From: Methanoculleus frigidifontis
GTDB taxonomy: Archaea > Halobacteriota > Methanomicrobia > Methanomicrobiales > Methanoculleaceae
Assembly: GCF_030464345.1 (NCBI RefSeq)
Contig: NZ_VCYH01000007.1
Location: 62,001-126,000 of the forward strand
Length of the DNA stretch: 64,000 bases
Direction of reading: 5' to 3'
Below are positions 1-64,000 of the stretch, piece by piece. The notes under the pieces were generated by a model. That model ran no database searches, was not told the origin of the DNA, and saw only the letters and a program-made list of their open reading frames with translations. Positions within the stretch are counted from its first letter, which is position 1. Each line of letters opens with the position of its first letter. Both the position numbers and the translations under genes were made by a program.

Positions 1-603
1 GCGTATCCGGGTGAGGAGATAGGGGAAGAGCAGCACGATCCCCATCACCACCCAGATGGTGCCGAAGGTATTGAGGAGTATTTCACGTCCTGGATCGTAA
101 AACCGCAGTTCAGCAAGGGTAGTCCTGTCCCAGACAACCTCGATCGTCTCGTTCTTTGTCATCTGCACCGCTCCGCCGGGGCTGATCATGCCGAGCAGCG
201 GGTTTCTGACGTCAAGGCCGGGAGGGAGCGTGACGGTGACGGCATATGGCTGGCTGAAGAACGCCTGCAGGTGGTTGTCCCGGATAAGTCCCTGGTAGGA
301 GACGGTATAGTTCCCCTCCGGAAAGGTGATGGTGCCTGCATCGGCCTGCTGGAAGTCGACGGCGCCATCCTCGCCGGTCACCGAGACGTCCTCGACCTGG
401 AGTGGAACGCGTTCGCCGAGCGTCCCGAAGCCCCAGAACGCATACTCATCTCCTGAGGTCTCAACGGTCGCACGGTATGCGGTTCCGTTCTCCAGCACCC
501 GGTACTCCGCAGAGAGGGCGCCGGCCGGAGCGGCCAGGATTATAAGTGCAATGCAGAGAGCAAGGACTGCAGATCTGCATCGATCTCGAGGGGAGGTTCG
601 CAC
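1..603 (-). CDS. Secreted/membrane-anchored hypothetical protein (C-terminus cut by window)
   Basis: The reverse frame is open from a GTG at 603 to the window edge, giving 201 residues without a stop. It begins with a typical signal peptide: basic residues (MRTSPRDRCR), a hydrophobic core (AVLALCIALIILAAP) and an AGALSA cleavage region. A long polar, beta-type extracellular stretch follows. A membrane segment lies near residues 180-197 (FGTIWVVMGIVLLFPYLL), after which a basic LTRIR suggests a cytosolic tail. The start lies inside the 3' end of the threonine synthase gene, so the two are probably co-transcribed. The ribosome binding site is weak (GGTG), so the start is uncertain. I do not recognise the family; it may be an archaeal envelope protein. 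Confidence 0.75.
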   Translation of the reverse strand, partial: MRTSPRDRCRSAVLALCIALIILAAPAGALSAEYRVLENGTAYRATVETSGDEYAFWGFGTLGERVPLQVEDVSVTGEDGAVDFQQADAGTITFPEGNYTVSYQGLIRDNHLQAFFSQPYAVTVTLPPGLDVRNPLLGMISPGGAVQMTKNETIEVVWDRTTLAELRFYDPGREILLNTFGTIWVVMGIVLLFPYLLTRIR

Positions 604-1748
604 TGTTTCACCACGGTTTCAGGGTCTTTCAGCAGGTGCCCGGTGACCACGCAGACGATCCGCTCGTCACGGTCGATGATGCCGCTCTCGACCAGTTTGC
701 GCACGCCTGCAACCGATGCCGCCGACGCCGGCTCGACACCGATTCCTTCTTTGCGTGCGAGGTCGCGCTGCATGGCGAGGATCTCTTCGTCCGTCACCGA
801 TGCCGCCGCGCCACCGGTCTGGCGGATGGCCGGGAGCGCTTTTTCAGCGTTGACGGGAGCGCCTATCCTGATGGCGGTTGCGACGGTCTCGGGGTTTTGT
901 TCCGGGATCAGTTCGGCGAGGTTCTGCTCGATGGCGTTCACGACCGGGCGCGACCCTTCTGCCTGGATGCCGGTCATCATGGGAAGATGGTCGATGAACC
1001 CGAGGCCGACGAGTTCCTGCAGGCCCTTGTGGACGGCTGAGATGTTTCCGGCGTTGCCGACGGGCAGCACCATGCGGTCGGGAACATTCCCGTGGAGCTG
1101 GTCGATCACCTCGAACCCGATCGTCTTCTGGCCTTCAAGCCGGAACGGGTTGACCGAGTTTAAGAGATACAGCCCGTGCGAGATGCAGAGGTCGTGCACC
1201 ATCTCGAGAGCACGGTCGAAGTTGCCGCGGATGGAGATGACCCGGCCGCCGTGCATCAGCGCCTGGGCGACTTTGCCGAGCGCCACCTTCCCGGCGGGGA
1301 GGAGCACGACGGCGGGGATTCCGGCCTTCGCGGCGTAGGCCGCAAGGCTCGCGGAGGTATTGCCGGTGCTGGCGCAGGCGACGCTGGTCTTGCCGAGCTG
1401 CAGCGCCATGCTGACGCCGACGGTCATGCCCCGGTCTTTGAACGATCCGGTCGGGTTCATGCCTTCGTGCTTGGCATAGAGTTCGGAGAGCCCCATCTCC
1501 TCGCCGAGACGCTTGAGGTGGTACAGCGGCGTCCCGCCCTCGTGGAGCGTGACCGGGTCACCCCTGACCGGGAGGAGTTCGCGGTACCGCCATACGGAGA
1601 GAGGCCGCCGGTTCCACTCCTCTCTGCTCACGCTGATGGTATCGATGTCGTAGGAGACGGCCAGCAGGTGGCCGCATCGCTCGCAGGTATAAATGATCTG
1701 GTCGGGTGCATATTCTGCATCACAGTGAACGCAGACGAGACGGTACAT
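540..1748 (-). CDS. thrC: Threonine synthase
   Basis: PLP-dependent enzyme converting O-phosphohomoserine to threonine, the last step of threonine synthesis. The 402-residue product begins with a zinc-ribbon-like CVHC...CERCG (residues 6-26), common in archaeal ThrC. The PLP lysine is K104 in TGSFKDRGM, and the phosphate-binding and substrate motifs of the fold-type II family follow (STGNTSAS, PVGNAGN). Length matches the family. The open frame extends upstream, but that part is arginine/proline-rich shadow sequence, so the ATG at 1748 before the zinc ribbon is the sensible start. Its 3' end overlaps the signal-peptide protein downstream. Confidence 0.95.
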   Translation of the reverse strand: MYRLVCVHCDAEYAPDQIIYTCERCGHLLAVSYDIDTISVSREEWNRRPLSVWRYRELLPVRGDPVTLHEGGTPLYHLKRLGEEMGLSELYAKHEGMNPTGSFKDRGMTVGVSMALQLGKTSVACASTGNTSASLAAYAAKAGIPAVVLLPAGKVALGKVAQALMHGGRVISIRGNFDRALEMVHDLCISHGLYLLNSVNPFRLEGQKTIGFEVIDQLHGNVPDRMVLPVGNAGNISAVHKGLQELVGLGFIDHLPMMTGIQAEGSRPVVNAIEQNLAELIPEQNPETVATAIRIGAPVNAEKALPAIRQTGGAAASVTDEEILAMQRDLARKEGIGVEPASAASVAGVRKLVESGIIDRDERIVCVVTGHLLKDPETVVKQCEPPLEIDADLQSLLSALHL

Positions 1749-1819
1749 AGAGAAATGTTGTGCGCAGGGATACGTATAGATATGGGCGCCGGTGTGTGCC
1801 CGTCTGTATCTAATGCTGA

Positions 1820-2575
1820 TCAGGCGGTTTCCCGCTCCCCGCCGTACCGGACGCGTGCGGCGGCCAGGAAGAGCAGCCACAGGAGCATGAGCCCTGCGGC
1901 GGCGGTGAGTGTCAGGTGTTCGGGCCGGACGAGATCCAGCAGCCCTGCAGCGATCGTCGCCGCCACGGTCAGGGCAAGGAGGACGGTAAATGCTCCCGGC
2001 CTGATATCGAAGTTGCTCGAGGTGCGGATCGTCCCGCAGGCACGCACGCGGCTGAAGGGGTAGAGCCAGGCGACGCCGGACGGGGTGCAGGTATCCTCCA
2101 TAAGGTGGAAGAAACACCCGCAGAAGAACGCGATGCCGAAGGCGGGCAGCACCGGGAGCGGCTCCCACCCGACGTACGCGAAGAGCGCCCAGATGTAGGC
2201 GAGCAGTATGCCGGTGGTCAGGCAGATCCCGGTGATCGAATGGAGCAGGCCGCGGTGCTGGTGCCGGTAGCGCTTCCCGAAGATCGCCAGAAAAACCAGC
2301 GATAGCGGGTAGTAGATGAGATACCTGATGGTATACCCGAAGATCGGGAGAACGATGGCTGCAGTGTTGATGATCAGGCCGCGGACGCCCGAAACCCCGT
2401 GTATGCGGCTGTGAAAGATGGCGGCATCCTCAGCATCGGCGTCCGGAGCGAGAGCCCCGATGAATGCCCCGAGCAGGCTGACGAGGGTCAGCTCGATTCC
2501 AAGCGTCGGCACCTGGGGCACCAGGAGAACCCCGGCCGAGAAGAGGCTGATGCGTACATGTTCGACCCCCCGCAT
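1820..2575 (-). CDS. Membrane-bound metal-dependent hydrolase (YdjM/DUF457-like)
   Basis: A 251-residue polytopic membrane protein with about six hydrophobic segments. It carries the histidine/aspartate motifs of the YdjM/DUF457 family: LAPDADAEDA near residue 42, the central HQHRGLLHS (about 105-113), and HLMEDTCTPSGVAWLYPF near 165. These are the presumed metal ligands. The substrate of the family is not known; it is often described as LexA-regulated membrane hydrolase in bacteria, but nothing here points to DNA-damage control. The gene begins 9 nt after the nitrilase-family gene, so it is probably the distal gene of that operon. Confidence 0.85.
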   Translation of the reverse strand: MRGVEHVRISLFSAGVLLVPQVPTLGIELTLVSLLGAFIGALAPDADAEDAAIFHSRIHGVSGVRGLIINTAAIVLPIFGYTIRYLIYYPLSLVFLAIFGKRYRHQHRGLLHSITGICLTTGILLAYIWALFAYVGWEPLPVLPAFGIAFFCGCFFHLMEDTCTPSGVAWLYPFSRVRACGTIRTSSNFDIRPGAFTVLLALTVAATIAAGLLDLVRPEHLTLTAAAGLMLLWLLFLAAARVRYGGERETA

Positions 2576-2583
2576 AGATCTCT

Positions 2584-3381
2584 CTATTTATTGACGAGCA
2601 ATCTGTGATAAAGGTCACTTTTGCGGTCTTTGAGGGCCGGGATGCGACTGCGTGCCGCCCGGATCCGGTCCCGGTCGAGCTCGGTGAAGATCAGCCTCTC
2701 GTTCGTATCGCCGCGTGCAATGATAGAGCCGTCCGGATCAGCCGCGATAGATCCCCCGCAGGGCAGATCGGGTTCCTCTCCGCCGGCGGCGTTGATCCCG
2801 AGCACGTAACACTGGTTCTCGAGCGCTCTCGCCGTGACGAAGAGTTCGAAGTGCCGGAGCCTGCTGCACGGCCAGGCCGACGGGACGAGGATGCAGTCCG
2901 CTCCTGCATCTGCGTAGATCCGGAAGAGTTCGGGGAACCGCAGGTCGTAGCATACGGCAATGCCGAAGGTCATCCCGTCCACCGTGAACGTGGCGGTCTC
3001 CTCGCCCGGCGTACAGGAGCGGTCCTCCCCGCCGGGAGAGAAGAGGTGGATCTTTGCATACGTGGCAACGACCGTGCCTGCATCATCGATCGCGACGGCG
3101 GTGTTGCGGGGTTTTCCGCCCGTATGCTCCAGGAACGAGCCCAGAACGGCGATACCGTGATCGCGCGCCGTCCGGCGAAGAGCGGAGACGGTCGGCCCTT
3201 CCAGTCCTTCTCCGCTCCCTGACGGCACGTGCGGCGACCATCCGGTGGTGAACTGCTCCGGGAAGCAGACAAGCGCCGCTCCCGCGTCGGCGGCCCTGCC
3301 GGCAAGCACGTCCGCCCGGTGCAGGTTCTCGGCCGGTCTGTGGCCGAGGCCTGCCATCTGGGCGATGCCGATCGTCGTCAT
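2584..3381 (-). CDS. Carbon-nitrogen hydrolase (nitrilase superfamily, omega-amidase-like)
   Basis: Soluble cytosolic amidase of 265 residues. The catalytic triad of the nitrilase superfamily is complete: E42 in FPEQFTTGW, K110 in YAKIHLF and C144 in AVCYDLRFPELFR. The DLRFPELFR context is typical of the omega-amidase/Nit2-like branch, which hydrolyses dicarboxylic acid monoamides, but the real substrate cannot be read from the sequence. The start codon overlaps the stop of the small membrane protein upstream by 4 nt, so the marC, small-protein, amidase and YdjM-like genes form one minus-strand run. Confidence 0.9.
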   Translation of the reverse strand: MTTIGIAQMAGLGHRPAENLHRADVLAGRAADAGAALVCFPEQFTTGWSPHVPSGSGEGLEGPTVSALRRTARDHGIAVLGSFLEHTGGKPRNTAVAIDDAGTVVATYAKIHLFSPGGEDRSCTPGEETATFTVDGMTFGIAVCYDLRFPELFRIYADAGADCILVPSAWPCSRLRHFELFVTARALENQCYVLGINAAGGEEPDLPCGGSIAADPDGSIIARGDTNERLIFTELDRDRIRAARSRIPALKDRKSDLYHRLLVNK

Positions 3382-3587
3382 CGCTGTACCGGGGTTTTTT
3401 CGGACTCCCTGCTCCCCAGGATCAGGGCGATTGCCCCGATGACGACGAGGCCTGCCAGCACGACCATGATGTACTGTGCAAAGGGTATGGATATCTGGAA
3501 GATCATCGCTCCGATGATGATACCCCCGGCGATGATGCTGAGACTGGTGAGTATTGCCCCCTGTGTTGTCAGATCTGATGTATCCAT
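3378..3587 (-). CDS. Small two-TM membrane protein, unknown function
   Basis: A 69-residue protein with two hydrophobic segments (ILTSLSIIAGGIIIGAMIFQ and IMVVLAGLVVIGAIALIL) joined by a short loop. A longer frame runs upstream, but the ATG at 3587 is preceded by a strong GGAGGATAAC ribosome binding site that straddles the marC stop codon, which fixes the start. It lies between marC and the amidase gene with almost no spacing, so all three are translated from one message. No family is recognised. It could be a small partner of MarC or simply a conserved orphan membrane peptide. Confidence 0.7.
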   Translation of the reverse strand: MDTSDLTTQGAILTSLSIIAGGIIIGAMIFQISIPFAQYIMVVLAGLVVIGAIALILGSRESEKTPVQR

Positions 3588-3591
3588 GGTG

Positions 3592-4242
3592 TTATCCTCC
3601 TTTGAGCAGCGGGAAGGCTGTCTGGATGCCGAGTATGACGAACTGGACTGCAATCGCAATAAGCAGCATGCCCATCAGCCGGTTGATCGCCCTGTACTCC
3701 CGCTGCCCGATGTGTTTGGTAATGGAGTCGGCGTTCTTCATCATGTAGTACGTGATGAGAACCGATACGATGACGGAGAAAGGCACGATGAGCAGTGCGA
3801 GGGGGTTTGCGGCCATCGCTTCGTTCATCAGGACAATTGCGGTGGTGATGGCGCCGGGCCCCGTGATCATGGGGATGGCCAGCGGCATGACGGCGATGTC
3901 GTCCGCCTCCTGCCCTTCGTACTTCTCGGTTGCCGTCATCTTGGTACGGGATGTTTTGGCATAGACCATCTCCATCCCGATGCCGAAGAGCAGCAGCCCT
4001 CCGGCAATCCTGAACGCCTCGATGGTAATGCCGAAGAGTTGCAGGATCCAGCCCCCTGCGATGGTGAATACGAGGAGAACGATCAGGGCGAACCTGCTCG
4101 ATTCCCATGCAATCCGGATTCTGCTCTCCCGGTCCATCGTATCGGTGAGTGAGACGTAGATCAGCGTGGCGGTGAGTGGATTGATGACGATGATCATCGA
4201 AGAAAAGCTTAAGAGCACAAAGCTCAGCAGATCATCCGCCAT
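3592..4242 (-). CDS. MarC family integral membrane protein
   Basis: A 216-residue polytopic membrane protein of the MarC (UPF0056) family. Six hydrophobic helices are visible, with family motifs INPLTATLIYVSLT near the N-terminus and PLAIPMITGPGAI in the second half. The molecular role is unknown; the old link of MarC to multiple antibiotic resistance was not upheld. The ATG at 4242 sits about 26 nt from the centre of a TATA-like element and has no ribosome binding site, so the message may be leaderless. First gene of the four-gene minus-strand run. Confidence 0.9.
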   Translation of the reverse strand: MADDLLSFVLLSFSSMIIVINPLTATLIYVSLTDTMDRESRIRIAWESSRFALIVLLVFTIAGGWILQLFGITIEAFRIAGGLLLFGIGMEMVYAKTSRTKMTATEKYEGQEADDIAVMPLAIPMITGPGAITTAIVLMNEAMAANPLALLIVPFSVIVSVLITYYMMKNADSITKHIGQREYRAINRLMGMLLIAIAVQFVILGIQTAFPLLKGG

Positions 4243-4586
4243 TATCCATACGTGCGGCAGATTTTGATAAAGGGTTTTTGGTTCCGCGAGGTCTCCTGCG
4301 GGAAAAACTGGGTGTCGGCGCAGCTCCCCGCCCGAATGCAGCGGCGTGCCGCATCTCTGCCTCCTGCCCCCTCTCCCCCGCATGCGATTGCTCCTGCGGT
4401 CACCGGATCGGGGGCGGCCGGAGAGGTACGGCTTCTCGCTTCACATACCGTCAATCGGACTGAGGAATCTCCCGTACCGTGAACAGACTCCGAGAGGTGT
4501 GATTGGTGCGGTGAGCAGGGACGTATATTCCCGGTCGGGATGAAAAATAGTGGAAACGTCCCGCCGGAGCGGGACTGACGATGCGC
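4243..4586. other. Intergenic region between ndk and marC
   Basis: A 344-bp gap. It holds the marC promoter at its left end. The rest is GC-rich, pyrimidine-biased sequence in which the short open frames lack ribosome binding sites and coding character. In many archaea infB follows ndk, but it is not present here. Confidence 0.6.
4261..4271 (-). promoter_or_regulatory. TATA box of the marC operon
   Basis: On the minus strand this reads TTTATCAAAAT. Archaeal TATA boxes are centred about 26-27 nt before the transcription start, which puts the start at or next to the marC ATG (4242). This fits leaderless initiation and the missing ribosome binding site. Confidence 0.5.
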
Positions 4587-5036
4587 TTACTCGTAGAGTA
4601 CGCTCTCGTCGATCCGGGTATAGTCGACCAGCTCGGCGGGGGTGAAGTGGATGCCGATCTCGCGGTCGGCGCTTGCCGGCGAGTCGGATGCGTGGATCAC
4701 GTTCCGTCCGATATCCAGTGCGAGATCGCCGCGGATGGAGCCGGGCGCCGCCTCGGCGGGGTTCGTAGCGCCGACGATCGTGCGGACGATCGGCACCACG
4801 TTCCTGCCCTCCCAGACCATCAGGAAGCAGGGTCCGCTCATGATGTACTGCTTCAGGCCCGGAAAGAAGGGCTTTTCGAGGTGTTCGCGGTACTGGTCGG
4901 TGACGCGCTCCTCGGGGAGGAGCTCGAGCTTGGCGCCGACCATCTTGAGGCCTTTTGCCTCAAAGCGGGAGACGATATCTCCGACGAGGCCGCGCTGCAC
5001 GCCGTCGGGTTTCACCATGACGAAGGTGCGATCCAT
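4587..5036 (-). CDS. ndk: Nucleoside diphosphate kinase
   Basis: Transfers the gamma phosphate of ATP to NDPs through a phospho-histidine. The 149-residue product matches the family length and carries the active-site motif NVIHASDSP with H115 as the phosphorylated residue, plus the N-terminal [13 protein letters not shown]. An AGGAGTGA ribosome binding site about 8 nt before the ATG supports the start. It is the last gene of the conserved archaeal operon L7Ae-S28e-L24e-NDK. Confidence 0.97.
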
Positions 5037-5043
5037 CGCAGGG

Positions 5044-5235
5044 TCACTCCTTTCCGCGTGCCTTGCGGCCTGCTGCTGTCCACTCTACCCGGCGGGGCAC
5101 CCTGCGGAGCGAGTAATTGCTCTGGCACTTGGCGCTGCAGAAGTAGAAGATCGTCCCGTCCCGGCGGACGTACATCTTGCCGGTGCCGGGTTCGAGCTGC
5201 TCGCCGCAGAAACTGCAGACATACGTTTCAACCAT
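5044..5235 (-). CDS. rpl24e: Ribosomal protein L24e
   Basis: Zinc-binding protein of the 50S subunit, 63 residues. Two cysteine pairs (CSFCG near residue 7 and CSAKC near 33) form the zinc site. The start was set at ATG 5235 because a GGTGA sequence lies 5 nt upstream; a GTG at 5244 overlapping the S28e stop is the alternative. It sits between S28e and NDK as in other euryarchaea. Confidence 0.93.
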
Positions 5236-5240
5236 TCTCT

Positions 5241-5450
5241 TCACCGCCTCGAGAGTTTCTTGGCTTCGCGCTCGGTCTCGAGCAGCGAAAGGATGTCGCC
5301 TTCCCGGATCGGGCCGACCGTGTTGCGGGTGATGATACGCCCTTTATTCGGCCCGTCGAGGATGCGGCACTTCACCTGCTGTGCCTCACCGTGCATCCCG
5401 GTGATGCCGATGACCTCGATCACTTCTGCGGGCGTTCCGTCGATTGCCAT
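5241..5450 (-). CDS. rps28e: Ribosomal protein S28e
   Basis: Small 30S protein with an OB-like fold, 69 residues. It shows the family signature [27 protein letters not shown] and ends in [14 protein letters not shown], the usual basic tail. The start has a GAGGT ribosome binding site. It is separated from L7Ae by 11 nt and touches L24e, in the conserved operon order. Confidence 0.97.
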
Positions 5451-5461
5451 AGTAAACTACC

Positions 5462-5830
5462 TCACTCTCTCAGTGCGCTGACCTGCTTGGCAATCTCTTC
5501 AACGAGTTCCTTTGCCTTGCCGGGTTTCACGATTGCAGCAGCCGCGGAACCGACGTCGAGGCCGCTGGCAGCGCCGATGTCGTTCTGCTTGCTGATGTAG
5601 ATGTAGGGGATCTGCTTCTCGTCGCAGAGCGGCGGCAGGTGCATCACAATCTCTTCGGGCTCAACGTCTGCGCCGATGAGAACCAGCTGGGCAACGCTGC
5701 GCTCGATTGCCTTGGTGGCCTCGTTGGAGCCCTTCTTGACCTTGCCGGTATCTCTGGCGATCTCGAGGGCTTCGAGTGCTTTATTCTGGATCTCATCGGG
5801 AATCTCGAATTTCACGTATACTTTTGCCAT
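5462..5830 (-). CDS. rpl7ae: Ribosomal protein L7Ae
   Basis: Kink-turn RNA-binding protein of the 50S subunit. In archaea it is also a subunit of C/D and H/ACA guide RNPs and of RNase P. The 122-residue product is the family length and shows [26 protein letters not shown] and the [15 protein letters not shown] core. A GAGGTGA ribosome binding site lies 4 nt before the ATG. First gene of the ribosomal/ndk operon. Confidence 0.97.
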
Positions 5831-5992
5831 AACTCACCTCATTCAGGAGCGTAACTCTCCGTCATCATTCATCAGCTGATGATCGAATGTAGCTGTATTA
5901 TTTCAATGAGAAGAGGGATAAAGGTTTGTTATTGCCCGCATCCACGGGCACCGGAATTTCGCATGCACGCTTCCGGGACGGCGGCAGCCCCG

Positions 5993-7996
5993 TCAGATGA
6001 CGAGCCGGTAGATGCTGACGCCCTGCTCGTCGTAGATCTTTTCGAGTCCCTCGTCCGGAAGAGAGACCTGATACTTCTCCCGCTCGGCATCGCCCACGTA
6101 GAGCAGCGTTGCGTTGTACTTTCGCATCAGCTCCGTCGCACGCGCGGGCTGCTCGTATATCGCCCTGACGTCCCCGGTCCGTTCATTGATGACCGCCCAG
6201 TCGTTGCGCCACATATACTCATGGAAGGGCATGCCGATGATCGTCGGAATCCCGGTGAACGAGGATATGCGCGAGTAGTAGGTGTAGTCTCCGCCTTCGG
6301 CCTCGACGATCTGCACGGCCCCGTCAAGCCCGCGCAGATATGCCACCGCCGCCGCGTCTCCGGGATGCGCCTCGTCGAGATAGGCGAGGCCGTCGAGCGT
6401 GTGGGAGCCGTAGCCGAAGTCGACGTTGATCGCGAACGGGGCGGCGAGCAGGAGCACCACGGCGATCGCCGGGATTGCCCGCCGCGAGCGCTCCGAAATC
6501 CTGTCCATGATTCCCGACGCATCCAGCCACCCGGCGACGATGGCGAAGCTCGCGGTGCCCATCAGGATCCAGGCCGGGATATAGAACTTGAAGATCGTGT
6601 TCATCCGGAAGTAGGTCTCGCCCATGTTGTCCTTGAGGTAGAGGATCTCGGTGATGAGGACGATTGCAAGACCGAGAACGGCGAGCACCTCCGTGACCGA
6701 GTGCCGGCGGCGGGCGATGAGGTACGTCAGCGGGACCGCGGCGATGGCGGCAGCGGTGTAGCCTACGAGCAGGATCGGCACCGCGGCGAGGAGCAGGTAG
6801 AGCGGCTTTTTGAAGATGTCGCGGACGCAGTAGGCGATCAGAACGGCAAGGAAGAAGCCGTGGACGAGGAGAAACTCGGACGGCACGGACGGCGTCTGCA
6901 CAATCCCGATTCCGCCTATCCCGGCGCTCTGCAGCTGCAGGTAGTAGGGAAGGTAGAGCGCCACCGCGAGCGGCGGGACGGCGGCGAGCAGCATCCACGG
7001 CCGCTCCGCACCGAAGGGATCGCCGCGGTAGCGCCACAGGATGAGCAGGCCGAAGACGACGGTGATCGGTGCGTAGATCAGCACGTCCCATGTGTTGATC
7101 CCGGGCATCGAACCGAGGCTCACCGCCGCAAGGCCGCAGACGAGCCATCTCCCCCTCGCCGCAAGATCGCCCCACCGGAGGAGCGCGAAGACCAGGATAA
7201 AGAGCAGGAAGATCTGGTTGAAGATCCCGATGACGTGGGGATGCGTGTCGCCCCAGAGCATCGAGAAGATCGGGTACTCGTTGATGGTGTTCGTGATCGT
7301 CCGCGTGCTCTGCCAGAGAACGTCGAACCAGGTGCTGCCGATCAGGATCTGGTAGATCGCGGAGGGGTTCGGGATGAGGAGGACCAGAAGCGGAAGCCAC
7401 CGGTGCCGCTCCAGGATCAGGTGCCCGAGCGCGTAGAGGGAGACGGCGGCAAGACCGAAGACCGTCGGGAGGATGAGGTTGAAGGTCACCGGCGACGGGA
7501 CGGCGGTGACGATGCCGAATGCCCCGAAGATCCAGTAGCCGAGATAGTAATACATGCTCAAGGAGCCGCCCGAAAACCATGGGTCGAGCGGCGGCACCGT
7601 CGGATCGCGCATGATCGACGCGAGGAAGGCGTGGTCCATGAACTTCTCGGCGTACGAGATGGTCGGGTTGATGTAGCGCACCTCGAGCATGAAGAGGAAC
7701 GGGATCAGAAAGACGAGATCCCACATCGCACCGCTCTTCAGCCGTTCCCGCGTATAAAATCCCCTGTAGCCGCCGTGCCCGAGCATTGCTGCGAAGGGGG
7801 CGAGGGCGAGCCATACCGGGAGGTGGGCAAGACCCAGGTACCAGGACGCGGCGCTGAAGAGCAGGATCGCCGCCGGGTACGCGGCGGCGGGCGCCAGGCG
7901 CCCGAACGTGCGGTCGAGGGCCGGCCATATCGCGAGCTGGAGGGTTTTTACCCCGATCAACCAGGCCAGGACAAACAGAATCTGCGCGTCACTCAC
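5993..7996 (-). CDS. DUF2298 (Chlor_Arch_YYY) large membrane protein
   Basis: A 667-residue protein with more than twelve hydrophobic segments. The N-terminal half carries the family signature EVRYINPTI...EKFMDHAFLASIMR and the PPLDPWFSGGSLSMYYYLGYW motif, followed by GDTHPHVIGIFNQ, resembling the acidic loop of GT-C glycosyltransferases. The C-terminal region is a soluble alpha/beta domain. The GTG at 7996 is chosen because a GGAGGAG ribosome binding site lies 7 nt upstream and it overlaps the end of the preceding gene. Role unknown; the operon of glycosyltransferase and flippase-like genes suggests surface glycan or lipid-linked sugar work. Confidence 0.85.
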   Translation of the reverse strand: MSDAQILFVLAWLIGVKTLQLAIWPALDRTFGRLAPAAAYPAAILLFSAASWYLGLAHLPVWLALAPFAAMLGHGGYRGFYTRERLKSGAMWDLVFLIPFLFMLEVRYINPTISYAEKFMDHAFLASIMRDPTVPPLDPWFSGGSLSMYYYLGYWIFGAFGIVTAVPSPVTFNLILPTVFGLAAVSLYALGHLILERHRWLPLLVLLIPNPSAIYQILIGSTWFDVLWQSTRTITNTINEYPIFSMLWGDTHPHVIGIFNQIFLLFILVFALLRWGDLAARGRWLVCGLAAVSLGSMPGINTWDVLIYAPITVVFGLLILWRYRGDPFGAERPWMLLAAVPPLAVALYLPYYLQLQSAGIGGIGIVQTPSVPSEFLLVHGFFLAVLIAYCVRDIFKKPLYLLLAAVPILLVGYTAAAIAAVPLTYLIARRRHSVTEVLAVLGLAIVLITEILYLKDNMGETYFRMNTIFKFYIPAWILMGTASFAIVAGWLDASGIMDRISERSRRAIPAIAVVLLLAAPFAINVDFGYGSHTLDGLAYLDEAHPGDAAAVAYLRGLDGAVQIVEAEGGDYTYYSRISSFTGIPTIIGMPFHEYMWRNDWAVINERTGDVRAIYEQPARATELMRKYNATLLYVGDAEREKYQVSLPDEGLEKIYDEQGVSIYRLVI

Positions 7997-8960
7997 CGAA
8001 TGACTCCTCCACGGTGATCTCTTTGTGGAATGCCCTGCGCATGAGGGCCACCGACCAGTCGCCGAAGTAGTAGATGGATGCAACACCGCCGACCAGTGTG
8101 ACCATGTTCTTGATCAGGTGGTCGACGACCGCAATCAGGGTCGCCGTTGCGGCCGCTGTTCCCGCAAGTTCGAAGGTGAGGGCGAGCGCGAGCTCGTAGG
8201 TGCCGACACCGCCGGGTGTGAGAGGGACGGCCTTGACCAGGTTCCCGACGACGATGGCGAGCACGATCACCGCAAAGGGGATGGTCTCCTGAAACATCAG
8301 CACGACGGCAACGCAGACCAGAACGTCGATGATCCAGATGAGGAGGGACGATATGCTGAGCACGGCGAGCGCTCTGGGGTGAAGCGACGCCGTCCGCACC
8401 TCGTCGAGCATCCGCAGGAGTATCCCGAGGTACTTGTTCTCGGAGCTGAGCCTGCCGGAGAAGAGGAGGAAGGCGAAAAATGCCCCTCCCACCGCGATCG
8501 GCAGCACAATGACGGTGATGAACCAGTCCGGCACGTTGAGGACGAACGGCAGTGCAAGCAGGCCGAGAACCGCCACCATCAGGACGTCGAAGATCCGCTC
8601 CACCACAATGGAGGAGAAGCCCTGCGAGTAGGTTGCATCGTCCTCGTGCTTGAGGATCAGCATCCGCACGAGGTCGCCGAGGCGCGCCGGAACCACAAGG
8701 TTCGCCGTCTGCGAGACAAAGATACAGGCGGTCGAGAACCCGAGGGTTTCATCGATATTGAGCCCCTGCAGAATGTAGCGGTATCGCGCTCCGCGCAGAA
8801 CCCAGGCGGCCAGGCAGACGATGATGGCGAGGAAGAGGTAGGGGAGGACGATATGCTCGAGGGTGAGGAGGAGGTCGTCCCAGACCCGGTAGAACATGTA
8901 GGCGAGAATGCCGACTGCAATCAGGGTGGGGAGGACTATCGCGCTAATTCTTTTCAGCAT
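7989..8960 (-). CDS. Flippase-like/LPG-synthase-type membrane protein (UPF0104, AglD C-terminal type)
   Basis: A 323-residue protein with seven to eight membrane helices. It carries the family pattern GARYRYILQG...ANLVVPARLGDLVRMLIL in the first half and VPLTPGGVGTYELALA in the second, both typical of the lysylphosphatidylglycerol synthase transmembrane superfamily. Related archaeal proteins occur as the C-terminal part of AglD or next to dolichyl-phosphate glycosyltransferases. The start (ATG 8960) overlaps the 3' end of the GT2 gene, which encodes the matching catalytic half; the two may act as a split AglD. Confidence 0.85.
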   Translation of the reverse strand: MLKRISAIVLPTLIAVGILAYMFYRVWDDLLLTLEHIVLPYLFLAIIVCLAAWVLRGARYRYILQGLNIDETLGFSTACIFVSQTANLVVPARLGDLVRMLILKHEDDATYSQGFSSIVVERIFDVLMVAVLGLLALPFVLNVPDWFITVIVLPIAVGGAFFAFLLFSGRLSSENKYLGILLRMLDEVRTASLHPRALAVLSISSLLIWIIDVLVCVAVVLMFQETIPFAVIVLAIVVGNLVKAVPLTPGGVGTYELALALTFELAGTAAATATLIAVVDHLIKNMVTLVGGVASIYYFGDWSVALMRRAFHKEITVEESFGE

Positions 8961-9663
8961 GGAGCTGCCACCACAGGTGCAGAATCGCCGATCCCATCTC
9001 AAGGACATCTTTCGGCTTTACCGTCGTCCCCTCGCCCTGCCGCCAGCGGACCGGAAACTCGCTTATTCGGTATCCGTTTCGCTGTGCACGCACCAGCACC
9101 TCGGTGTCCCAGAACCAGTGGTTCGACTCGACCGACGGGAGCAGGGTGAGGAGGCGGGCGCGGTTGAATGCCTTGAACCCGCACTGGTGATCGTAGAGGT
9201 GGCTTTTGAGGATCGTCCGGACGAGCCGGTTGTATCCCCTGCTTGCGATCTCCCGGTCGCCGGTCCGGACGATGTTGCTCTCCGGAAGCAGACGGGAGCC
9301 GGTAGCGATATCGGCGCCGTCACGGATTGCCGCAATGAGCTCGGCGAGGTGCTGCATATCGGTGGCGAGGTCGACGTCGTAGTAGCAGACGATCGGCCCG
9401 TGCGCCCCGGCAAAGGCGCGGGCGAGTGCTTTCCCCCGTCCGAGCCGCTCGTCGCCGTGCATGAGCCTGACGCGCGGATCGCTCTCTGCACATTCCCTGA
9501 CGAACTCTGCACTTCCGTCGCTGCTGCCGTCTTCGGCGACGATCAGTTCGAACCTGCCCGGCGCGATCGCTTCCAGATGTTCGATCGACCGGGGAATGGC
9601 AATGGTGAGTGCCTCGCGGTCATTGTAGACGGGAAGGACGCTGCTGACTTCGATCTCGCTCAT
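8944..9663 (-). CDS. Family 2 glycosyltransferase (dolichyl-phosphate glycosyltransferase-like)
   Basis: A soluble GT-A fold enzyme of 239 residues without membrane segments. The donor-binding N-terminus (SSVLPVYND), the nucleotide-binding AEDGSSDGS and the metal-binding DVDLATD are visible, followed by GSRLLPES and the YDHQCGFKAF loop typical of dolichyl-phosphate hexose synthases. It likely loads a sugar from a nucleotide donor onto a polyprenyl phosphate. It overlaps the FAD-protein gene upstream by 4 nt and the flippase-like gene downstream by 17 nt. Confidence 0.92.
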   Translation of the reverse strand: MSEIEVSSVLPVYNDREALTIAIPRSIEHLEAIAPGRFELIVAEDGSSDGSAEFVRECAESDPRVRLMHGDERLGRGKALARAFAGAHGPIVCYYDVDLATDMQHLAELIAAIRDGADIATGSRLLPESNIVRTGDREIASRGYNRLVRTILKSHLYDHQCGFKAFNRARLLTLLPSVESNHWFWDTEVLVRAQRNGYRISEFPVRWRQGEGTTVKPKDVLEMGSAILHLWWQLHAEKN

Positions 9664-10889
9664 GATTCACGCTTCTCCATGCGCCTTGCGACCTCTTCGG
9701 CTGCTATCACCGACCCTTCCATGCTCCGTTCCGGGTAATTCGGAGGGCTGAACATGCCTGCCATGAAGAGTCCGTGCTGTTCATAAGCAGGGAGCCTGTC
9801 TGCAAATCCTGTCGTATAGATGGGGCCTGCGAACGGATCGACCGTCATCCGCGTCCAGCGGACTTCGCGCTCTTCGACACCGAATCGCCTGCAGAAATCC
9901 GTCAGCATCGTCTTTTCGAAGCCCCCGGGGAGGGTCCCGGTGAAGTAGGACGCAAGGTAGATGATGCAATCGCCATTGTACCACTCCTGCGGGGCGAAGT
10001 TTGCATGTGCGACCACGGCGCCGTATGGCGCAGGGTCTTTCATATTCAGCCAGTAAATACCTTTCGTAACATCCCGGTCGAGAGCAAGGGTTATACAGGC
10101 CGCACCCTGGTAGGGTACCGGTGCGATGGGCAGCCCTGCTATGCGTGCCGTCTCCTGCGGCGGTATGGTGGCGAGGACGCGGTCGTAGGGTATGCCGTTC
10201 ACGAGCCACCCCGACCCCTGCCGTTCGATAGTCCCGGCCGGTGTGCCGGTGGAGACCGTGCAGCCTTTCTGCCGTATCTCCTCCTCCAGGCGGTCGATGA
10301 GGAGCTGAAATCCGCCTTTGAGATAGCCGAGCCGCTCTCCCCCCGCTCCCCGGTCCGACCTGATGGCGATGCGGGAGATGAGCCAGGCCGCCGAGACCTC
10401 GTCGCGGTGGTCTCCGAACTTGCTCCGCAGGAGCGGTTCGAAGAAGGATGCATAGATCCCCTGACCGAGGTGTTCGAGGATGAACTCCCGGGCGGTGATC
10501 GAGTCGAGCGAGGCTGCATCGAAGCGTTTCGACCTGAGAGTGAGCCATGCGAGCCGTGCTTTGTCGAGCATGGAGAGATAGGGGTACTGCAGGATCTCTT
10601 TCGGGGTGGTCAGCGGGTAGATGGTGCCGTCGGCGTAGTAGCCGGTGGTTCCGGCCAGCCATTCGAGGCGATCGCCGATACCGAGGTCATCCAGGAGAGC
10701 CATGAGACGGGTATCGCCGGCAAAGCAGTGGTGGTAGTACTGTTCGATCCGGTAGCCGTTGATATCGTATGATGCCAGACAGCCGCCGAGGTCAGGTCTG
10801 CTTTCGAGGAGGTCGACCTCTGCGCTCCCGGCCAGTCTCCGTGCAGCCACGAGCCCGCATAATCCTCCGCCAATCACGCAAATCTTCAT
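9660..10889 (-). CDS. FAD-dependent NAD(P)-binding oxidoreductase (amine-oxidase/protoporphyrinogen-oxidase-like)
   Basis: A 409-residue flavoprotein. It begins with a Rossmann dinucleotide motif (VIGGGLCGLVAARRL) and the following DLLESRPDLGGC, where the acid binds the ribose of FAD. The C-terminal FAD motif is GLFMAGMFSPPNYPERSMEGSVIAAEEVA. Proteins of this kind sit in sugar and lipid modification clusters and resemble UDP-galactopyranose mutase and carotenoid desaturases; substrate unknown. First gene of the four-gene operon. AGGGTGAAAC stands directly before the ATG and a TTTTATAC TATA box lies further upstream. Confidence 0.88.
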   Translation of the reverse strand: MKICVIGGGLCGLVAARRLAGSAEVDLLESRPDLGGCLASYDINGYRIEQYYHHCFAGDTRLMALLDDLGIGDRLEWLAGTTGYYADGTIYPLTTPKEILQYPYLSMLDKARLAWLTLRSKRFDAASLDSITAREFILEHLGQGIYASFFEPLLRSKFGDHRDEVSAAWLISRIAIRSDRGAGGERLGYLKGGFQLLIDRLEEEIRQKGCTVSTGTPAGTIERQGSGWLVNGIPYDRVLATIPPQETARIAGLPIAPVPYQGAACITLALDRDVTKGIYWLNMKDPAPYGAVVAHANFAPQEWYNGDCIIYLASYFTGTLPGGFEKTMLTDFCRRFGVEEREVRWTRMTVDPFAGPIYTTGFADRLPAYEQHGLFMAGMFSPPNYPERSMEGSVIAAEEVARRMEKRES

Positions 10890-10949
10890 GTTTCACCCTG
10901 GATGTATAAAACCATGAGAAGGTTTTTGAGGTATATAATATAAAACGTC

Positions 10950-10960
10950 TTTATACATAA
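10950..10960 (+). promoter_or_regulatory. TATA box of the cetZ operon
   Basis: The sequence TTTATACATAA lies in an AT-rich divergent region between the FAD-protein gene and cetZ. The predicted start near 10981 leaves a leader of about 23 nt that contains the AGAGGGTG ribosome binding site of cetZ. Confidence 0.55.
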
Positions 10961-11003
10961 ACGTCAATATTACCTGTTAGCCGAATAGAGGGTGTGTAAC
11001 CAG

Positions 11004-12170
11004 ATGAGGGTCTTTTTCATAGGATTCGGTCAGGCCGGTGGCAAAATTGTCGATATGTTCATGGAACAGGACAAAAAGATGCCTACCCAGAGTTTCCGGG
11101 GAATCGCCGTAAATACGGCGCGGACTGACCTGATGGGTATTAAGAACATCGAGATGAAGGATCGTCTCCTGATCGGGCAGACCGTGGTGAAAGGGCACGG
11201 CGTCGGCACCGACAACGTCACCGGTGCCAGAGTGACGGCCGACGAGATCGACAGCATCATCAACGCAATCGACTCCCGGGGCACGCACGATGTCGATGCG
11301 TTCGTCATCGTTGCGGGTCTTGGCGGAGGTACCGGCTCCGGGGGATCGCCGGTGCTTGCCCGGCACCTCAAGCGGATCTACCGCGAGCCGGTCTATGCTA
11401 TCGGCATCCTGCCGGCGCCTGAAGAGGGGCGGTTGTACTCGTATAACGCCGCGAGGAGCCTCAGCACCCTTGTGAACGAATCGGATAATACGTTCATCTT
11501 CGACAACAGTGCCTGGAAGAACGAGGGCGAAAGTGTCAAGGATGCATATGCCCGCGTGAACGACGAGATCGTGCGCCGGTTCGGGGTACTCTTCCGCGCA
11601 GGCGAGGTCGGCGTGGCCGGGGTCGGTGAGATGGTCGTTGATTCGAGCGAGATTATCAATACCCTGCGCGGCGGCGGCATCAGCAGCATCGGGTATGCCA
11701 TCAGTGAGCGGATCAATCCGCGTGTCAAGCAGAAGCAGGGCTTCCTCGGCGGTTTCATGAAGAAGAAGGAGAAGTCCGAAGAGCTTTTAACCGGCGAGGA
11801 TAAGTCTGCCAAGATCATCGCGCTCGTGCGGCGTGCCATGCTCGGACGCCTCACGCTGCCGTGCGACTACTCGTCTGCGGAGCGGGCGCTGGTGCTTCTG
11901 GCAGGCCCTCCCCAGGAGATGGATAGGAAAGGCGTTGAGAAGTCGAAGAGCTGGGTCGAGGAGAACATCGCCGGTGTTGAGGTACGCGGCGGCGACTACC
12001 CGGTAGCGAGCGACTACATTGCAGCGGTGGTCGTCCTTGCGACCATCGAAAACGCCCCGAGGATCAGCGAGCTTCTGGAGATAGCAAAGGCAACCAAAGA
12101 GGATGTGATTCGAGCGAAGGATAAGCGCTCGTCTATGTTTGACGAAGGTATCGAACCGTTATTCGAATGA
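11004..12170 (+). CDS. cetZ: CetZ-type tubulin/FtsZ superfamily GTPase
   Basis: Cytoskeletal GTPase of 388 residues. The N-terminus (MRVFFIGFGQAGGKI) is the nucleotide-binding loop, and the tubulin signature GLGGGTGSG lies at residues 105-113. The sequence fits the CetZ branch of euryarchaea, which shapes cells in haloarchaea, more than bacterial-type FtsZ. An insert of charged residues (GGFMKKKEKSEEL) occurs in the C-terminal half. ATG 11004 was preferred over GTG 10992 because AGAGGGTG is correctly spaced for it. The next gene starts 10 nt after the stop and codes for a secreted coiled-coil protein, so the pair is an operon. Confidence 0.88.
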   Translation: MRVFFIGFGQAGGKIVDMFMEQDKKMPTQSFRGIAVNTARTDLMGIKNIEMKDRLLIGQTVVKGHGVGTDNVTGARVTADEIDSIINAIDSRGTHDVDAFVIVAGLGGGTGSGGSPVLARHLKRIYREPVYAIGILPAPEEGRLYSYNAARSLSTLVNESDNTFIFDNSAWKNEGESVKDAYARVNDEIVRRFGVLFRAGEVGVAGVGEMVVDSSEIINTLRGGGISSIGYAISERINPRVKQKQGFLGGFMKKKEKSEELLTGEDKSAKIIALVRRAMLGRLTLPCDYSSAERALVLLAGPPQEMDRKGVEKSKSWVEENIAGVEVRGGDYPVASDYIAAVVVLATIENAPRISELLEIAKATKEDVIRAKDKRSSMFDEGIEPLFE

Positions 12171-12180
12171 GGTGACGCGT

Positions 12181-13278
12181 GTGAGAGGACTACATAGAGC
12201 AATTATTCTCCTGCTGGCACTCGTCTGTGTCGCGCAGGCAGCATCGGCATTTACTATCAAGACGGAGACGATCACCCCCGCCAGCGGTCCACTGGAGCCG
12301 GGGCAGCAGGTGACGGCCCACTACACGATCGACTATGCAATGCTTACCACTACGGGAAGCAATAGTGGTGACGATGAGGAATTTGTTTTCCACACCGAAC
12401 TCCAGAATCCGGTCTGGAAGTTCACCATCTACCGTGACGGTGTCGCGATAACCTCGTTCACGCGGGGCGGCTTCGCCCCGAAGGTGACGGAGTTCGAGCT
12501 CGATTACGGGGGTAATGCCGAACTTGACCTCCAGTTCAGTGGAACCGTGCCGTCGACGACCACCGGCACGGTGGAGGTTATCAAGATTGAACATGTCAGG
12601 AGCAGCAACGTAGAGGATACGCACGTCGTTACCCGTGACGTCGTCAGCCAGGCGGATGTTCAGAACCAGCTCACGCTCCGTGAGAACCAGCTCGCTGACC
12701 TGAAGGCAAATATCGATCAGAGGGCTGCCGACGGCGTCGACGTCTCTGCCGCCCAGGCGAAGTACACCGAAGCGGCTCAGGCCATCGACAGCGCCAAGGT
12801 AGCAGGCGCAGCGCAGGCCGCAACGCTTCTTGCCACCGCCAAGACCAATATGGACGAAGCCACGACCCTGCTCGACAAGGCCTGGGCGGAGAAGGATGTC
12901 GGCGATGCTGCAGCAGTGATCAGCCAGGTGGACGAACTGATCACCTACTTCAAGGATAACCGCTCGATGGGCAGTGACGCGAGGGTCGTTGCCATCATCA
13001 CCCAGCGGGAGAGCGCCGTGCAGTATTATACCACCGCCTCGGACGAACTCGGAAAGGCGAACTATGCTGCTGCCAGGACAAAGGCAGTCGATGCAGAGAA
13101 TAAAGCAACCGAAGCGTACAACGACGCTACTGCCCTGCAGAAAGAGATCGGCGAAGGGTTTTCATTCAACTTCGGGAGCAGTCTCCTCTACATCGGTGCC
13201 GGCATCGTCCTGGTACTGATCGTCGTGGGCGCTGTTTTCGTCTATCGCAAACGCGGAAAGTGGGACGAACTCGGATAA
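12181..13278 (+). CDS. Secreted, C-terminally membrane-anchored coiled-coil protein
   Basis: A 365-residue protein. GTG 12181 is preceded by GAGGTGA at 5 nt, and the resulting N-terminus is a clean signal peptide (RGLHRAIILLLALVCVAQAASA). Residues about 25-160 form a beta-rich domain. Residues about 165-320 are Ala/Gln/Lys-rich and helical, probably coiled coil. One membrane helix (LLYIGAGIVLVLIVVGAVFVY) and a short basic tail end the protein. It should sit outside the cell with the helix as anchor. No family recognised. The tight coupling to cetZ suggests a link between cytoskeleton and envelope. Confidence 0.85.
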   Translation: MRGLHRAIILLLALVCVAQAASAFTIKTETITPASGPLEPGQQVTAHYTIDYAMLTTTGSNSGDDEEFVFHTELQNPVWKFTIYRDGVAITSFTRGGFAPKVTEFELDYGGNAELDLQFSGTVPSTTTGTVEVIKIEHVRSSNVEDTHVVTRDVVSQADVQNQLTLRENQLADLKANIDQRAADGVDVSAAQAKYTEAAQAIDSAKVAGAAQAATLLATAKTNMDEATTLLDKAWAEKDVGDAAAVISQVDELITYFKDNRSMGSDARVVAIITQRESAVQYYTTASDELGKANYAAARTKAVDAENKATEAYNDATALQKEIGEGFSFNFGSSLLYIGAGIVLVLIVVGAVFVYRKRGKWDELG

Positions 13279-13288
13279 ATACGAAGAC

Positions 13289-13305
13289 TCCCTCTATTCT
13301 TTTCT
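13289..13305 (+). terminator. Pyrimidine-rich terminator after the cetZ operon
   Basis: A T-rich tract (CTCCCTCTATTCTTTTC) begins about 10 nt after the stop codon. Oligo-T tracts are the usual archaeal intrinsic termination signal. Confidence 0.45.
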
Positions 13306-13886
13306 GAAATCTTTCCCGCGATCTGCACGGGGCGGCGATCGCGGTACTGCTCCGGGAAACATCCGGTCATCCTCGTGCAGGTGATCGCATGGGTTGTGTG
13401 CGTCCCCCTCCACGAAGGTTCTCGTATCGGTCTGGGATCCGAAACTGTCGGAGCAGATCCTGTCACCGTCCAGAGACGCAGGCATGGTACACCGGAACCA
13501 GAAAAACCGGAGCAACGATCGCCATCGGTCGAGCCGCTACCCTGCATTGCTTCAGTTCTGCTGAATCCGCTCTCATCTCCGGAGACCTCCTCCTCCGCCG
13601 ATATGATGCGATTCTTCCGGCCGGCCGGCAGCATGGCTTTGTTCTGCTCCCTTCCCCAATAACGGCAACGGAAAAACCTCGTGGTGTTCCTCACGAGACC
13701 GTCTCCACAGTCCGTTCTCATCCCGGTGATACGTGCCGGCAACCCTCTTCGTGCATTGCGCTCTTCTAGAGCAGATCCCACAAGTATTCGTGGATGGGAC
13801 GATCGATCTGGATCGGCGCATTCCTCTCGGGTATATCAGGAAAAAGGAGGTGCATCAGAGGCAGAACCTGCAAGCACGGAGACCCC

Positions 13887-14200
13887 CGGGGGTATCGCGT
13901 GGGGGGGAGGATGCGGGAGGGGGCAAGCCCCATATACGCTACCGTACCCTATGGGTGCACCGAAATTCCTGTTGCTATCGGCGGGGTCCAGGCACGTGAT
14001 GAGATCCCATTTATTGCTCCGGATGGCCGCAATCCGGGGTATTCGGGGCACGGCTTTCCCCTGGGTATCGTCATGACTGCCCCCGCCCCGTGAGGGGCAG
14101 GGTTGATGAGGTCTGTGGATCTTCGCGGGAGACAGGGGGGGAGACCCCCACCCCGGGGGCGATAGTCGCCACGGTCCACGGCACGGGGAGACGCCCGGGA
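13887..14200 (+). repeat. Dispersed mosaic repeat, copy 1
   Basis: This stretch is clearly related, in inverted orientation, to 50289-50504. Shared blocks include TTCCTGTTGCTATCGGCGGG, CGCAATCCGGGGTATTCGGG, ATGACTGCCCC and CACGGTCCACGGCA. Copy 1 contains about 66 bp (near 14085-14148) that copy 2 lacks. This segment is highly structured: GCCCC-GTGA-GGGGC at 14085-14098 is a GNRA-type hairpin, and GGGGG-AGA-CCCCC follows near 14137-14149. One frame of the shared part would read IPVAIGGVQA..DE, so an old coding remnant cannot be excluded. Confidence 0.75.
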
Positions 14201-14301
14201 AAAAGGTCGTCCCCGGGCCAAGCCTCATCAGGGGAAAAACGCTTGGATCCCCTTACTTAAGGTTAGCGCTAATGGGGACAAGCCCCCTCCTGCCAGAGAG
14301 T

Positions 14302-14320
14302 ATTGGGATAATCTCCCAAT
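14302..14320. other. Inverted repeat/hairpin
   Basis: ATTGGGA-TAATC-TCCCAAT, a perfect 7-bp stem with a 5-nt loop in the non-coding region. It lies 80 nt beyond the end of the Agl23-like gene and may be a transcript 3' structure. Confidence 0.45.
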
Positions 14321-14381
14321 CAGAATGCCGCGAGAGGGGAGTCTTTGAGAAGACACCGCGGATGGCTATCCGAGCAGAACC

Positions 14382-14389
14382 AAAAAAAA
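14382..14389 (-). terminator. Oligo-T terminator of the Agl23-like gene
   Basis: Eight T residues on the minus strand, 14 nt after the stop codon of the gene ending at 14404. This is a simple archaeal-type termination signal. Confidence 0.55.
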
Positions 14390-14403
14390 GTGAGTGCGAG
14401 TGA

Positions 14404-16008
14404 TCAGCCTGCAGCGTTCTCTGCAAGCCCGGGTTTTGTGAAGATCTCGAAGTTCATGCTCCCGAGTTTCCCGGTGCGGGTGACGTAGTACTCGGCCAGT
14501 CTGTCCTGGTTGTCATAGTACGAGAACCAGTAGTTGATCTTGTACGGTGTCTTCTCGTATCCGGTGAGTGCAGGATAGGTGTCCTGATCGTAGGTTATCA
14601 CCATATCGAAGTTCTGTGAATAGATGGAGCCCTCGTCGATCTTGCCGCCGTAGTACTGGAGTTTCTGCGACGCATTCCCGCGGTAGTACCAGGGGAGCGG
14701 CCAGTAGTTCTCTGACGCGATGGCGACCCTGTCGGAGGCGTCGATCAGTGCCATCACCGTGCGGAGGTCTTCGGAGTTCTGCACCTGCACGATCGGTTCG
14801 TTGATGTCGGCGGGTGTGAACGCGACGTGCCAGGTCATGGTGATGAGGAAGACGCTCAGTGCGACGGCGACGATCGCTTTCCTCGTCGTCATCCGGTAGA
14901 CGGCCACAAAGATCAGGGGGAGCAGCTGGTGCAGGATCAGCCACGGCACCTTCTCGCCGATATAGGCGTAGGCAGCGAGGGAGAGCACCAGCCAGTAGAC
15001 GGAGAAGCGCATGAACTCGTCCTGCCGGTCGATGATGCGGGTGCCCGCCACTGCATCCAGGCTCTGGAGCTCTGGCCTTTCCGGGCGTCCGAGGCGCCGC
15101 CTGAGGCTCTGCACCAACCTGGCGGCGCGTCCGTCGCCTCCCAGAAATTGAACCGTGCCGAAGACCGCAAGAATAAAGATCGGCACCTCGTACAGGAGGA
15201 AGAGGATGATGTACATGAACGGCGGGCCGCCGAGCCGTTCCTGCTGGTGCATCGCGGTCCAGTGTTCGATGGCCCGGAGCCATCCGTCCGCGAGCACATC
15301 CGGGTGCGCTCCGAAGGAGGAGTAGAGGGCAGCCATAATGCCCACGGTGACGAGGCCGCCGAGGAGCAGATCGGTCTTCCACTTCCCCGGAAGTTCAAGC
15401 CGTCTGGTCGCGATCAGGTACAGGAGATACGACCCGAAGATCACGACGACGATCGGCATGTTCTCCTTGCTCGACATCCCGAGGCCTACCGCTGCGCCTG
15501 CAATGAGTGCGTACTTCGTCTCCCTCCGCTCAAAGTAGTAGAGGAGCGCGACGAGGAGCACCATCGTGAAGAATACGATGAATATGTCGTTTCTGAGGAA
15601 CCGCGAGAAGTAGACCATATCCGGGGATACGGCGATGAAGAGCGCTGCTATGAGTGTCTGCTTCGTATCGAGGTACCCGAGTCTGTAGATCGGGTAGAGG
15701 AGCGGGATGAGCAGGAGCCCGAGGAGCGATGGGATGATCCGCCCGACGAGATCGGCGTCGCCGAGGAAGGAGAACATACCTGCTGTCGTATAGTAGAGCA
15801 GCGGCCCGTGGTACATGGGGTCATACGTGTACACCCCTTCGGTCAGCAGGCGATACGAAAACCACGCGTGAATAGCCTCATCGTGATGAAAGAGTTTTAA
15901 ATCCAGCTGGTAGAACCGCAGGAACAGGGCAACCAGAAAAATCAGGAAAAAAAGTCTCTCGTATGAGAGCTGTCCACGGATCCTGTCGTAGAATCCAGCG
16001 GCCGTCAC
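14404..16008 (-). CDS. Agl23-like flippase-associated membrane protein (TIGR03663 family)
   Basis: A 534-residue polytopic membrane protein of the GT-C/dolichyl-mannosyltransferase type. The first extracytoplasmic loop has the acidic motif LFHHDEAIHAWFSYRLL expected at the active site of such enzymes, followed by YDPMYHGPLLYY. About ten to twelve helices follow, then a C-terminal soluble domain of about 130 residues. Proteins of this family are annotated as flippase activity-associated Agl23 and linked to protein N-glycosylation. The product starts just downstream of the S10 gene (12-nt gap) on the same strand, so it may share that transcript. Confidence 0.88.
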   Translation of the reverse strand: MTAAGFYDRIRGQLSYERLFFLIFLVALFLRFYQLDLKLFHHDEAIHAWFSYRLLTEGVYTYDPMYHGPLLYYTTAGMFSFLGDADLVGRIIPSLLGLLLIPLLYPIYRLGYLDTKQTLIAALFIAVSPDMVYFSRFLRNDIFIVFFTMVLLVALLYYFERRETKYALIAGAAVGLGMSSKENMPIVVVIFGSYLLYLIATRRLELPGKWKTDLLLGGLVTVGIMAALYSSFGAHPDVLADGWLRAIEHWTAMHQQERLGGPPFMYIILFLLYEVPIFILAVFGTVQFLGGDGRAARLVQSLRRRLGRPERPELQSLDAVAGTRIIDRQDEFMRFSVYWLVLSLAAYAYIGEKVPWLILHQLLPLIFVAVYRMTTRKAIVAVALSVFLITMTWHVAFTPADINEPIVQVQNSEDLRTVMALIDASDRVAIASENYWPLPWYYRGNASQKLQYYGGKIDEGSIYSQNFDMVITYDQDTYPALTGYEKTPYKINYWFSYYDNQDRLAEYYVTRTGKLGSMNFEIFTKPGLAENAAG

Positions 16009-16020
16009 GCCGCTCTCACC

Positions 16021-16329
16021 TCAGCTTTCCAGGACGATCTCAATGCCGATGTCCTTGGGCACCTGAATCCGCATCAGCTGCCGGAGGGCGCGTTCATCAG
16101 CATCGATATCGATGAGTCTCTTGTGTACGCGCATCTGCCACCGATCCCAGGTGGCGGTGCCTTCGCCGTCGGGGCTCTTGCGGATGGGTACAACCAGTCG
16201 CTTCGTCGGCAGCGGGATTGGGCCTGCCAGATTGACGCCTGTGCGCTCTGCAATCTCTTTGATCCGATTGCATACCATCTCAATCTTCTCAAAGTCCGTT
16301 CCGGAAAGACGTATTCTGGCCTTTTGCAT
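16021..16329 (-). CDS. rps10: Ribosomal protein S10 (uS10)
   Basis: 30S subunit protein of 102 residues. Family motifs are [10 protein letters not shown] at the N-terminus, [22 protein letters not shown] in the middle and [24 protein letters not shown] 16329 has GGTGG at a 5-nt spacing; GTG 16338 and TTG 16341 are in frame but less likely. It follows EF-1A by 30 nt, the order known from many archaea. Confidence 0.96.
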
Positions 16330-16359
16330 GATGTCCACCAAAAATATTGAGAGATTGGG

Positions 16360-17637
16360 TTATCTCATCTGCTTGGGGGTGATATCCATGCACATGCCTG
16401 CGGCGATCGTGGAGCCCATATCACGGACTGCAAACCGTCCGAGCTGGGGGATCTCCTTGACCTTCTCGATGACCAGGGGCCGGGTCGGCTTGATCTTGAC
16501 GATTGCCGCATCGCCGGTCTTGAGGAAGGTGGGGTTCTCCTCCTTGACCTGACCGGTGCGTGGGTCGAGCTTCTTGACGAGCTCGATGAAGGTGCAGGCG
16601 ATCTGTGCGGTGTGGCAGTGGAAGACCGGGGTGTAGCCGACGGTCAGTGCGCTCGGGTGGTGGAGCACCACAATCTGAGCGGTGAACTCGTCTGCTACGG
16701 TCGGGGGCACGTCGGCCGGGCCGCAGACATCGCCGCGGCGGATGTCGCCCTTGCCGATACCACGGACGTTGAAACCGACGTTGTCGCCGGGGAGTGCCTC
16801 GGGCTGCTCCTCGTGGTGCATCTCGATGGTCTTGACCTCACCCTCCTTGTTTGCGGGCATGAAGTTGACCTTCATGCCCTTCTTCATGATACCGGTCTCG
16901 ATACGGCCGACGGGCACGGTTCCGATACCGGAGATGGAGTAGACATCCTGGATGGGGAGACGCAGGGGGAGGTTGGTGGGCTTCTCAGGCTCGGTGAGCG
17001 CGTTGAGTGCCTCAAGGATCGTGACACCCTTGTACCAGGGGGTGTTCTCGCTCTTCTTGGAGATGTTGTCGCCCTGGAACGCGCTCATCGGGATGAAGGG
17101 GACGTTTGCCGGGTTGTATCCTACCATCTTGATGAGCTGAGTAAGCTGCTCCTTGACTTCGTTGTAGCGCTTCTCGTCGTATTTGGCGGCGTCCATCTTG
17201 TTGATGCCTATGATCAGCTGGGTGATGCCGAGCGTACGTGCCAGGAAGACGTGCTCCTTGGTCTGCTCCATCACGCCGTCGGGTGCGGCGACGACGAGCA
17301 GTGCGGCGTCTGCCTGGGATGCTCCGGTGATCATGTTCTTGACGAAGTCACGGTGTCCGGGGCAGTCCACGATGGTGAAGTAGTACTTGTCGGTGTCGAA
17401 CCTCTTGTGGGCGATATCGATGGTGATACCACGCTCACGCTCCTCCTTGAGGTTGTCCATGACCCATGCAAACTCGAAGGAGCCCTTACCCTTGGACTCA
17501 GCCTCTTTCCGGTAGTTCTCAATGATGTGGGGCGGTACCGCTCCCGTCTCAAACAGCAGCCGACCGACGCTCGTCGACTTTCCATGGTCAATGTGGCCAA
17601 TAACTGCCAGGTTAATGTGCGGCTTCTCAGTTGCCAT
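16360..17637 (-). CDS. tuf: Translation elongation factor EF-1 alpha
   Basis: GTPase delivering aminoacyl-tRNA to the ribosome; 425 residues. The G1 loop GHIDHGKS, effector region [12 protein letters not shown]3 DCPGH and G4 NKMD are all present, followed by two beta-barrel domains. The frame extends 34 residues upstream, but a GGAGGATACATT ribosome binding site fixes the ATG at 17637. It is transcribed with rps10. Confidence 0.97.
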
Positions 17638-17796
17638 AATGTATCCTCCACTCAAGATAGGTCTGTCAGCTCGAACAGCCTGCTTAATCGAGTATCTTAT
17701 ACGTAGGACGTTCTGGATATAAAGCATTTCCATCAGCACAACGGGGGTGCAATTTCAAAAAAGTCTGTATAATCGACAGAATCTTATTCTTCCGAG

Positions 17797-18117
17797 ATGT
17801 ACGTTCTTATTGCGATGAAGGTACTTGAATTTCACCGGGATGAGCAGCGGGACCGTGCTACGGTAACGTGCGCAGGCAGGGAAGTGTCGGTACACTCTCA
17901 CTGCGGGTACTGCCGGCACTGTAAGGGTGTTCGTGTCGGCGGCAGGACGATACCGACGCCGCAGCAGCAGGCGGTCTCGGGTGTGAAGCAGGGGATGAGC
18001 CCGGACGAGAACCTGCTCAATGCCGCCGTCATGTTCAACACCCTGGTCAGGGACGGGTCGGCGATCGAGTGCAGCGACGATGAAAACGCCGGATTCAGCT
18101 CGTTATACCGATACTGA
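17797..18117 (+). CDS. Small Cys/His-rich protein, unknown function
   Basis: A 106-residue product with a HSHCGYCRHCKG motif near residues 33-44. Four Cys/His ligands in that motif could bind a metal. The rest is polar with no membrane segment. A TATAATCG element at 17768 is spaced so that transcription would begin at or near ATG 17797, suggesting a leaderless start; ATG 17815 is the alternative. It is divergent from tuf and convergent with the Dsr-like gene. Family not recognised. Confidence 0.6.
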   Translation: MYVLIAMKVLEFHRDEQRDRATVTCAGREVSVHSHCGYCRHCKGVRVGGRTIPTPQQQAVSGVKQGMSPDENLLNAAVMFNTLVRDGSAIECSDDENAGFSSLYRY

Positions 18118-18150
18118 TTCCGGAGAAAGGCGACGCGGGAGTGGCTAGTT

Positions 18151-19038
18151 CTATTCCCGAACAGCGCCTTCTCCCGGTGCGATGCCGAACTCCTTTTGGA
18201 TCTCGTCTCTGAATTTGTCAAATCCGATCTCGTCGAGCTGATCGCCGAGCAGCCTGTTGCTCCAGGCGCTCCGGTAGACCCAGTAAACTATCCTGTCGAC
18301 GACCTCGACGACCTGTTCCTCGGTCTCCACCTCGATGAGGTTGCGCCCCGTTCGGGGCTCGGCGCCGCGCCGCCCGCCGACGACGATCTGGTAGTGGGCA
18401 AACTCCGATTTCAGCAGTTCATAGGGACAGGAGTGGATACAGATGCCGCACTGTACGCACTTGCTCTCGTCAAGCACCGAAACACCGTTTTTGAGAGCAA
18501 TGGCGCACTCACGGCAGTACTCGACACAGGTGCCGCAACCGGTGCAGAGCCCCTCGATGCGAAGCGGTCGGATCCTGCCGATAATCCCGATCTCGTTTAA
18601 GAGAGGGCTGCTGCACATGTAAGTACACCCGGAGATGGAGATGCGGATTTTTGTCGGCACTCGTTTTCCGAATACCCGCTCGTCGATCTTCCGTGCAAGG
18701 TTGATCGTCTCGATGTTGGCGTACTTGCAGCGCTCTGTTCCCGGGCAAGCCATGATGTTGACGATCTCGTCACGCTCGGCACCGATCGGCGTCCCGTTCT
18801 CTTGCAGCGCGCTGCTCGCATCCTCCAGGCGGTCCGGGTCGACGTGCGGAATCTCGACGGTCTGGCGCATCGTTATGTGGACCGTACCGTCGCCGAACTC
18901 TGCAGCGATCCGCGCAAGACCGCTGAGCTGTTCTGCCAACAGAACTCCCGCCGGAATGCGAAGCCGGATGGTTGCAAAATCTGCGTCCCGCTCGGTTATG
19001 ACTCCTCCCTTTGCGTGGAGACCGAATTCATGCATCAT
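18151..19038 (-). CDS. Dissimilatory sulfite reductase-like protein (sirohaem/4Fe-4S plus ferredoxin domain)
   Basis: A 295-residue redox protein. The sirohaem-[4Fe-4S] ligands are C98 and C104 (CPGTERC) and C138 and C142 (CTYMC). A dicluster ferredoxin insert follows with C165/C168/C171/C175 and C194/C197/C200/C204. This is the small Dsr-LP architecture of methanogens, related to sulfite and nitrite reductases; true activity is unproven, with sulfite detoxification or assimilation likely. A 7-bp inverted repeat lies just before the start codon. ATG 19035 is an equally possible start. Confidence 0.88.
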   Translation of the reverse strand: MMHEFGLHAKGGVITERDADFATIRLRIPAGVLLAEQLSGLARIAAEFGDGTVHITMRQTVEIPHVDPDRLEDASSALQENGTPIGAERDEIVNIMACPGTERCKYANIETINLARKIDERVFGKRVPTKIRISISGCTYMCSSPLLNEIGIIGRIRPLRIEGLCTGCGTCVEYCRECAIALKNGVSVLDESKCVQCGICIHSCPYELLKSEFAHYQIVVGGRRGAEPRTGRNLIEVETEEQVVEVVDRIVYWVYRSAWSNRLLGDQLDEIGFDKFRDEIQKEFGIAPGEGAVRE

Positions 19039-19041
19039 CGT

Positions 19042-19059
19042 TAGCAGTACTAACTGCTA
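19042..19059. promoter_or_regulatory. Inverted repeat at the start of the Dsr-like gene
   Basis: TAGCAGT-ACTA-ACTGCTA, a perfect 7-bp inverted repeat directly upstream of ATG 19038. A TATA-like TTTGTATGC lies just behind it on the minus strand, so the repeat covers the expected transcription start. It is placed where a repressor operator would be. Confidence 0.45.
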
Positions 19060-19078
19060 CCTGCATACAAAAAGGTGT

Positions 19079-19795
19079 TCATAGAAGCGCCAGGAGCACG
19101 AGCACTCCGGCGCGGGTGATCTCATGGGTGGCGCCGACGACGTCGCCGTTCACGCCCCCGAAGAGGTGCCGGCCAAGGAGCAGCATGGCGACGACGATCG
19201 CACCCGTGGCTGCGATGGCCGCTCCGGGCGTGGCGGGCGGCAGCGGCAGGAGGAGCAGCGGCAGTGCGAGAACGGCGGCAAAGACGAGGAACGACCGCCG
19301 GGCGAACCCGTGCAGGTAACTGTGGATGCCCGTCCGGAACGGCGTACCGAGAACCGTCATCCACGCCATCGCAAGCTTGGCGCAGACCTCGGCAATCAGG
19401 ATGGCAGCCCAGATCGGCGTCGCCGTCTGCAGCCCGGCAAAGGCGAGGAGCGTGACCACAATTCCTGCGGCCACGGCACCGGCGCCGGTATTCCGGTCGG
19501 TCATCGCCCCGATCCTTTTATCGCTGCTCCCGTGCGCCATCAGGCCGTCGCCGAGGTCGAGCAGCCCGTCGAAATGGTTTGCCCCCGAGAGGATGAGCAC
19601 GGCGGCGAGAGCCACTGCCGCTCCCAGCGCCGGCGAGGTGATCGGGAAGACGAGCAGCGCCGCGATGCCGCCGGTGACATAACCGGCAAGCGGGTAGAGG
19701 TACGACCGCCTGGCGAACTGCTCGAAGTCTGCGGCCTGCCCCAGCGGGAGTGTCGTGCAGAACTGCAGGAGGGCGAGGATCGGTTTCACATGCAT
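19079..19795 (-). CDS. cobS: Adenosylcobinamide-GDP ribazoletransferase (cobalamin synthase)
   Basis: Membrane enzyme joining AdoCbi-GDP with alpha-ribazole (phosphate), a last step of cobamide synthesis. The 238-residue product has six or more hydrophobic helices and the family signature GANHFDGLLDLGDGLMAHGSSDKRIGAM..NTGAGAVAAG. It begins inside the last codons of cobZ (10-nt overlap), and the divergent cobT lies beyond, so lower-ligand assembly genes are gathered here. Methanogens need cobamides for methyl transfer by Mtr. Confidence 0.95.
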   Translation of the reverse strand: MHVKPILALLQFCTTLPLGQAADFEQFARRSYLYPLAGYVTGGIAALLVFPITSPALGAAVALAAVLILSGANHFDGLLDLGDGLMAHGSSDKRIGAMTDRNTGAGAVAAGIVVTLLAFAGLQTATPIWAAILIAEVCAKLAMAWMTVLGTPFRTGIHSYLHGFARRSFLVFAAVLALPLLLLPLPPATPGAAIAATGAIVVAMLLLGRHLFGGVNGDVVGATHEITRAGVLVLLALL

Positions 19796-20220
19796 TCACT
19801 GTAGAGGCGCGAGGTACACCCGGCGATCAGTCCGGCGACGGCGTCGTCAAGGAACGGGCCAAGCGTTGCGAGAATTCCCGGTTTTTTCTGGTCGTACCGG
19901 GTGAACTCGAAGCGTGCATACGTCCCTCCGATCACTTCGGCGATCGCCATGCCGATGATCTCGTCGGAGAGCAGGAAGACCGGGTCGTCCGCGATCTCGG
20001 AGTTCTGCCGTTTCCAGTAGAGCTCCTCCTCCAGCAGAAGCGCTCCGAGGAGCAGGGAGGAGACGTTCGGGTCGTCCAGGGCTTTTGTGATCTTCTCGTG
20101 GAGCCTGACGGCCGCAGCATCGGCATCGAGGCCATGCGGCACATAGAGCTCCATGGCGGAAGCGACGACCGCGTCAAGCCCGATCCCTTTCTCGAGCAGC
20201 CTGCGCTCAATCTCAAACAT
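19786..20220 (-). CDS. cobZ: Alpha-ribazole-phosphate phosphatase CobZ (PgpA-like)
   Basis: A 144-residue soluble protein of the phosphatidylglycerophosphatase A-like helical family (DDPVFLLSDEIIGMAIAEVIGGTYARFEFTRYDQKKPG and LGPFLDDAVAGLIAG). In Methanosarcina the same fold supplies alpha-ribazole phosphatase in place of bacterial CobC. The position between cobS and cobT favours this role over lipid phosphate hydrolysis. ATG 20220 is preceded by GGTGAGT; an upstream extension of 23 residues lacks support. Confidence 0.8.
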   Translation of the reverse strand: MFEIERRLLEKGIGLDAVVASAMELYVPHGLDADAAAVRLHEKITKALDDPNVSSLLLGALLLEEELYWKRQNSEIADDPVFLLSDEIIGMAIAEVIGGTYARFEFTRYDQKKPGILATLGPFLDDAVAGLIAGCTSRLYSECM

Positions 20221-20330
20221 ACTCACCAGTGTTGATGAGCAGGCTATTTGCTCGTTTGCATTTGTGCGAGGGCGCGTTTGGCATGGCAACCCTCTTGTAG
20301 CGCGGATAGATACACTGTTAGTGATACGCT

Positions 20331-21341
20331 ATGCCGTTTCTCTCGGAAACTCCTGATATCACGACAAAAAACCCGCTGATGGCGCTGGTCATCGGCAACA
20401 CGATGCTCTCCACGATCCCCGGGGTCTCGGGGGCCGGCCCGAGTCCGGAGAAGACGCTGCTGACCCCGAATCTCGATGCCGAACTGGTAGCAACCGGTGC
20501 CATCACCAGCGTGCCCGCCCGGCCGAACACCCCCACCGGCTGCCCGACGCCGGCGTCGATCACCCGCTCCATGATGGAACTGACCGGTCGTGCACCGCTC
20601 TTCATCAATGCAGGCCTCGTGCATCAGCCCGCCGTCCCCTGCCTGGACGTCTACGGCAGCCCCGGCGGCGACCCGCGGCGCGGGGATGCGGTGCCCCTGG
20701 CCGGGGACCTCTTCCGGCGCGGCGAGATGGTCGGCCGGCTGCTCTCGCAGTGCAGCGATCTCCTGGTGCTCGGGGAGTGTGTCCCGGGTGGGACGACGAC
20801 CGCGCTCGCCGTCCTCCGGGCGCTCGGCTACGAAGCCAGCGTCAGCAGCAGTTACGTGGAAAATCCGGTGACGCTCAAAGAAGAGATCTGCCGCGAGGTG
20901 CTTGCCCGTATTGAGGCTGCGGGGGTGCACGAGCCGCTGGATATCCTGCGGCTTGCCGGGGATCCGATGATGGCGGTTGCCGCAGGCATTGCCAGCACGT
21001 ACGGAGGCCGCGTTCTCCTCGCGGGCGGCACGCAGATGCTCGCCGTTGCGGCCGTCCTCAAGGAGCTCGGCCATGAGCCGCCGCACCTTGCGACGACGGT
21101 CTACGTCAGGGACGACCCCTCCGCGACCTTCGCCCGCACCGTCGGCGAGGTCGGCACGGTCGCCTACTACGTCGACCCGAACTTTGCCCATCTCGGCCAC
21201 GTCGGCCTTGCCCGCTACTGTATCGGCGAGGTCAAGGAGGGGATGGGCGCGGGGGGTGCGATGGTGCTCGCCCACCTGATGGGTTTTACACCCGACGAGA
21301 TTGCCCGGACGGTCTTCGACTTTGTCAGCGCATACTCCTGA
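20331..21341 (+). CDS. cobT: CobT-family nicotinate-nucleotide-base phosphoribosyltransferase (archaeal UPF0284 type)
   Basis: A 336-residue enzyme that activates the lower base of the cobamide by phosphoribosyl transfer. Family features are the N-terminal VIGNTMLSTIPGVSGAGPSPEKT, the GLVHQPAVPCLDVYG segment and LVLGECVPGGTTTALAVLRALGY. It is divergent from cobZ and cobS across a 110-bp gap that must hold both promoters. Base specificity cannot be read from the sequence. Confidence 0.92.
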   Translation: MPFLSETPDITTKNPLMALVIGNTMLSTIPGVSGAGPSPEKTLLTPNLDAELVATGAITSVPARPNTPTGCPTPASITRSMMELTGRAPLFINAGLVHQPAVPCLDVYGSPGGDPRRGDAVPLAGDLFRRGEMVGRLLSQCSDLLVLGECVPGGTTTALAVLRALGYEASVSSSYVENPVTLKEEICREVLARIEAAGVHEPLDILRLAGDPMMAVAAGIASTYGGRVLLAGGTQMLAVAAVLKELGHEPPHLATTVYVRDDPSATFARTVGEVGTVAYYVDPNFAHLGHVGLARYCIGEVKEGMGAGGAMVLAHLMGFTPDEIARTVFDFVSAYS

Positions 21342-21380
21342 CAAAGGACTATTTACGTAAATACACGTACATGATCTGCA

Positions 21381-21935
21381 ATGCTTCCCATCTATGTGGT
21401 CAATAATTACGGGCAGTTCAATCACCTGATACTCCGCTCGCTCCGTGATATGGATGTTGAGGCCACGATGATCTCCAACGAAACCGCGCCCGCCGAGGTG
21501 GCCGAAGGCTGCCGGGGCATCATCCTCGGCGGCGGCCCCATGATCGAACGCGCCGGGCGTGCTGCAGAATACCTCGGCCTCGGCATTCCTGTGCTCGGGA
21601 TCTGCCTCGGGCTGCATATCATGGCTACCGGGCGGGGTGGAACCGTGGTCAAGGGGGCGAGCGGCGGTTACGGTGCGGTAGGCGTCGATCTCGTCTGCAA
21701 GAACGATCTCCTCGCCGGATACCCTGACCGCATCCGTGTCTGGGCGTCGCACGCGGATGAGGTCTCGGTCATGCCCGGCGGGTTCACCCTGCTTGCCCGT
21801 TCGAATATCTGCGGCGTTGAGGCGATGGCCGATCTCGAGAACCGGCTCTACGGACTTCAGTGGCATCCGGAGGTCAGCCATACCGAGAACGGTCGCCTGG
21901 TCTTTGAAAACTTCGACCGCATATGCCGGGAATAG
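21381..21935 (+). CDS. guaAA: GMP synthase, glutamine amidotransferase subunit
   Basis: Class I amidotransferase supplying ammonia to the separate archaeal GMP synthase ATPase subunit. The 184-residue product has the catalytic triad C75 (LGICLG), H162 and E164 (WHPE). Archaea split GuaA into two proteins; the ATPase subunit is not in this window. The gene overlaps the next one by 13 nt. Confidence 0.95.
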   Translation: MLPIYVVNNYGQFNHLILRSLRDMDVEATMISNETAPAEVAEGCRGIILGGGPMIERAGRAAEYLGLGIPVLGICLGLHIMATGRGGTVVKGASGGYGAVGVDLVCKNDLLAGYPDRIRVWASHADEVSVMPGGFTLLARSNICGVEAMADLENRLYGLQWHPEVSHTENGRLVFENFDRICRE

Positions 21936-22465
21936 ACGAACTGGCCGCCGCCGTCGGCCGGGCAGGGTTTTCCTGCACGGGGTGCAGCGAGTGCTGCCGG
22001 CAGGTCGCGGACGACTCAAACCTGGTGGTGGCAAGCCCGCCTGAGATCCGGGAGATCATGGCCGCTACCGGCATGGCCTGGGAGGATATCGCCGAGCCCT
22101 ACCCCGACTTTATCGAAGACGAGAAGGGAAAGTGCTATACCTTTGCCTGGTGCATCAGACGCAGCAATGATGCCTGTATATTTCTTGAGGGCGGGCGCTG
22201 CACCATTTATACCCACCGCCCCTGGATCTGCCGGACGTATCCGTTTATGCTCGAGGGGGAGGAGCTGCTGATCAGTGAGTGCCCCGGGGTGGGCTCTCCC
22301 CTGTCGCCTGGGGAGGCACAAACGATTGCCCGCCTTCTGATATGGCGGCAGGCTGCCGAGCACCGGGAAGAGGAGTGCATCCGTGCACACTTTGCGCGGG
22401 ACGCTCTCCCCGGCGGCCGGCGGACCGTCATCGATAGTGAAGGGGTGAAGGTGCTCGATGGCTGA
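21923..22465 (+). CDS. YkgJ-type cysteine cluster protein
   Basis: A 180-residue protein of the zinc/iron-chelating CxxCxxCC family. The signature CTGCSECC is at residues 18-25, with further cysteines in CIFLEGGRCTIYTHRPWICRTYPF. Members probably bind an Fe-S cluster or zinc; no reaction is established. The overlap with guaAA and with the TraB gene (8 nt) points to translation from one message. Confidence 0.88.
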   Translation: MPGIDELAAAVGRAGFSCTGCSECCRQVADDSNLVVASPPEIREIMAATGMAWEDIAEPYPDFIEDEKGKCYTFAWCIRRSNDACIFLEGGRCTIYTHRPWICRTYPFMLEGEELLISECPGVGSPLSPGEAQTIARLLIWRQAAEHREEECIRAHFARDALPGGRRTVIDSEGVKVLDG

Positions 22466-23654
22466 GATCCGGATCGTGGGGACGGCGCACGTCTCGGCAA
22501 AGAGCGTGCAAGAGGTGCGGGACGCCATCGAAGAGTTCGAACCGGAGATCGTGGGAGTCGAACTCGATCCGGGGCGGTATGCATCGCTCCGGGAGGAGCT
22601 GGCCGAGCCCACAATCTCGGATATCCTGAAAGGTGGCAACTTCGCGCGGTTGATCGTCCAGTGGGTGCTTGCCTACCTCCAGCAGCGGATCGGTGCCGAG
22701 ACCGGTGTCAAGCCGGGCGCCGAGATGCTGGCGGCCGTTGAGGAGGCCGAGGCGCATCAGAAACCGATAGCCCTGATCGATCGCGATATCCGTATCACCC
22801 TTACCCGGTTCTGGGGGCTGATGACGATCGTCGAGAAGATCAAGATGATCGTTGTCCTCATCGCATCCGTCATCGGCATCGGCGGCAAGGAGATCGACGT
22901 GGAGGCGCTGACCGAGCAGGATGTGGTGAGCGCGGCGCTTGAGGAGTTCCGGCATTTCTCGCCGCATGGTGCACAGGCGCTCATCGATGAACGGGATGCC
23001 TACCTCGCTCATCAGGTCATCTCGCTCTCGAAGCGCTACGACCGCGTTCTGGCGGTCGTCGGCGCCGGCCACGTCAAGGGTGTCGGCCGTTACCTCGAGG
23101 CGCCGGAGACGCTCCCACCGATGAGTTCTCTCATGGCCGACGTGAAGTCGTTCCCGTACGCAAAGGTCTTCGGTATCGGTGTGACGCTGCTCTTCCTCGT
23201 CCTGCTCGCCGCGATTGCCTTCTCCGGCGTCGGGCTCGACGTGCTCATGGAGGCGCTCCTCTACTGGGTCCTGATCAACGGCACTCTCGCTGCAGGGTTT
23301 ACGCTTGTGGCGGGCGGCCATCCGCTCTCGGCCCTGACTGCGTTTGCGGTCTCCTGGATGACGTCTTTAAACCCGCTCATCGCCGCCGGCTGGTTCGCCG
23401 CTATTGTGGAGGCGAAGATCCGCAAGCCCACCGCCGGTGAGCTGCGGAAGATCATCGAAGCGGAGAACCTGACGGAGATGCGGAAGATCCCGCTCTTCCG
23501 GGTGGTGATGGTTGCGGCGCTTGCCAATGTCGGGAGCACGATCGGTACGTTCGCGTACTTTATCTTCATCTTCCCCTTCCTCGGGATCGATCCGAAGGTG
23601 GTCATCCTCCAGGGCTTCGAAAACATCATGCAGATGATCGGCGGCATCTTCTAA
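22458..23654 (+). CDS. TraB/PrgY family membrane protein
   Basis: A 398-residue protein. The N-terminal half is a soluble TraB/Tiki-like domain with RIVGTAHVSAKS near residue 5, VGVELDPGRY and IDERDAYLA near residue 175 followed by VVGAGHVKGVGRYL. These are the conserved Glu and His motifs of the proposed metalloprotease superfamily. The C-terminal half has four or five membrane helices. In Enterococcus PrgY blocks a peptide pheromone, but in archaea the role is unknown. Confidence 0.9.
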   Translation: MAEIRIVGTAHVSAKSVQEVRDAIEEFEPEIVGVELDPGRYASLREELAEPTISDILKGGNFARLIVQWVLAYLQQRIGAETGVKPGAEMLAAVEEAEAHQKPIALIDRDIRITLTRFWGLMTIVEKIKMIVVLIASVIGIGGKEIDVEALTEQDVVSAALEEFRHFSPHGAQALIDERDAYLAHQVISLSKRYDRVLAVVGAGHVKGVGRYLEAPETLPPMSSLMADVKSFPYAKVFGIGVTLLFLVLLAAIAFSGVGLDVLMEALLYWVLINGTLAAGFTLVAGGHPLSALTAFAVSWMTSLNPLIAAGWFAAIVEAKIRKPTAGELRKIIEAENLTEMRKIPLFRVVMVAALANVGSTIGTFAYFIFIFPFLGIDPKVVILQGFENIMQMIGGIF

Positions 23655-23752
23655 TACTTCCTTTCCTCTCCGTCCATCTTCTCCTCCCTGTTTCCGAAGT
23701 TTTTTACCTGATGAATTCCCATCATCCAAACATGAGTCCGATTGGCGGAACC

Positions 23753-24259
23753 ATGAATCTCGGTGTTACGGTGATTCGGAGCCGACACAGTGTCAGAAAA
23801 TACAAAAACGACCCGGTAGAGGATAAGATCGTCACTGACGCTCTTGATTGCGCTCGTCTGGCTCCTACCGCCCGCAACGAACAGCCCTGGCTCTTCGGCA
23901 CGGTGAAGGATCCGGAGACCTTGCAGAAGATCGCGGATATGGCGGATAACGGGAAGTTCATCGCCGATGCGCCGATCTGTTTCGCGGTCTTCGGGAAGCG
24001 GGATGCCAAGTACTACCTGGAGGACTGCTGTGCGGCGACGATGCAGCTGATGCTCGGGCTTCAGGCCTGGGGCGTCGGTTCGTGCTGGGTGGCCGGCGAG
24101 AAGAAGGAGTACGCCGATGATGTGCGCAGAATGCTGAACGTTCCGGATGAATATGTGCTGGTTTCGCTGATCCCGGCAGGATATCCGGCAGAGATAACGA
24201 TTGCGAAGAAGAAGGTTCTTGACGACATCGTCTTCTCGGAACGATACGAAGAAAAGTAA
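23753..24259 (+). CDS. Nitroreductase-family flavoprotein
   Basis: FMN-binding oxidoreductase of 168 residues. It has the N-terminal RSRHSVRKYKNDPV phosphate-binding motif, APTARNEQPW in the middle and the GVGSCWVAGEKK FMN loop. ATG 23753 has GGCGG 5 nt upstream and is chosen over ATG 23732, which has no ribosome binding site. It stands alone with a T-rich terminator behind it. The substrate is unknown. Confidence 0.9.
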   Translation: MNLGVTVIRSRHSVRKYKNDPVEDKIVTDALDCARLAPTARNEQPWLFGTVKDPETLQKIADMADNGKFIADAPICFAVFGKRDAKYYLEDCCAATMQLMLGLQAWGVGSCWVAGEKKEYADDVRRMLNVPDEYVLVSLIPAGYPAEITIAKKKVLDDIVFSERYEEK

Positions 24260-24278
24260 TCTCTCTGCCGATATCCTA

Positions 24279-24294
24279 TTTTTCTCTTCTTTTC
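24279..24294 (+). terminator. T-rich terminator after the nitroreductase gene
   Basis: A pyrimidine tract (TTTTTCTCTTCTTTTC) about 20 nt after the stop codon, a typical archaeal termination signal. Confidence 0.5.
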
Positions 24295-24514
24295 TGGCAG
24301 GACCGCATCCTGGCTGCAGTGCGCCGACATCTGTGGAGCGCCCCTCCCGCAGGTAGCGGACGGCGACGCACAGGGGATGCGCAACCTCTCTGGCGTGAAT
24401 CTGTCACAAACGGGACTGGATCGTTTTGAAACGCCGCTTTACGGAACGTATGGTGGAGGGGGTTTTGGTCGGGATATTGAATGGCTGGTTGGCGCGGCTC
24501 CTTCGCAATGGTTA

Positions 24515-24526
24515 AATTTATAAATG
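24515..24526 (+). promoter_or_regulatory. TATA box of amt1-glnK1
   Basis: AAATTTATAAAT in an AT-rich island. The expected transcription start is near 24547, about 170 nt before the amt1 ATG. Confidence 0.65.
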
Positions 24527-24528
24527 TT

Positions 24529-24542
24529 GGAAACTAATTTCC
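24529..24542. promoter_or_regulatory. NrpR-type nitrogen operator (GGAA-N6-TTCC)
   Basis: GGAA-ACTAAT-TTCC is an exact match to the NrpR operator known from Methanococcus maripaludis. It lies 3 nt after the TATA box and before the predicted start of transcription, where bound repressor would block initiation. It would silence amt1-glnK1 under nitrogen excess and release it when 2-oxoglutarate rises. Confidence 0.75.
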
Positions 24543-24716
24543 TTCCTACGGTACAGATCCGTGAACCGCTGCCCGTCGGTCTTCGCCGTCGGGCGATGCG
24601 GTGCCCGGGATCTGCCGCGTACCGCAAACGGCATCGATCGGCGCTGCGCCGCAATGCTGTCATCCCGGTACGGGTATCCTGCAGAAGGCTGCTCGTGAAC
24701 CTGAAGGTGCATACCA

Positions 24717-25913
24717 ATGGCAATTGATACAGGTGATACTGCATTTATCCTGATCTGCACGGCTCTCGTCATGCTGATGACTCCTGGCGTGGGGTTGTTC
24801 TACGGGGGTCTTGTACGGCGGAAGAATTTCATCTCGATGATAGCACTGGCGTTCATCGCTTTCTCGGTGGTTACGATCCAGTGGGTTGTCTTCGGCTACA
24901 GCCTGGCTTTCGGCTCCGATATAGGCGGGCTCATCGGAAGCCTTGAATACGTTGGCTTGAGCGGCGTCGGGATGGACGGCGAGGGCATCCCGGACCTGCT
25001 CTTCATGGTCTTCCAGCTCGTCTTTGCTGGCCTGACACTGGCAATCGTGACGTCCGGTGTGGCCGAGCGGGTGAAGATCAGTTCGTTCATCGTCTTCGGT
25101 CTCCTCTGGACGACGCTCGTGTACGACCCGCTCGCTCACTGGGCATGGGGCGGTGGCTGGGCAGCTCAGCTCGGCGCGCTTGATTTCGCCGGCGGAACGG
25201 TCGTTCATATCAGTTCCGGGTTCGGGGCGCTCGCGCTTGCCCTCGTCATCGGCAAAAGGGTTGGATTCGGCACCTACGGCATGGAGCCGCACAACATCCC
25301 GATGACGCTCCTCGGGGGCGCCCTCCTCTGGTTCGGGTGGTTCGGTTTCAACGCCGGAAGCGCTCTTGCCGCCGATGGCCTTGCTGCAAGTGCCTTCGTG
25401 GTGACCAACATTTCGGCCGCAGCCGGCGCGCTCGCATGGCTGTTCGCTGCCTGGGTCCGTGGCAAGCCGAGCTCCGTCGGGATGATCAGCGGCGCCATCG
25501 CCGGCCTTGTAGCTATCACGCCGGCAGCGGGCTTCGTCGATCCGATGAGCGCGATCGTCATCGGTGCCGTCGCCGGTGTTCTCTGCTACGCTGCCCTGCT
25601 CTTCCGGGTCGGCCGTGGCCTCGATGAGAGCCTCGATGCCTGGGCGGTCCACGGCGTCGGCGGTGTCTGGGGTGCGCTTGCGATGGGTGTCTTCGCAGTC
25701 GCTGCTATCGGCGGCGTCGACGGTCTGCTCTACGGCAACGTCGGGCAGTTCATCATCCAGGTCGTCGACGTGGTCGTGGTGGTCATCTACGCATTCGGTG
25801 TCACGTTCATCCTTGCAAAGATCGTCGATCTGACGATGGGTCTGCGGGTGAGCGAGGAAGAGGAATACGTCGGTCTCGATATCTCCCAGCATGGAGAGTC
25901 GACCCAGGTGTGA
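24717..25913 (+). CDS. amt: Ammonium transporter Amt (copy 1)
   Basis: A 398-residue channel protein with eleven membrane helices. Family motifs include [14 protein letters not shown] at the N-terminus, [12 protein letters not shown] with the first pore histidine and [18 protein letters not shown] with the second. The cytosolic tail ends [18 protein letters not shown], typical of Amt proteins that bind GlnK. glnK1 follows after 9 nt. A second amt-glnK pair of very similar sequence lies directly downstream. Confidence 0.96.
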
Positions 25914-26261
<348 letters not shown>

Positions 26262-26270
26262 GTTTCCTCT

Positions 26271-26278
26271 CTTTTTTT
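26271..26278 (+). terminator. Oligo-T terminator after glnK1
   Basis: Seven T residues within TCTCTTTTTTTAC, 10 nt after the glnK1 stop. It separates the two amt-glnK units. Confidence 0.55.
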
Positions 26279-26334
26279 ACGGCGGTTTGCCGTCTTCGTG
26301 TGCTGGCCGGGGCGGGGCGGTTTCCGGCGGGAAT

Positions 26335-26367
26335 AAATACATTTAAATCAAAGCGAAAGCAAGTTCC
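26335..26367. promoter_or_regulatory. Promoter and degenerate NrpR-type operator of amt2-glnK2
   Basis: An AT-rich TATA region (AATACATTTAAATC) is followed directly by CGAA-AGCAAG-TTCC at 26354-26367, one mismatch from GGAA-N6-TTCC. The layout copies that of amt1. The leader of about 160 nt holds a hairpin CCTGCG-TTTCG-CGCAGG near 26394. The mismatch suggests weaker repression than at amt1. Confidence 0.55.
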
Positions 26368-26528
26368 TTCTAACAGAGCACCCGCCCGGTTCTCCTGCGT
26401 TTCGCGCAGGCCACACGCATCTATTCGCACGACCCTCCTCTGGAGCGGAGCCTCCGGTCATTGGGTAGGGAATGTGCGTATGTACACGAAGACCCGGCAG
26501 TGCCTGCTGCTCCTGGAGTGGTGCTACA

Positions 26529-27725
26529 ATGACAATTGATACAGGCGATACCGCATTTATCCTGATCTGCACGGCTCTCGTCATGCTGATGACCCCTGGC
26601 GTGGGGCTCTTCTACGGGGGTCTTGTACGGCGAAAGAATCTGATATCGATGTTTGCCCTCTCGTTCGTCGCCTTCTCGGTGGTCACGATCCAGTGGGTTC
26701 TCTTCGGCTACAGCCTGGCTTTCGGCTCCGATGTAGGCGGGGTCATCGGGAGCCTCGAGTACGTGGGCTTGAGCGGCGTCGGCATGGACGGTGACGGCAT
26801 CCCGGACCTGCTCTTCATGGTCTTCCAGCTCGTCTTTGCCGCCGTAACGCTCGCGATCATCACATCGGCGGTTGCCGAACGGGTGAAGATCAGCTCGTTC
26901 ATCGTCTTCGGCCTCCTCTGGACGACGCTGGTGTACGACCCGCTCGCTCACTGGGTCTGGGGCGGTGGCTGGATGGCAGAGCTCGGCATCCTTGACTTTG
27001 CGGGAGGCATTGTCGTGCATATCTCCGCCGGGTTCGGGGCGCTCGCGCTTGCCCTTGTCATCGGCAAGAGAGTCGGGTTCGGGGAGTACAGCATGGAGCC
27101 GCATAACATCCCGATGACGCTTCTCGGGGGCGCCCTCCTCTGGTTCGGGTGGTTCGGGTTCAACGCCGGAAGCGCTCTTGCCGCCGACGGCCTTGCCGCG
27201 AACGCCTTCGTGGTGACCAACATCTCGGCTGCGTCCGGTGCCCTGGCATGGATGGCTGCTTCCTGGATCCGCGGCAAGCCGAGCTCCGTCGGGATGATCA
27301 GCGGCGCTATCGCCGGGCTCGGTGCGATCACCCCGGCCGCGGGTTTTGTCGGCCCGCTGCAGGCCATTATCATCGGCGTTGTCTCCGGTCTCCTCTGTTA
27401 CTATGCCCTGCTCTTCCGGATCCGGCAAAGGTGGGATGAGAGCCTTGATGCCTGGGCAATCCACGGCGTCGGCGGTGTCTGGGGGACGCTCGCGATAGGC
27501 ATCTTTGCGATCGCCGCCGTCGGCGGGGTCAGTGGGCTGGTCGAGGGGAGCTTCAATCAGCTGCTGCTGCAGGCTGTCGGTGCCGGCGCGACCGTGCTCT
27601 ATGCGTTCGTCGTTACGTTCGTCCTTGCAAAGGTCGTCGATCTGACGATGGGCCTCCGGGTAAGCGAAGAGGAGGAGTACGTCGGTCTCGATATCTCCCA
27701 GCATGGAGAGTCGACCCAGGTGTGA
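26529..27725 (+). CDS. amt: Ammonium transporter Amt (copy 2)
   Basis: A 398-residue Amt channel, clearly a tandem paralogue of the one at 24717. All family motifs are present ([44 protein letters not shown]), as is the same GlnK-binding tail. ATG 26529 has GGAGTGGTG upstream; the extension to 26472 is not supported. The end of the gene is identical to amt1 at DNA level into the glnK gene, pointing to recent gene conversion. Confidence 0.96.
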
Positions 27726-28067
<342 letters not shown>

Positions 28068-28114
28068 TACTCGCCCCCGTCTCCCGTTTTATTTTGGTGC
28101 GGCAGAACCGCTGC

Positions 28115-29074
28115 TTACGTGAAGTGCGGCAGGATCTTCTCCTGCGCAAACGCCAGAAACTCCTGCTGCTGCGGGCCGATCTGGTGGATGCAGATGTGGT
28201 CGAATCCCTTCCCGATACCGTCCGCAATCTTTTTGATCACGGGTTCGGGATCAGGGCCGCAGGGGACGTGCGCCGCGACGTCCTCCTCGGTCGCCATCCG
28301 TGCGATCTGTTCGTAATGCGCCGGTGTCGGCAGGATCCTGTTCATCTCTCCCGTGTTCGCCGCTATCGGCCACTGTTCGTACGCCGTCCGGCGTGCCGTC
28401 TCCTCGGTCTCGCCCCAGCAGACCGAGATCTCGAGGTATGCGGGTTTTCCCTCGCCGCCCGTCTTCCTGAAGGCGATGAGGCTCTTCTCAGCCTCCGTCC
28501 CTGCATTGATGAACCCATCGCCGATTCTGCCGGCCGCCGAAGCGCTGATAGGGCCCTCGGCGGCGATGCAGATAGGCGGGAGTTCCTCCGGGAGGGTATA
28601 GACCTGCGCATTCTCGACGGTGTAGAAGTAGCCGTAGTAGGTCTTCATGCCGCCCTGCCAGAGCGTCCTGATAATGTCCACCGCCTCTTCGAGCATCTCG
28701 GTGCGCACCGGTGCAGGAGGCCAGCGTTCGCCGAGGATATGCTCGTTCAGGTTCTCACCGGTACCGAGCCCGAGCATGAATCTGCCCGGCATCATGGCCG
28801 CAGCGGTCGCGGCGGCCTGGGCGATGATCGCCGGATGAATGCGCATCGTCGGGCAGGTGACGCCGGTCGCCAGTTTCAAGTCCGCCGTCACCTGCGAGAT
28901 CCCGCCGATGGCGGCCCAGACGAACGGGCTCTGCCCTTCCCGGTCGATCCAGGGATGGTAGTGATCCGATATCATGGCGAAGGGAAATCCCGCATCCTCA
29001 GCCTGCCGTGCGGCACAGACCAGATCCCGCGGCCCGTGCTCCTCGCTTGCCAGCTTGTAGCCTATCTCAACCAT
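28115..29074 (-). CDS. F420-dependent LLM-class oxidoreductase (TIGR03557-like)
   Basis: A 319-residue TIM-barrel oxidoreductase of the luciferase-like family. Typical parts are ISDHYHPW near residue 37, TGVTCPTMRIHPAIIAQAAATAAAM and GRFMLGLGTGENLNEHILG. The organism's use of coenzyme F420 makes this the likely cofactor; similar proteins include F420-dependent glucose-6-phosphate dehydrogenase, but the substrate here is open. ATG 29074 is chosen for a GAGGTGA ribosome binding site at 5 nt spacing. It converges on glnK2. Confidence 0.9.
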   Translation of the reverse strand: MVEIGYKLASEEHGPRDLVCAARQAEDAGFPFAMISDHYHPWIDREGQSPFVWAAIGGISQVTADLKLATGVTCPTMRIHPAIIAQAAATAAAMMPGRFMLGLGTGENLNEHILGERWPPAPVRTEMLEEAVDIIRTLWQGGMKTYYGYFYTVENAQVYTLPEELPPICIAAEGPISASAAGRIGDGFINAGTEAEKSLIAFRKTGGEGKPAYLEISVCWGETEETARRTAYEQWPIAANTGEMNRILPTPAHYEQIARMATEEDVAAHVPCGPDPEPVIKKIADGIGKGFDHICIHQIGPQQQEFLAFAQEKILPHFT

Positions 29075-29227
29075 GCCGTTCACCTCTCCGAAGGTGCCGC
29101 CGGGCCGGAAGGGTGCACCCGCTCTCCAGAGTCTCTGGCGCACGTGTTCGACCCGGGCTTTTCTTTCGCTACCTCCGGCACGGGTATGCTTAATAGTTTC
29201 CCCATCCGGGAATTCGCAGCGCTATCT

Positions 29228-30433
29228 CTAAAATCTCCAGTCAACCCGTGTCGGGAGAACGATCTCCCTGAACCGGTGCTCGAAGTAGCGGTCGGTCATC
29301 CCGGCGATGTAGTCCCTGACAATCTCCGGGGCGGCGGCACCGGCAAGGTACCTCCGGCTGGTCCATGCCGTATCGATAAAATCGGTGTAGATCGGTGAGG
29401 TCTTCCGCTCATCTTCGAGATCCTCGCAGAACGCGGAGAAGACCGCCTCGTACATCTGCTGGATCTTAGGGTGCTGCGCCGTCACCTGCGGATGGTTGTA
29501 GATATTTTTGTAGTTGAACCGCTTCAGCTCCGCAAGTGCCTCTGCAACGGCAGGGCTGTATCCGATGCTCGGCCGGTGGGTGCTGTCGCTCGCTTCGATC
29601 ACGTCTTTGATGAGCGTATCGATGATGGCCGGGTTGCTCTCGCCGAGCACCTCCCGCACACGGTCCGGCAGCACCGTTGCATCGTCGATCAGGCCGACCT
29701 CCTGTGCGTCCTGGATATCGCGGCCGATGTATGCGATCGTATCTGCAAATCGCACGACGCAGCCTTCGAGCGTCATCGGAGCAGACTCCTCACCTCCCTG
29801 GATGAGGCTCTCGATCTCCGCATCGAACGAGTCCCAGGTCTTCTCCATCTGCGGCGCAATGCCGCTGTCGTACGCCTCACCGTTGTGGCAGAGGATCCCG
29901 TCGAGGACCTGGAGCGTCAGGTCTTGATCCTCAATCTCGTCCAGAAACCGGACGCCCTGGACGTTATGCCGGAACGCACCGATCCCTTCCCGCTCGCAGA
30001 TGAGAGAGAGGCACGCCTCACCGGTGTGTCCGTAGGGGATGTGCCCGATGTCATGGCCGAGGGCGATCGCTTCAATGAGGTCTTCGTTTAAGCGGAGAGA
30101 CCGGCCGATGGTCCGTCCGATCTTCGATACCAGCTGGACGTGGAGGACGCGGTGGGTGATGTGGTCGTTCTGCACCAGGTAGAAGACCTGCGTCTTGTCG
30201 ATGTACCGGGCGTAGGCTTTGGTGTGTACGATCCGGTCGGCGTCGCGGGAGAACCGGGTCCGTATGTCGTCTTCCTTTCTGCCGTGTCGCCGCATCCCGT
30301 CTGCGCTCTTCGTGGCGAACGGAGCATACAGAGCCTCTTTCGCCGCGATATAGGACGCAATCTCCTGTTTGGTGCCCGTCGGCAGATCGCGGTGATAGGG
30401 TTTCTCCGGATCACGAGAAGTATCTGAAATCAT
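29228..30433 (-). CDS. HD-domain dNTP triphosphohydrolase-like protein
   Basis: A 401-residue protein of the dGTPase/HD superfamily. The metal-binding histidines and aspartates are in THRVLHVQ (H94 region), LGHDIGHIPYGHTGE (H127-D128) and RFADTIAYIGRDI. It probably releases triphosphate from dNTPs. The start overlaps the 3' end of the sensor gene upstream by 23 nt, so both are co-expressed, suggesting signal-linked nucleotide turnover. Confidence 0.88.
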   Translation of the reverse strand: MISDTSRDPEKPYHRDLPTGTKQEIASYIAAKEALYAPFATKSADGMRRHGRKEDDIRTRFSRDADRIVHTKAYARYIDKTQVFYLVQNDHITHRVLHVQLVSKIGRTIGRSLRLNEDLIEAIALGHDIGHIPYGHTGEACLSLICEREGIGAFRHNVQGVRFLDEIEDQDLTLQVLDGILCHNGEAYDSGIAPQMEKTWDSFDAEIESLIQGGEESAPMTLEGCVVRFADTIAYIGRDIQDAQEVGLIDDATVLPDRVREVLGESNPAIIDTLIKDVIEASDSTHRPSIGYSPAVAEALAELKRFNYKNIYNHPQVTAQHPKIQQMYEAVFSAFCEDLEDERKTSPIYTDFIDTAWTSRRYLAGAAAPEIVRDYIAGMTDRYFEHRFREIVLPTRVDWRF

Positions 30434-32288
30434 CCTGCCGGTCCTGCGGTGAGGGTTTCATCTGTTCATCCAAAACTGCCTCATGCTCGCCGCCTTCCCG
30501 CTCGAGGCCGTAGTTGCGGCGGAGGAACTGCCTGACGTTCTCCGACTCGATGCAGCCGGTATCCAGCTGGGTGACGATCTCATCGATCTGGTGCACCTGT
30601 TCGAGGATCTTCGGGGTGCTCGGCGAGTCGTCGAAACTGGTGAGGGCGAGGATGACCTGGAGCGGGTTTCGGATATGGTCGCCGAGAATGGCAAACTGCT
30701 CGATGTTGGTCTCTATCTGGGCGTAGGCCTCGCGCTCCCGCTGTTCCATCTCCTTTCGGACGGTGATGTCGTGGGCGACCCCCTGCACGCCGACGATGAC
30801 GCCGTTCTTGACGATCGGTAAGGCGTCTATCTCCAGGTAACTGATCCTCCCGTCGATCCGCTGCATCTGTGTCTGGAACCCCTCCACGTTCTCGCCCGAA
30901 AGAACCTTCGCAAATGCATCCTTTGTCTGTTCCCGGAATGGTGACGGGACAAATACGAGGCTGTTTTTGCCGACGATGTACTCCGGCCGGTAGCCGATGA
31001 TCTTCTCTGCGGCCGGAGAGATGTAGGTGAACTTCTCCTCGGTATCGAGCATGAAGATCATATCGAAGCTCCGCTGGGCAAGTCCGCGGAACTTCTCTTC
31101 ACTCTCCCGCAGCCTATCCTCGATCCGTTTTCGCTTCCGGATGTCGCTCTTCTGAAAGAGGATGATGCCGAGGAGGCCGATAAGACAGCCGATAGCGCCG
31201 CTGACGATCTCCAGGGGTACCGCAACGGTGGAGGGCGGCCGGTTGATGATACTGCTTCCCGCAGGTATGGCCGTTTCGGCGATGCCGAACCGGTCGAGCT
31301 GCTCCTGATCGAGGATGGGGTGCTGCTCGACGGTGTGGACGATGGGGATCGCGGCGGCGTCCTCTCCCTGGAGGATGCGAAGCGCCAGACCGGCTGCAGT
31401 CCTGCCCTGCTCCCTCCCGCTGACGATCATGCCGCCGAGGACCCCCCGGCCGAGATACATCTCAAAGACACTGTACACCGGGACGGAGGAGACCGGGGCG
31501 ATCTCGCTGCACGCATCCCCATATGAGTAGTAGACGCCGTTCGGATCCTGATTATACGACAGCAGGAGGACGATGCTCGTCTTCGGGAGATCTGCCACCT
31601 GTTCCCGGATCTCCGGGATCGTCATGTTATCGAGGAAGACGAACTCGAATCTCCCGCGAAAATTCTCGGTATCCTCAAGAAGGCGTTTTCTGTTTGCGAT
31701 CCCGGTCATCGTTCCGTCGTTGACGACGACGACCTGCGAGACGGCGGGGTGGAGACGCTCGGCAAGTGTGAGCGTTCCCGCGATATCGAGTGTCTCGACC
31801 ACTCCGGTGACAAGAGAGTCATTCTGGAATCTGCTCGCATCAAAATAATTGACCCCGCAGAAGACGATGGGGATGCCGGCGAAGATTTCGGCGTGATGGG
31901 CGAGAGCGAACTCAAAAGCCGGGTCGTCACAGGTGATGATCACGTCGGGCGGCGTGCTCGCGTACTTATACCGGTACAGGTCTGCAAGGTGGTCGAAATA
32001 CGCGTCGTTTTCGATCCGTTTGGTGTCCATATGCTCGATCCTGAGATTCACCCGGACAGGGGCGCTTTCTTTGAGGACGCTATCGATACCTTCCTGTTCG
32101 AGCTCTACGAGATCCATTCCGGGGTGGTATGAGTGCAGGACGAGGACTTCCGCCTCCTCCGCGGCGACCGGCTGGCAGCAGAATGAGACCGCTGTAAGAA
32201 CCAGTATCAGCAGAAGCGTGGCACGGTAGTGGATAGCGGTGTGTCCCCCCTGCATGCTGGCCTGTGTCTGCACCGTGTCGCCGTTCAT
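30411..32288 (-). CDS. Membrane sensor with ABC-substrate-binding-like domain, PAS domain and degenerate kinase remnant
   Basis: A 625-residue protein. It begins with a membrane segment/signal near residues 22-42, then an extracytoplasmic type-1 periplasmic-binding fold (about 47-340, VLVLHSYHPGMDLVELEQEGI...). A second helix lies near 358-382, followed by a PAS/S-box domain (about 395-515, SFDMIFMLDTEEKFTYISPAAEKIIGYRP). The end resembles a histidine kinase phosphoacceptor helix (GDHIRNPLQVIL), but no HATPase domain follows; the protein stops about 75 residues later. It is therefore a sensor without its own kinase engine. It overlaps the HD-domain gene. Confidence 0.85.
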   Translation of the reverse strand: MNGDTVQTQASMQGGHTAIHYRATLLLILVLTAVSFCCQPVAAEEAEVLVLHSYHPGMDLVELEQEGIDSVLKESAPVRVNLRIEHMDTKRIENDAYFDHLADLYRYKYASTPPDVIITCDDPAFEFALAHHAEIFAGIPIVFCGVNYFDASRFQNDSLVTGVVETLDIAGTLTLAERLHPAVSQVVVVNDGTMTGIANRKRLLEDTENFRGRFEFVFLDNMTIPEIREQVADLPKTSIVLLLSYNQDPNGVYYSYGDACSEIAPVSSVPVYSVFEMYLGRGVLGGMIVSGREQGRTAAGLALRILQGEDAAAIPIVHTVEQHPILDQEQLDRFGIAETAIPAGSSIINRPPSTVAVPLEIVSGAIGCLIGLLGIILFQKSDIRKRKRIEDRLRESEEKFRGLAQRSFDMIFMLDTEEKFTYISPAAEKIIGYRPEYIVGKNSLVFVPSPFREQTKDAFAKVLSGENVEGFQTQMQRIDGRISYLEIDALPIVKNGVIVGVQGVAHDITVRKEMEQREREAYAQIETNIEQFAILGDHIRNPLQVILALTSFDDSPSTPKILEQVHQIDEIVTQLDTGCIESENVRQFLRRNYGLEREGGEHEAVLDEQMKPSPQDRQDDFRYFS

Positions 32289-32719
32289 GGTTCTGATCCA
32301 GGGTGAAGCGGGCAGCCGCTTCTCTAACCTAGTTCTCCCCTTTTGTCAATATATATCTCACGTTTTACGTTCCCGGCAGATATCGTGCTTGCTGTGAAAT
32401 CCTCTGACAATGCATCGATTGTCCAGGGCTGTACCCGGCAGCCCCGGCAGAACCCGGCCGGATGTATGCTCCCGTTCGCTCTGTTTCCGTTCACCACCGG
32501 AGAGCATCGATATGGCTATGGCGGCAACAGGGTGGGCTGGTAAAAACCGATACCTGTTTCCGGGGCGGCTTCGCGCTCATCGGTCAAGTAAAACGTAAAT
32601 ATTCGTAATCAGGGTGTAACCCGGCCTTCTTTCAGGGTCGGGAGAGGGCGGCCTTCCATCATACGCACGGCAGGGCGTGACCGAGCAGCACAAATACCAT
32701 CCGGGAAAATCTATGCGGT
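32289..32719. other. Intergenic region between the divergent sensor and HPS-RraA genes
   Basis: 431 bp without a supported gene. A TATATATA-type box near 32346-32358 (minus strand AGATATATATTG) may drive the sensor gene. Two overlapping plus-strand frames of 60-66 codons lack ribosome binding sites and are not called. Confidence 0.5.
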
Positions 32720-34006
32720 ATGGAAAAGCCGTATCTCCAGGTGGCGCTCGACCTGCTCGATCTTCCGCGTGCCGTTGCCATCGCAGAAGAAGCCCTGCAG
32801 GGCGGAGCGGACTGGATCGAGGTCGGAACGCCCCTGATCAAGAGCGAGGGTATGGCCGCGGTCAGGGCGATGCGGGAGCGTTTTCCGGGCCACGAGATCG
32901 TCGCCGACATGAAGGTCGCCGACACCGGTGCGCTTGAGGTGGAGATGGCGGCGAAATCCGGCGCAAGCATCGTCTGCATCCTCGCAGACGCCGACGACGC
33001 GGTCATCGCCGAGGCCGTCCGTGCGGCGCGGAAGTACGGCGTCCGCCTGATGGCCGATCTCATCAACGTCGCCGACCCGGTCGCCCGCTCGCGTGAACTG
33101 GAGGCGATGGGCGTGGACTACATCAACGCCCATGTGGGGATCGACCAGCAGATGATCGGCAAGAGCTCGCTCGATCTCCTCGCCCGCCTGGCGGGTGCGG
33201 TGCAGATCCCGATAGCGGTTGCCGGCGGGCTCGACGCCGCCACCGCTTCTGCGGCGGTGCAGAGCGGGGCCGCGATCGTCATCGTCGGCGGCAACATCAT
33301 CCGCTCTGCGGACGTCGCCGGATCGGCAGAGCGCATCCGGTCCGCCATCGACCGCCCGGAGAGCAGGCCGCCGCAGGCGGAGAGCCCCGATGCCGCCGTC
33401 CGCCGCCTCCTCGAAGCGGTCTCGGCGCCGAACATCTCGGATGCCATGCACCGGAAGGGGGCGATGACGAACCTCGTCTCGATCTGCGGCAGGGTAAAGA
33501 TGGTCGGCAGAGCCGTGACCGTCCGGACGATCGCAGGCGACTGGGCAAAACCCGTCGAGGCGATCGACGTCGCCGGGGAGGGCGACGTCCTCGTCGTCAG
33601 CAGCGACGGCGTGACGAACGTCGCCCCGTGGGGCGAGCTCGCCACCCTCTCCTGCAGAAACCGCGGCATCGCCGGCGTGGTTATCGACGGGGCGGTACGC
33701 GACGTCGACGACATCAGGGCGATGGCATTCCCGCTCTTTGCCAGGACTGCCGTGCCGAACGCGGGGGAGCCCAAGGGCCTCGGCGAGATCAACACTGAGA
33801 TCGCCTGCTGCGGGCAGGAGGTCCGCCCCGGCGACTGGATCGTCGGGGACGAGAGCGGGGTCGTCGTCGTCCCGAGAGAGCGGGCATACGAGATAGCACG
33901 GCGGGCGGTAGAGGTGAAGAAGACCGAGGAGCGGATCCGTGAAGAGATCCGCCGCGGGCGATCGCTTGCCGAAGTTATGGAACTTCTTAAATGGGAGAAG
34001 CGGTAA
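32720..34006 (+). CDS. 3-hexulose-6-phosphate synthase fused to RraA-like domain
   Basis: A 428-residue fusion. Residues 1-210 are an orotidine-5'-phosphate-decarboxylase-like barrel of the HPS type (QVALDLLDLPRAVAIAEEAL, EVGTPLIKSEG, VADMKVADTGALEVEMAAKSGA, VAGGLDAATA). Residues about 225-400 are an RraA/DlpA-like domain (ISDAMHRKGAM, VVIDGAVRDVDDI). In archaea lacking the oxidative pentose pathway HPS runs in reverse to make ribulose 5-phosphate, releasing formaldehyde. The role of the RraA part is not known; it may be an aldolase or a regulator. Confidence 0.92.
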   Translation: MEKPYLQVALDLLDLPRAVAIAEEALQGGADWIEVGTPLIKSEGMAAVRAMRERFPGHEIVADMKVADTGALEVEMAAKSGASIVCILADADDAVIAEAVRAARKYGVRLMADLINVADPVARSRELEAMGVDYINAHVGIDQQMIGKSSLDLLARLAGAVQIPIAVAGGLDAATASAAVQSGAAIVIVGGNIIRSADVAGSAERIRSAIDRPESRPPQAESPDAAVRRLLEAVSAPNISDAMHRKGAMTNLVSICGRVKMVGRAVTVRTIAGDWAKPVEAIDVAGEGDVLVVSSDGVTNVAPWGELATLSCRNRGIAGVVIDGAVRDVDDIRAMAFPLFARTAVPNAGEPKGLGEINTEIACCGQEVRPGDWIVGDESGVVVVPRERAYEIARRAVEVKKTEERIREEIRRGRSLAEVMELLKWEKR

Positions 34007-34102
34007 CCTCCTTTCTGTGTCCGGACTGAGCCGGCAGGGGGCGAACGAGTGCCGTTCGCCCTCCCGGCCGATATCGGTGTGTGTCTCCGGGAGATAGCAA
34101 TC

Positions 34103-34798
34103 ATGTTGCGCGACTTTAAAGAGACGTTCAAAGAGGTTGCCCAGGGAGTAGGGCCGATAGCCCTGCTGATCCTGATTGTTGAGGCGACGCTGCTCGAGGC
34201 TTCGGCAGCCTCGCTTCTCCAGTTCACGGTCGGCACTCTGATGCTCCTCTTCGGGATCGCTTTCTTTCTTCTGGGGGTGAAGGTCGGGCTGCTGCCGATG
34301 GGCGAGGCGATCGGCTCGGATCTGCCGAAGAGAGGGTCTCTCCTCCTGATCGTCGTGATCGCATTCATCTTTGGTTTCCTTGCCACCGTCGCCGAGCCGG
34401 ACGTCCGCGTCCTGACAGGCCTGATCGAGACCGTCTCCGGGGGAGAGATAGCGCCTGCCCCGCTGATCATCGTGATTGCGACAGGAGTCGGTTTCTTTGT
34501 TGCCACAGCCATGCTCCGGATCATCTATGGCGTACCGATCGCGTACCTGTTCGCTGCAGGATACGGCACGGTGATCCTCCTCTCCTTCTTCACGTCGGAG
34601 GACTTCCTCTCGATATCTCTTGATGCGGGCGCCGTCACCACCGGCCCGGTCACCGTGCCGTTCATCCTGGCGCTCGGGATCGGTATCAGTTCGGTTCTCG
34701 GAGGCAGATCGCAGATATCAGACGGGTTCGGGCTGATAGGGCTTGCCTCGATCGGCCCGATCATCGGGGTGATGGTTGTGGGGGTGCTCTCGGCGTGA
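34103..34798 (+). CDS. DUF1538 integral membrane protein, first of pair
   Basis: A 231-residue protein with about six membrane helices. The family motif FGFLATVAEPDVRVL is at about residues 91-105, and a second glycine-rich region GAVTTGPVTVPFILALGIG near 175. Function is unproven; the fold and repeat of the AEP motif suggest a transporter. ATG 34103 is chosen because GGGAG lies upstream; the 18-residue extension is unlikely. It overlaps the second DUF1538 gene by 4 nt. Confidence 0.88.
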   Translation: MLRDFKETFKEVAQGVGPIALLILIVEATLLEASAASLLQFTVGTLMLLFGIAFFLLGVKVGLLPMGEAIGSDLPKRGSLLLIVVIAFIFGFLATVAEPDVRVLTGLIETVSGGEIAPAPLIIVIATGVGFFVATAMLRIIYGVPIAYLFAAGYGTVILLSFFTSEDFLSISLDAGAVTTGPVTVPFILALGIGISSVLGGRSQISDGFGLIGLASIGPIIGVMVVGVLSA

Positions 34799-35523
34799 GA
34801 GAGGTGGCGCTCCTCGCCGGGATTGATCATGTCATGATCAACGTAGCAGCAGCCCTGCTTCCCCTGCTCGTCTTCTTCATCATCTTTCAGGTCACGCACC
34901 TGAAGCTGCCGACGGAGTACGTCACGGGTCTCCTCAAAGGCGTCCTGCTCGCCTTTGTCGGCATGGTCCTCTTCCTGCAGGGTGTCGAAGTGGCATTTCT
35001 CCCCGCCGGACAGGCGATAGGTGCCTATCTCGGCAGCCTGGAGCAGAAATGGGTCATCATACTCTTCGGCTTCCTCCTCGGTTTCCTCGCGACCTACGCC
35101 GAACCGGCCGTGCGGGTCCTCTGCTACCAGATCGAGCAGTCGTCGGCCGGGTCCATCCGCTCCTCGCTGATACTCTATACGCTCTCGACCGGGGTTGCGA
35201 TAGCCGTCGCCCTCGGGATGGCCCGGATTGTGTACGACCTCCCGTTTCTGGCCATCATCGTCGTCGGCTACCTGCTGGCGATCGCCCTTCTCCGCTACGC
35301 CGACCGGGATTTCATCGCCATCGCCTTCGACTCCGGGGGTGTCGCCACCGGGCCGATGGCGGTGACGTTCCTGACGGCGCTTGCCGTCGGGGCTGCCGCT
35401 TCCATCGGGGGACGCACAACTATCGCCGACAGTTTCGGACTCGTGGCGCTGATTGCGCTCGCCCCGATCCTGGCGGTTCTCCTCCTCAGTACGCTCTATC
35501 GCAAAAAAAGGTGCATTGCATGA
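34795..35523 (+). CDS. DUF1538 integral membrane protein, second of pair
   Basis: A 242-residue homologue of the preceding protein (FGFLLGFLATYAEPAVRVL, SGGVATGPMAVTFLTALAVG). It starts with GTG in the GTGA overlap with its neighbour. The two halves probably form one heteromeric membrane complex, as many bacteria carry them as one fused protein. The next gene, a P-II-like protein, overlaps the stop codon in the same way. Confidence 0.88.
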   Translation: MREVALLAGIDHVMINVAAALLPLLVFFIIFQVTHLKLPTEYVTGLLKGVLLAFVGMVLFLQGVEVAFLPAGQAIGAYLGSLEQKWVIILFGFLLGFLATYAEPAVRVLCYQIEQSSAGSIRSSLILYTLSTGVAIAVALGMARIVYDLPFLAIIVVGYLLAIALLRYADRDFIAIAFDSGGVATGPMAVTFLTALAVGAAASIGGRTTIADSFGLVALIALAPILAVLLLSTLYRKKRCIA

Positions 35524-35864
35524 TCTGTGAAGGCTGTAAAGAACTGATTGTAACGATTGTGAAGAAAGGCTGGGCGGAACAGGTTATCCAGGCATCCCGC
35601 CGGGCGGGCGCGGAAGGGGGAACCGTCATCATGGGCCGCGGCACCGGGATCCACGAGATGCAGACGCTGCTCGGTCTTCCAATCGAGCCCGAAAAGGAGA
35701 TCGTCCTGACCATCGTCAACCCTGAACAGACCGACGCGGTCTTAAGAGCGATCCTTGAGGGCGCACAGCTCGCAAAGCCCGGGATGGGGATAGCGTTCGT
35801 CATCGAGCTTCAGCGTGTCGCCGGGCGGGTGCATATGCTGCGGGATGATGAGCCGACCGGCTAG
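35520..35864 (+). CDS. P-II-like regulatory protein linked to DUF1538
   Basis: A 114-residue protein of the P-II fold, starting at ATG 35520 inside an ATGA overlap with the DUF1538 stop. Features are the N-terminal beta strand (KELIVTIVKKGWAEQVIQASRRAGAEGG), a T-loop-like GRGTGIHEMQTLLGLPIEPEKEIVLTIV and a B-loop region ILEGAQLAKPGMGIAFVIEL. It lacks the canonical T-loop tyrosine. It could gate the DUF1538 complex as GlnK gates Amt. The frame continues upstream but only as shadow of the membrane-protein gene. Confidence 0.85.
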   Translation: MICEGCKELIVTIVKKGWAEQVIQASRRAGAEGGTVIMGRGTGIHEMQTLLGLPIEPEKEIVLTIVNPEQTDAVLRAILEGAQLAKPGMGIAFVIELQRVAGRVHMLRDDEPTG

Positions 35865-35888
35865 ATGCGGGCCGTCCACTCTCTCCCA

Positions 35889-36320
35889 TTAATGGAACGT
35901 CGAAGCTTTCAGGAGTTCTCCGCCGCTTCCGAGGATCTTGCGGATGGCATCCTCCACCTGGTCTACGCGGAGTATCAGCACGGCGGCATCCCTGCCGCTG
36001 TAGGCGTAGGCGTACTCGATGTTGATTGCGGCATCCCCGAGAACGCCTGCAATCTCCGATAGCCCCCCCGGCTCGTCCCGCATCTTCACCCCGATCACGT
36101 CGGTGAACGATACCCGAAACCCGAGATCGGTCAGCCTCCGGTGGGCATCCTCCGGCCGGTCGACGAGCGCTCGCACGACGCCGAACCCGTCGGCCTCGGC
36201 GATGCTGAATGCAAAGATGTTGATGCCGGCCTCTTTCAGGGCACCGGCGACCGCTGCGAGCCGTCCCGGTCTGTTCTCGGAAAAGATTGAGATCTGTTTG
36301 ATGATATACGATTTCTCCAT
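35889..36320 (-). CDS. Tandem ACT-domain protein
   Basis: A 143-residue protein with two ACT domains (IFSENRPGRLAAVAGALKEAGINIFAFSIAEADGFGVVR at the N-terminus and MRDEPGGLSEIAGVLGDAAINIEYAYAY in the second half). Such proteins bind amino acids. It begins directly after the stop codon of the PaaK-like gene and is the last gene of that operon, so it may sense aromatic amino acids. Confidence 0.92.
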   Translation of the reverse strand: MEKSYIIKQISIFSENRPGRLAAVAGALKEAGINIFAFSIAEADGFGVVRALVDRPEDAHRRLTDLGFRVSFTDVIGVKMRDEPGGLSEIAGVLGDAAINIEYAYAYSGRDAAVLILRVDQVEDAIRKILGSGGELLKASTFH

Positions 36321-37622
36321 CTACATCGACCTCCTGTCGATGACCTTCTTGGACTTCCCCTCGAACCGGGGAAGCGTTCCCGGCTCCACCAGCTCCACGC
36401 CCACGGCGACGTTGAGCGTGCTGCGCAGCCTGTTCTCCACCTTCTTTTTTAAGACCATCAGGTCGGTGATCTTGTCGGAGAAGGCCTCCTCGCTGATCTC
36501 CACCCGCACGAGCATGGTGTCAAGCGCCCCCTGCCGGTCGACCACGATCTGGAAGTGTCTGCCGATCCCGGGGATCTCCAGGAGCGCGTGCTCCACCTGC
36601 GACGGGAAGACGTTGATGCCGCGGATGATCAGCATGTCGTCCACCCTGCCGGAGATCCGCCGGATGCGCGGGTGCGTCCGGCCGCAGGCGCAGGGTTCGT
36701 CCTCGAGCACCGTGATGTCGCCGATCCGGTAGCGCACCATCGGAAGCGCCTCTTTCTGGAGCATGGTGATGACGAGTTCCCCCTGCTCCCCGGGTGCGAG
36801 CACCTCACCCGTCCCGGAGTCGATGACCTCGACGAGGGCGAGGTCGCCCCAGATATGGATCCCCTGCTGCTCGGTGCACTCCGAAAACATCGGCCCGGAG
36901 AGCTCGCTCGTGCCGTAGATGTCGTAGGCCTTGATGCCGAGCCAGTCCTCGATCCGCTCGCGCATCTGCTCGGACCAGGGTTCGGCGCCGAGGATCCCGG
37001 CGGAGAGATCGGTGTCGTCTCTGATGGAGATGCCCATCTTTTCTGCGACCTCGCCCATGTGGAGGAGGTACGAGGGGGTGCAGGCGATCGCCGTGACGTG
37101 CAGGTCCTGCATCAGCTCGATCTGCCGCTCGGTGTTCCCGACGCTCGTCGGCAGAACGGTCGCGCCGATCCGCTCCGCACCGTAGTGCGCCCCGAGCCCG
37201 CCGGTGAAGAGGCCGTAACCGTAACTGACCTGGATCACGTCGCCCCGGCCGAGCCCGCAGGAGGTGAACGCCCGGGCGAGCGACTCGGACCAGTTCTCGA
37301 TGTCGTGCCGGGTGTAGCCGACGACGGTCGGCTTTCCGGTCGTTCCCGACGAGACGTGGTAGCGGACGAGTTCGTCCCGGGAGGCCGAGAAGATCCGGTC
37401 CGGGTAGTTGTCGCGAAGATCCCCCTTGTACATGAAGGGGAGTTTCGCCGCGTCCGCGAGCGATCTGATATCGTCGGGGTGGACGCCCTGCTCCTTCATC
37501 CGGGCGCGGTAGAACTCGCTGAAACTGTAGAGCCGGTAGACCTGCGTCTTGAGCAGCCGAAACTGCAGCCGCTGCAGCTCGTCCCGGGGTATCTCCTCCA
37601 TCCGGGGGTTCCAGGGCGGCAT
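36321..37622 (-). CDS. Phenylacetate-CoA ligase-like enzyme (PaaK family), copy A
   Basis: A 433-residue acyl-adenylate enzyme. AMP-binding motif YHVSSGTTGKPTVVGYT (about 90-106), YGTSELSGP and RYRIGDITVLEDEPCACGRTHPRIRRISGRVDDMLIIRGINVFPSQVE are family hallmarks. In methanogens such ligases activate aryl acids such as phenylacetate and indoleacetate for aromatic amino acid synthesis together with indolepyruvate oxidoreductase. It overlaps copy B by 1 nt. Confidence 0.93.
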   Translation of the reverse strand: MPPWNPRMEEIPRDELQRLQFRLLKTQVYRLYSFSEFYRARMKEQGVHPDDIRSLADAAKLPFMYKGDLRDNYPDRIFSASRDELVRYHVSSGTTGKPTVVGYTRHDIENWSESLARAFTSCGLGRGDVIQVSYGYGLFTGGLGAHYGAERIGATVLPTSVGNTERQIELMQDLHVTAIACTPSYLLHMGEVAEKMGISIRDDTDLSAGILGAEPWSEQMRERIEDWLGIKAYDIYGTSELSGPMFSECTEQQGIHIWGDLALVEVIDSGTGEVLAPGEQGELVITMLQKEALPMVRYRIGDITVLEDEPCACGRTHPRIRRISGRVDDMLIIRGINVFPSQVEHALLEIPGIGRHFQIVVDRQGALDTMLVRVEISEEAFSDKITDLMVLKKKVENRLRSTLNVAVGVELVEPGTLPRFEGKSKKVIDRRSM

Positions 37623-38911
37623 CAGAGCGCCCCCCGCCGGTCGACGATCCGACGCGCCTTCCCCTCAAACCGGGGGAGCGAGCCCGGCTCGACCAGTTTC
37701 ACCGTGGTGCGCAGGCCGAGCGCGTTGTGGAGCGCTCCGGCCACATGCTTCTGAATCCGTGCAAGGTCCTGCAGTTCGCCCGAGAAGCCCGCCCTGCTCA
37801 TCTCCACTTCGATCGTCATCTCATCTAGATGTTTGACGCGATCGATATAAACCATGAACTGTTCCCCGACCTCGGGAAGCCCCAGCAGCACATGCTCGAT
37901 CTGAGAGGGGAAGACGTTGATGCCCCGGATGACGAGCATATCGTCGCTCCGGCCGGTGATCCGTGCAATCTTTCTCCCCCTGCCGCACGGGCAGTCCTCC
38001 TCCATCAGCATGGTGATGTCGCCCGTCCGGTAGCGCAGGAGCGGCATCGCCTCTTTCACAAGCGGGGTTATGACGAGTTCTCCCCGCTCGCCGGGTCCGA
38101 GCACCTCGCCCGTCGCCGGGTCGATGATCTCGACGAGATAACTGTCGTGCCAGATGTGCAGTCCGTCGCGCTCAGGGCACTCGAAGGCCACGCCGGGGCC
38201 GTACATCTCGGAGAGCCCGTAGGAGTCGAAGGCGGTGACGCCGAGGCGCCCCTCGAGTTCGCTGCGCATGCTCTCGGACCAGGGCTCGGCGCCGAAGATC
38301 CCGGTCTTGAGCGTTGCAAGCTCCGCGCCGGTCGACTCCGCAACCTCGGCGAGGTGCATGGCGTAGCTCGGGGTGCAGTGAATGGCGGTGACCCCGAAGT
38401 CCTCGATCATCTCGATCTGCCGCTGTGTGTTGCCGGTCGCGCTCGGGACGACGGTCATCCCGACCTTCTCGGCACCGTAGTGGAACCCGAGCCCGCCGGT
38501 AAAGAGCCCGTAGTTGACGGCGTTCTGGAAGACATCCTCATCAGAGAGGCCGACCATCACCAGGTTCCGTGCAATGAGCTCCGACCAGCTCTCGAGATCT
38601 CCCCGGGTATACCCGACGACGGTCGGTTTCCCGGTCGTGCCGGAGGTCGTGTGAATGCGGACGATCTGCCGGAGCGGCACGGCGAGGAGCCCGAACGGGT
38701 AGCCGGCCTGCAGTTCTTTCTTTGTGGTGAACGGAAGTTTCGCCGCGTCCTCAAGGGTTTTGATGTCTCCGGGGGCGACGCCCGCTTCCTTCAGTTTGCT
38801 GCGGTAGAGCGCAACGTTTTGTGTCTGATGGAGCGTCCACTTCAGCCGTTTGATCTGCAGCGCCTCAAGGTCCGCGGCGCTGATCGTCTCCATCGCGGTA
38901 TTCCAGAACAT
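37622..38911 (-). CDS. Phenylacetate-CoA ligase-like enzyme (PaaK family), copy B
   Basis: A 429-residue paralogue of copy A. It has IHTTSGTTGKPTVVGYT, YGLSEMYGP and RYRTGDITMLMEEDCPCGRGRKIARITGRSDDMLVIRGINVFPSQIE. The frame runs 41 residues further upstream, but ATG 38911 (MFWNTAMETISAADLEALQ) matches where copy A begins. First gene of the PaaK-PaaK-ACT operon. The two copies probably differ in acid substrate. Confidence 0.92.
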   Translation of the reverse strand: MFWNTAMETISAADLEALQIKRLKWTLHQTQNVALYRSKLKEAGVAPGDIKTLEDAAKLPFTTKKELQAGYPFGLLAVPLRQIVRIHTTSGTTGKPTVVGYTRGDLESWSELIARNLVMVGLSDEDVFQNAVNYGLFTGGLGFHYGAEKVGMTVVPSATGNTQRQIEMIEDFGVTAIHCTPSYAMHLAEVAESTGAELATLKTGIFGAEPWSESMRSELEGRLGVTAFDSYGLSEMYGPGVAFECPERDGLHIWHDSYLVEIIDPATGEVLGPGERGELVITPLVKEAMPLLRYRTGDITMLMEEDCPCGRGRKIARITGRSDDMLVIRGINVFPSQIEHVLLGLPEVGEQFMVYIDRVKHLDEMTIEVEMSRAGFSGELQDLARIQKHVAGALHNALGLRTTVKLVEPGSLPRFEGKARRIVDRRGAL

Positions 38912-39156
38912 ATCGGATTGCACGTCCCTGGTTGTCAGATGGCCCCGCATCGGGAGATATCCGGTCGTCGATACCCCGATGCGCGGGGGCTCATACAGTA
39001 CAATTGCCCGCCGCACGCAGAAAAGGTTTGTCAAATGCTAACACGGTGCACGGCGGGGGATGCCGCTGCCTCTTCCCTGCTTTTTCCCATAGATCGATGG
39101 ATTCATCAATGAAAAACCCCCACTTCTTCCGTTAAGAGCGACGGAGATACGAAAAA

Positions 39157-40089
39157 ATGGACGAACCGGCGATACCCTGGCTGCCGGTCTTCGGGTACGG
39201 CAGCCACATCAAGGCCACTGCTAAAGAGCTGATCATTGCGCAGGGGAGCAGCAGCAGCCGGTATCCGCTCGGCGCCGTGGAGCATCTCCTCCTTGTGGGC
39301 GGGCACACGCTCCATACATCGGCGGTGGTCAACCTGCTCAAAGCCGGTTCCGCCATCTCATTCTTCGACATCGAGGGAAAACCGGTCGGGTATCTCCGTC
39401 CGCCCGGCTATGCTCGTGACGAGTGTATCCGCGAAGCGCAGAACCGGGCCGCCCCGCACCGGTACGCGCATGCTGCCGCAGTCGCTGCCGCAAAATCCCG
39501 CCTCCTCTTTATCGAAAAGGCCTGTGAGGCGTCGGACGATGCGATCCTCTATCAGGGCGAGCACCTCCTGCTGCACCAGAGCACGGGCGAGCTGGAGCAC
39601 ATGATCACCATGGCCGAGCTCCGCCGCCTGCACCGGCTGACGGCCGACATGTACTACGAGATCCTCTCCCGGATGGTGCCGGGCGGGCTCGGGTACCGGC
39701 GCCGGGCGTCACGGCCGTACCGTGATCCGGTCAATGCCATGCTCTCGCTCGGGTACTCCATGCTCTTTGGGAACTGCTGCGTCTCGGTCATCGGCGCACA
39801 CCTCGACCCGGACAGGGGCATGCTCCACGAAGGGGCGGGAAGCCTTGTGTACGACATCATCGAACCGCTGAAGGTGACCATGGTCGACCGGGTCGTTCTC
39901 GGTTTTGCGCGCGAGCTTGCGCCGGAGGACTACGAGTGCGGATTGAACCGGTGCTACCTTGCGGACGGGTGCGCCCGCAGGCTCACCAAGGCGTTCCATG
40001 CCTCCATCGACCAGAAAAGCATCGATACCCAGGTTTCTCTCCTGCTGGACGCCCTCATGCAGAATCGCGAGTATCAGGTGCTGTACTGA
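39157..40089 (+). CDS. cas1: Cas1-family integrase/endonuclease, stand-alone (solo Cas1)
   Basis: A 310-residue Cas1 homologue. The C-terminal helical domain shows the family pattern RPYRDPVNAMLSLGYSMLFG, GAHLDPDRGMLHEG and SLVYDIIEPLKVTMVDRVV. The metal ligands are all present: E168 (MYYEIL), H224 (LHE) and E236 (DIIEP), so it should be catalytically competent. The N-terminal beta domain is also there. No cas2, effector genes or repeat array lie nearby. It converges on an acylphosphatase gene with a 16-nt overlap. I recall Cas1-solo lineages in Methanomicrobiales; function unknown. Confidence 0.92.
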   Translation: MDEPAIPWLPVFGYGSHIKATAKELIIAQGSSSSRYPLGAVEHLLLVGGHTLHTSAVVNLLKAGSAISFFDIEGKPVGYLRPPGYARDECIREAQNRAAPHRYAHAAAVAAAKSRLLFIEKACEASDDAILYQGEHLLLHQSTGELEHMITMAELRRLHRLTADMYYEILSRMVPGGLGYRRRASRPYRDPVNAMLSLGYSMLFGNCCVSVIGAHLDPDRGMLHEGAGSLVYDIIEPLKVTMVDRVVLGFARELAPEDYECGLNRCYLADGCARRLTKAFHASIDQKSIDTQVSLLLDALMQNREYQVLY

Positions 40090-40361
40090 TACGGCTCGCG
40101 CACGATCGAAAATTCCTGGTATGCCGTGAGCGGTCTCTCCTGCTGGGAGAGTTCCCGGATAATGGCGCGGGGACACCCATACAGCATGGAGATGAACTTG
40201 TCGAGCAGGACGGGCTCGCCCGTCGCGACGATGCGGACGCGCCCGTCGGGGAGGTTCATGACTTCGCCGCAGACCCCGAGGTTCGTAGCGATCCTCCTGA
40301 TGCACGCCCGGAACCCGACGCCCTGAACCCTGCCTGATATGAAGAGTTCGAGCGTCCTCAC
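40074..40361 (-). CDS. acyP: Acylphosphatase
   Basis: A small hydrolase of 95 residues acting on acyl phosphates. The signature LFISGRVQGVGFRACI contains the phosphate loop and the catalytic Arg, and GEVMNLPDGRVRIVATG carries the catalytic Asn. It starts with GTG in a GTGA overlap with the stop of the large helical protein, so the two are translated in sequence. Its tail overlaps the end of the convergent cas1 gene. Confidence 0.92.
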   Translation of the reverse strand: MRTLELFISGRVQGVGFRACIRRIATNLGVCGEVMNLPDGRVRIVATGEPVLLDKFISMLYGCPRAIIRELSQQERPLTAYQEFSIVREPYQYST

Positions 40362-43300
40362 AACCAGTGCTCCTGGATGATGCGCATCGAGAGGTCGAGT
40401 TCGTCGTAAACCTCGTCCCGGATGGCCGAGTCCCGGATGTTCAGGGCCTCCGAGATGGCCATATCGACGATCTCCCTGCACCGGTTCTCGTAGCGTTCGG
40501 CGCAGATCCTGCAGGCCATATCCCCGAGAACGTATGCCCTGCGGGAGAGCGGCCGGATGATCCGCGCCTCTTCGAGGGCGCAGAGTAGCATCCGGTCCGC
40601 AAGTTCCTCCTGCCCGGCGCGCTTCGAGAGGAGGAAGAGCTCGGTGTAGTAGGTTGCCCTTTTTGCCCGGTCGGGTGCCGACCGGATGGCGCGGTCCAGC
40701 GAGATCATGTCTTTTGTCGTGTACTCCCCGGTGCGGATCTTGTTGCGCGAATCGAGGATCTTGCCGTAGACCGAGTTCTTCAGCGTCGGGGGCATCGCCT
40801 GCTCGAGCTGGATCATCAGGTTGTAACGGATCCGGTCGTCCGCAATGTTCGAGACCAGGTCGACCGCACGCTCCTGAACGGCGGGTTTCCCGCTTTTGCG
40901 GTAGAGCGCAAAGAGCATCTGCGCCATCCTCTGCTGGGACATGGCGGTGATGAAGGGTATCTGGACATGGCCGCTCGTCTCGTCCATGCCGCTCAGCACG
41001 TCACTGATATCCTCTTCGTCCCCGTATGTCTCGGCGAAACGGGCGATCTCAAAGAGCATCGAGAGGCGGACGTAGGGTGATGGAATGCTGACGACCGTAT
41101 GGCACATTGCCGAGAGGATCTCTTTGCGCTGCGCCGGTTCGGTCACCATATCGAAGACCGCAGCGAGAGCATCGACGTACTCGACGGGATCGGTAATCCT
41201 GCCGACCTGCTCGACGGCAGTCTCCACATCCCCTTCCTGCCGGTCTACGGCGTGGATCGCCTTCAGCGCGTATATCAGGTTCTTTCTGACAAACGCTTCA
41301 CGCTCTTTCTCGACCAGTTCCAGCGTTGCCTGTGCCTCTGCATAGTATGCTCGCGCATCCTGGACGTTCGTGCCCACCATCAGCCCGGCAAGATCGGCGA
41401 GCATCACCGACCGGATGTAGGCTTCGGGGATCGTAGCAATCGAACCTTTCAATTTCCGGATTATCTCTTCACCCCGCTGCATATTGCCGAGGGTGGTATA
41501 GGCGCTCACGATCCGGTACATCCCCGAATACTGTGCGTAAATGTTCCCGATCTGGTCGAAGAGCCGGTACATCAGCTCCAGCACGGGCGGCGTTGCGAGT
41601 GCCCCATCGATCGTTTCGAGGAGGTATGCCGTCACCTCGTAGGGGTCGGCGGAGTCAAACTCCCGCGTGAAGTCACCGAAGTAGGTCAGTATCCGCTGGA
41701 GCATTGCGTTCCGCTCGTACTCGCCGTCGATCTCCAGCGAGAAGAACGCCATGGGGATGGCAAAGACCGGGTCGCCGTAGACCTGGGTGTACTCGAGCAT
41801 GATGTCGACGTAGCTGGCGATCTTGATGGAGATCTCCTCGCGGGGCGTGTTGGTCTTCAGGAGGTGGAGCGCAAGGTCGAACGGCTCCATCATGTGCTCA
41901 AAGACCCGGGCTCGCCCCTGGCTGACCTCCTCCGCCATCCGGAGGCTGCCGACCCGCACGTAGCCTTCGATGAGCGGATCGATCAGTTGCCGCTGCAGGG
42001 ACGGGTCGGTGATCTGGGCGAGGATCTGGGTCGCCTCGTCCAGCGCCTGGAGCGAGAGCTGCTCGATGCCGTACATGATCAGGCCGTGGATGACCTTCCC
42101 CATCGCAAAGAGACAGTAGTCCTTCTCGAGGAGCGAACTCGAGAGCACCCGCATGCCGTGCAGCAGGTCGAGGTCGCCGTCCTCCACCGCCAGCACCGCC
42201 GCATGATCGATGATCCCTCCCATCGCCTCGGTCCTGGCCTGCGGGTTCTGGATCTCGCAGGTGAGGCCGGTCGCCCGGCGGAGCAGGTCGCGGTTCTTCT
42301 GGGTCACGCCGATCCTGGCCATCTCCACGACTATCATCGAGATTGCCTGCTCGCGGAGGTTCTGCTGGTTGATCTGGGCTGCCAGGTTGACGAGCGACGA
42401 CGGGTCCATCTGCATGATGAACCCCCGCTCGATCAGGATGCTGTTGCATTCCATGAGGAGATGGTCCTGAGCGTGGTGCGACCGGACCAGTTCCTTTATA
42501 GCAGGGATATGCCTGATGATATCCTCGAACGAGTACTCCTTGCAGAAGTCCGTCACCGCCTGGTGGATCAGGGAGTCTGCAATATCGATATCCAGCATCG
42601 CAAGGATATTCTCTTTGACGAGATCGATCTCGTCGCGGTTGATCCCCTCTTTGATCAGGCGGACGCTGGTATCGAAGAACTGGGCGTTGATCCGCTGGAC
42701 GCGGCTGCTCGCCTTCTGCATTACCTCGATCGCGTGATAAAAGTCTCCCATCCGCGAGAGTGCGTCGGTGATCTGGCGGTAGAGCTGGGTTGCCTTCGGT
42801 GCGTCGCAGGATGCATCGATGAGCGGCGTGATGTCCAGCAGTATCGACGGGTTGCCGCTCTTCTCCACCACGGCGATCCCGGAGAGGACGATCTCCTCGA
42901 TGGGCAGCTGCCCTTCGCCGCCGTGCCGGGCGTTGAACTCGAACGCCCTCTCCAGGTACCAGCGCTCCCCGCTCCGCTCCGCTTTCTTTAAGAGTTCGAG
43001 AACGATCGTCTGGCCTGCGTAAGGCCGCTCTTCGTCGACCTTCAGCAGTTTGGCATAGATCTGCTTCTTGTCCCGCTGCCGGTCGAGGAGGTGCTCGGTC
43101 AGGATGGCGAGCACCTCCATGAGCCGTTCTTCGGGCATATCGGAGACCGCGTCGAGGACGTGCTCGATGTCGGCGATCTCTTTTTTCAGGGAGGATTTCC
43201 AGGTAGCGTCCACGATATCCGCGATGCAGTGCGTGCGGCGGATCTTCTGGTTGATCTCGGCGGCGCTCCGCAGGCCGGTGATGACGGTGTCAAGGTTCCC

Positions 43301-43906
43301 CTGCTCGATACCGATGGCGGCGATGGCGCGTGCGATATCTGCATGGAGACGGGACTGTTTGGAGATGTCCCCGATCTCCGCGAGCATCTCGAGAGCGCTG
43401 TTCATGATGGTGATGCTCTGCGAACGGGTTCCAAAATCGATGAGGAGGGGGATGATCTCGATGAGGATGGCGGACCGGTATTTGCGGATACTTATATGGT
43501 GAAAAGTCTCCCCGCCTTTCTGGATATAGTGAAAGTCACGGGTGTTGACGCCTGCCTGAAACAGGTCGCGGGATACTTCGGCCAGGATCTCCGACTGGTG
43601 GCTTTTGCGGTCGAGTTTATCGGCGAGGGTGAAGATCGCATCGAACCACGCATCGTCGGTGGTGTCCCGGTAGACGCCGGCTGCCCGCCGGATGAGGTCG
43701 TAGACCTCGGATTTCTCGGGTTCGATCAGCTGGCGTAAGAGGTCGGGCTGGTTTGTATCGAATGCCGCCTGGACGAGGGTGGCGTTCATCTCCTCATAGA
43801 GTGTTTTCTTCTCTTTGCGTGTCTGGGTTTCGGATATATCCCTGACAACCTTTTCAATCTCACGCACATCCCCCTTCGAGACTGCGGAGGTTATTTTCTG
43901 TTTCAT
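40358..43906 (-). CDS. Very large all-helical repeat protein, unknown function
   Basis: A 1182-residue soluble protein with no signal peptide or membrane segment. Almost the whole length is built from amphipathic helix pairs of about 30-40 residues, such as SRLHADIARAIAAIGIEQGN and GMYRIVSAYTTLGNMQRGEEI, resembling TPR/SEL1 or HEAT scaffolds. No catalytic motif was found. ATG 43906 is chosen because GGTGATC lies 7 nt upstream; ATG 43924 or 43963 are alternatives. It is coupled to the acylphosphatase gene. A TTTTTATTC TATA box near 43976-43985 could drive it. Probably a protein-binding scaffold. Confidence 0.8.
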   Translation of the reverse strand: MKQKITSAVSKGDVREIEKVVRDISETQTRKEKKTLYEEMNATLVQAAFDTNQPDLLRQLIEPEKSEVYDLIRRAAGVYRDTTDDAWFDAIFTLADKLDRKSHQSEILAEVSRDLFQAGVNTRDFHYIQKGGETFHHISIRKYRSAILIEIIPLLIDFGTRSQSITIMNSALEMLAEIGDISKQSRLHADIARAIAAIGIEQGNLDTVITGLRSAAEINQKIRRTHCIADIVDATWKSSLKKEIADIEHVLDAVSDMPEERLMEVLAILTEHLLDRQRDKKQIYAKLLKVDEERPYAGQTIVLELLKKAERSGERWYLERAFEFNARHGGEGQLPIEEIVLSGIAVVEKSGNPSILLDITPLIDASCDAPKATQLYRQITDALSRMGDFYHAIEVMQKASSRVQRINAQFFDTSVRLIKEGINRDEIDLVKENILAMLDIDIADSLIHQAVTDFCKEYSFEDIIRHIPAIKELVRSHHAQDHLLMECNSILIERGFIMQMDPSSLVNLAAQINQQNLREQAISMIVVEMARIGVTQKNRDLLRRATGLTCEIQNPQARTEAMGGIIDHAAVLAVEDGDLDLLHGMRVLSSSLLEKDYCLFAMGKVIHGLIMYGIEQLSLQALDEATQILAQITDPSLQRQLIDPLIEGYVRVGSLRMAEEVSQGRARVFEHMMEPFDLALHLLKTNTPREEISIKIASYVDIMLEYTQVYGDPVFAIPMAFFSLEIDGEYERNAMLQRILTYFGDFTREFDSADPYEVTAYLLETIDGALATPPVLELMYRLFDQIGNIYAQYSGMYRIVSAYTTLGNMQRGEEIIRKLKGSIATIPEAYIRSVMLADLAGLMVGTNVQDARAYYAEAQATLELVEKEREAFVRKNLIYALKAIHAVDRQEGDVETAVEQVGRITDPVEYVDALAAVFDMVTEPAQRKEILSAMCHTVVSIPSPYVRLSMLFEIARFAETYGDEEDISDVLSGMDETSGHVQIPFITAMSQQRMAQMLFALYRKSGKPAVQERAVDLVSNIADDRIRYNLMIQLEQAMPPTLKNSVYGKILDSRNKIRTGEYTTKDMISLDRAIRSAPDRAKRATYYTELFLLSKRAGQEELADRMLLCALEEARIIRPLSRRAYVLGDMACRICAERYENRCREIVDMAISEALNIRDSAIRDEVYDELDLSMRIIQEHWL

Positions 43907-44132
43907 CTGTGGATCACCAGTCATTTTGATCAGCGCTCTCCCGCCAGGTTCTGTATCATGCATGTCCGCTATTGAATAAAAATGTTGCCCTCATACCACT
44001 TGAATGTTCGCAGAGCAAAATCGGCCAAATATCGCCGAAATGTTCTGATTACGGGTTTGGCCGGGGCAGAGGATGTCCCGGCCGATCCAAGGTTTCAAGA
44101 GGTGGGATCCCGGAGGCGATCGGGTGCCCGCA

Positions 44133-45485
44133 TCACGGCATACCGATGGCCTGCCGTATCTCCCGGTGCAGGCTCTCGGCAACAGCCGCATCCGCAGACT
44201 CGACCAGGATCCTGACCATCGGTTCGGTGCCCGACGCCCGGACGAGCGCCCAGACATCCTCCCGGACGATCTTGAGGCCGTCTATCCGCTCCTTCGCATC
44301 GTTTGGGAAGCCTGCGTCCACTGCTGCGACGAGCGCCGCCGGGTCAGGAATCCGGATCTTGTCCTTGATGAGGTGGTATGCCGGCAGCCCGTCGGCGGCG
44401 GAGGAGAGCCTCTCTCCTCCGCGTGCGGCAAGAACCGCCACCATCATGGCGGCGGTCATTCCGCCGTCCCGGCAGAACTGGTGGTCCGGATAGATCAGGC
44501 CGCCGTTTCCTTCTCCGCCGAAGGCGACCTCGATACCCTCGCCGATCAACTGCAGCATCCTCCGGGCGACGTAGATGCTCCCCACGGGGGTGTAATCAAT
44601 GGTGCACCCGTTCTGTGCCGCCACGTCCTCGACAAGCCGGGAGGTGCTGACCGGTGTTACCACAACACCTTTGCTCTGCTTGCAGACGTAGTCTGCAACG
44701 AGGGCGAACTCCCGGTTCTCCTCAACATACCGGCCTTTCTCATCGACAAAGACCGCTCTGTCGGCATCCCCGTCGTGGGCGACGCCGAAGTCGGCACCCA
44801 GGCTCACCACCATCTCCGAGAGGCCCTGCAGCCCTTCGGGTGTCGGTTCGGGGAGCCGGCCCGGGAAGGTGCCGTCCATCTGTGCGTTTATGGTATGGAC
44901 CCGGCAGCCCATCCGTGAGAGGATCAGCGGCGTCGTGATCGAGGCGGGGCCGGAACCGGGATCGACCACAACGGTCATGCCGGCGCCGATCTGCTCCGGG
45001 AAGTGACCGACGATGCCCCGGATGTACTCCTCGATCATATGGGGCGCCTCTGCCTCGCTTCCTACCCGGTCCCAGGACACGGCGCCGGCGCCGCCCGAGA
45101 AGTACAGGTCTTCAACCCTGACGGTATCCTCGTCGCCCATCTCGGTGCCGTCGGCATCGATGATCTTGACCCCGTTGTACTCGGGGGGGTTGTGCGACGC
45201 CGTGATCACGGCGCCGCCGTCGAAGTGCCGCCGGACCACGTACTGGAGTGCCGGCGTCGGCAGCACCCCGAGGTCCACAACGTCGCACCCGACCATCAGC
45301 AGGCCGGCCTTCACGGCGTGGGCGAGTGCTTCACCGGACGTCCGGGTATCTCTTCCGACGGCGATACGCCCTCTGCGGACCGTGCCGAGGGCCGCGCCGA
45401 TCCCGAGGACCAGCTCGGGCGTCATAGTCTCCCCGACCACGCCCCGCACGCCGTTGGTTCCGAATAATCGTTTTGTCGCGCTCAT
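44133..45485 (-). CDS. glmM: Phosphoglucosamine mutase/phosphohexomutase
   Basis: A 450-residue alpha-D-phosphohexomutase. The phosphoserine is S97 in VITASHNPPEYNGVK, the metal loop is AHDGDADRAVFVD, the sugar-binding loop is GGEGNGGLIYPDHQF, and RASGTEPMVRILVE binds phosphate near the C-terminus. The RLFGTNGVRG start favours the GlmM branch, making glucosamine-1-P for UDP-GlcNAc. It overlaps the MobB-MoaE gene by 4 nt. Confidence 0.92.
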   Translation of the reverse strand: MSATKRLFGTNGVRGVVGETMTPELVLGIGAALGTVRRGRIAVGRDTRTSGEALAHAVKAGLLMVGCDVVDLGVLPTPALQYVVRRHFDGGAVITASHNPPEYNGVKIIDADGTEMGDEDTVRVEDLYFSGGAGAVSWDRVGSEAEAPHMIEEYIRGIVGHFPEQIGAGMTVVVDPGSGPASITTPLILSRMGCRVHTINAQMDGTFPGRLPEPTPEGLQGLSEMVVSLGADFGVAHDGDADRAVFVDEKGRYVEENREFALVADYVCKQSKGVVVTPVSTSRLVEDVAAQNGCTIDYTPVGSIYVARRMLQLIGEGIEVAFGGEGNGGLIYPDHQFCRDGGMTAAMMVAVLAARGGERLSSAADGLPAYHLIKDKIRIPDPAALVAAVDAGFPNDAKERIDGLKIVREDVWALVRASGTEPMVRILVESADAAVAESLHREIRQAIGMP

Positions 45486-46246
45486 ACCGATTCCGTCTCC
45501 GGGTTGTGAATCTCACGCTTCAGCCGGTCGATGGCTGCCATAACGGCGGCGAATGCCTCCTGCCGGTGCTCTGCCAGTATAGCAAGATAGGTTATATCTT
45601 CTCCGGCATACAGTCTCCCTTTCCGGTGGTGGAAGCGGACGCCGATGATCCCCTCGACGCCCTCCATATCCTTTCTGATAGACTCCATCGTCGCATCGAT
45701 GCTGTCGTCGAAGTCCATGTAATCGGTCCGTTCGTCGCCGGAATATTCGCGGACGATGCCGTTGAAGGTGAGGATCGCGCCTGCCCGGGAGACGTCGCAC
45801 GCCGCTTTCAGTTCTTTCACCAGCCCCTCGATGGTGTAGTAATCCTCGAAGCGATCGAGGTCTGCGATGACATCCTCAACGGTCGGGTTTCGCAGCAGGA
45901 CGTTCTCGGCGGCAAGATCGCCCATGACAATCTTCGGGAACGGTTTCGATTTGAGCCCTTCGATGATGGCGTACTCGATCCCTGCGTCGCAGAGGAGATG
46001 GAGCGCCTGGTCGAGGTCGGAGTCCCCGATCACGAAGACGGTCTTCTCTTCATCGATACCGCTTGCTATAGCAGCCCCCGCTTCATAGTACGCGGTCGTG
46101 TCTTTTCCGCCCTCCATGGCAAAGGTATGGTGGCCGAGGTGTTTGACCGCACCGACGCGGCCGCGTGTGCTCAGTGCCGCGATGAGGTCGCGGGCAAAAT
46201 ACGTCTTGCCGGTGTTCGAGAGCCCGACAATATGGATGACCTTCAT
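45482..46246 (-). CDS. MobB-MoaE fusion (molybdopterin cofactor synthesis)
   Basis: A 254-residue fusion. Residues 1-130 are a MobB-like P-loop domain (IVGLSNTGKTYFARDL, GAVKHLGHHTF), which helps attach GMP to molybdopterin. Residues about 140-254 match MoaE, the large subunit of molybdopterin synthase (AGAILTFNGIVREYSGDERTDYMDFD, GVRFHHRKGRLYAGEDITYLAILAEHRQEAFAAVMAAIDRLKREI). Methanogens need this cofactor, with W or Mo, for formylmethanofuran dehydrogenase. It overlaps both flanking genes by 4 nt. Confidence 0.9.
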   Translation of the reverse strand: MKVIHIVGLSNTGKTYFARDLIAALSTRGRVGAVKHLGHHTFAMEGGKDTTAYYEAGAAIASGIDEEKTVFVIGDSDLDQALHLLCDAGIEYAIIEGLKSKPFPKIVMGDLAAENVLLRNPTVEDVIADLDRFEDYYTIEGLVKELKAACDVSRAGAILTFNGIVREYSGDERTDYMDFDDSIDATMESIRKDMEGVEGIIGVRFHHRKGRLYAGEDITYLAILAEHRQEAFAAVMAAIDRLKREIHNPETESV

Positions 46247-46803
46247 GATGATTCCTCTTCCTCATGCTCTTCTGCAGTCTCTTCTTCGGCGACGCCCGAT
46301 TCCGTCCGGGTCTTGAGGATGACCGAGGCCGCTTCGGCAACGCCCCGCATGACGTCGGTGATCCGATCCTCGATATCGATCTCGTCGTCGATCTCGAGCG
46401 CCGTTCCCTCGACCTCCAGGAGGAACCTGGCGACTTCGCTCGCCTCAAAGAGGATCTCGTCGAGCTCGTCGGCGGTGAAGAACCCGCACATCGCCCCGTA
46501 GAAGAATGTCGCTCCTGCTTTTTTTACCTTCTTTTTGAATGCGCTGCGTGCCTGGTTCACCGCCTGGGGCGAGTAGGTGTCGAGCATGAAGGGGCAGAGC
46601 TCGGGGAGGTGTTCGCCGATGTAGGTCATCTCGGAACCGTTTATCGTCTTGAAATCCGCACAGAGGCGGGCTATCGCCCATTCCCGTGCGGTGACGTAGG
46701 TGTGTTTGCGCAGGAACTGATTGACCCGCTCATAGGTGGCGCCGTCGACCTTCTTGAATTTCTGGTACTTGTTTGGGTCTTTCTGGTCTGCTGGTTCGCT
46801 CAT
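46243..46803 (-). CDS. DUF5806-like archaeal protein
   Basis: A 186-residue soluble protein beginning QKFKKVDGATYERVNQFLRKHTYVTAREWAIARLCADFKT, which I recognise as a DUF5806-type archaeal family, and ending in a very acidic tail (EEETAEEHEEEESS). No catalytic motif is visible. It is the first gene of the DUF5806-MobB/MoaE-GlmM run, each gene overlapping the next by 4 nt. Confidence 0.8.
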   Translation of the reverse strand: MSEPADQKDPNKYQKFKKVDGATYERVNQFLRKHTYVTAREWAIARLCADFKTINGSEMTYIGEHLPELCPFMLDTYSPQAVNQARSAFKKKVKKAGATFFYGAMCGFFTADELDEILFEASEVARFLLEVEGTALEIDDEIDIEDRITDVMRGVAEAASVILKTRTESGVAEEETAEEHEEEESS

Positions 46804-46969
46804 TTTCTATTTACCCTCTGTCTGTTTTTGTATTTCAATGGCGGCGGTTTTCGGGTGCGCACTAGTGCAGCAGGATACGGTTCTGCCGGCGGCCGATCCG
46901 CCGTGCCGGGCGTCTCCGATGCGGCCCGTGCGCCGGTGGCGCAGAACGGACTGCACTGCTCTATGAAGG

Positions 46970-46990
46970 TATAGCAGCGCGTGGTTTATA
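46970..46990 (+). repeat. Short dispersed motif, copy b (TATAGCAGC..GGTTTAT family)
   Basis: TATAGCAGCGCGTGGTTTAT. The consensus TATAGCAGCAT(W)YGGTTTATCG recurs at 46867-46887 (degenerate), 47732-47751, 47803-47826, 50056-50076 (minus strand) and 50163-50182, all within 3.3 kb around the recombinase gene. Confidence 0.6.
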
Positions 46991-47731
46991 CGCTCTTCTG
47001 TTTTCGTATGCGGCTGCACAGGAGATCGCTTCCGGATGGGGCTGACTGCGTCGTATTCCCGCGAGTTCTTCCGCAGCGCCATGACCGAAGGGGGCGGTGA
47101 CCGGGGGCCTTCCGGACATTCGCGAAGATCTTTCCCGGAGTGCATACCGGTAGCACGGCCTCTTCGGCCCGGGACGTTCACGTTTCTCCTGCGGCACTGC
47201 ACGTGCCCCCGAATAGAACCGAGCAGGTTTCGGAGAGTCCGGCCGATCTGCACTGCCGTTGATCGCGGCTGGCCCGTGGATGCCTCGCTGTTTCGTGGAG
47301 CATTCCTGTTCTCCACCCGGGGTGAAAGCGGGCTGCCCGTCTGCCGGGATACCGTTTCTGTGGATCTGCCCCGCGGTGTTCGCGGCGCCGCCGACACTAT
47401 GGGGGCGGGGCGTTTTCTGCAAAACCCGCGCCGACGGTACGGCAAGGCTTGTTTGCGGAGCTGGATTCGGTTTCACGGTGTGCCGGCCCGGAGGCCGATT
47501 CTCCATCTCCGAAACCTGTCCGGGTGCGGTTCCGTGTCTGTCCAATACTTCTCTCCTCATCCATCTTTCGGTCATGGTGCCGGTCTGGATGTCCCGACTT
47601 CCGGGTATGGGTGGGCTCTCGCTCTGGCGCCGGTCCTCCTTCGGGTAGGTTCTCTCCGGACATTCGGTCGGCTCCGTGTCTTCTGTTTTCTGGCTGCCTC
47701 CGGCATTGAGGTTACAGCGGCGGTTTTCCCA

Positions 47732-47751
47732 CTGCAGTATTCGGTTTATCG
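47732..47751 (+). repeat. Short dispersed motif, copy c
   Basis: CTGCAGTATTCGGTTTATCG, sharing the GGTTTATCG half and the GCAG half of the motif. It is followed by a GACCGGCC sequence similar to the GACCGTCC after copy d. Confidence 0.5.
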
Positions 47752-47802
47752 ACCGGCCGTGCGGCGGCGGGAGATCGATCGACGATCCCTTCATCGTGAA
47801 CG

Positions 47803-47826
47803 TATAGCAGCATATGGTTTACCGAC
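47803..47826 (+). repeat. Short dispersed motif, copy d
   Basis: TATAGCAGCATATGGTTTAC followed by CGAC. Upstream GAACG resembles the GAAGG before copy b, so the shared unit is slightly longer than 20 bp. Confidence 0.6.
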
Positions 47827-48687
47827 CGTCCGATCCGGGCTGCATCGCGATCCGATCTCGTCCGCGATCTGCCGATCGGGCGCATCGCAGCACGTTTCGA
47901 TCCTGCTATGGCTGCGTGGCCATCTCCTTTTCTCTGGCGGTCCCTCCCTCCGCGATCTGATGGCCCGGAATCGGCCTGCGCGTGAGGTTCCCGGAAGCGA
48001 ACTGAAACTATTTCGGAGGTTGGCTGGATCTGCGCTGCCATTTCCGGGTGATTCCCGGATCTGCGTGGGGGTGCCCCCTGTCGCTCCTCTCCGCATGCGA
48101 TCTGCCCCTCCAGCCTCCGGCCGGGGCAGCCTTAGACGCATAAATGCAGGAACCGCCTGCATGAGGGGTGCCGGGTGTTTCCTGGGGCACTGCCGAAGCG
48201 TGCTGTGATCCGGATTCTCGTCTTCGATCTCTGAACGCCTGTGCGGCGAGGCTTGCGGTTCGGCATTCGTCCGTGGGTTTCGGGCGGCGAATCGGAGAAT
48301 TGCTTTCGCTTTTCTTGCGTTTTCCTTTGTCAATTCTCGAAATGTGCCCTTTTTGCCCTGCTCGGCTTTCAGGCAGTTCAACGAGCGAACGGGCGATCTT
48401 CTTCGGTCTTTCCGTGTCGCGAGCTCTTTCTCCCTGCCCGGTCCTGAGATCTCCCTTTGCTCTGTGGGGATCGCTCCACCATTTCCGCCCCGTCACAATC
48501 GAAACCCGGATCGCGGAACGTCGTCGTCATTCGGTGGACGCCTCGTCTTTCCCGCTCGTCCCGTCCCACTCGGCCTGCTCCGGAAACACGTCCTCATATC
48601 GCCTCTCTAACGCCGGATCTCCTTCTCGCCCATAGTCAGGTTCATCCGTACCGCCGATCTGCCCTCTATCGGCTTCTACAGCGATCG

Positions 48688-48697
48688 TTTATATATG
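48688..48697 (+). promoter_or_regulatory. Strong TATA box in the gene-free zone
   Basis: TTTATATATG is an excellent archaeal TATA box. No coding frame follows at a suitable distance. The predicted transcription start, about 27 nt from its centre, is 48719, exactly where a 10-bp hairpin begins. Confidence 0.55.
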
Positions 48698-48715
48698 GGC
48701 GGCAGGAGCCTCTCG

Positions 48716-48820
48716 CGTCGGAGCGAAACGTCTCTGCCGGCACCCGATCACTTTCGCTCCGCACGGCCGGGAATTATTATCCCGGGCGTGAATTCTCTTT
48801 TCGGGGTCCTTCCCCGGGAT
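48716..48820 (+). ncRNA. Candidate structured non-coding RNA
   Basis: Three hairpins follow a strong TATA box. Hairpin 1 pairs CGGAGCGAAA (48719-48728) with TTTCGCTCCG (48752-48761). Hairpin 2 pairs CCGGGA with TCCCGG around an ATTATTA loop (48767-48785). Hairpin 3 pairs CGGGG with CCCCG around TCCTT (48802-48816). No open frame fits. I do not recognise a known RNA family (SRP and RNase P motifs were not seen). The true ends are unknown. Confidence 0.4.
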
Positions 48821-49065
48821 CCCAGGGCGACGGCCCATACCTCCTAAACTTCGAATGAAACCACGATCAACTCCGTTCCGGCCATCCCATTCTTTTTCGC
48901 GGGATGGGTGTGAATCTCTTCATACTCCCTGCTTTTTGGCGTTTCTGCTGCCGAACCGATGTGCAGTATCAGATGCGCGGCACGGCTGTATCGTGACGGC
49001 GCACCACGGCGGGCAGGCGCCCGGACTGCCCTGTTCCGAATCCGGCGTTCGGCTGCGCCGGCAAG

Positions 49066-49091
49066 TGTCGCAGAACAGATATTCTGCGACA
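49066..49091. promoter_or_regulatory. Perfect 10-6-10 palindrome upstream of the recombinase (possible dif-like site or operator)
   Basis: TGTCGCAGAA-CAGATA-TTCTGCGACA: two 10-bp arms match perfectly around a 6-bp centre. Arm and spacer sizes resemble Xer/tyrosine-recombinase core sites. It also abuts the AAATTTATGT TATA element (49091-49100) of the recombinase gene, where a regulator could bind. Both readings are possible. Confidence 0.6.
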
Positions 49092-49125
49092 AATTTATGT
49101 GCGTTGGAATTTAACCAATTAAACG

Positions 49126-50043
49126 ATGGAAAACGGCTTTTTCGAGGAATGGCTCAATCGCTTCGCATACTACCTCCGGATGCGGAATTACTCGCCGAAA
49201 ACGGTCGAAAGCTACGACCAGACGGTCCGGCAGTTCGCCCGCTACGTCTGGCTCCGCCGGTCCGCCGACGGCGATGCCGTGTCATACGACGAGGATGATT
49301 TTGCGCACGCACGGCTCGATGCATCCGTCGCAGTCACGCCGGCACTGGTCACGGACTTCCTCTCCTACCTCGCCGGGCAGGGGTATCAGCCGCGGACGCT
49401 CCACCGCGTGATCTCGACGCTCTCGTCGTTTTACTCCTATCTCTACGCGCAGGGCGCCGTTCCGGCAAACCCGATGCTCGGCACGGAGCGGCCCCGCATC
49501 AAGAATCAGGAGCTCAAATACCTGAAGCACAGCCAGGTGCTCCGGCTCATCAACACCATCGAGGATGCCGAGGACCGTCTCATCGTGCGGCTGATCTACG
49601 CCACCGGCGTCCGTGTCTCCGAGCTCTGCACTATCGACGTCGAGGATATCGATTTCGAGGAGCACACCATCCGCGTCAAAGGCAAGGGCGACAAGATCCG
49701 GGTTGTCTTCATCGACGAGGAGACGCTCGCCGAGGTCGAGCAGTACATCGGCAATACGATCGTCGGCCCACTCTTCGTCGGCCAGCAGGGCAAACACATC
49801 TCGCCCCGCACGGTGCAGCGGATCTTCAAAAAATACGCGCCCGACGGGATCACGCCGCACAAACTCCGCCACTCCTACGCGAGCGAACTCTACCGCCGCT
49901 CCAAGAACCTCCGCGTCGTGCAGGAGAATCTCGGGCACACCTCGATCAAAACGACCGAGATCTACCTCCATACGGACATCGACGAGCGTAAACGCGTGTA
50001 TCGGGAGTTCTTCCCCCTCTCGAAGAACGATCGCACTGAGTGA
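49126..50043 (+). CDS. xerA: Tyrosine site-specific recombinase, Xer type
   Basis: A 305-residue recombinase. The N-terminal SAM-like core-binding domain (FFEEWLNRFAYYLRMRNYSPKTVESY) is followed by the catalytic domain with R163 (TGVRVSEL), K186/K188 (KGKGDK), H245 and R248 (HKLRHSYASEL), H271 (LGHTSIKTTEIY) and the nucleophile Y280. The compact length and lack of an insertion fit XerA, which resolves chromosome dimers, more than a phage integrase. A TATA element at 49093-49100 puts the transcript start within a few bases of the ATG, so the message is near-leaderless. It lies alone among repeats and non-coding DNA. Confidence 0.92.
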   Translation: MENGFFEEWLNRFAYYLRMRNYSPKTVESYDQTVRQFARYVWLRRSADGDAVSYDEDDFAHARLDASVAVTPALVTDFLSYLAGQGYQPRTLHRVISTLSSFYSYLYAQGAVPANPMLGTERPRIKNQELKYLKHSQVLRLINTIEDAEDRLIVRLIYATGVRVSELCTIDVEDIDFEEHTIRVKGKGDKIRVVFIDEETLAEVEQYIGNTIVGPLFVGQQGKHISPRTVQRIFKKYAPDGITPHKLRHSYASELYRRSKNLRVVQENLGHTSIKTTEIYLHTDIDERKRVYREFFPLSKNDRTE

Positions 50044-50055
50044 TCGATCGTGTGG

Positions 50056-50076
50056 GATAAACCGGATGCTGCTATA
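50056..50076 (-). repeat. Short dispersed motif, copy e
   Basis: On the minus strand TATAGCAGCATCCGGTTTAT, only 13 nt after the recombinase stop codon. The opposite orientation to copies b-d brackets the gene. Confidence 0.6.
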
Positions 50077-50162
50077 TTCGAGGGGGCTATCAGAGCAGAT
50101 CGCCGTCCCGGTGCCTGCCGGCCGGTCGGCGTGAGCCGTCGCCGCACCGCGGGAGGCCTCGT

Positions 50163-50182
50163 GAGCAGCATACGGTTTATCG
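50163..50182 (+). repeat. Short dispersed motif, copy f
   Basis: GAGCAGCATACGGTTTATCG, matching the consensus over the last 17 positions. It lies in inverted orientation to copy e, about 90 bp away. Confidence 0.6.
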
Positions 50183-50288
50183 GCTCTCCGCTATGAGCTG
50201 TGAGCGCCCGTCAGGCAGGGAGGGCGTTTCTCACGAGCGCTACCCTTCGATACGGGGATTTGCGCGTCTCCCGCGTTCTTCCCCTGAC

Positions 50289-50531
50289 CGCGCTTGTCCC
50301 GGCGTCTCCCCATGCCGTGGACCGTGGTGGCTAAGCGCCCCCGGGGTGGGGGCAGTCATGGCGACACCCGGGGGAACGCCGTGCCCCCCGAATACCCCGG
50401 ATTGCGGTTATCCGGAGCAAGAGATGGAACCTCATCAAGTGCTTGGACCCCGCCGATAGCAACAGGAATGCAGTACACCCACAGGATACGGTAGCGTATA
50501 TGGGCACGTCTCCTCCCCGCCCTGCGAAGAT
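50289..50531 (-). repeat. Dispersed mosaic repeat, copy 2
   Basis: Read on the minus strand this is the counterpart of 13928-14200, with long shared blocks such as TTCCTGTTGCTATCGGCGGG, CATATACGCTACCGTA and CACGGTCCACGGCA. It lacks the ~66-bp structured segment of copy 1. A module GCGGGAATCTTCGCAGGG at its outer end also recurs in copy 1 and at 59655, in a different order, so the family is a mosaic. Confidence 0.75.
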
Positions 50532-50673
50532 TCCCGCATCGGTTCCGCTTTCCGGAACGCTCGCGGCGATCCCGGGCCGGCCGCATCTCCCTGCTCTGCC
50601 TGCATGATTACTCCTGGCCGGACGCCTCCCGGAAGAGCAACTATGAAATGCATGGACGACCATTCTGTGTGAT

Positions 50674-51600
50674 ATGCGCTACATCGTCACCGGCGGTTCC
50701 GGGTTCATCGGGTCGAACCTCGCCGACGAACTGGCACGGGAACACGACGTCGTCATCATCGACAACATCTCGACGGGACGGCGTGTGAACAGCGAACACC
50801 TCCTCGAAAACGAGCACGTGACCTTCGCCGAGGGCAGCGTCACCGATCTTGCGCTCCTGCAGGATCTCTTCGCCGGCGCCGACGGCGTCTTTCACCAGGC
50901 GGCGATCCCCTCGGTCCCCCGCTCGGTGAACGACCCCATCTCTTCGAACGAGGCGAACGTCACCGGCACGCTGAACGTCCTCGTCGCGGCGAAGGACTGC
51001 GGTGTCCGCAAAGTCGTCGCCGCGTCGTCCTCCTCGGTCTACGGCGACACCCCGGTGCTCCCGAAGCACGAAGGGATGCAGCCAAATCCCCTCTCCCCCT
51101 ACGCGGTCTCGAAGCTCGCGGACGAGTACTACGGTAAAGTCTTCTCCGAGCTCTACGGCATCCAGACCGTTTTTTTGCGCTACTTCAACGTCTTCGGGCC
51201 CCGGCAGGACCCGAATTCCGAGTACGCCGCCGTCATCCCGAAGTTCATCACCCGGCTCCTCGAAAACCGGCCGCCGACGATCTACGGCGACGGCGGGCAG
51301 ACCCGCGACTTCACCTTCGTCCGCGACGTCGTGCAGGCGAACATCAGGGCGATGGAGAGCGATGCAGAGGGCGTCTTCAACATCGCCTGCGGCAGGAGGA
51401 TCAGCTTAAACGACCTCGCCGCCACCCTGATGGATATCATCGGCGTCCGGGTCGACCCGGTCTACGAACCGGCGCGGGCCGGGGATGTCCGGGACTCGCT
51501 TGCCGACATCTCGCGTGCCCGCGAGGCCTTCGGCTACGACCCGCAGTACACCGTCGAGGAAGGGCTCGCCGAGACGGTGGACTGGTTCCGTCGGCACTAA
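50674..51600 (+). CDS. NAD-dependent sugar epimerase (GalE/WbpP type)
   Basis: A 308-residue short-chain dehydrogenase. It has the NAD-binding loop VTGGSGFIGSNLADEL, the catalytic Ser in SSSVYGD, the YxxxK pair in PYAVSKLADEYYGK and the RYFNVFGPRQDP segment. It probably interconverts UDP-Glc/Gal or their N-acetyl forms. It lies at the edge of the surface sugar cluster. A TATA box is not obvious. Confidence 0.93.
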   Translation: MRYIVTGGSGFIGSNLADELAREHDVVIIDNISTGRRVNSEHLLENEHVTFAEGSVTDLALLQDLFAGADGVFHQAAIPSVPRSVNDPISSNEANVTGTLNVLVAAKDCGVRKVVAASSSSVYGDTPVLPKHEGMQPNPLSPYAVSKLADEYYGKVFSELYGIQTVFLRYFNVFGPRQDPNSEYAAVIPKFITRLLENRPPTIYGDGGQTRDFTFVRDVVQANIRAMESDAEGVFNIACGRRISLNDLAATLMDIIGVRVDPVYEPARAGDVRDSLADISRAREAFGYDPQYTVEEGLAETVDWFRRH

Positions 51601-51602
51601 TC

Positions 51603-52841
51603 TCATTTGAGTGCGTAGGAGGTGCGGGGCGTCTCCAGTAGCCGGCGGTTCCTGCTCCTCGCCACCATCTGTTTTACCGAGTACGTCAGGCCGCGAAGAC
51701 TGCCGCGCATCATCCCGAGCGCCGGGAGCGGGTCGTCGAGCGAGAGGATGTCGTCGTAGGCATCCGGGTAGCGGAGAAACTCCCGCACCGCCGCCCCTTT
51801 CTTCCTGCTCTTCAGTGAGGAGGCCAGCCAGAGAAGATCCCCGGTGACGAGCCACCGGCACCGCACGCCGACCGGGTACTCCATCGCCGGCGCGACGTCC
51901 CCCTCGCAGACGAGCCGGTGGAGGTAGTAGGGAAAATCAACCCCTGCCGCCACCGGCAGGGCGAGCGACCCCCAGAACCTGCCGTTCACCTCCATGAGTT
52001 TCGGCGTCCCGTCGCGTGCGTCCACCTTGAACTCCACCATGGCGACGCCGTGCCACCGGAGTTTCTCCAGCAGCCGGACGGCGGGCTTATGCAGGTCCTC
52101 ACGGTAGATGCTCTCCCGCATGGTGCTCACGCCGCCGGCTACCGGGTACTCCCGGAGCCGCCGGTGCATGAAGAGAACCCGTGGCTCGCCGTGGTGGGTG
52201 AGCATCTCGACCCCGTATCCCTCTCCGGGGATGTATTCCTGGATGAGGGGCATCTTTCCACTCCTCTCAAGAATCTTTGCGGCGATCCCGGGGAGCTGCT
52301 CCCTGGTCTTCACGTAATTTTCATCGGTGACCTTGAGCGTGAACGGCCTGCCGTCTCTCCAGAGCGTCTTTGACCGCGACTTCACGACGACGGGGTACTC
52401 GATCTCGCCTTCGATCTCCGCAAGGTCGTCCATGCTCTCGACAAAATACGTCTTCGGAACCGGAACCCCTGCCTCGATCGCGGCACGGAACGTCCGCGCC
52501 TTATCCTGGGTCAGCAGCATCCGGTCGTAGTCCGGGTACGGCACCCGGGTGTACCGCTCGAGCCTCGTCTTGTAGTAGGAGATGGGGAGCGTGGTGATCT
52601 CGCGCGACGCATAGATCGCGTCGTAGTCCTCCTGCTGCAGGAAGTCTTCCAGCCAGGTAATGAATGCATGGCAGTCCTCCTGGGGATCCGGATGCACGAC
52701 GCTCTTTGTGACATGCTTTGAAAGCGACGACGTCGACATCCGGTAGTGTTCGCCGGTATGGACTTCGATGCCTCTCCTGCCGAGCGACCGGGCAATCGCG
52801 AGGCTTGCCCGTTCGCCCCCGTCAGTGACAAAAACCCTCAT
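51603..52841 (-). CDS. ATP-grasp domain protein
   Basis: A 412-residue enzyme of the carbamoyl-phosphate-synthase-like ATP-grasp superfamily. Residues 1-110 are a Rossmann-like preATP-grasp domain (VFVTDGGERASLAIARSLGRRGIEV). ATP-binding motifs follow (YPVVVKSRSKTLW, PLIQEYIPGEGYGVEML, MEVNGRFWGSLALPVAAGVDFPYYLHRL). It likely ligates a carboxylate to an amine; the substrate is unknown. ATG 52841 overlaps the PHP gene by 4 nt; the frame beyond it is shadow. Confidence 0.9.
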   Translation of the reverse strand: MRVFVTDGGERASLAIARSLGRRGIEVHTGEHYRMSTSSLSKHVTKSVVHPDPQEDCHAFITWLEDFLQQEDYDAIYASREITTLPISYYKTRLERYTRVPYPDYDRMLLTQDKARTFRAAIEAGVPVPKTYFVESMDDLAEIEGEIEYPVVVKSRSKTLWRDGRPFTLKVTDENYVKTREQLPGIAAKILERSGKMPLIQEYIPGEGYGVEMLTHHGEPRVLFMHRRLREYPVAGGVSTMRESIYREDLHKPAVRLLEKLRWHGVAMVEFKVDARDGTPKLMEVNGRFWGSLALPVAAGVDFPYYLHRLVCEGDVAPAMEYPVGVRCRWLVTGDLLWLASSLKSRKKGAAVREFLRYPDAYDDILSLDDPLPALGMMRGSLRGLTYSVKQMVARSRNRRLLETPRTSYALK

Positions 52842-53494
52842 ATATGCACCAGTTGTTTGAACCGGGCTGCGCAGAGGCTGTAGCCGTTTGCGAGGAGATG
52901 GTTGCTGCACCGTCCGGTACACCGCCGGTCCGCCGAGAGCAGCGCTCTCCTGACCTCCTCGGGGTCGTTGCCGTCGATATCGATCTGCGTCACCACCCTG
53001 CCGATCTCCCAGCATGCGTGTGCATCGCTGCCGGTGACCGGCCGTTTGCCTGTGGCGGCACAGAGCGCCTCTGCCCGGGTATTCTCCTCCTGTCGTGATT
53101 TTGCATTGATGACCTCGACGAGGTCGACGGACGGGACGAGCGTCGCCGGATCGCAGCGTCTCCGGTAGGGGTGGGGAAGGACGACGAGACCGTCCTGGTC
53201 ACGGATCCTGTCGACGACCTCGTAGAACGGTTGCGGTGCGATCTCCGTCTCGAGGAAGAGTCCGATGACGTCTCCCCAGTCGGTCTTGATCTCCATGCCG
53301 GGAACGACACAGATCTCATAGCGCCGCGATGCTCTCTGGATCTCGGAGCGTGCACTGGCGTATGCCGCCATCGTGTTGTGATCGGTTATCGATAGTACCC
53401 TGATATTGCGTTTATCTGCTGTTTTAAGGATTCTCTGTGGGCTTGCAAAAGAGTCGTACGAGTACTTCGAGTGTATATGCAAGTCCATATTCAC
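52838..53494 (-). CDS. PHP-domain metal-dependent phosphoesterase
   Basis: A 218-residue PHP-fold hydrolase. Metal ligands are in MDLHIHSKYSYDS at the N-terminus, ITDHNTMAAY near residue 37, PGMEI near 65, LPHPYR near 105 and TGSDAHACWEIG near 155. It resembles small PHP phosphoesterases acting on phosphate esters. GTG 53494 has GGAG 7 nt upstream; ATG 53488 is the alternative. It is co-transcribed with the ATP-grasp gene. Confidence 0.88.
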   Translation of the reverse strand: MNMDLHIHSKYSYDSFASPQRILKTADKRNIRVLSITDHNTMAAYASARSEIQRASRRYEICVVPGMEIKTDWGDVIGLFLETEIAPQPFYEVVDRIRDQDGLVVLPHPYRRRCDPATLVPSVDLVEVINAKSRQEENTRAEALCAATGKRPVTGSDAHACWEIGRVVTQIDIDGNDPEEVRRALLSADRRCTGRCSNHLLANGYSLCAARFKQLVHI

Positions 53495-53802
53495 TGTGAT
53501 GCTCCTCGCGTCAGCATTATCTGGCTCATTTATATAGTTTTCCCTATATTCTTCTCCCTCGATAGAATCATCCGGCGCCGGGCTGCCCGGGAGGGTGCAG
53601 TTTCCTGCACCCGGGGTTTGCTCGTGTTCATCAGGGGTACAGGGCAGCGTTTCAAAACTTTCTGCACGACGGCAGGGGGAGCGCCGTCCGCGGTCTCCAT
53701 CTCTGCTCCCGGATCGTCACCGTGCTGCCGGCGGAAGGTATCCGTGTATTTTTATTGATCTGCGAAGTATGTTCTATACACCCATCCCCGGAGCCGGACT
53801 CT
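53495..53802. other. Divergent promoter region between the PHP and manC genes
   Basis: 308 bp, AT-rich in its left part (TATATAGTTTTCCCTATATTC near 53531-53551), which probably carries the minus-strand promoter of the PHP gene. A TTTTTATTG element near 53749 may be the TATA box of manC. No gene is supported. Confidence 0.55.
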
Positions 53803-55164
53803 ATGAAGACACTCATCCTTGCAGGCGGGAGCGGCACGCGCCTCTTCCCGCTCTCCCGCGAACGCTACTCCAAACAGTTCATCCCGCTGGTCGACGACGA
53901 GTCGCTCTTCCAGAAGACGGTGAAGCGTGCACTGCTCTTCTCCTCGCCGCAGGAGATCGCGATCGTCACCAATACGGATCAGACCTTCCTGATCCGCGAC
54001 CAGCTCGCCGAGATCGGGTGCGATTGTCTCGTTCTCGCCGAGCCGGCAGGGAGGAACACCCTGCCTGCCGTCTACTATGGGATTCGGGAGATCTCGGATC
54101 CGGGCGATCCCGCGACCGTTGCGGTGCTCCCCTCCGACCACCTCATCTCTGCGGAGAGCGAGTACAAAACCTGCATCCGGAGGGCGGAACGCCTGGCCAC
54201 CGACCGGCTGGTGGCCTTCGGCGTCCGCCCGACATCCCCACATACGGGCTACGGCTACATCCGCCCGGGCCGGGACATCGGCGACGGTTATCTGGTCGAC
54301 GCCTTTGTGGAGAAGCCCGACGCCGAGACCGCCGAGCGCTACGTGGCGGACGGCTACCTCTGGAACAGTGGGATGTTCCTCTTCGAGACCGATCTCTTCT
54401 GTGCCGAGTGCGAGCGGCACGCACCGGAGGTCTGCCAAGCGTTCGAACAATCCCTCGATGCTGCCTACGGCCAGACGCCGTCAGTATCCATCGATTATGG
54501 GATTATGGAGAAGACCGACCGTGCTGCGGTCGTCCCGCTGGCGGCGGACTGGAGCGATCTCGGGAACTTCGACGCGCTCTATGCGGTTCTCCCGAAGAAC
54601 GGGGGCGGCAATGCCGTCCGGGGGGAGCATATCGGGCTCGATTCGCAGAACAACCTGATCATCAGCGACCGCCTGGTCGCGACGGTCGGCGTTCGCGACC
54701 TGGTTGTTATCGAGACGAAGGACGCGGTGCTCGTCGCCTCCCGGAGCAAGGCGCAGCGGGTTGGCGAGGTTGCAAAGATGCTGAAGGAGCAGGGGGACGA
54801 TCGTGCCGAGTTCCACACAATGGTGCACCGACCGTGGGGTTCGTACACGACCCTCGAGGAGGGGCAGCGCTACAAGATAAAAAGGGTCACCGTCCCGCCG
54901 AAGAAGCGCCTCTCCCTCCAGATGCACCACCACCGCTCCGAGCACTGGGTGGTGGTGAAGGGTACTGCCGAGGTGACCGTCGGGGAGGAGCGCTACCTCC
55001 TCCGGAACGGCGAGAGCACCTTCGTGCCTGCCGGGACGCGCCACCGCCTCGCGAACCCCGGGCTGCTGCCGCTCGAGCTGATTGAGGTGCAGATCGGCGA
55101 GTACACCGGCGAGGACGATATTCTCCGCTACGAGGACGACTACGAGCGGGCGGATGTGCAGTGA
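53803..55164 (+). CDS. manC: Mannose-1-phosphate guanylyltransferase/mannose-6-phosphate isomerase
   Basis: A 453-residue type II bifunctional enzyme. The N-terminal nucleotidyltransferase starts ILAGGSGTRLFPLSRERYSKQF, with FVEKPDAETAERYVADGYLWNSGMFLF in the middle. The C-terminal cupin (PWGSYTTLEEGQRYKIKRVTVPPKKRLSLQMHHHRSEHWVVVKG) is the isomerase. Together they give GDP-mannose from fructose-6-P-derived mannose-6-P. ATG 53803 begins the conserved region; the upstream frame is not coding. Confidence 0.93.
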   Translation: MKTLILAGGSGTRLFPLSRERYSKQFIPLVDDESLFQKTVKRALLFSSPQEIAIVTNTDQTFLIRDQLAEIGCDCLVLAEPAGRNTLPAVYYGIREISDPGDPATVAVLPSDHLISAESEYKTCIRRAERLATDRLVAFGVRPTSPHTGYGYIRPGRDIGDGYLVDAFVEKPDAETAERYVADGYLWNSGMFLFETDLFCAECERHAPEVCQAFEQSLDAAYGQTPSVSIDYGIMEKTDRAAVVPLAADWSDLGNFDALYAVLPKNGGGNAVRGEHIGLDSQNNLIISDRLVATVGVRDLVVIETKDAVLVASRSKAQRVGEVAKMLKEQGDDRAEFHTMVHRPWGSYTTLEEGQRYKIKRVTVPPKKRLSLQMHHHRSEHWVVVKGTAEVTVGEERYLLRNGESTFVPAGTRHRLANPGLLPLELIEVQIGEYTGEDDILRYEDDYERADVQ

Positions 55165-55184
55165 TCCCTCGCCGGTTTGCCCGG

Positions 55185-55192
55185 TTTTTTTT
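55185..55192 (+). terminator. Oligo-T terminator after manC
   Basis: Eight T residues in CCGGTTTTTTTTGTG, 20 nt after the manC stop. It separates manC from the three-gene set that follows. Confidence 0.55.
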
Positions 55193-55282
55193 GTGCGGCC
55201 GCTCCCAGAACCATTATCTTATCCGGCGCAGATACCATATGACAGAACCAGCGCTCGATCGATGAGCCGGGGGGAGTTACTC

Positions 55283-56188
55283 TTGGACGTAGGTGTCATT
55301 GGTGTCGGGGTCATGGGGAGAAACCATGTCCGCGTCTATTCTGAGTTAAAACGGGTCGGTTCACTCTATCTCTATGATCTCAACCAAAAGGCGGCAGACG
55401 ACCTTGCCCGGAAGCACGATGCCACGGCCTGTGCGGATCTCGACGAGATGCTGCGCCGGGTGGATGCCGTCAGCGTCTGCGTGCCGACGCGGTACCACTA
55501 TGCAACGGCACAGCAGGTGATCGCCCGGGAGGTTCCGCTGCTGCTCGAAAAGCCGATCTGCTCGACGGCGGCGCAGAGCCGGGCGCTTCTCGCAGAGATC
55601 CCGGAGGATCTCACGGTCGGGGTCGGGCACATCGAGCGGTTCAACCCGATCGTCGGGGAGATCCGGCGGATCGTGACCCGGCCGCTCTACGTGGAGTTCA
55701 AGCGGCACAACCCTGCCTCCGGGCGGATCACGGATTCTTCCGTTGTCGAGGACCTGATGATCCACGACATCGACATCATGAGGAACGTCCTCTTCGACGG
55801 CGCCTACGGCCTCTCCAGCGTCGGCACCACGGACGTCTGCAGCGCCCTCTTCACCTTCGACGGAACGCCGGTCTACCTCTCGGCGAGCAGAAAGTCCTCC
55901 AAGAAGATCCGCTCGGTCTACATCGAGCAGGAGGACATGACGATCGAGGGCGACTTCATGACCCAGGAGGTCTACGTCCACCGTAAGCCCGGACAGTACG
56001 CCTCCGAGAACGAGCGCTACGTCCAGGAGAATATCATCGAGAAGGTGCTCGTCAACAAGGTCGAGCCCCTGAAGGTCGAGCTCGCGACCTTCCTCGATTG
56101 CGCAAAGCAGAATAAACCGTTCCCGATCACCCCCGACCAGGCCGCGACGAACCTTGCGATCTGCGAGGAGATCGCCCGATCCTTTTGA
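55283..56188 (+). CDS. Gfo/Idh/MocA family oxidoreductase
   Basis: A 301-residue NAD(P)-dependent sugar dehydrogenase. The Rossmann motif GVIGVGVMGRNHVRVY is at the N-terminus, the LLEKPICST motif with the conserved EKP near residue 87, and VEDLMIHDIDIMRNVL follows. TTG 55283 is chosen because GGGGAG lies 6 nt upstream; ATG 55262 would add seven residues and has no ribosome binding site. Position before wecC and wecB suggests action on a UDP-HexNAc(A). Confidence 0.88.
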   Translation: MDVGVIGVGVMGRNHVRVYSELKRVGSLYLYDLNQKAADDLARKHDATACADLDEMLRRVDAVSVCVPTRYHYATAQQVIAREVPLLLEKPICSTAAQSRALLAEIPEDLTVGVGHIERFNPIVGEIRRIVTRPLYVEFKRHNPASGRITDSSVVEDLMIHDIDIMRNVLFDGAYGLSSVGTTDVCSALFTFDGTPVYLSASRKSSKKIRSVYIEQEDMTIEGDFMTQEVYVHRKPGQYASENERYVQENIIEKVLVNKVEPLKVELATFLDCAKQNKPFPITPDQAATNLAICEEIARSF

Positions 56189-56200
56189 GCAGGTACCACC

Positions 56201-57634
56201 ATGACATCTCTACTCCAGTCCCAGATCGACAGACGAGGCTCCATCAGAACCATCGGCGTCATCGGCATGGGCTACGTCGGGATCCCGGCGGCGGTGCTCT
56301 TCGCCGACGTCCCGCAGTTCGCAAAGGTCTACGGCTTCCAGCGCGCCTCCCCCTCTTCCGGCTACAAGATCGAGATGCTCAACGGGGGCAAGCTCCCCCT
56401 GAAGGGCGAGGAGCCGGGGCTCGAAGACCTCATCAAAAAGACCGTGGACGCCGGGACGTTCCACTGCACCGCCGACTTCTCGAAGATCGCCGACTGCGAC
56501 GCCGTCACCCTCGCGATCCAGACGCCGTTTGCGAATCCGAAAGACCTGATCCCCGATTTCCGGCCGCTCGAGGAGGGCCTGCGCCAGACCGGCCGCTACC
56601 TCGCCGAGGGCACGCTCGTCGTCCTCGAGTCGACGATCACCCCGGGCACGACCACCGGGATGGCACGGGAGATTCTCGAGGAGGAGTCCGGACTCGCCGC
56701 CGGCGTCGACTTCGCCCTCGCCCACGCCCCCGAGCGGGTGATGGTCGGCCGGCTGCTCAAAAACATCCGGGAGCACGACCGGATCGTCGGCGGGATCGAC
56801 GATGTATCGACCCGGCGGGCGATCGAGCTCTACGCACCCGTGCTGACGCTCGGCAGAATCATCCCGATGACCGCGACCGCCGCCGAGGTGACCAAGACCG
56901 CCGAGAACGCGCTGCGCGACCTGCAGATCGCCGCCGCGAACCAGCTGGCGCTGCACTGCGAGGCGATGGGCGTCAACGTCTACGACGTCCGCGCCGGGGT
57001 CGACTCCCTGAAGGGCGATGGGATCACCCGGGCGATCCTCTGGCCGGGCGCCGGGGTCGGCGGCCACTGCCTGACCAAGGACACCTGGCACCTCGAGCGG
57101 GGAGCGCAGATGATGGGCGGCGACCTCGACTATCCCCACGGCGCCGACTCGATCTTCGGCGTCGCCCGCGCGATCAACGACTTCATGCCCCGGCACATGG
57201 CGGCCCTGACCGAGGCCGGACTCGAGCGGGCCGGAAAATCCCTCGCCGGTGCGAAAGTCGCCCTCCTCGGCTGGGCGTTCATCAAAAACTCCGGCGATGC
57301 CCGGAACACCCCCGCCGAGCCGTTCTATGACCTTATGCAGGAAGCCGGCGCGACGGTCACCGTCCACGACCCGTACGTCGAAGACGACGTCGGCATCCCG
57401 GTCGAGACCGACTTCGACCAGGTCCTCGCCGGCGCCGACGCGGTCGTTGTCTTCACCGGCCACGACTGCTATGCCTCCCTCGACCCGGCCCGCGTGAAGC
57501 AGGTGACCGGCCACTCCCGCCCGGTGATCGTCGACGGCCGCAACGTCCTCGACCCCGACGCCTTCATCGCCGCCGGGTTCGTCTACAAGGGGATCGGCCG
57601 CGGCGACAAGAACAGCCACCCGGTGGACGGATGA
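56201..57634 (+). CDS. wecC: UDP-N-acetyl-D-mannosaminuronate dehydrogenase-type nucleotide sugar dehydrogenase
   Basis: A 477-residue UDP-sugar 6-dehydrogenase. NAD-binding GVIGMGYVGIPAAVLFADV, the ESTITPGTTTGMAREIL segment, TKTAENALRDLQIAAANQLALHCEAMG and GAGVGGHCLTKDTWHL with the catalytic Cys are present. It would oxidise UDP-ManNAc to UDP-ManNAcA. wecB, which makes UDP-ManNAc, overlaps by 4 nt. Confidence 0.92.
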   Translation: MTSLLQSQIDRRGSIRTIGVIGMGYVGIPAAVLFADVPQFAKVYGFQRASPSSGYKIEMLNGGKLPLKGEEPGLEDLIKKTVDAGTFHCTADFSKIADCDAVTLAIQTPFANPKDLIPDFRPLEEGLRQTGRYLAEGTLVVLESTITPGTTTGMAREILEEESGLAAGVDFALAHAPERVMVGRLLKNIREHDRIVGGIDDVSTRRAIELYAPVLTLGRIIPMTATAAEVTKTAENALRDLQIAAANQLALHCEAMGVNVYDVRAGVDSLKGDGITRAILWPGAGVGGHCLTKDTWHLERGAQMMGGDLDYPHGADSIFGVARAINDFMPRHMAALTEAGLERAGKSLAGAKVALLGWAFIKNSGDARNTPAEPFYDLMQEAGATVTVHDPYVEDDVGIPVETDFDQVLAGADAVVVFTGHDCYASLDPARVKQVTGHSRPVIVDGRNVLDPDAFIAAGFVYKGIGRGDKNSHPVDG

Positions 57635-58701
57635 AGATCGTCTCGGTCGTCGGCGCCCGGCCGCAGTTCGTCAAGTGCGCTCCGGTCTCGCGGGATCTCC
57701 GTCGCCGGCACGATGAGGTGCTCGTCCACACCGGGCAGCACTACGACCACGGGATGTCCGCGGTCTTCTTCGCGGAACTCGCCATCCCAAAGCCCGACTA
57801 CAACCTTGCCGTCGGCTCCGGCTCGCACGGCCGCCAGACCGGGGCGATGCTCGCCGCGATCGAGGATGTTCTTATCAAAGAGGAGCCGGATCTGGTGCTG
57901 GTCTACGGCGATACGAACTCGACCCTCGCGGGCTCGCTCGCGGCGGCAAAACTTCATATTCCTGCCGCCCACGTTGAGGCGGGCCTCCGGAGCTTCGACC
58001 GCACGATGCCCGAGGAGATCAACCGGGTGGTGAGCGATCATGTCGCAGACCTCCTCTTCTGCCCGACCGGGACGGCGGTGGCAAACCTCCGGAGCGAGGG
58101 CGTGACCGCCGGCGTCCACCTCGTCGGAGACGTGATGCTGGACGCTCTCCTCTATAACCGCACGATCGCGGAAGAGCGCTCGCAGATTCTCGAAACGCTC
58201 GACCTTGCCGCGGGCGGCTACTGCGTCGCGACGGTGCACCGGCAGAGCAACACCGATGATCGACGGGCGCTCACCCGGCTTGTCGACGCTTTCGCCGCCC
58301 TCGCGGAACCGCTCGTCTTCCCGGTGCACCCCCGCACCGTGAAGTTCCTCAGAGAGTTCAACCTCTACGACCGGCTCGCATCCGCCTCGCATGTCCGGCT
58401 CATCGAGCCGCTCGGCTACCTGGACATGCTGCAGGTGCTGGCGCACGCCCGGCTGGTCCTCACCGACTCGGGCGGCGTCCAGAAGGAGGCTTACATGCTC
58501 GAGGTGCCCTGCATAACCCTCCGCGAGAACACCGAGTGGGTGGAGACGGTCGAGGACGGCTGGAACACGCTCGTCGGCACCGATACGGCGGCGATCATCG
58601 CGGCGGCCAGCGAGTTTGCACCGGCAGGCGGGCAGCGCGCCGTCTTCGGCGACGGCAATGCGAGCCGGAAGATTGCCGAGATCATTTCGAACCTGGAATA
58701 A
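57631..58701 (+). CDS. wecB: UDP-N-acetylglucosamine 2-epimerase
   Basis: A 356-residue non-hydrolysing epimerase converting UDP-GlcNAc to UDP-ManNAc. Family motifs are GARPQFVKCAPVSR, HTGQHYDHGMS, VYGDTNSTLAGSLAAAKL, HVEAGLRSFDRTMPEEINR and LTDSGGVQKEAYMLEVPCITLRENTEW. With wecC it supplies ManNAcA, a known component of archaeal S-layer glycans. Confidence 0.95.
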   Translation: MKIVSVVGARPQFVKCAPVSRDLRRRHDEVLVHTGQHYDHGMSAVFFAELAIPKPDYNLAVGSGSHGRQTGAMLAAIEDVLIKEEPDLVLVYGDTNSTLAGSLAAAKLHIPAAHVEAGLRSFDRTMPEEINRVVSDHVADLLFCPTGTAVANLRSEGVTAGVHLVGDVMLDALLYNRTIAEERSQILETLDLAAGGYCVATVHRQSNTDDRRALTRLVDAFAALAEPLVFPVHPRTVKFLREFNLYDRLASASHVRLIEPLGYLDMLQVLAHARLVLTDSGGVQKEAYMLEVPCITLRENTEWVETVEDGWNTLVGTDTAAIIAAASEFAPAGGQRAVFGDGNASRKIAEIISNLE

Positions 58702-59029
58702 GTAGGCTGCCCGGTGCAGGCCTGCTCTTTTGGATCAGGCGGTTGTGCCGATCGTCCGGCCGTCTCTCGGGGTACAGCACGGGCACCTGGCCGTAGCGAA
58801 ATACAATTTCAGTGGCGTTGAAATTCATCAATCACGGTGAAATTTGGTTTGAAAAAATGCCAATTTATTTATACTATCTTTTTCATTTGCCGGGGTTTTT
58901 TGCCGTCCCGAACCCTTGCAAAAAACGATCCCCCTGTGTTAAATCCGGATCCTATCGAATTTCCTCGGTTTTTGCAGAACGATACTCTTTTATTTGATCC
59001 CGTGTGATACCTGCATAGGTGATTGCACG
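58702..59029. other. Intergenic region between wecB and the TPR gene
   Basis: 328 bp. The middle part (58800-58900) is AT-rich compared with the rest of the window. A TTTTATTTG element near 58988-58996 is spaced as a TATA box for the TPR gene. A 61-codon frame here has no ribosome binding site and is not called. Confidence 0.5.
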
Positions 59030-59488
59030 ATGCCCCCGATCAACAACCCCCGGCAGAGACGGGCTTCTCCGCCCCTCGATCTCGAGAACCCTGCCGCAGC
59101 CCTCAAAGCGATCGATGCCCTTCTTGCCGCAGATCCGGAGGATGTTTCCGCGCTGAACAACCGGGGACTCGTTCTCGGACGCCTCGGCAGGTACGACGAG
59201 GCGATCGCAGCCCTTGAAAAGGTCATCGCCCTCAACGCCGACGACGCCGCTGCCTGGAACAACACGGCCGTCGTCCTCGCCCGGCAGGGGAAACACCGCG
59301 ACGCAGTAGCGGCTGCCGAGCGGGCGACCGGCCTTGATCCGGCCAGCGTTGAGGCCTGGATAAACTACGGCAAGTGTCTCGGCAAGACCGGCAAGTTCTC
59401 CGAAGCCGCGAAGGCGTTTGCAGCGGCGGACCGGATCGACCCCGGTGCCCGTGCGCGGATGCCGGGCTGGGTCGAGATGGTGCGGTAA
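59030..59488 (+). CDS. Tetratricopeptide repeat protein
   Basis: A 152-residue soluble protein. Three TPR units are visible (NNRGLVLGRLGRYDEAIAALEKVIALNADD, WNNTAVVLARQGKHRDAVAAAERATGLDPA, WINYGKCLGKTGKFSEAAKAFAAADRIDP). It likely mediates protein contacts. ATG 59030 has AGGTGAT 6 nt upstream. It stands alone. Confidence 0.9.
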   Translation: MPPINNPRQRRASPPLDLENPAAALKAIDALLAADPEDVSALNNRGLVLGRLGRYDEAIAALEKVIALNADDAAAWNNTAVVLARQGKHRDAVAAAERATGLDPASVEAWINYGKCLGKTGKFSEAAKAFAAADRIDPGARARMPGWVEMVR

Positions 59489-59799
59489 ACCGGTATCTTC
59501 GACTCTGTTTTCTCTTTTACGGATGCGGCTCCGAAAAACGCTGCGGCATGATTGAGAGATCTTCGTCCGCTACCATCCTCACCCATCGCCGATGCATTGT
59601 GTCCGCGGGAGCAGCGTGGGGAGGGGATTTGGGCTCCCTCCCCCTGTCCCCACCCCCGCGAAGATACTTCCCACGGTCCGCTTGCCACAGCTGGCGCAAT
59701 GAACGCGGGTAGAGTTGTGGGGCTAGAATAGCATCGTGAAGGTCCGGCAGAAGGAGCGATACGGCCTTTCTCTGCGGCAGAAGGCGGCCCTGCCCCTTT
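59489..59799. other. Intergenic region holding a fragment of the mosaic repeat
   Basis: 311 bp between convergent genes. T-rich CTCTGTTTTCTCTTTT near 59503-59518 may terminate the TPR transcript. At 59629-59680, read on the minus strand, ATCTTCGCGGG and ACAGGGGGAGGG recur as in the structured part of repeat copy 1. No gene is supported. Confidence 0.5.
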
Positions 59800-60786
59800 T
59801 CACGCCGCCGCGATATGCCTGCGTGCGGCCTCGGTGATCTCCCGGCCCTGCGGCGTCCGTTTGACGAATCCGATCTGGATCAGGTAGGGCTCGTAAACCT
59901 CCTCGACCGTCCGGACCTCCTCCCCGATGGCGATCGCGATCGTCTTGACGCCCACCGGCCCGCCCCCGAAGTCGCGGGCGATCACCGTGAGGATCCGCCG
60001 GTCGACGTCGTCGAGGCCGAGCGGGTCGATCCCGAGCATGTCCAGTGCGGTGTCCGCCGTCGCGGCGTCGATACTCCCGTCGCCGCGGACGAGCGCGAAG
60101 TCCCGGACCCGCCGGAGCAGCCGGTTTGCAATCCTCGGTGTCCCGCGGCTCCGTTTCGCGATCTCGAGCGCCCCGTCCGGGGTGATCGGCGTCTGCATGA
60201 TCGCGGCGCTCCGGAGGACGATCCTGACGAGGTCCTCGACCTCGTAGAGGGTGAGCCGGAAGATGAACCCGAACCGGTCGCGGAGCGGCGAGCCGAGCAG
60301 CCCGACCTTGGTCGTCGCCCCGACCAGGGTGAACTCCTCGAGCGGGAGCTGCACCGCACGCGCGCCGGGCCCTTCGCCGATCATCACGTCGATGCAGGCG
60401 TCCTCCATCGCCGGGTAGAGGATCTCCTCGACCACCGGGTTTAGCCGGTGGATCTCGTCGATGAAGAGGACGTCGCCCCGGGAGAGCGCTGTCAGCTGGG
60501 CGGCAAGATCGCCGGGCTTGTCGAGCACCGGCCCGGTGGTGCTCCGGATGGCAACCCCCATCTCCCGGGCGACGATCTGGGCGAGCGTCGTCTTCCCGAG
60601 CCCCGGCGGGCCTGAGAAGAGGATGTGGTCGAGGGTCTCGCCGCGCCGTTTCGCCGCCGCGATGGCGATGGCGAGCGTCTCCTTGATCTGTGCCTGGCCG
60701 ACGAAGTCCTCGAACCGCGCCGGCCGGATCGTGGCGTCGTCCTGCTCTTCGGCGAGGACCTTGGGTGAGGGGAGTCTCTCGGTCAT
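59800..60786 (-). CDS. ruvB: Holliday junction branch migration ATPase RuvB
   Basis: A 328-residue AAA+ motor of bacterial RuvB type. Walker [10 protein letters not shown] (59-67), Walker B DEIH (110-113), sensor GATT (156-159) and the arginine-finger region PLRDRFG are present, followed by the winged-helix end [22 protein letters not shown]. It starts 4 nt after the ruvA stop. Archaea generally use Hjc and Hel308 instead, so the operon was probably gained from bacteria. Confidence 0.96.
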
Positions 60787-60790
60787 GGGA

Positions 60791-61378
60791 TCAGTGCTCC
60801 CGCAGGCGGGCGAGCGAGGCGCGGATCAGGCTCTGCACGTCCGGATGCGCCTGCTGCGGCAGGACGGCGTCGACCGCCTCCTGCGCCTCCCGCGGTGAGA
60901 ACCCGAGCGATATCAGGGCGCTCACCGCGTCGCCGGCCTCCGCCGCCCGTCTTCCGGCGCCGCCGCTGGCCGCATGTTTCTTCATCTTCTCTTTCAGCTC
61001 CAGGATCAGGCGCTTTGCGCTCTTCTGCCCGATCCCCGGGATCCGGGTGAGCACCTTCTCATCGTCGCCGACGATCGCCATCGCAAACTCCTCAAACGAG
61101 ATCTGCGAGAGGATGTTCATCGCGATCTGCGGGCCGATCCCGGAGACGGCGATCAGGATCCGGAAGAGCTCGAGTTCGCTTGCGTGGAGGAACCCGTAGA
61201 GCTGGATGTCGTCGTCGCGGACGACCATGTGGGTGTGCACCCGGACGGTGCCTCCGGTCTCCCGGAGTGCCTGCAGTGTCGGCTGGGTGACGGAGACCCG
61301 GTAGCCGACGCCGCCGATGTCGATCACCACCCACCGATCGCCGGTGGATGCCAGTTCTCCTGCAAGATGGGCTATCAT
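60791..61378 (-). CDS. ruvA: Holliday junction-binding protein RuvA
   Basis: A 195-residue protein with three domains: an OB fold ([28 protein letters not shown]), two helix-hairpin-helix motifs ([16 protein letters not shown] and [23 protein letters not shown]) and a C-terminal UBA-like RuvB-binding domain ([24 protein letters not shown]). ATG 61378 overlaps the ruvC stop by 4 nt; the frame upstream is shadow of ruvC. Confidence 0.95.
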
Positions 61379-61860
61379 GGGTATCGCAGCATATTCATGT
61401 GGCAGAGAGCGACGGCGAGGCCGTCCGCGGCGTCGTCGGGCTTCGGGATCTCCTGCAGCCGCAGCAGCCGGCGCATCATCTCCTGCACCTGGTGTTTGTC
61501 GGCACGCCCCGACCCGGTGACCGCCTGCTTGATCTGGTTCGGGGTGTACTCGGCGATCGGGATCCCCCGCTGCTCCGCGGCGAGGAGGAGGACGCCCCGC
61601 GCCTCGCTGACGTGCATCGCGGAGGTGACGTTCCGGGTGAAGAAGAGCTGCTCGACGGCGACCCATGCGGGTTCGTGCTCGTCGAGGATCGCCGAGATCC
61701 GGTCGTAGACCTCCCGGAGGCGCTGCGAGGTGCTCCGATCGCTCCCGGTCTCGATGCAGCCGAACGCGAGCGGCGTCGGGTAGCGGTCGCCTCTGCTGAT
61801 GACGCCGTATCCGACCCGCGCCAGCCCCGGATCAATCCCGACGATGATCGTGCCCGTCAC
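61375..61860 (-). CDS. ruvC: Holliday junction resolvase RuvC
   Basis: A 161-residue RNase H-fold endonuclease. The four acidic residues of the active site are visible: D10 (GIDPG), E70 (AVEQLFF), D143 and D146 (DDAADGLAVALCH). It cuts four-way junctions bound by RuvAB. First gene of the ruvCAB operon, in the usual bacterial gene order C-A-B. Confidence 0.95.
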   Translation of the reverse strand: MTGTIIVGIDPGLARVGYGVISRGDRYPTPLAFGCIETGSDRSTSQRLREVYDRISAILDEHEPAWVAVEQLFFTRNVTSAMHVSEARGVLLLAAEQRGIPIAEYTPNQIKQAVTGSGRADKHQVQEMMRRLLRLQEIPKPDDAADGLAVALCHMNMLRYP

Positions 61861-62166
61861 TCCTCTTCATCGTTGCATGATCACTGCGTTCTTATGCTAG
61901 ATACCTATTGTGCATGCGGTCCGGAAGTATTCCGGAGCGGGGCGGGTTTTTCGGGTGGTGGCAGGAGGAACCGGCGCCTTCCCCGCTGTGTCCCTCCGGG
62001 ATGGCTGTGCTCGCCTCCTCCCGCGCCCTCCCCCCACGCGAAACCCCCAGAAATACCGAGCTTTCAGGCTCTGCCTCGGATGAACTTTTTTGCCGATCCC
62101 CCGAAAGGCGTGTGTCGATCCGGATCGATCGTTTCATCCCCGAATCCTCTGTGGATGTGCTCGATC
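61861..62166. other. Intergenic region with a mosaic-repeat fragment
   Basis: 306 bp upstream of ruvC. At 62013-62049 the minus strand reads GGGTTTCGCGTGGGGGGAGG and continues GCGCGGGAGG, closely matching the left end of repeat copy 1 (13887-13923). No gene is supported. Confidence 0.5.
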
Positions 62167-62517
62167 TCAGTCTTCCCGGAGACGCTGCAGGATCCACGCT
62201 TCCATCTCCTGCGCCATTCCGAGCAGCACCGCCGGATCCCGCAAGGCCGTGACGTTTTCATCGCCGCGATGAGCGGCATCAAACCCGAAGATCCAGTATT
62301 CGCCGCTGTCGTCACGCCTCTGGAACGTCACGCCTCCATGGACGGGAACGGTTCCTGCAAACTTCTCGGTGTCGACCTCATCGACAAACGAGATTGGAAC
62401 TGCACAGTATCCGCAGAGATACCCGCAGTCGTTATTTCGGGTGACGATGCAGTTTCCCACTTCACAGCAGACGGTGAAGTACGGACTGGTCTTCATGAGG
62501 CTGAATCTCTCCGTCAT
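62167..62517 (-). CDS. Small Cys-rich protein of unknown function
   Basis: A 116-residue soluble protein. Cysteines cluster in CCEVGNC and CGYLCGYCAVP (residues 17-40), and the second half shows a VHGGVTFQRR..GEYWIFGFDAAHRGDE stretch that looks like a conserved core. A GGGAG ribosome binding site lies 9 nt before ATG 62517. I recall similar hypothetical proteins in phages and plasmids but cannot name the family. Confidence 0.7.
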   Translation of the reverse strand: MTERFSLMKTSPYFTVCCEVGNCIVTRNNDCGYLCGYCAVPISFVDEVDTEKFAGTVPVHGGVTFQRRDDSGEYWIFGFDAAHRGDENVTALRDPAVLLGMAQEMEAWILQRLRED

Positions 62518-62817
62518 GCAGCAGATCTCCCTTCCGTACGCAGGTGATGGATCAGAGGGATCTCTTTTTCTGCGGGGAAAAGGATTTTTGCCATCAGCTG
62601 CACCCCCTGTCCGGGGGGTTTTCTCTCGCTTCGTCCTCTTTTACCCCAGGGTGCATCCGGTCGGAATACCCGCACCTTTTCATCGGCTACAGCAGCCCGA
62701 TACGAGGGTCATGCTGCCCATACATCCATTCTTTCTGCCAGGCCTTTCCGGCATGGGCAGGGGTGACCTCCCCGAACAACAATGATTATATTCATAATAA
62801 TAATATTAATAATCATT
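62518..62817. other. Divergent promoter region before the ATPase gene
   Basis: 300 bp. The left 260 bp are GC-rich without features. The last 37 bp before the ATPase start are almost pure A+T and contain a perfect 9-bp inverted repeat. Confidence 0.5.
62781..62817. promoter_or_regulatory. AT-rich inverted repeat directly before the ATPase gene
   Basis: AATGATTAT (62781-62789) is repeated inverted as ATAATCATT (62809-62817), ending at the ATG of the next gene. The AT-rich spacer probably contains the TATA box. The symmetry suggests an operator. Confidence 0.45.
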
Positions 62818-64000
62818 ATGAGGTTTTACGGCAGGGAGCGCGAGCTTGAACTCATGGAGCACCTCTATGCCAGAGCCCCGTCCTTTCTGGTCGTCACCGG
62901 CAGGAGGAGGGTCGGCAAGACCGAATTGATACTGGAGTTCTGCAGAGGGAAGCGGGCTCTTTACTTTTACGTCGATGCGAACAAGAGCATCGAGGATCTG
63001 ATGGAGGAGTTTGGGCGGCTGATGGCCGATACCCTCAATCTCCCCGGCTATATCAGGACCGACACGCCGGAGGCGTTCCTGGAGTTTCTCTTTTCGCTAA
63101 AAGATCCGCTGATCGTCGTCTTCGACGAATTCCAGCGTTTTGTGAAGATCCACCCCTCGTTCATCTCCCAGCTGCAGCTGTTCTGGGATCTGAAGGGGCG
63201 GGATTCTCGTCTCTGTATCATCGTCTCGGGCTCGTCGGTCGGGATGATCCGGGAGATCTTCCTTGCAGGGGGCGCTCCCCTCTTCAAGCGGGCCGACAAT
63301 ATCCTGACGCTTCGGCCGTTCGGCCCGCTCGACTGCCTGACCATTCTCGGCGACCTCGGCGTAGAGGACCCGGACGACCGGCTCGACCTCTACCTCCTCT
63401 TCGGCGGGACGATCTACTACTACACCTTCCTCGAGAAGTACGGGTGCACCGATCTTGCGAGCGCCCTTGACCGGCTTCTTCTCGACGATCTCGCCCCGCT
63501 TCGGCGGGAGATGAACGACGTTGTCGTCGAGGCGTTCGGCCGCGAGCACGCGACCTACTACGAGATCCTTGCCGCCATCGCTGAAGGGAAGGTGACGCAG
63601 AAGGAGATCGCTGATTTTGTCCGCCTCCCCCCGACGTCCCTGCCCCCGTATCTGCGCGACCTTGTCGACCTCCTCGGGGTCGTCGAGTACCGCATCCCGG
63701 TCACGGAGCGGGGGAAACGGTCGAAGATGGGCCGGTATCTCTTCTGTGACAATTTCTTCCGGTTTTACGCCCGGTACATCTACCGGAACATGAGCCTGTA
63801 CAAGAGCGGCCGCTTCGATCTCATACGGGAACGGATCTTCCGGGAATGGAAGGGATTCTCGGGCTGGGCGTTTGAGGAGATGGTGCAGAGCCTTCTTTCC
63901 CGCGACCTCGCGGATCGGTACGACGCGATCGGCCCCTGGTGGAACCGCCGGGGCGACGAGATCGACCTCGTCGCTCTCGGGCAGCAGGGTTCCCTCGCCA
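62818..64000 (+). CDS. Archaeal ATPase with DUF234-like C-terminal domain (3' end cut by window)
   Basis: A P-loop ATPase of the archaeal ATPase_2 family, open for 394 codons to the window end. Walker A is VVTGRRRVGKTELI (about residues 24-37), Walker B is IVVFDEFQRF (about 98-107), and a winged-helix region (EGKVTQKEIADFVRLPPTSLPPYL) leads to the DUF234 nuclease-like domain (GWAFEEMVQSLLSRDL...WWNRRGDEIDLVAL). The EIDLVA motif resembles a PD-(D/E)XK nuclease core. Such genes often come with mobile or defence islands; role unknown. Confidence 0.9.
   Translation, partial: MRFYGRERELELMEHLYARAPSFLVVTGRRRVGKTELILEFCRGKRALYFYVDANKSIEDLMEEFGRLMADTLNLPGYIRTDTPEAFLEFLFSLKDPLIVVFDEFQRFVKIHPSFISQLQLFWDLKGRDSRLCIIVSGSSVGMIREIFLAGGAPLFKRADNILTLRPFGPLDCLTILGDLGVEDPDDRLDLYLLFGGTIYYYTFLEKYGCTDLASALDRLLLDDLAPLRREMNDVVVEAFGREHATYYEILAAIAEGKVTQKEIADFVRLPPTSLPPYLRDLVDLLGVVEYRIPVTERGKRSKMGRYLFCDNFFRFYARYIYRNMSLYKSGRFDLIRERIFREWKGFSGWAFEEMVQSLLSRDLADRYDAIGPWWNRRGDEIDLVALGQQGSLA

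Follow-up and report, generated by a model that had tools for sequence, protein, structure and literature searches.

A MITE-like element that prefers hairpin centres and shares a palindromic core with other MITEs in Methanoculleus frigidifontis

Introduction

Two segments lying 36 kb apart in inverted orientation in the genome of Methanoculleus frigidifontis share blocks of near-identical sequence. The locus raises the question of whether these segments are a single chance duplication, a pair of repeats able to flip the DNA between them, or members of a family of structured elements. The segments lie in a 64,000-nucleotide stretch of the genome, referred to here as the window, in which positions are counted from the first letter. 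Methanoculleaceae are important in biogas production, and miniature elements of the MITE type are commonly held to be insertion sequences with internal deletions. We assign the window pair to a MITE-like element, T1, which is found together with other MITEs, designated E2, T2 and T3.

Results and Discussion

The inverted pair

The original prediction, that 13928-14200 matches 50289-50504 on the opposite strand with identical blocks of 20 bases or more, is borne out by BLASTN. Positions 13929-14090 align with 50504-50342 at 87% identity over 164 bp (E = 1e-51) and 14145-14203 with 50352-50294 at 88% over 60 bp (E = 1e-13), with identical runs of more than 20 bases such as ATTCCTGTTGCTATCGGCGGGGTCCA. 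This pair, with three arms at 80-90%, is the only inverted repeat of 40 nt or more in the whole window. Both copies lie outside recognisable genes, as had been proposed, and the ORFs overlapping them have no Pfam match. The homology begins at 13928 and not at 13887, where the segment had been taken to start; 13887-13923 belongs to a different repeat, E2.

13928-14277, + strand: T1 copy 1, 350 bp, centred in the G-rich E2 hairpin; placed by its ends and by alignment to approximately 30 other copies
50229-50505, - strand: T1 copy 2, 277 bp, its central hairpins apparently deleted
14097-14162, + strand: segment of copy 1 that is missing from copy 2, an apparent remnant of the central hairpins

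The two copies differ in length by approximately 64-66 bp, as predicted, but what had been read as extra sequence in copy 1 appears to be what is left of a longer segment and not an insertion. A central segment of approximately 100 bp is whole in other copies such as L005, L009 and L016, partly kept in copy 1 and missing altogether from copy 2, and we infer that the length difference arose by deletion inside hairpins. The predicted GGGGG-AGA-CCCCC stem is present in copy 1 as the shortened central hairpin of this segment; no specific evidence was found for the GNRA-type hairpin predicted alongside it.

A dispersed T1 family

When 13880-14260 was searched against the genome that holds the window (G000; 3.165 Mb in 30 contigs), 58 dispersed matches were returned, and module mapping on the stretches around them placed the T1 left end at approximately 31 loci. 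The window pair, 13928-14277 (+) and 50505-50229 (-), is thus a sample of a dispersed family with many further copies. Nor are copies 1 and 2 a special pair within the family, since they are 84% identical to each other, closer relatives lie elsewhere (copy 1 is 92% identical to L002 and copy 2 89% to L015) and some 31 copies are present.

The anatomy of T1 is well supported. It is a non-coding, transposase-less, MITE-like element of approximately 350 bp, dispersed and mostly placed between ORFs, with ends CCCCATATACGCTAC and CCCCATTAGCGCTAA. In copy 1 the left boundary is CCCCATATACGCTAC and the right boundary its imperfect inverse; most copies carry the terminal inverted repeats CCCCAT..CGCTA at both ends, and the boundaries are sharp. 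Identity among copies is 80-95% (mean 87%), and the family may therefore be an old, inactive one. No preferred gene context was found among 25 copies, of which 15 lie between tandem genes, six between convergent and three between divergent genes, with one undetermined; a role as a transcription terminator between convergent genes was rejected on these counts.

None of the 17 DDE_Tnp_1 (PF01609) matches in the 30 contigs of the genome is a transposase with T1 ends. A search for the T1 left end in 232 genomes of the order, with the best candidates of each scored, did not detect it outside the genome of the window, beyond a 23-bp match in one (G043). The exact core pattern had no match in viral contigs, and a single attempt to find an orthologous empty site in another species matched a paralogue (protein query, 28% identity).

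The most apt description of T1 is that of a MITE-like element with a preference for the centres of hairpins, nested with other MITEs and with a palindromic core in common with them. MITEs are an already known kind of element, of which the T1 system is a variant; no description of these repeats was found in the open-access papers searched, which leave out most subscription journals.

E2, the host of copy 1

13769-14315, + strand: E2, a probable MITE of an IS5-family element, approximately 185 bp, split by T1 into halves 13769-13923 and approximately 14283-14315; flanks CTA and CCA
62009-62162, - strand: truncated E2 copy

In five E2 copies that carry no T1 (L056, L057, L058, L059 and L061) the halves are joined directly through a short hairpin, GGGAGGGGG-loop-CCCCCTCC, and this uninterrupted hairpin is the related empty site for T1. 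E2 has the ends GAGnnnATCCCA and TGGGATnnnCTC, and four copies are flanked by exact 3-bp target duplications (ATC in L056, GGG in L059, ACC in L058 and AAC in L061); the trinucleotides flanking the window E2, CTA and CCA, differ from each other. An 844-bp insertion sequence with the ends of E2 (GAGnnnATCCYAA) is present at L160:1476-2319 and L161:1135-1978, with exact 3-bp duplications, CTT and CAG. Its frames match DUF4096 and DDE_Tnp_1 above cut-off and also match the IS5-family model NF033580, where each fragment scores below the whole-protein cut-off. By its ends and 3-bp duplications E2 is thus a MITE, and the 844-bp element is its probable IS5-family partner in the same genome. The reverse nesting also occurs, with E2 lying inside T1 copies at C1:123644, C8:16213 and C9:94436.

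Insertion at hairpins and palindromes

13919-13931, + strand: hairpin GGGGG-CAAG-CCCC on the left of T1, probably one copy of the duplicated target; its last 4 bp can also be read as the T1 end
14274-14286, + strand: hairpin GGGG-ACAAG-CCCC on the right of T1, probably the other copy of that target, identical at 12 of 13 positions
59560-59710, - strand: GC-rich palindrome without T1, of the unoccupied target type; extent approximate

Five T1 copies are positioned at the centre of the E2 hairpin (the window copy, L003, L004, L007 and L041). Apart from L003 and L007, which are mutual best matches, these copies have their closest T1 relatives at sites other than E2, and T1 probably inserted into E2 on at least four separate occasions. 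By chance 0.024 such nestings would be expected, giving a Poisson P of 6e-11 for five or more, a rough figure from a test chosen after the data had been seen. Most other T1 copies have arms of the GGGGAGGGGG type on the left flank and the inverse on the right; in all, most copies occupy the centres of GC-rich palindromes. A search of the genome with the joined flanks of L010 found like palindromes without T1 in L198, L199, L200, L204, L209, L212 and others, the window palindrome at approximately 59560-59710 among them. Five copies (L002, L008, L027, L028 and L030) have GGGG-N-CCCC-like junctions outside long palindromes.

In the 25 T1 copies that have both ends, the junction string on the left resembles the one on the right more than shuffled pairings would (sum 180 against 145 +/- 8, P = 1.5e-4), the matches having been spotted by eye before the test was devised. 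Clear loop matches of 8-12 bases are found in approximately nine of the 25, and the remaining copies mismatch. A duplication of the 11-13 bp hairpin on T1 insertion is probable; the mismatched loops would then need recombination or a change in the loop. Enrichment of G-quadruplexes was considered as an explanation and rejected: G3+ motifs in the window show no general excess, with five found against 7.8 expected from mononucleotide shuffles, although E2 and the free palindrome account for two of them.

This target resembles those of two known systems. IS231A, of the IS4 family, has the target GGG(N5)CCC with a 10-12 bp duplication, and IS1397 is an insertion sequence that targets REP palindromes. 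The T1 junctions, GGGG-N(3-5)-CCCC with a probable duplication of 11-13 bp, are like the former in target shape, the one feature compared; unlike the IS231A case, no IS4-type partner with T1 ends was found among the 17 DDE_Tnp_1 matches in the genome. Like insertion sequences directed to REP palindromes (Tobes and Pareja 2006, PMC1525189), T1 favours extragenic palindromes as insertion sites. It differs from them in being archaeal and without a transposase, in targeting GC-rich palindromes of approximately 110 bp as well as MITE hairpins, and in a genomic setting without a Y1 transposase.

A core shared between unrelated ends

14014-14232, + strand: core common to the T3 MITEs of Methanoculleus; from approximately 14041 also common to the T2 MITEs

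The interior of T1 is a conserved multi-hairpin module of approximately 220 bp. In Methanoculleus genomes this core is found inside T3, a MITE type of 301-348 bp with ends GGCTYTGTTGAAMCCC. A 998-bp element in G000 (L162:1444-2441) has T3 ends and an open 343-aa DDE_Tnp_1 frame, and T3 is probably a MITE of an IS5-family element. T2, with ends GGTAGTGCCCTACGAAAC and GGTAGTGCTCCAGC, has roughly two dozen copies in G000 and carries the core from approximately 14041; no T2 end pair was spaced beyond approximately 700 bp, as an autonomous T2 partner would be. What is unusual about the system is that three unrelated sets of ends enclose a single interior. E2 and probably T3 are like known MITEs of IS5-family elements in being short and non-coding, with the ends of a complete insertion sequence in the same genome, and E2 and its insertion sequence share 3-bp duplications with them; the system departs from such MITEs in that no shortened transposase gene makes up the interior. 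Instead, a single palindromic core is held between the unrelated ends of T1, T2 and T3. The suggestion of a family of structured elements is therefore supported: there are some 31 copies of T1 and roughly two dozen of T2, together with free palindromes, and the hairpin-rich core is held in common with Methanoculleus.

In Methanoculleus the core also occurs outside T-type ends, in tandem (L140 and L142). In a Methanomicrobiales MAG, an arm of the core builds a 51-bp tandem array (L126:1129-1303; 3.4 units, 95% matches), which resembles the 51-bp satellite family Fam_102_51_3 of Methanoculleus marisnigri (PMC6749651) in unit length and taxonomic group, the two points of agreement. Some core units (L112:215-576, L140:7132-7390, L097, L100 and L156) are larger because they contain additional hairpins, whose arms vary and include GAGCACCGAAGGTGC and AACGACTGC..GCAGGAGTT; in L112 these hairpins flank the palindrome on either side. 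Elements of 136 bp with T2-like ends occur twice in G000, at C10:18376-18511 and C17:3911-4046, and are possibly a smaller MITE subtype.

Could the core itself be what is under selection? Aligned core units from different species keep a fixed set of helices and near-invariant stretches, unpaired ones included, a conservation that would fit structure in DNA as well as in RNA. The fold is more stable than that of shuffled sequences (RNA z -3.5 on one strand and -2.7 on the other). Covariation is weak: in an alignment not independent of relatedness, few of the 44 pairs vary on both sides, and the two-sided change is largely that of one hairpin, GGCC in some units and GCGC in others. The core has no Rfam family at gathering score, the best being CRISPR-DR37, far below gathering (E = 0.28).

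An extended reading, which we regard as unlikely, would make the core a functional cargo (an RNA or cruciform DNA) maintained by selection, captured independently between their ends by three or more unrelated IS families and providing hairpins that also serve as landing sites for further MITEs, to give a self-nesting system. A reading of the core as a gene for a functional structured RNA, or as regulatory DNA, to which the MITE ends are incidental is rather improbable. The stable fold, the near-invariant stretches, the hairpin that switches on both sides and the occurrence of the core in MITEs with unrelated ends would all fit such a gene, but the scarcity of two-sided variation, the lack of an Rfam family and of any preferred gene context among the 25 copies, and the many copies with internal deletions in the core all count against it; mobility alone also makes palindromes that fold well.

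Distribution of the palindromes

The exact palindrome GGGGAGGGG-N2-8-CCCCTCCCC occurs 24 times in G000 and is absent from the congener G001; Methanoculleus-group genomes have at most 51, with 60 in G003, and a reversed control pattern gave no matches in almost all genomes. REP/RAYT systems, known from enterobacteria and pseudomonads, offer a parallel in that extragenic palindromes reach high copy number and have other elements inserted in them. A spread of REP-like palindromes by a Y1 (RAYT) transposase is nevertheless very improbable here. A Y1 transposase (PF01797) is absent from G000. Of the 20 genomes scanned in the Methanoculleus group (g5), 17 lack it as well, among them most of those rich in palindromes, and G005 and G006 have several Y1 matches but only 0-1 exact palindromes; G003 is the sole genome of the 20 with both.

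G001, the one congener available, has no T1, no T2 end pairs and no exact GC-rich palindromes, where other family members have dozens. G043, from another family of the order and the source of the 23-bp match to the T1 left end, has 11 exact GGGGAGGGG-N-CCCCTCCCC palindromes and five matches to the reversed control.

Mosaic copies and the question of inversion

Several elements have mixed ends: T2-left/T1-left/T2-right at C1:395605 and C3:272562, T1-left/T2-right at C9:85076 and T1-left/T2-left/T1-right at C3:68915, while L042 is a T2 with an inner T1 right end. These copies could have formed by T1 entering T2 at its central hairpin (or T2 entering a hairpin of T1), with later deletion between the repeated cores, and their ends suggest recombination through the core. 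Hybrid ends and mismatched junction loops indicate that recombination has probably also taken place between other T1 copies.

Overall, the window pair is very probably explained by T1 being a non-autonomous MITE that is moved in trans, targets hairpins, shares its core and forms mosaics. On this explanation a DDE-type transposase would move T1 in trans into GGGG-N(3-5)-CCCC hairpins, usually at the centre of a long GC-rich palindrome, and insertion would probably duplicate the hairpin of 11-13 bp. Copy 1 would have entered the hairpin of an older MITE, E2, with ends as in an IS5-family element of G000, and the T1 interior would be a multi-hairpin core that is also held between unrelated MITE ends. 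Mosaics would then arise in three ways: by insertion into another element's hairpin, by internal deletion within hairpins and by homologous recombination through the shared core. The term mosaic in the original prediction was thus apt, its likely reasons being the nesting of one element in another, deletions within elements and recombination by way of segments in common.

It had also been suggested that the pair could drive an inversion. A flip of the intervening 36 kb by homologous recombination between the duplicates would suit their inverted orientation and near-identical blocks, and other T1 copies do look recombined. Both E2 halves, however, are still at copy 1, in register, with the junction loops CAAG and ACAAG of a near-identical hairpin duplication on either side. 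As a crossover with copy 2 would have left these halves 36 kb apart, no fixed inversion through copy 1 is indicated; moreover, copies 1 and 2 are not mutual nearest relatives. We consider this explanation highly unlikely.

At 49126-50043 (+) the window has a gene that matches archaeal XerA (NF040815; 306 bits, cut-off 220), with T1 copy 2 lying 186 bp downstream. XerA is an archaeal family of chromosome dimer-resolution recombinases. That the repeats are integron-like or tyrosine-recombinase sites (attC-like hairpins), as their hairpins and the 186-bp spacing of copy 2 from a tyrosine recombinase gene might hint, is scarcely credible, because that recombinase matches XerA and none of the other T1 copies examined has a relative of it as a neighbour.

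The preferred explanation, a MITE moved in trans, gives the system a wider interest. Three unrelated sets of ends surround one conserved palindromic interior, and one of these MITEs homes to the centres of palindromes, those of other MITEs included. If confirmed, the several independent nested insertions into one hairpin would be a naturally replicated case of hairpin-targeted transposition; the system would also give a handle on how MITEs acquire their interiors and account for much of the intergenic repeat load of Methanoculleaceae.

Other repeats in the window

The window also contains a 300-bp direct repeat inside ORFs (24715-25014 and 26527-26826, 91% identical), and further diverged duplications are found at 36552-38664.

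Follow-up and report, generated by a model that had tools for sequence, protein, structure and literature searches.

A predicted small RNA gene with a repair-gene promoter motif in Methanomicrobiales and its possible action on ftsZ

Does the long noncoding region upstream of xerA encode an RNA and, if so, what would drive its transcription and what might it act on? The question is raised by one spot in the window, by which we mean the whole 64-kb stretch of DNA analysed here. An original prediction placed a strong TATA box, a transcription start at 48719 and three hairpins at this spot, and read them as a candidate structured RNA not yet annotated, with its promoter. Conservation, covariation and the identity of the promoter uphold the core of that reading, but both the promoter and the extent of the gene were misplaced.

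The window belongs to an archaeal genome, G000 (3.17 Mb, 30 contigs). In a search with xerA, its closest named relatives are Methanoculleus and other Methanomicrobiales. The spot lies in a 2322-bp gap between a DUF5806 gene and the divergently oriented xerA (Table 1). This divergent pair with its long gap (0.9-1.6 kb) is kept in Methanoculleus, and is also present in most Methanoregula-type loci with a contig spanning both genes. By DNA similarity the block is clear in one of 60 relatives searched (G001, same genus, E 6.5e-26). Much of the gap aligns poorly between G000 and G001, and the best-kept parts are the box of the original prediction (TATA1), 48747-48830 and 48837-48898. A multiple alignment of 19 Methanoculleus gaps contains a single conserved island, the rest being unalignable except for the two ends of the gap and a 22-bp motif. 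The island runs from TATA1 through TTCACTTTCnCCCCGCGCGGTAaGGGgTTCATATAC, about 25 nt, GGGTYTGC-hairpin-GCAGCCC, CATACCTCCTAAC and CTGCATCACC to a T-run, and the order of elements is identical in the homologues of G003 (locus L076), G039, G044 and G088; DUF5806 and xer adjoin the homologue in G003, G044 and G088. As a conserved block in otherwise unalignable intergenic DNA, the stretch is, on the evidence of these alignments, not a product of chance in evolution.

Other features of the gap were noted. The noncoding DNA (46804-49125) has far more T than A on its plus strand (AT skew about -0.3), as do most Methanoculleus gaps. A palindrome with perfect 10-bp arms (TGTCGCAGAA-CAGATA-TTCTGCGACA, 49066-49091) lies about 60 bp 5' of xerA and is followed by a TATA-like box; it occupies the same place, with changed arms, in G001 and most Methanoregula-type loci, and reads TTGCGGGGAATAGGCATTTACCGCAA in Methanoculleus. 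Its layout (11-bp arms, 6-bp centre) resembles that of a Xer (dif) site, and it may be an operator or a recombination site. The 22-bp motif, near TATAGCATCATATGGTTTAT, flanks xerA and the noncoding region at 46970, 47730, 47803 (+), 50055 (-) and 50161 (+), the typical layout being a plus-strand copy close to the start of DUF5806 and a minus-strand copy past xerA. All 51 loci scanned have at least one match with up to five mismatches, and four of the five hits to its 16-bp core in the G000 genome fall in the xerA/noncoding region.

Table 1. Features in and around the candidate RNA gene, as positions in the window.
Feature	Position	Strand	Basis or remark
DUF5806 gene	46243-46803	-	Pfam PF19122, E 8.7e-71, and synteny; conserved divergent upstream neighbour
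TATA1 (TTTATATATGGGCG), box of the original prediction	48688-48701	+	Kept in 17/19 Methanoculleus loci and G001
Hairpin 1	48719-48761	+	Not conserved
Promoter element, GNTCACTTTCnCnCCGCRCGG type	48747-48766	+	Alignment A4, matrix scan; common to radA and RPA promoters
Hairpin 2	48762-48790	+	Spans second TATA-like box
Second TATA-like box (GGGAATTATTATCC)	48769-48782	+	Alignment A4; at the place of TTCATATA / TTTATAT in homologues
Proposed small RNA, about 100 nt, ends approximate	48800-48898	+	Homology to A3/A5 RNAs
Hairpin 3, GGGGTCC/GGGATCCC	48803-48823	+	Fold; site of the covarying hairpin in Methanoculleus RNAs
Segment complementary to cdrS stop / ftsZ Shine-Dalgarno junction	48839-48862	+	23/24, odd pair G-U
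T-run CTTTTTC, likely terminator	48892-48898	+	T-runs of at least 4 in 19/19 Methanoculleus loci
xerA (archaeal tyrosine recombinase)	49126-50043	+	NCBIfam NF040815.2, 305.8 bits against a cut-off of 220; conserved downstream neighbour

Several of the elements first described are present as stated. TATA1 occurs as TTTATATATG, its sole copy on both strands of the 64 kb, the 10-bp perfect inverted repeat lies at 48719-48728 and 48752-48761, and all three hairpins form when 48700-48840 is folded. That fold is modestly better than chance (z -2.0; 7/200 shuffles as stable), and 48688-48820 falls in the lowest 16% of 1908 stretches of the same 64 kb as raw value and in the lowest 1.6% after G+C regression. 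Hairpin 1 is among ten perfect 10-bp inverted repeats with loops of 3-30 nt in the window, and its arms, complementary at 10/10 positions here, are so at 5-7/10 in 24 other loci (6/10 in G001). Its 3' arm is part of a conserved promoter motif and its 5' arm is exclusive to the window. Hairpins 1 and 2 overlap this motif and a second TATA-like box near 48773, which belongs to the conserved gene, and only hairpin 3 falls inside the RNA. Archaeal start sites lie about 27 nt downstream of the TATA box, and from this general spacing we infer an RNA start at about 48800, not at 48719. The range originally marked, 48688-48820, excludes the best-conserved part (48837-48898). An RNA made from TATA1 at about 48719 and containing all three hairpins is improbable: hairpin 1 is unconserved, hairpin 2 covers the second promoter and TATA1 is absent from the four further homologues (G003, G044, G039 and G088). 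TATA1 is kept in G001 and in most Methanoculleus loci, and a longer transcript may also exist, with TATA1 as a possible extra, upstream promoter in G000, G001 and Methanoculleus. Open frames do run through the stretch (133 aa, 48457-48858 +), but indels separate the homologous sequences, and a frame common to them was not seen. A minus-strand mini-ORF (MAGTELIVVSFEV in G000, MAVTELIVVPFIV in G001) differs at 3 of 13 residues and was not taken as coding because its codon changes are not silent.

The proposed RNA consists of a 5' hairpin, an exposed anti-Shine-Dalgarno segment, a 3' part and a T-run. The stability attributed to the region does not extend to this RNA, which taken alone (48800-48900) is unremarkable (-25.4 kcal/mol, z 0.03), and its structure is therefore argued from relatives. 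Of 199 genomes searched with model R1, trained on Methanoculleus only, 32 from genus g5 have the RNA (E <= 8.4e-14), at one place each except for a partial second place in G021; three g5 genomes (G028, G031 and G035) gave no match. In G021 (C106; L044 3088-3478) the 5' part of the RNA occurs twice around a run of N, which makes an assembly artefact the probable origin of the second copy. Over 290,666 bases the window site is the top R1 hit, though a weak one (E 0.34), and neither G000 nor G001 came up in a filtered R1 search of genomes. The training set of a second model, R2, comprised the window, G001, L076 (G003:C61) and G039, where its hits arise by construction; G044 and G088 are independent.

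In an alignment that leans to the model, 358 of 362 hairpin cells (98.9%) pair among 33 distinct Methanoculleus homologues. Two-sided changes occur in 5 of 11 pairs, a level reached by 1/500 shuffles, the covariation score is reached by 0/500, and sliding the partners by 1-3 columns lowers pairing to 29-60%. The check for compensatory changes in relatives, proposed at the outset, thus fails for hairpin 1 and succeeds for the hairpin of the RNA. Downstream of the 5' hairpin, ACCUCCUAA is exposed in the 33 homologues; ACCUCCUA has a mean unpaired probability of 0.92 in 32 RNAs, and ACCUCCUAAAC in the window has 0.92-0.99. ACCUCC is present in all full-length A5 homologues. The Methanoculleus RNA also carries a second conserved segment, CUGCAUCACC. 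Rfam returned no family for the candidate: the whole window had no match at gathering score, 48600-49120 searched up to E 10 gave merely a 7.8-bit RNase P fragment on the opposite strand, and ten homologous loci gave tRNAs only. The accessible parts of the open literature searched contained no archaeal RNA that targets ftsZ or is induced by damage, and no comparable Methanoculleus RNA. The locus is, in our view, very probably a genuine RNA gene with no counterpart in Rfam; our estimates for the RNA gene, for its damage control and for its action on ftsZ are judgements and were not computed.

Conserved DNA sites for a regulator or a recombinase in the xerA control region, with hairpins formed by chance, would account for the DNA-type character of the promoter motif and of the palindrome 5' of xerA, and would fit the ordinary stability of the G000 RNA. 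Such an arrangement is very improbable given the two-sided changes by which 33 distinct homologues retain the hairpin, beyond shuffled and slid controls, with a TATA box ahead of it and a T-run behind. We hold a cis-acting 5' leader of xerA to be just as improbable. In f1 and f4 genomes xerA does follow on the same strand, but the conserved block is closed by the T-run, the distance from ACCUCC to the xerA start varies from 217 to 670 nt in 20 loci with an unalignable spacer, and f5 genomes carry a similar promoter-RNA unit without xer within about 1.6 kb; by spacing, T-run and the f5 stretches tested, neither fixed adjacency to xerA nor continuity with it was found. In the f5 genomes (L167-L173, L175, L176 and L011) the promoter is followed by a different RNA-like body, GGAGGGA ... 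TCCCTCC and then ACCTCTCA or a variant, and the nine stretches tested (L167-L173, L175 and L176) have no xer or DUF5806. Their link to the RNA described here, drawn from promoter and layout, is a weaker one.

The promoter of the proposed RNA points to its control. A weight matrix was made from 17 small-RNA promoters only, with the maximum of 261 control upstream regions as threshold. Using tested regions of 224 nt against controls of 200 nt, the matrix exceeded all 261 controls upstream of radA in 14/14 genomes and upstream of RPA in 13/14 (G037 fails), and did so upstream of ftsZ in 0/12. In G000, radA (motif CACTTTCACACCGCATGGGC) scores 17.6 and RPA 16.4 against a control maximum of 6.7, and a matrix made without the window and G001 places its best site in the 64 kb at 48747 (20.9 vs 11.1 for the next). 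A pattern version of the motif matches in 19/23 genomes, its reversed control in none. Genus g20 has up to 12 sites of the motif per genome. They include those of radA, RPA and a putative DNA modification/repair radical-SAM protein, and a single one lies 5' of mutS. It also precedes RPA in G011 and G005, radA and Orc1/Cdc6 in G005, an Mre11-like nuclease in G044 (best model matches below cut-offs) and a Cdd1 protein in G042; several matches stand before no recognised repair gene.

In the available text of PMC2556686, four UV-B-induced genes of Halobacterium, including radA1, have TTTCACTTTCA 5' of the TATA box, and radA of Methanospirillum hungatei is noted to be preceded by a similar motif. 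The element at 48747-48766 likewise has a CACTTTC core 5' of a TATA box, common to radA of the same genome. It reads GATCACTTTCG and is not identical to the full 11-mer, and it differs from the Halobacterium motif (PMC2556686) in its longer consensus with CCGCRCGG, its order-wide occurrence and its position before a small RNA gene. Since the promoter carries the radA/RPA motif of the same order, transcription should rise with DNA damage, and the small RNA promoter is probably under damage control.

Other occurrences of the motif were followed. The idea that it is a general stable-RNA promoter was dropped because Rfam and tRNA searches of 18 motif-bearing g20 stretches gave no result. Some g20 sites (L180, L222, L225 and L240) precede stretches without a clear gene that share a string near TTTGTAACACCCC and may encode additional small RNAs under the same control. 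A protein in L213, L235 and L287 (near 13163) recurs downstream of a repair-type motif in G111, G071 and G010; by eye it has a helix-hairpin-helix-like stretch and a nuclease-like part, and the L213 copy has no NCBIfam match.

A possible target emerged from a whole-genome search of G000 with 69 bases of the RNA, which returned the RNA itself, then C1:228445 (E 1.9e-4), then a match at E 1.23. The C1 match is on the opposite strand and 24 bases long; its single mismatch is a G-U pair at the RNA level. It spans the end of a gene for a 59-aa RHH protein and the Shine-Dalgarno site of the next gene, ftsZ (TIGR00065, above cut-off). The best model for the RHH protein is CdrS, at 63.9 bits below the haloarchaeal cut-off of 100; the Haloferax locus of this type is cdrS-ftsZ2 (PMC8406309, available part).

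With the whole RNA, duplex energies set ftsZ apart from control start regions slightly or not at all in each of 12 genomes (best G000, 5/104 controls as low), and were dominated by the G+C-rich hairpin. The energies in Table 2 are for the exposed 32-nt segment against the genome's own ftsZ start region, a restriction chosen after the whole-RNA result was known. Control start regions were taken by a simple rule, an open frame of at least 120 codons with a Shine-Dalgarno-like motif, and numbered 305 (104 from G000, 67 from G001, 65 from G010 and 69 from G044); genomes without their own controls were compared with all 305.

Table 2. Duplex energies of the exposed segment with the ftsZ start region of the same genome.
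Genome	Duplex energy	Controls as low (of 305)	Own controls as low
G000	-41.7	0/305	0/104
G001	-32.4	0/305	0/67
G003	-32.1	0/305	
G044 and G039	-31.1	7/305	3/69 (G044)
G005	-26.4	4/305	
G045	-26.1	55/305	
G088	-23.9	45/305	
G010	-23.8	37/305	12/65
G011	-20.8	78/305	
G050	-19.5	79/305	
G022	-18.3	139/305	

Pairing over the ftsZ ribosome-binding site is thus predicted in G000, G001, G003, G044/G039 and G005, and is not above controls in G010, G011, G022, G088, G045 and G050; of the four Methanoculleus genomes tested it is unremarkable in three (G010, G011 and G022), G005 being the fourth. When RNAs and targets were swapped, a genome's own ftsZ was best or tied-best for the RNAs of G000, G001, G044, G039, G005 and G050, and was not best for those of G003, G088, G010, G011, G022 and G045. 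When G000 is compared with G001, both partners have changed at two positions without loss of the pair, and other changes broke or formed pairs. From these energies, swaps and changes, ftsZ as target is well supported in the genus of G000 and G001, fair in G003, marginal in G044/G039 and unproven in Methanoculleus. In f5 genomes the exposed segment is CCUCUCA and ftsZ carries UGAGAGG, a pairing that is not above controls; the change hints at an RNA that follows its target.

A real small RNA with a damage-type promoter might have its main action elsewhere: it could bind a protein, or serve as an anti-Shine-Dalgarno RNA of general or multi-target kind, with the complementarity to ftsZ a lineage-specific addition. 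The ACCUCC segment could bind many ribosome sites, and it is shared by all full-length homologues, yet the ftsZ-specific extension is absent in Methanoculleus, where the conserved CUGCAUCACC has no established partner. We consider this unlikely, though far from negligible, as the complementarity in G000 is unique genome-wide and exceptional pairing is seen also for G001 and G003, that of G044/G039 being marginally exceptional. Action of the RNA on ftsZ in this lineage is the reasonably likely alternative on the complementarity described.

The observed conservation, hairpin covariation, common promoter motif and complementarity can be joined in one model, to which, taken as a whole, we give a slight preference: a damage-controlled, trans-acting small RNA of about 100 nt that blocks ftsZ translation. 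DNA damage would raise transcription from the radA-type promoter, and the RNA is predicted to fold its 5' hairpin and leave ACCUCCUAAAC exposed. This segment and the bases that follow are complementary to the cdrS stop and the ftsZ ribosome site, and could pair over the cdrS-like stop and ftsZ Shine-Dalgarno in G000, G001, G003 and G044/G039. Ribosomes would be kept off ftsZ, FtsZ synthesis would fall and division would be delayed until the DNA was mended.

The closest known parallel is DinR of Klebsiella pneumoniae, described in the available part of PMC10907235 as a small RNA cut from the 3' end of dinI mRNA, controlled by LexA and dependent on Hfq. Control by a DNA-damage regulator, occupation of the ftsZ ribosome site and inhibition of division in damage are common to both, as predictions in the present case. 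The RNA described here would be an independent archaeal gene of unrelated origin with a predicted function (cf. PMC10907235); neither a dinI 3'-end origin nor LexA control was found, the locus standing alone with its own motif and TATA box. Because RNA, promoter and domain of life differ, it may work like DinR and is not a member of the DinR family. DicF (PMC5069750) and StfZ (PMC9628754) of E. coli are also RNAs linked to ftsZ and cell-division control, but DicF is prophage-encoded and StfZ cis-antisense, and the available parts of these sources tie neither to a repair-gene promoter motif. OxyS of E. coli similarly halts the cell cycle for DNA repair, but is a bacterial oxidative-stress RNA (PMC5793797, available part).

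The candidate bears on a wider problem. In bacteria SulA makes division wait for repair; to our knowledge, how most archaea halt division upon DNA damage is an open question. More tentatively, there could be an SOS-like RNA checkpoint across the Methanomicrobiales, in which one motif serves radA, RPA and other repair and replication genes together with a small RNA that tracks and silences cdrS-linked ftsZ. Leaving ftsZ aside, almost all Methanoculleus genomes searched would still carry an RNA family that Rfam does not match, and radA and RPA would share a promoter motif throughout the order. If the model is right, it names a regulator, a promoter motif and a target in methanogens, and a damage-controlled RNA on the ftsZ ribosome site would have arisen separately in bacteria and archaea.
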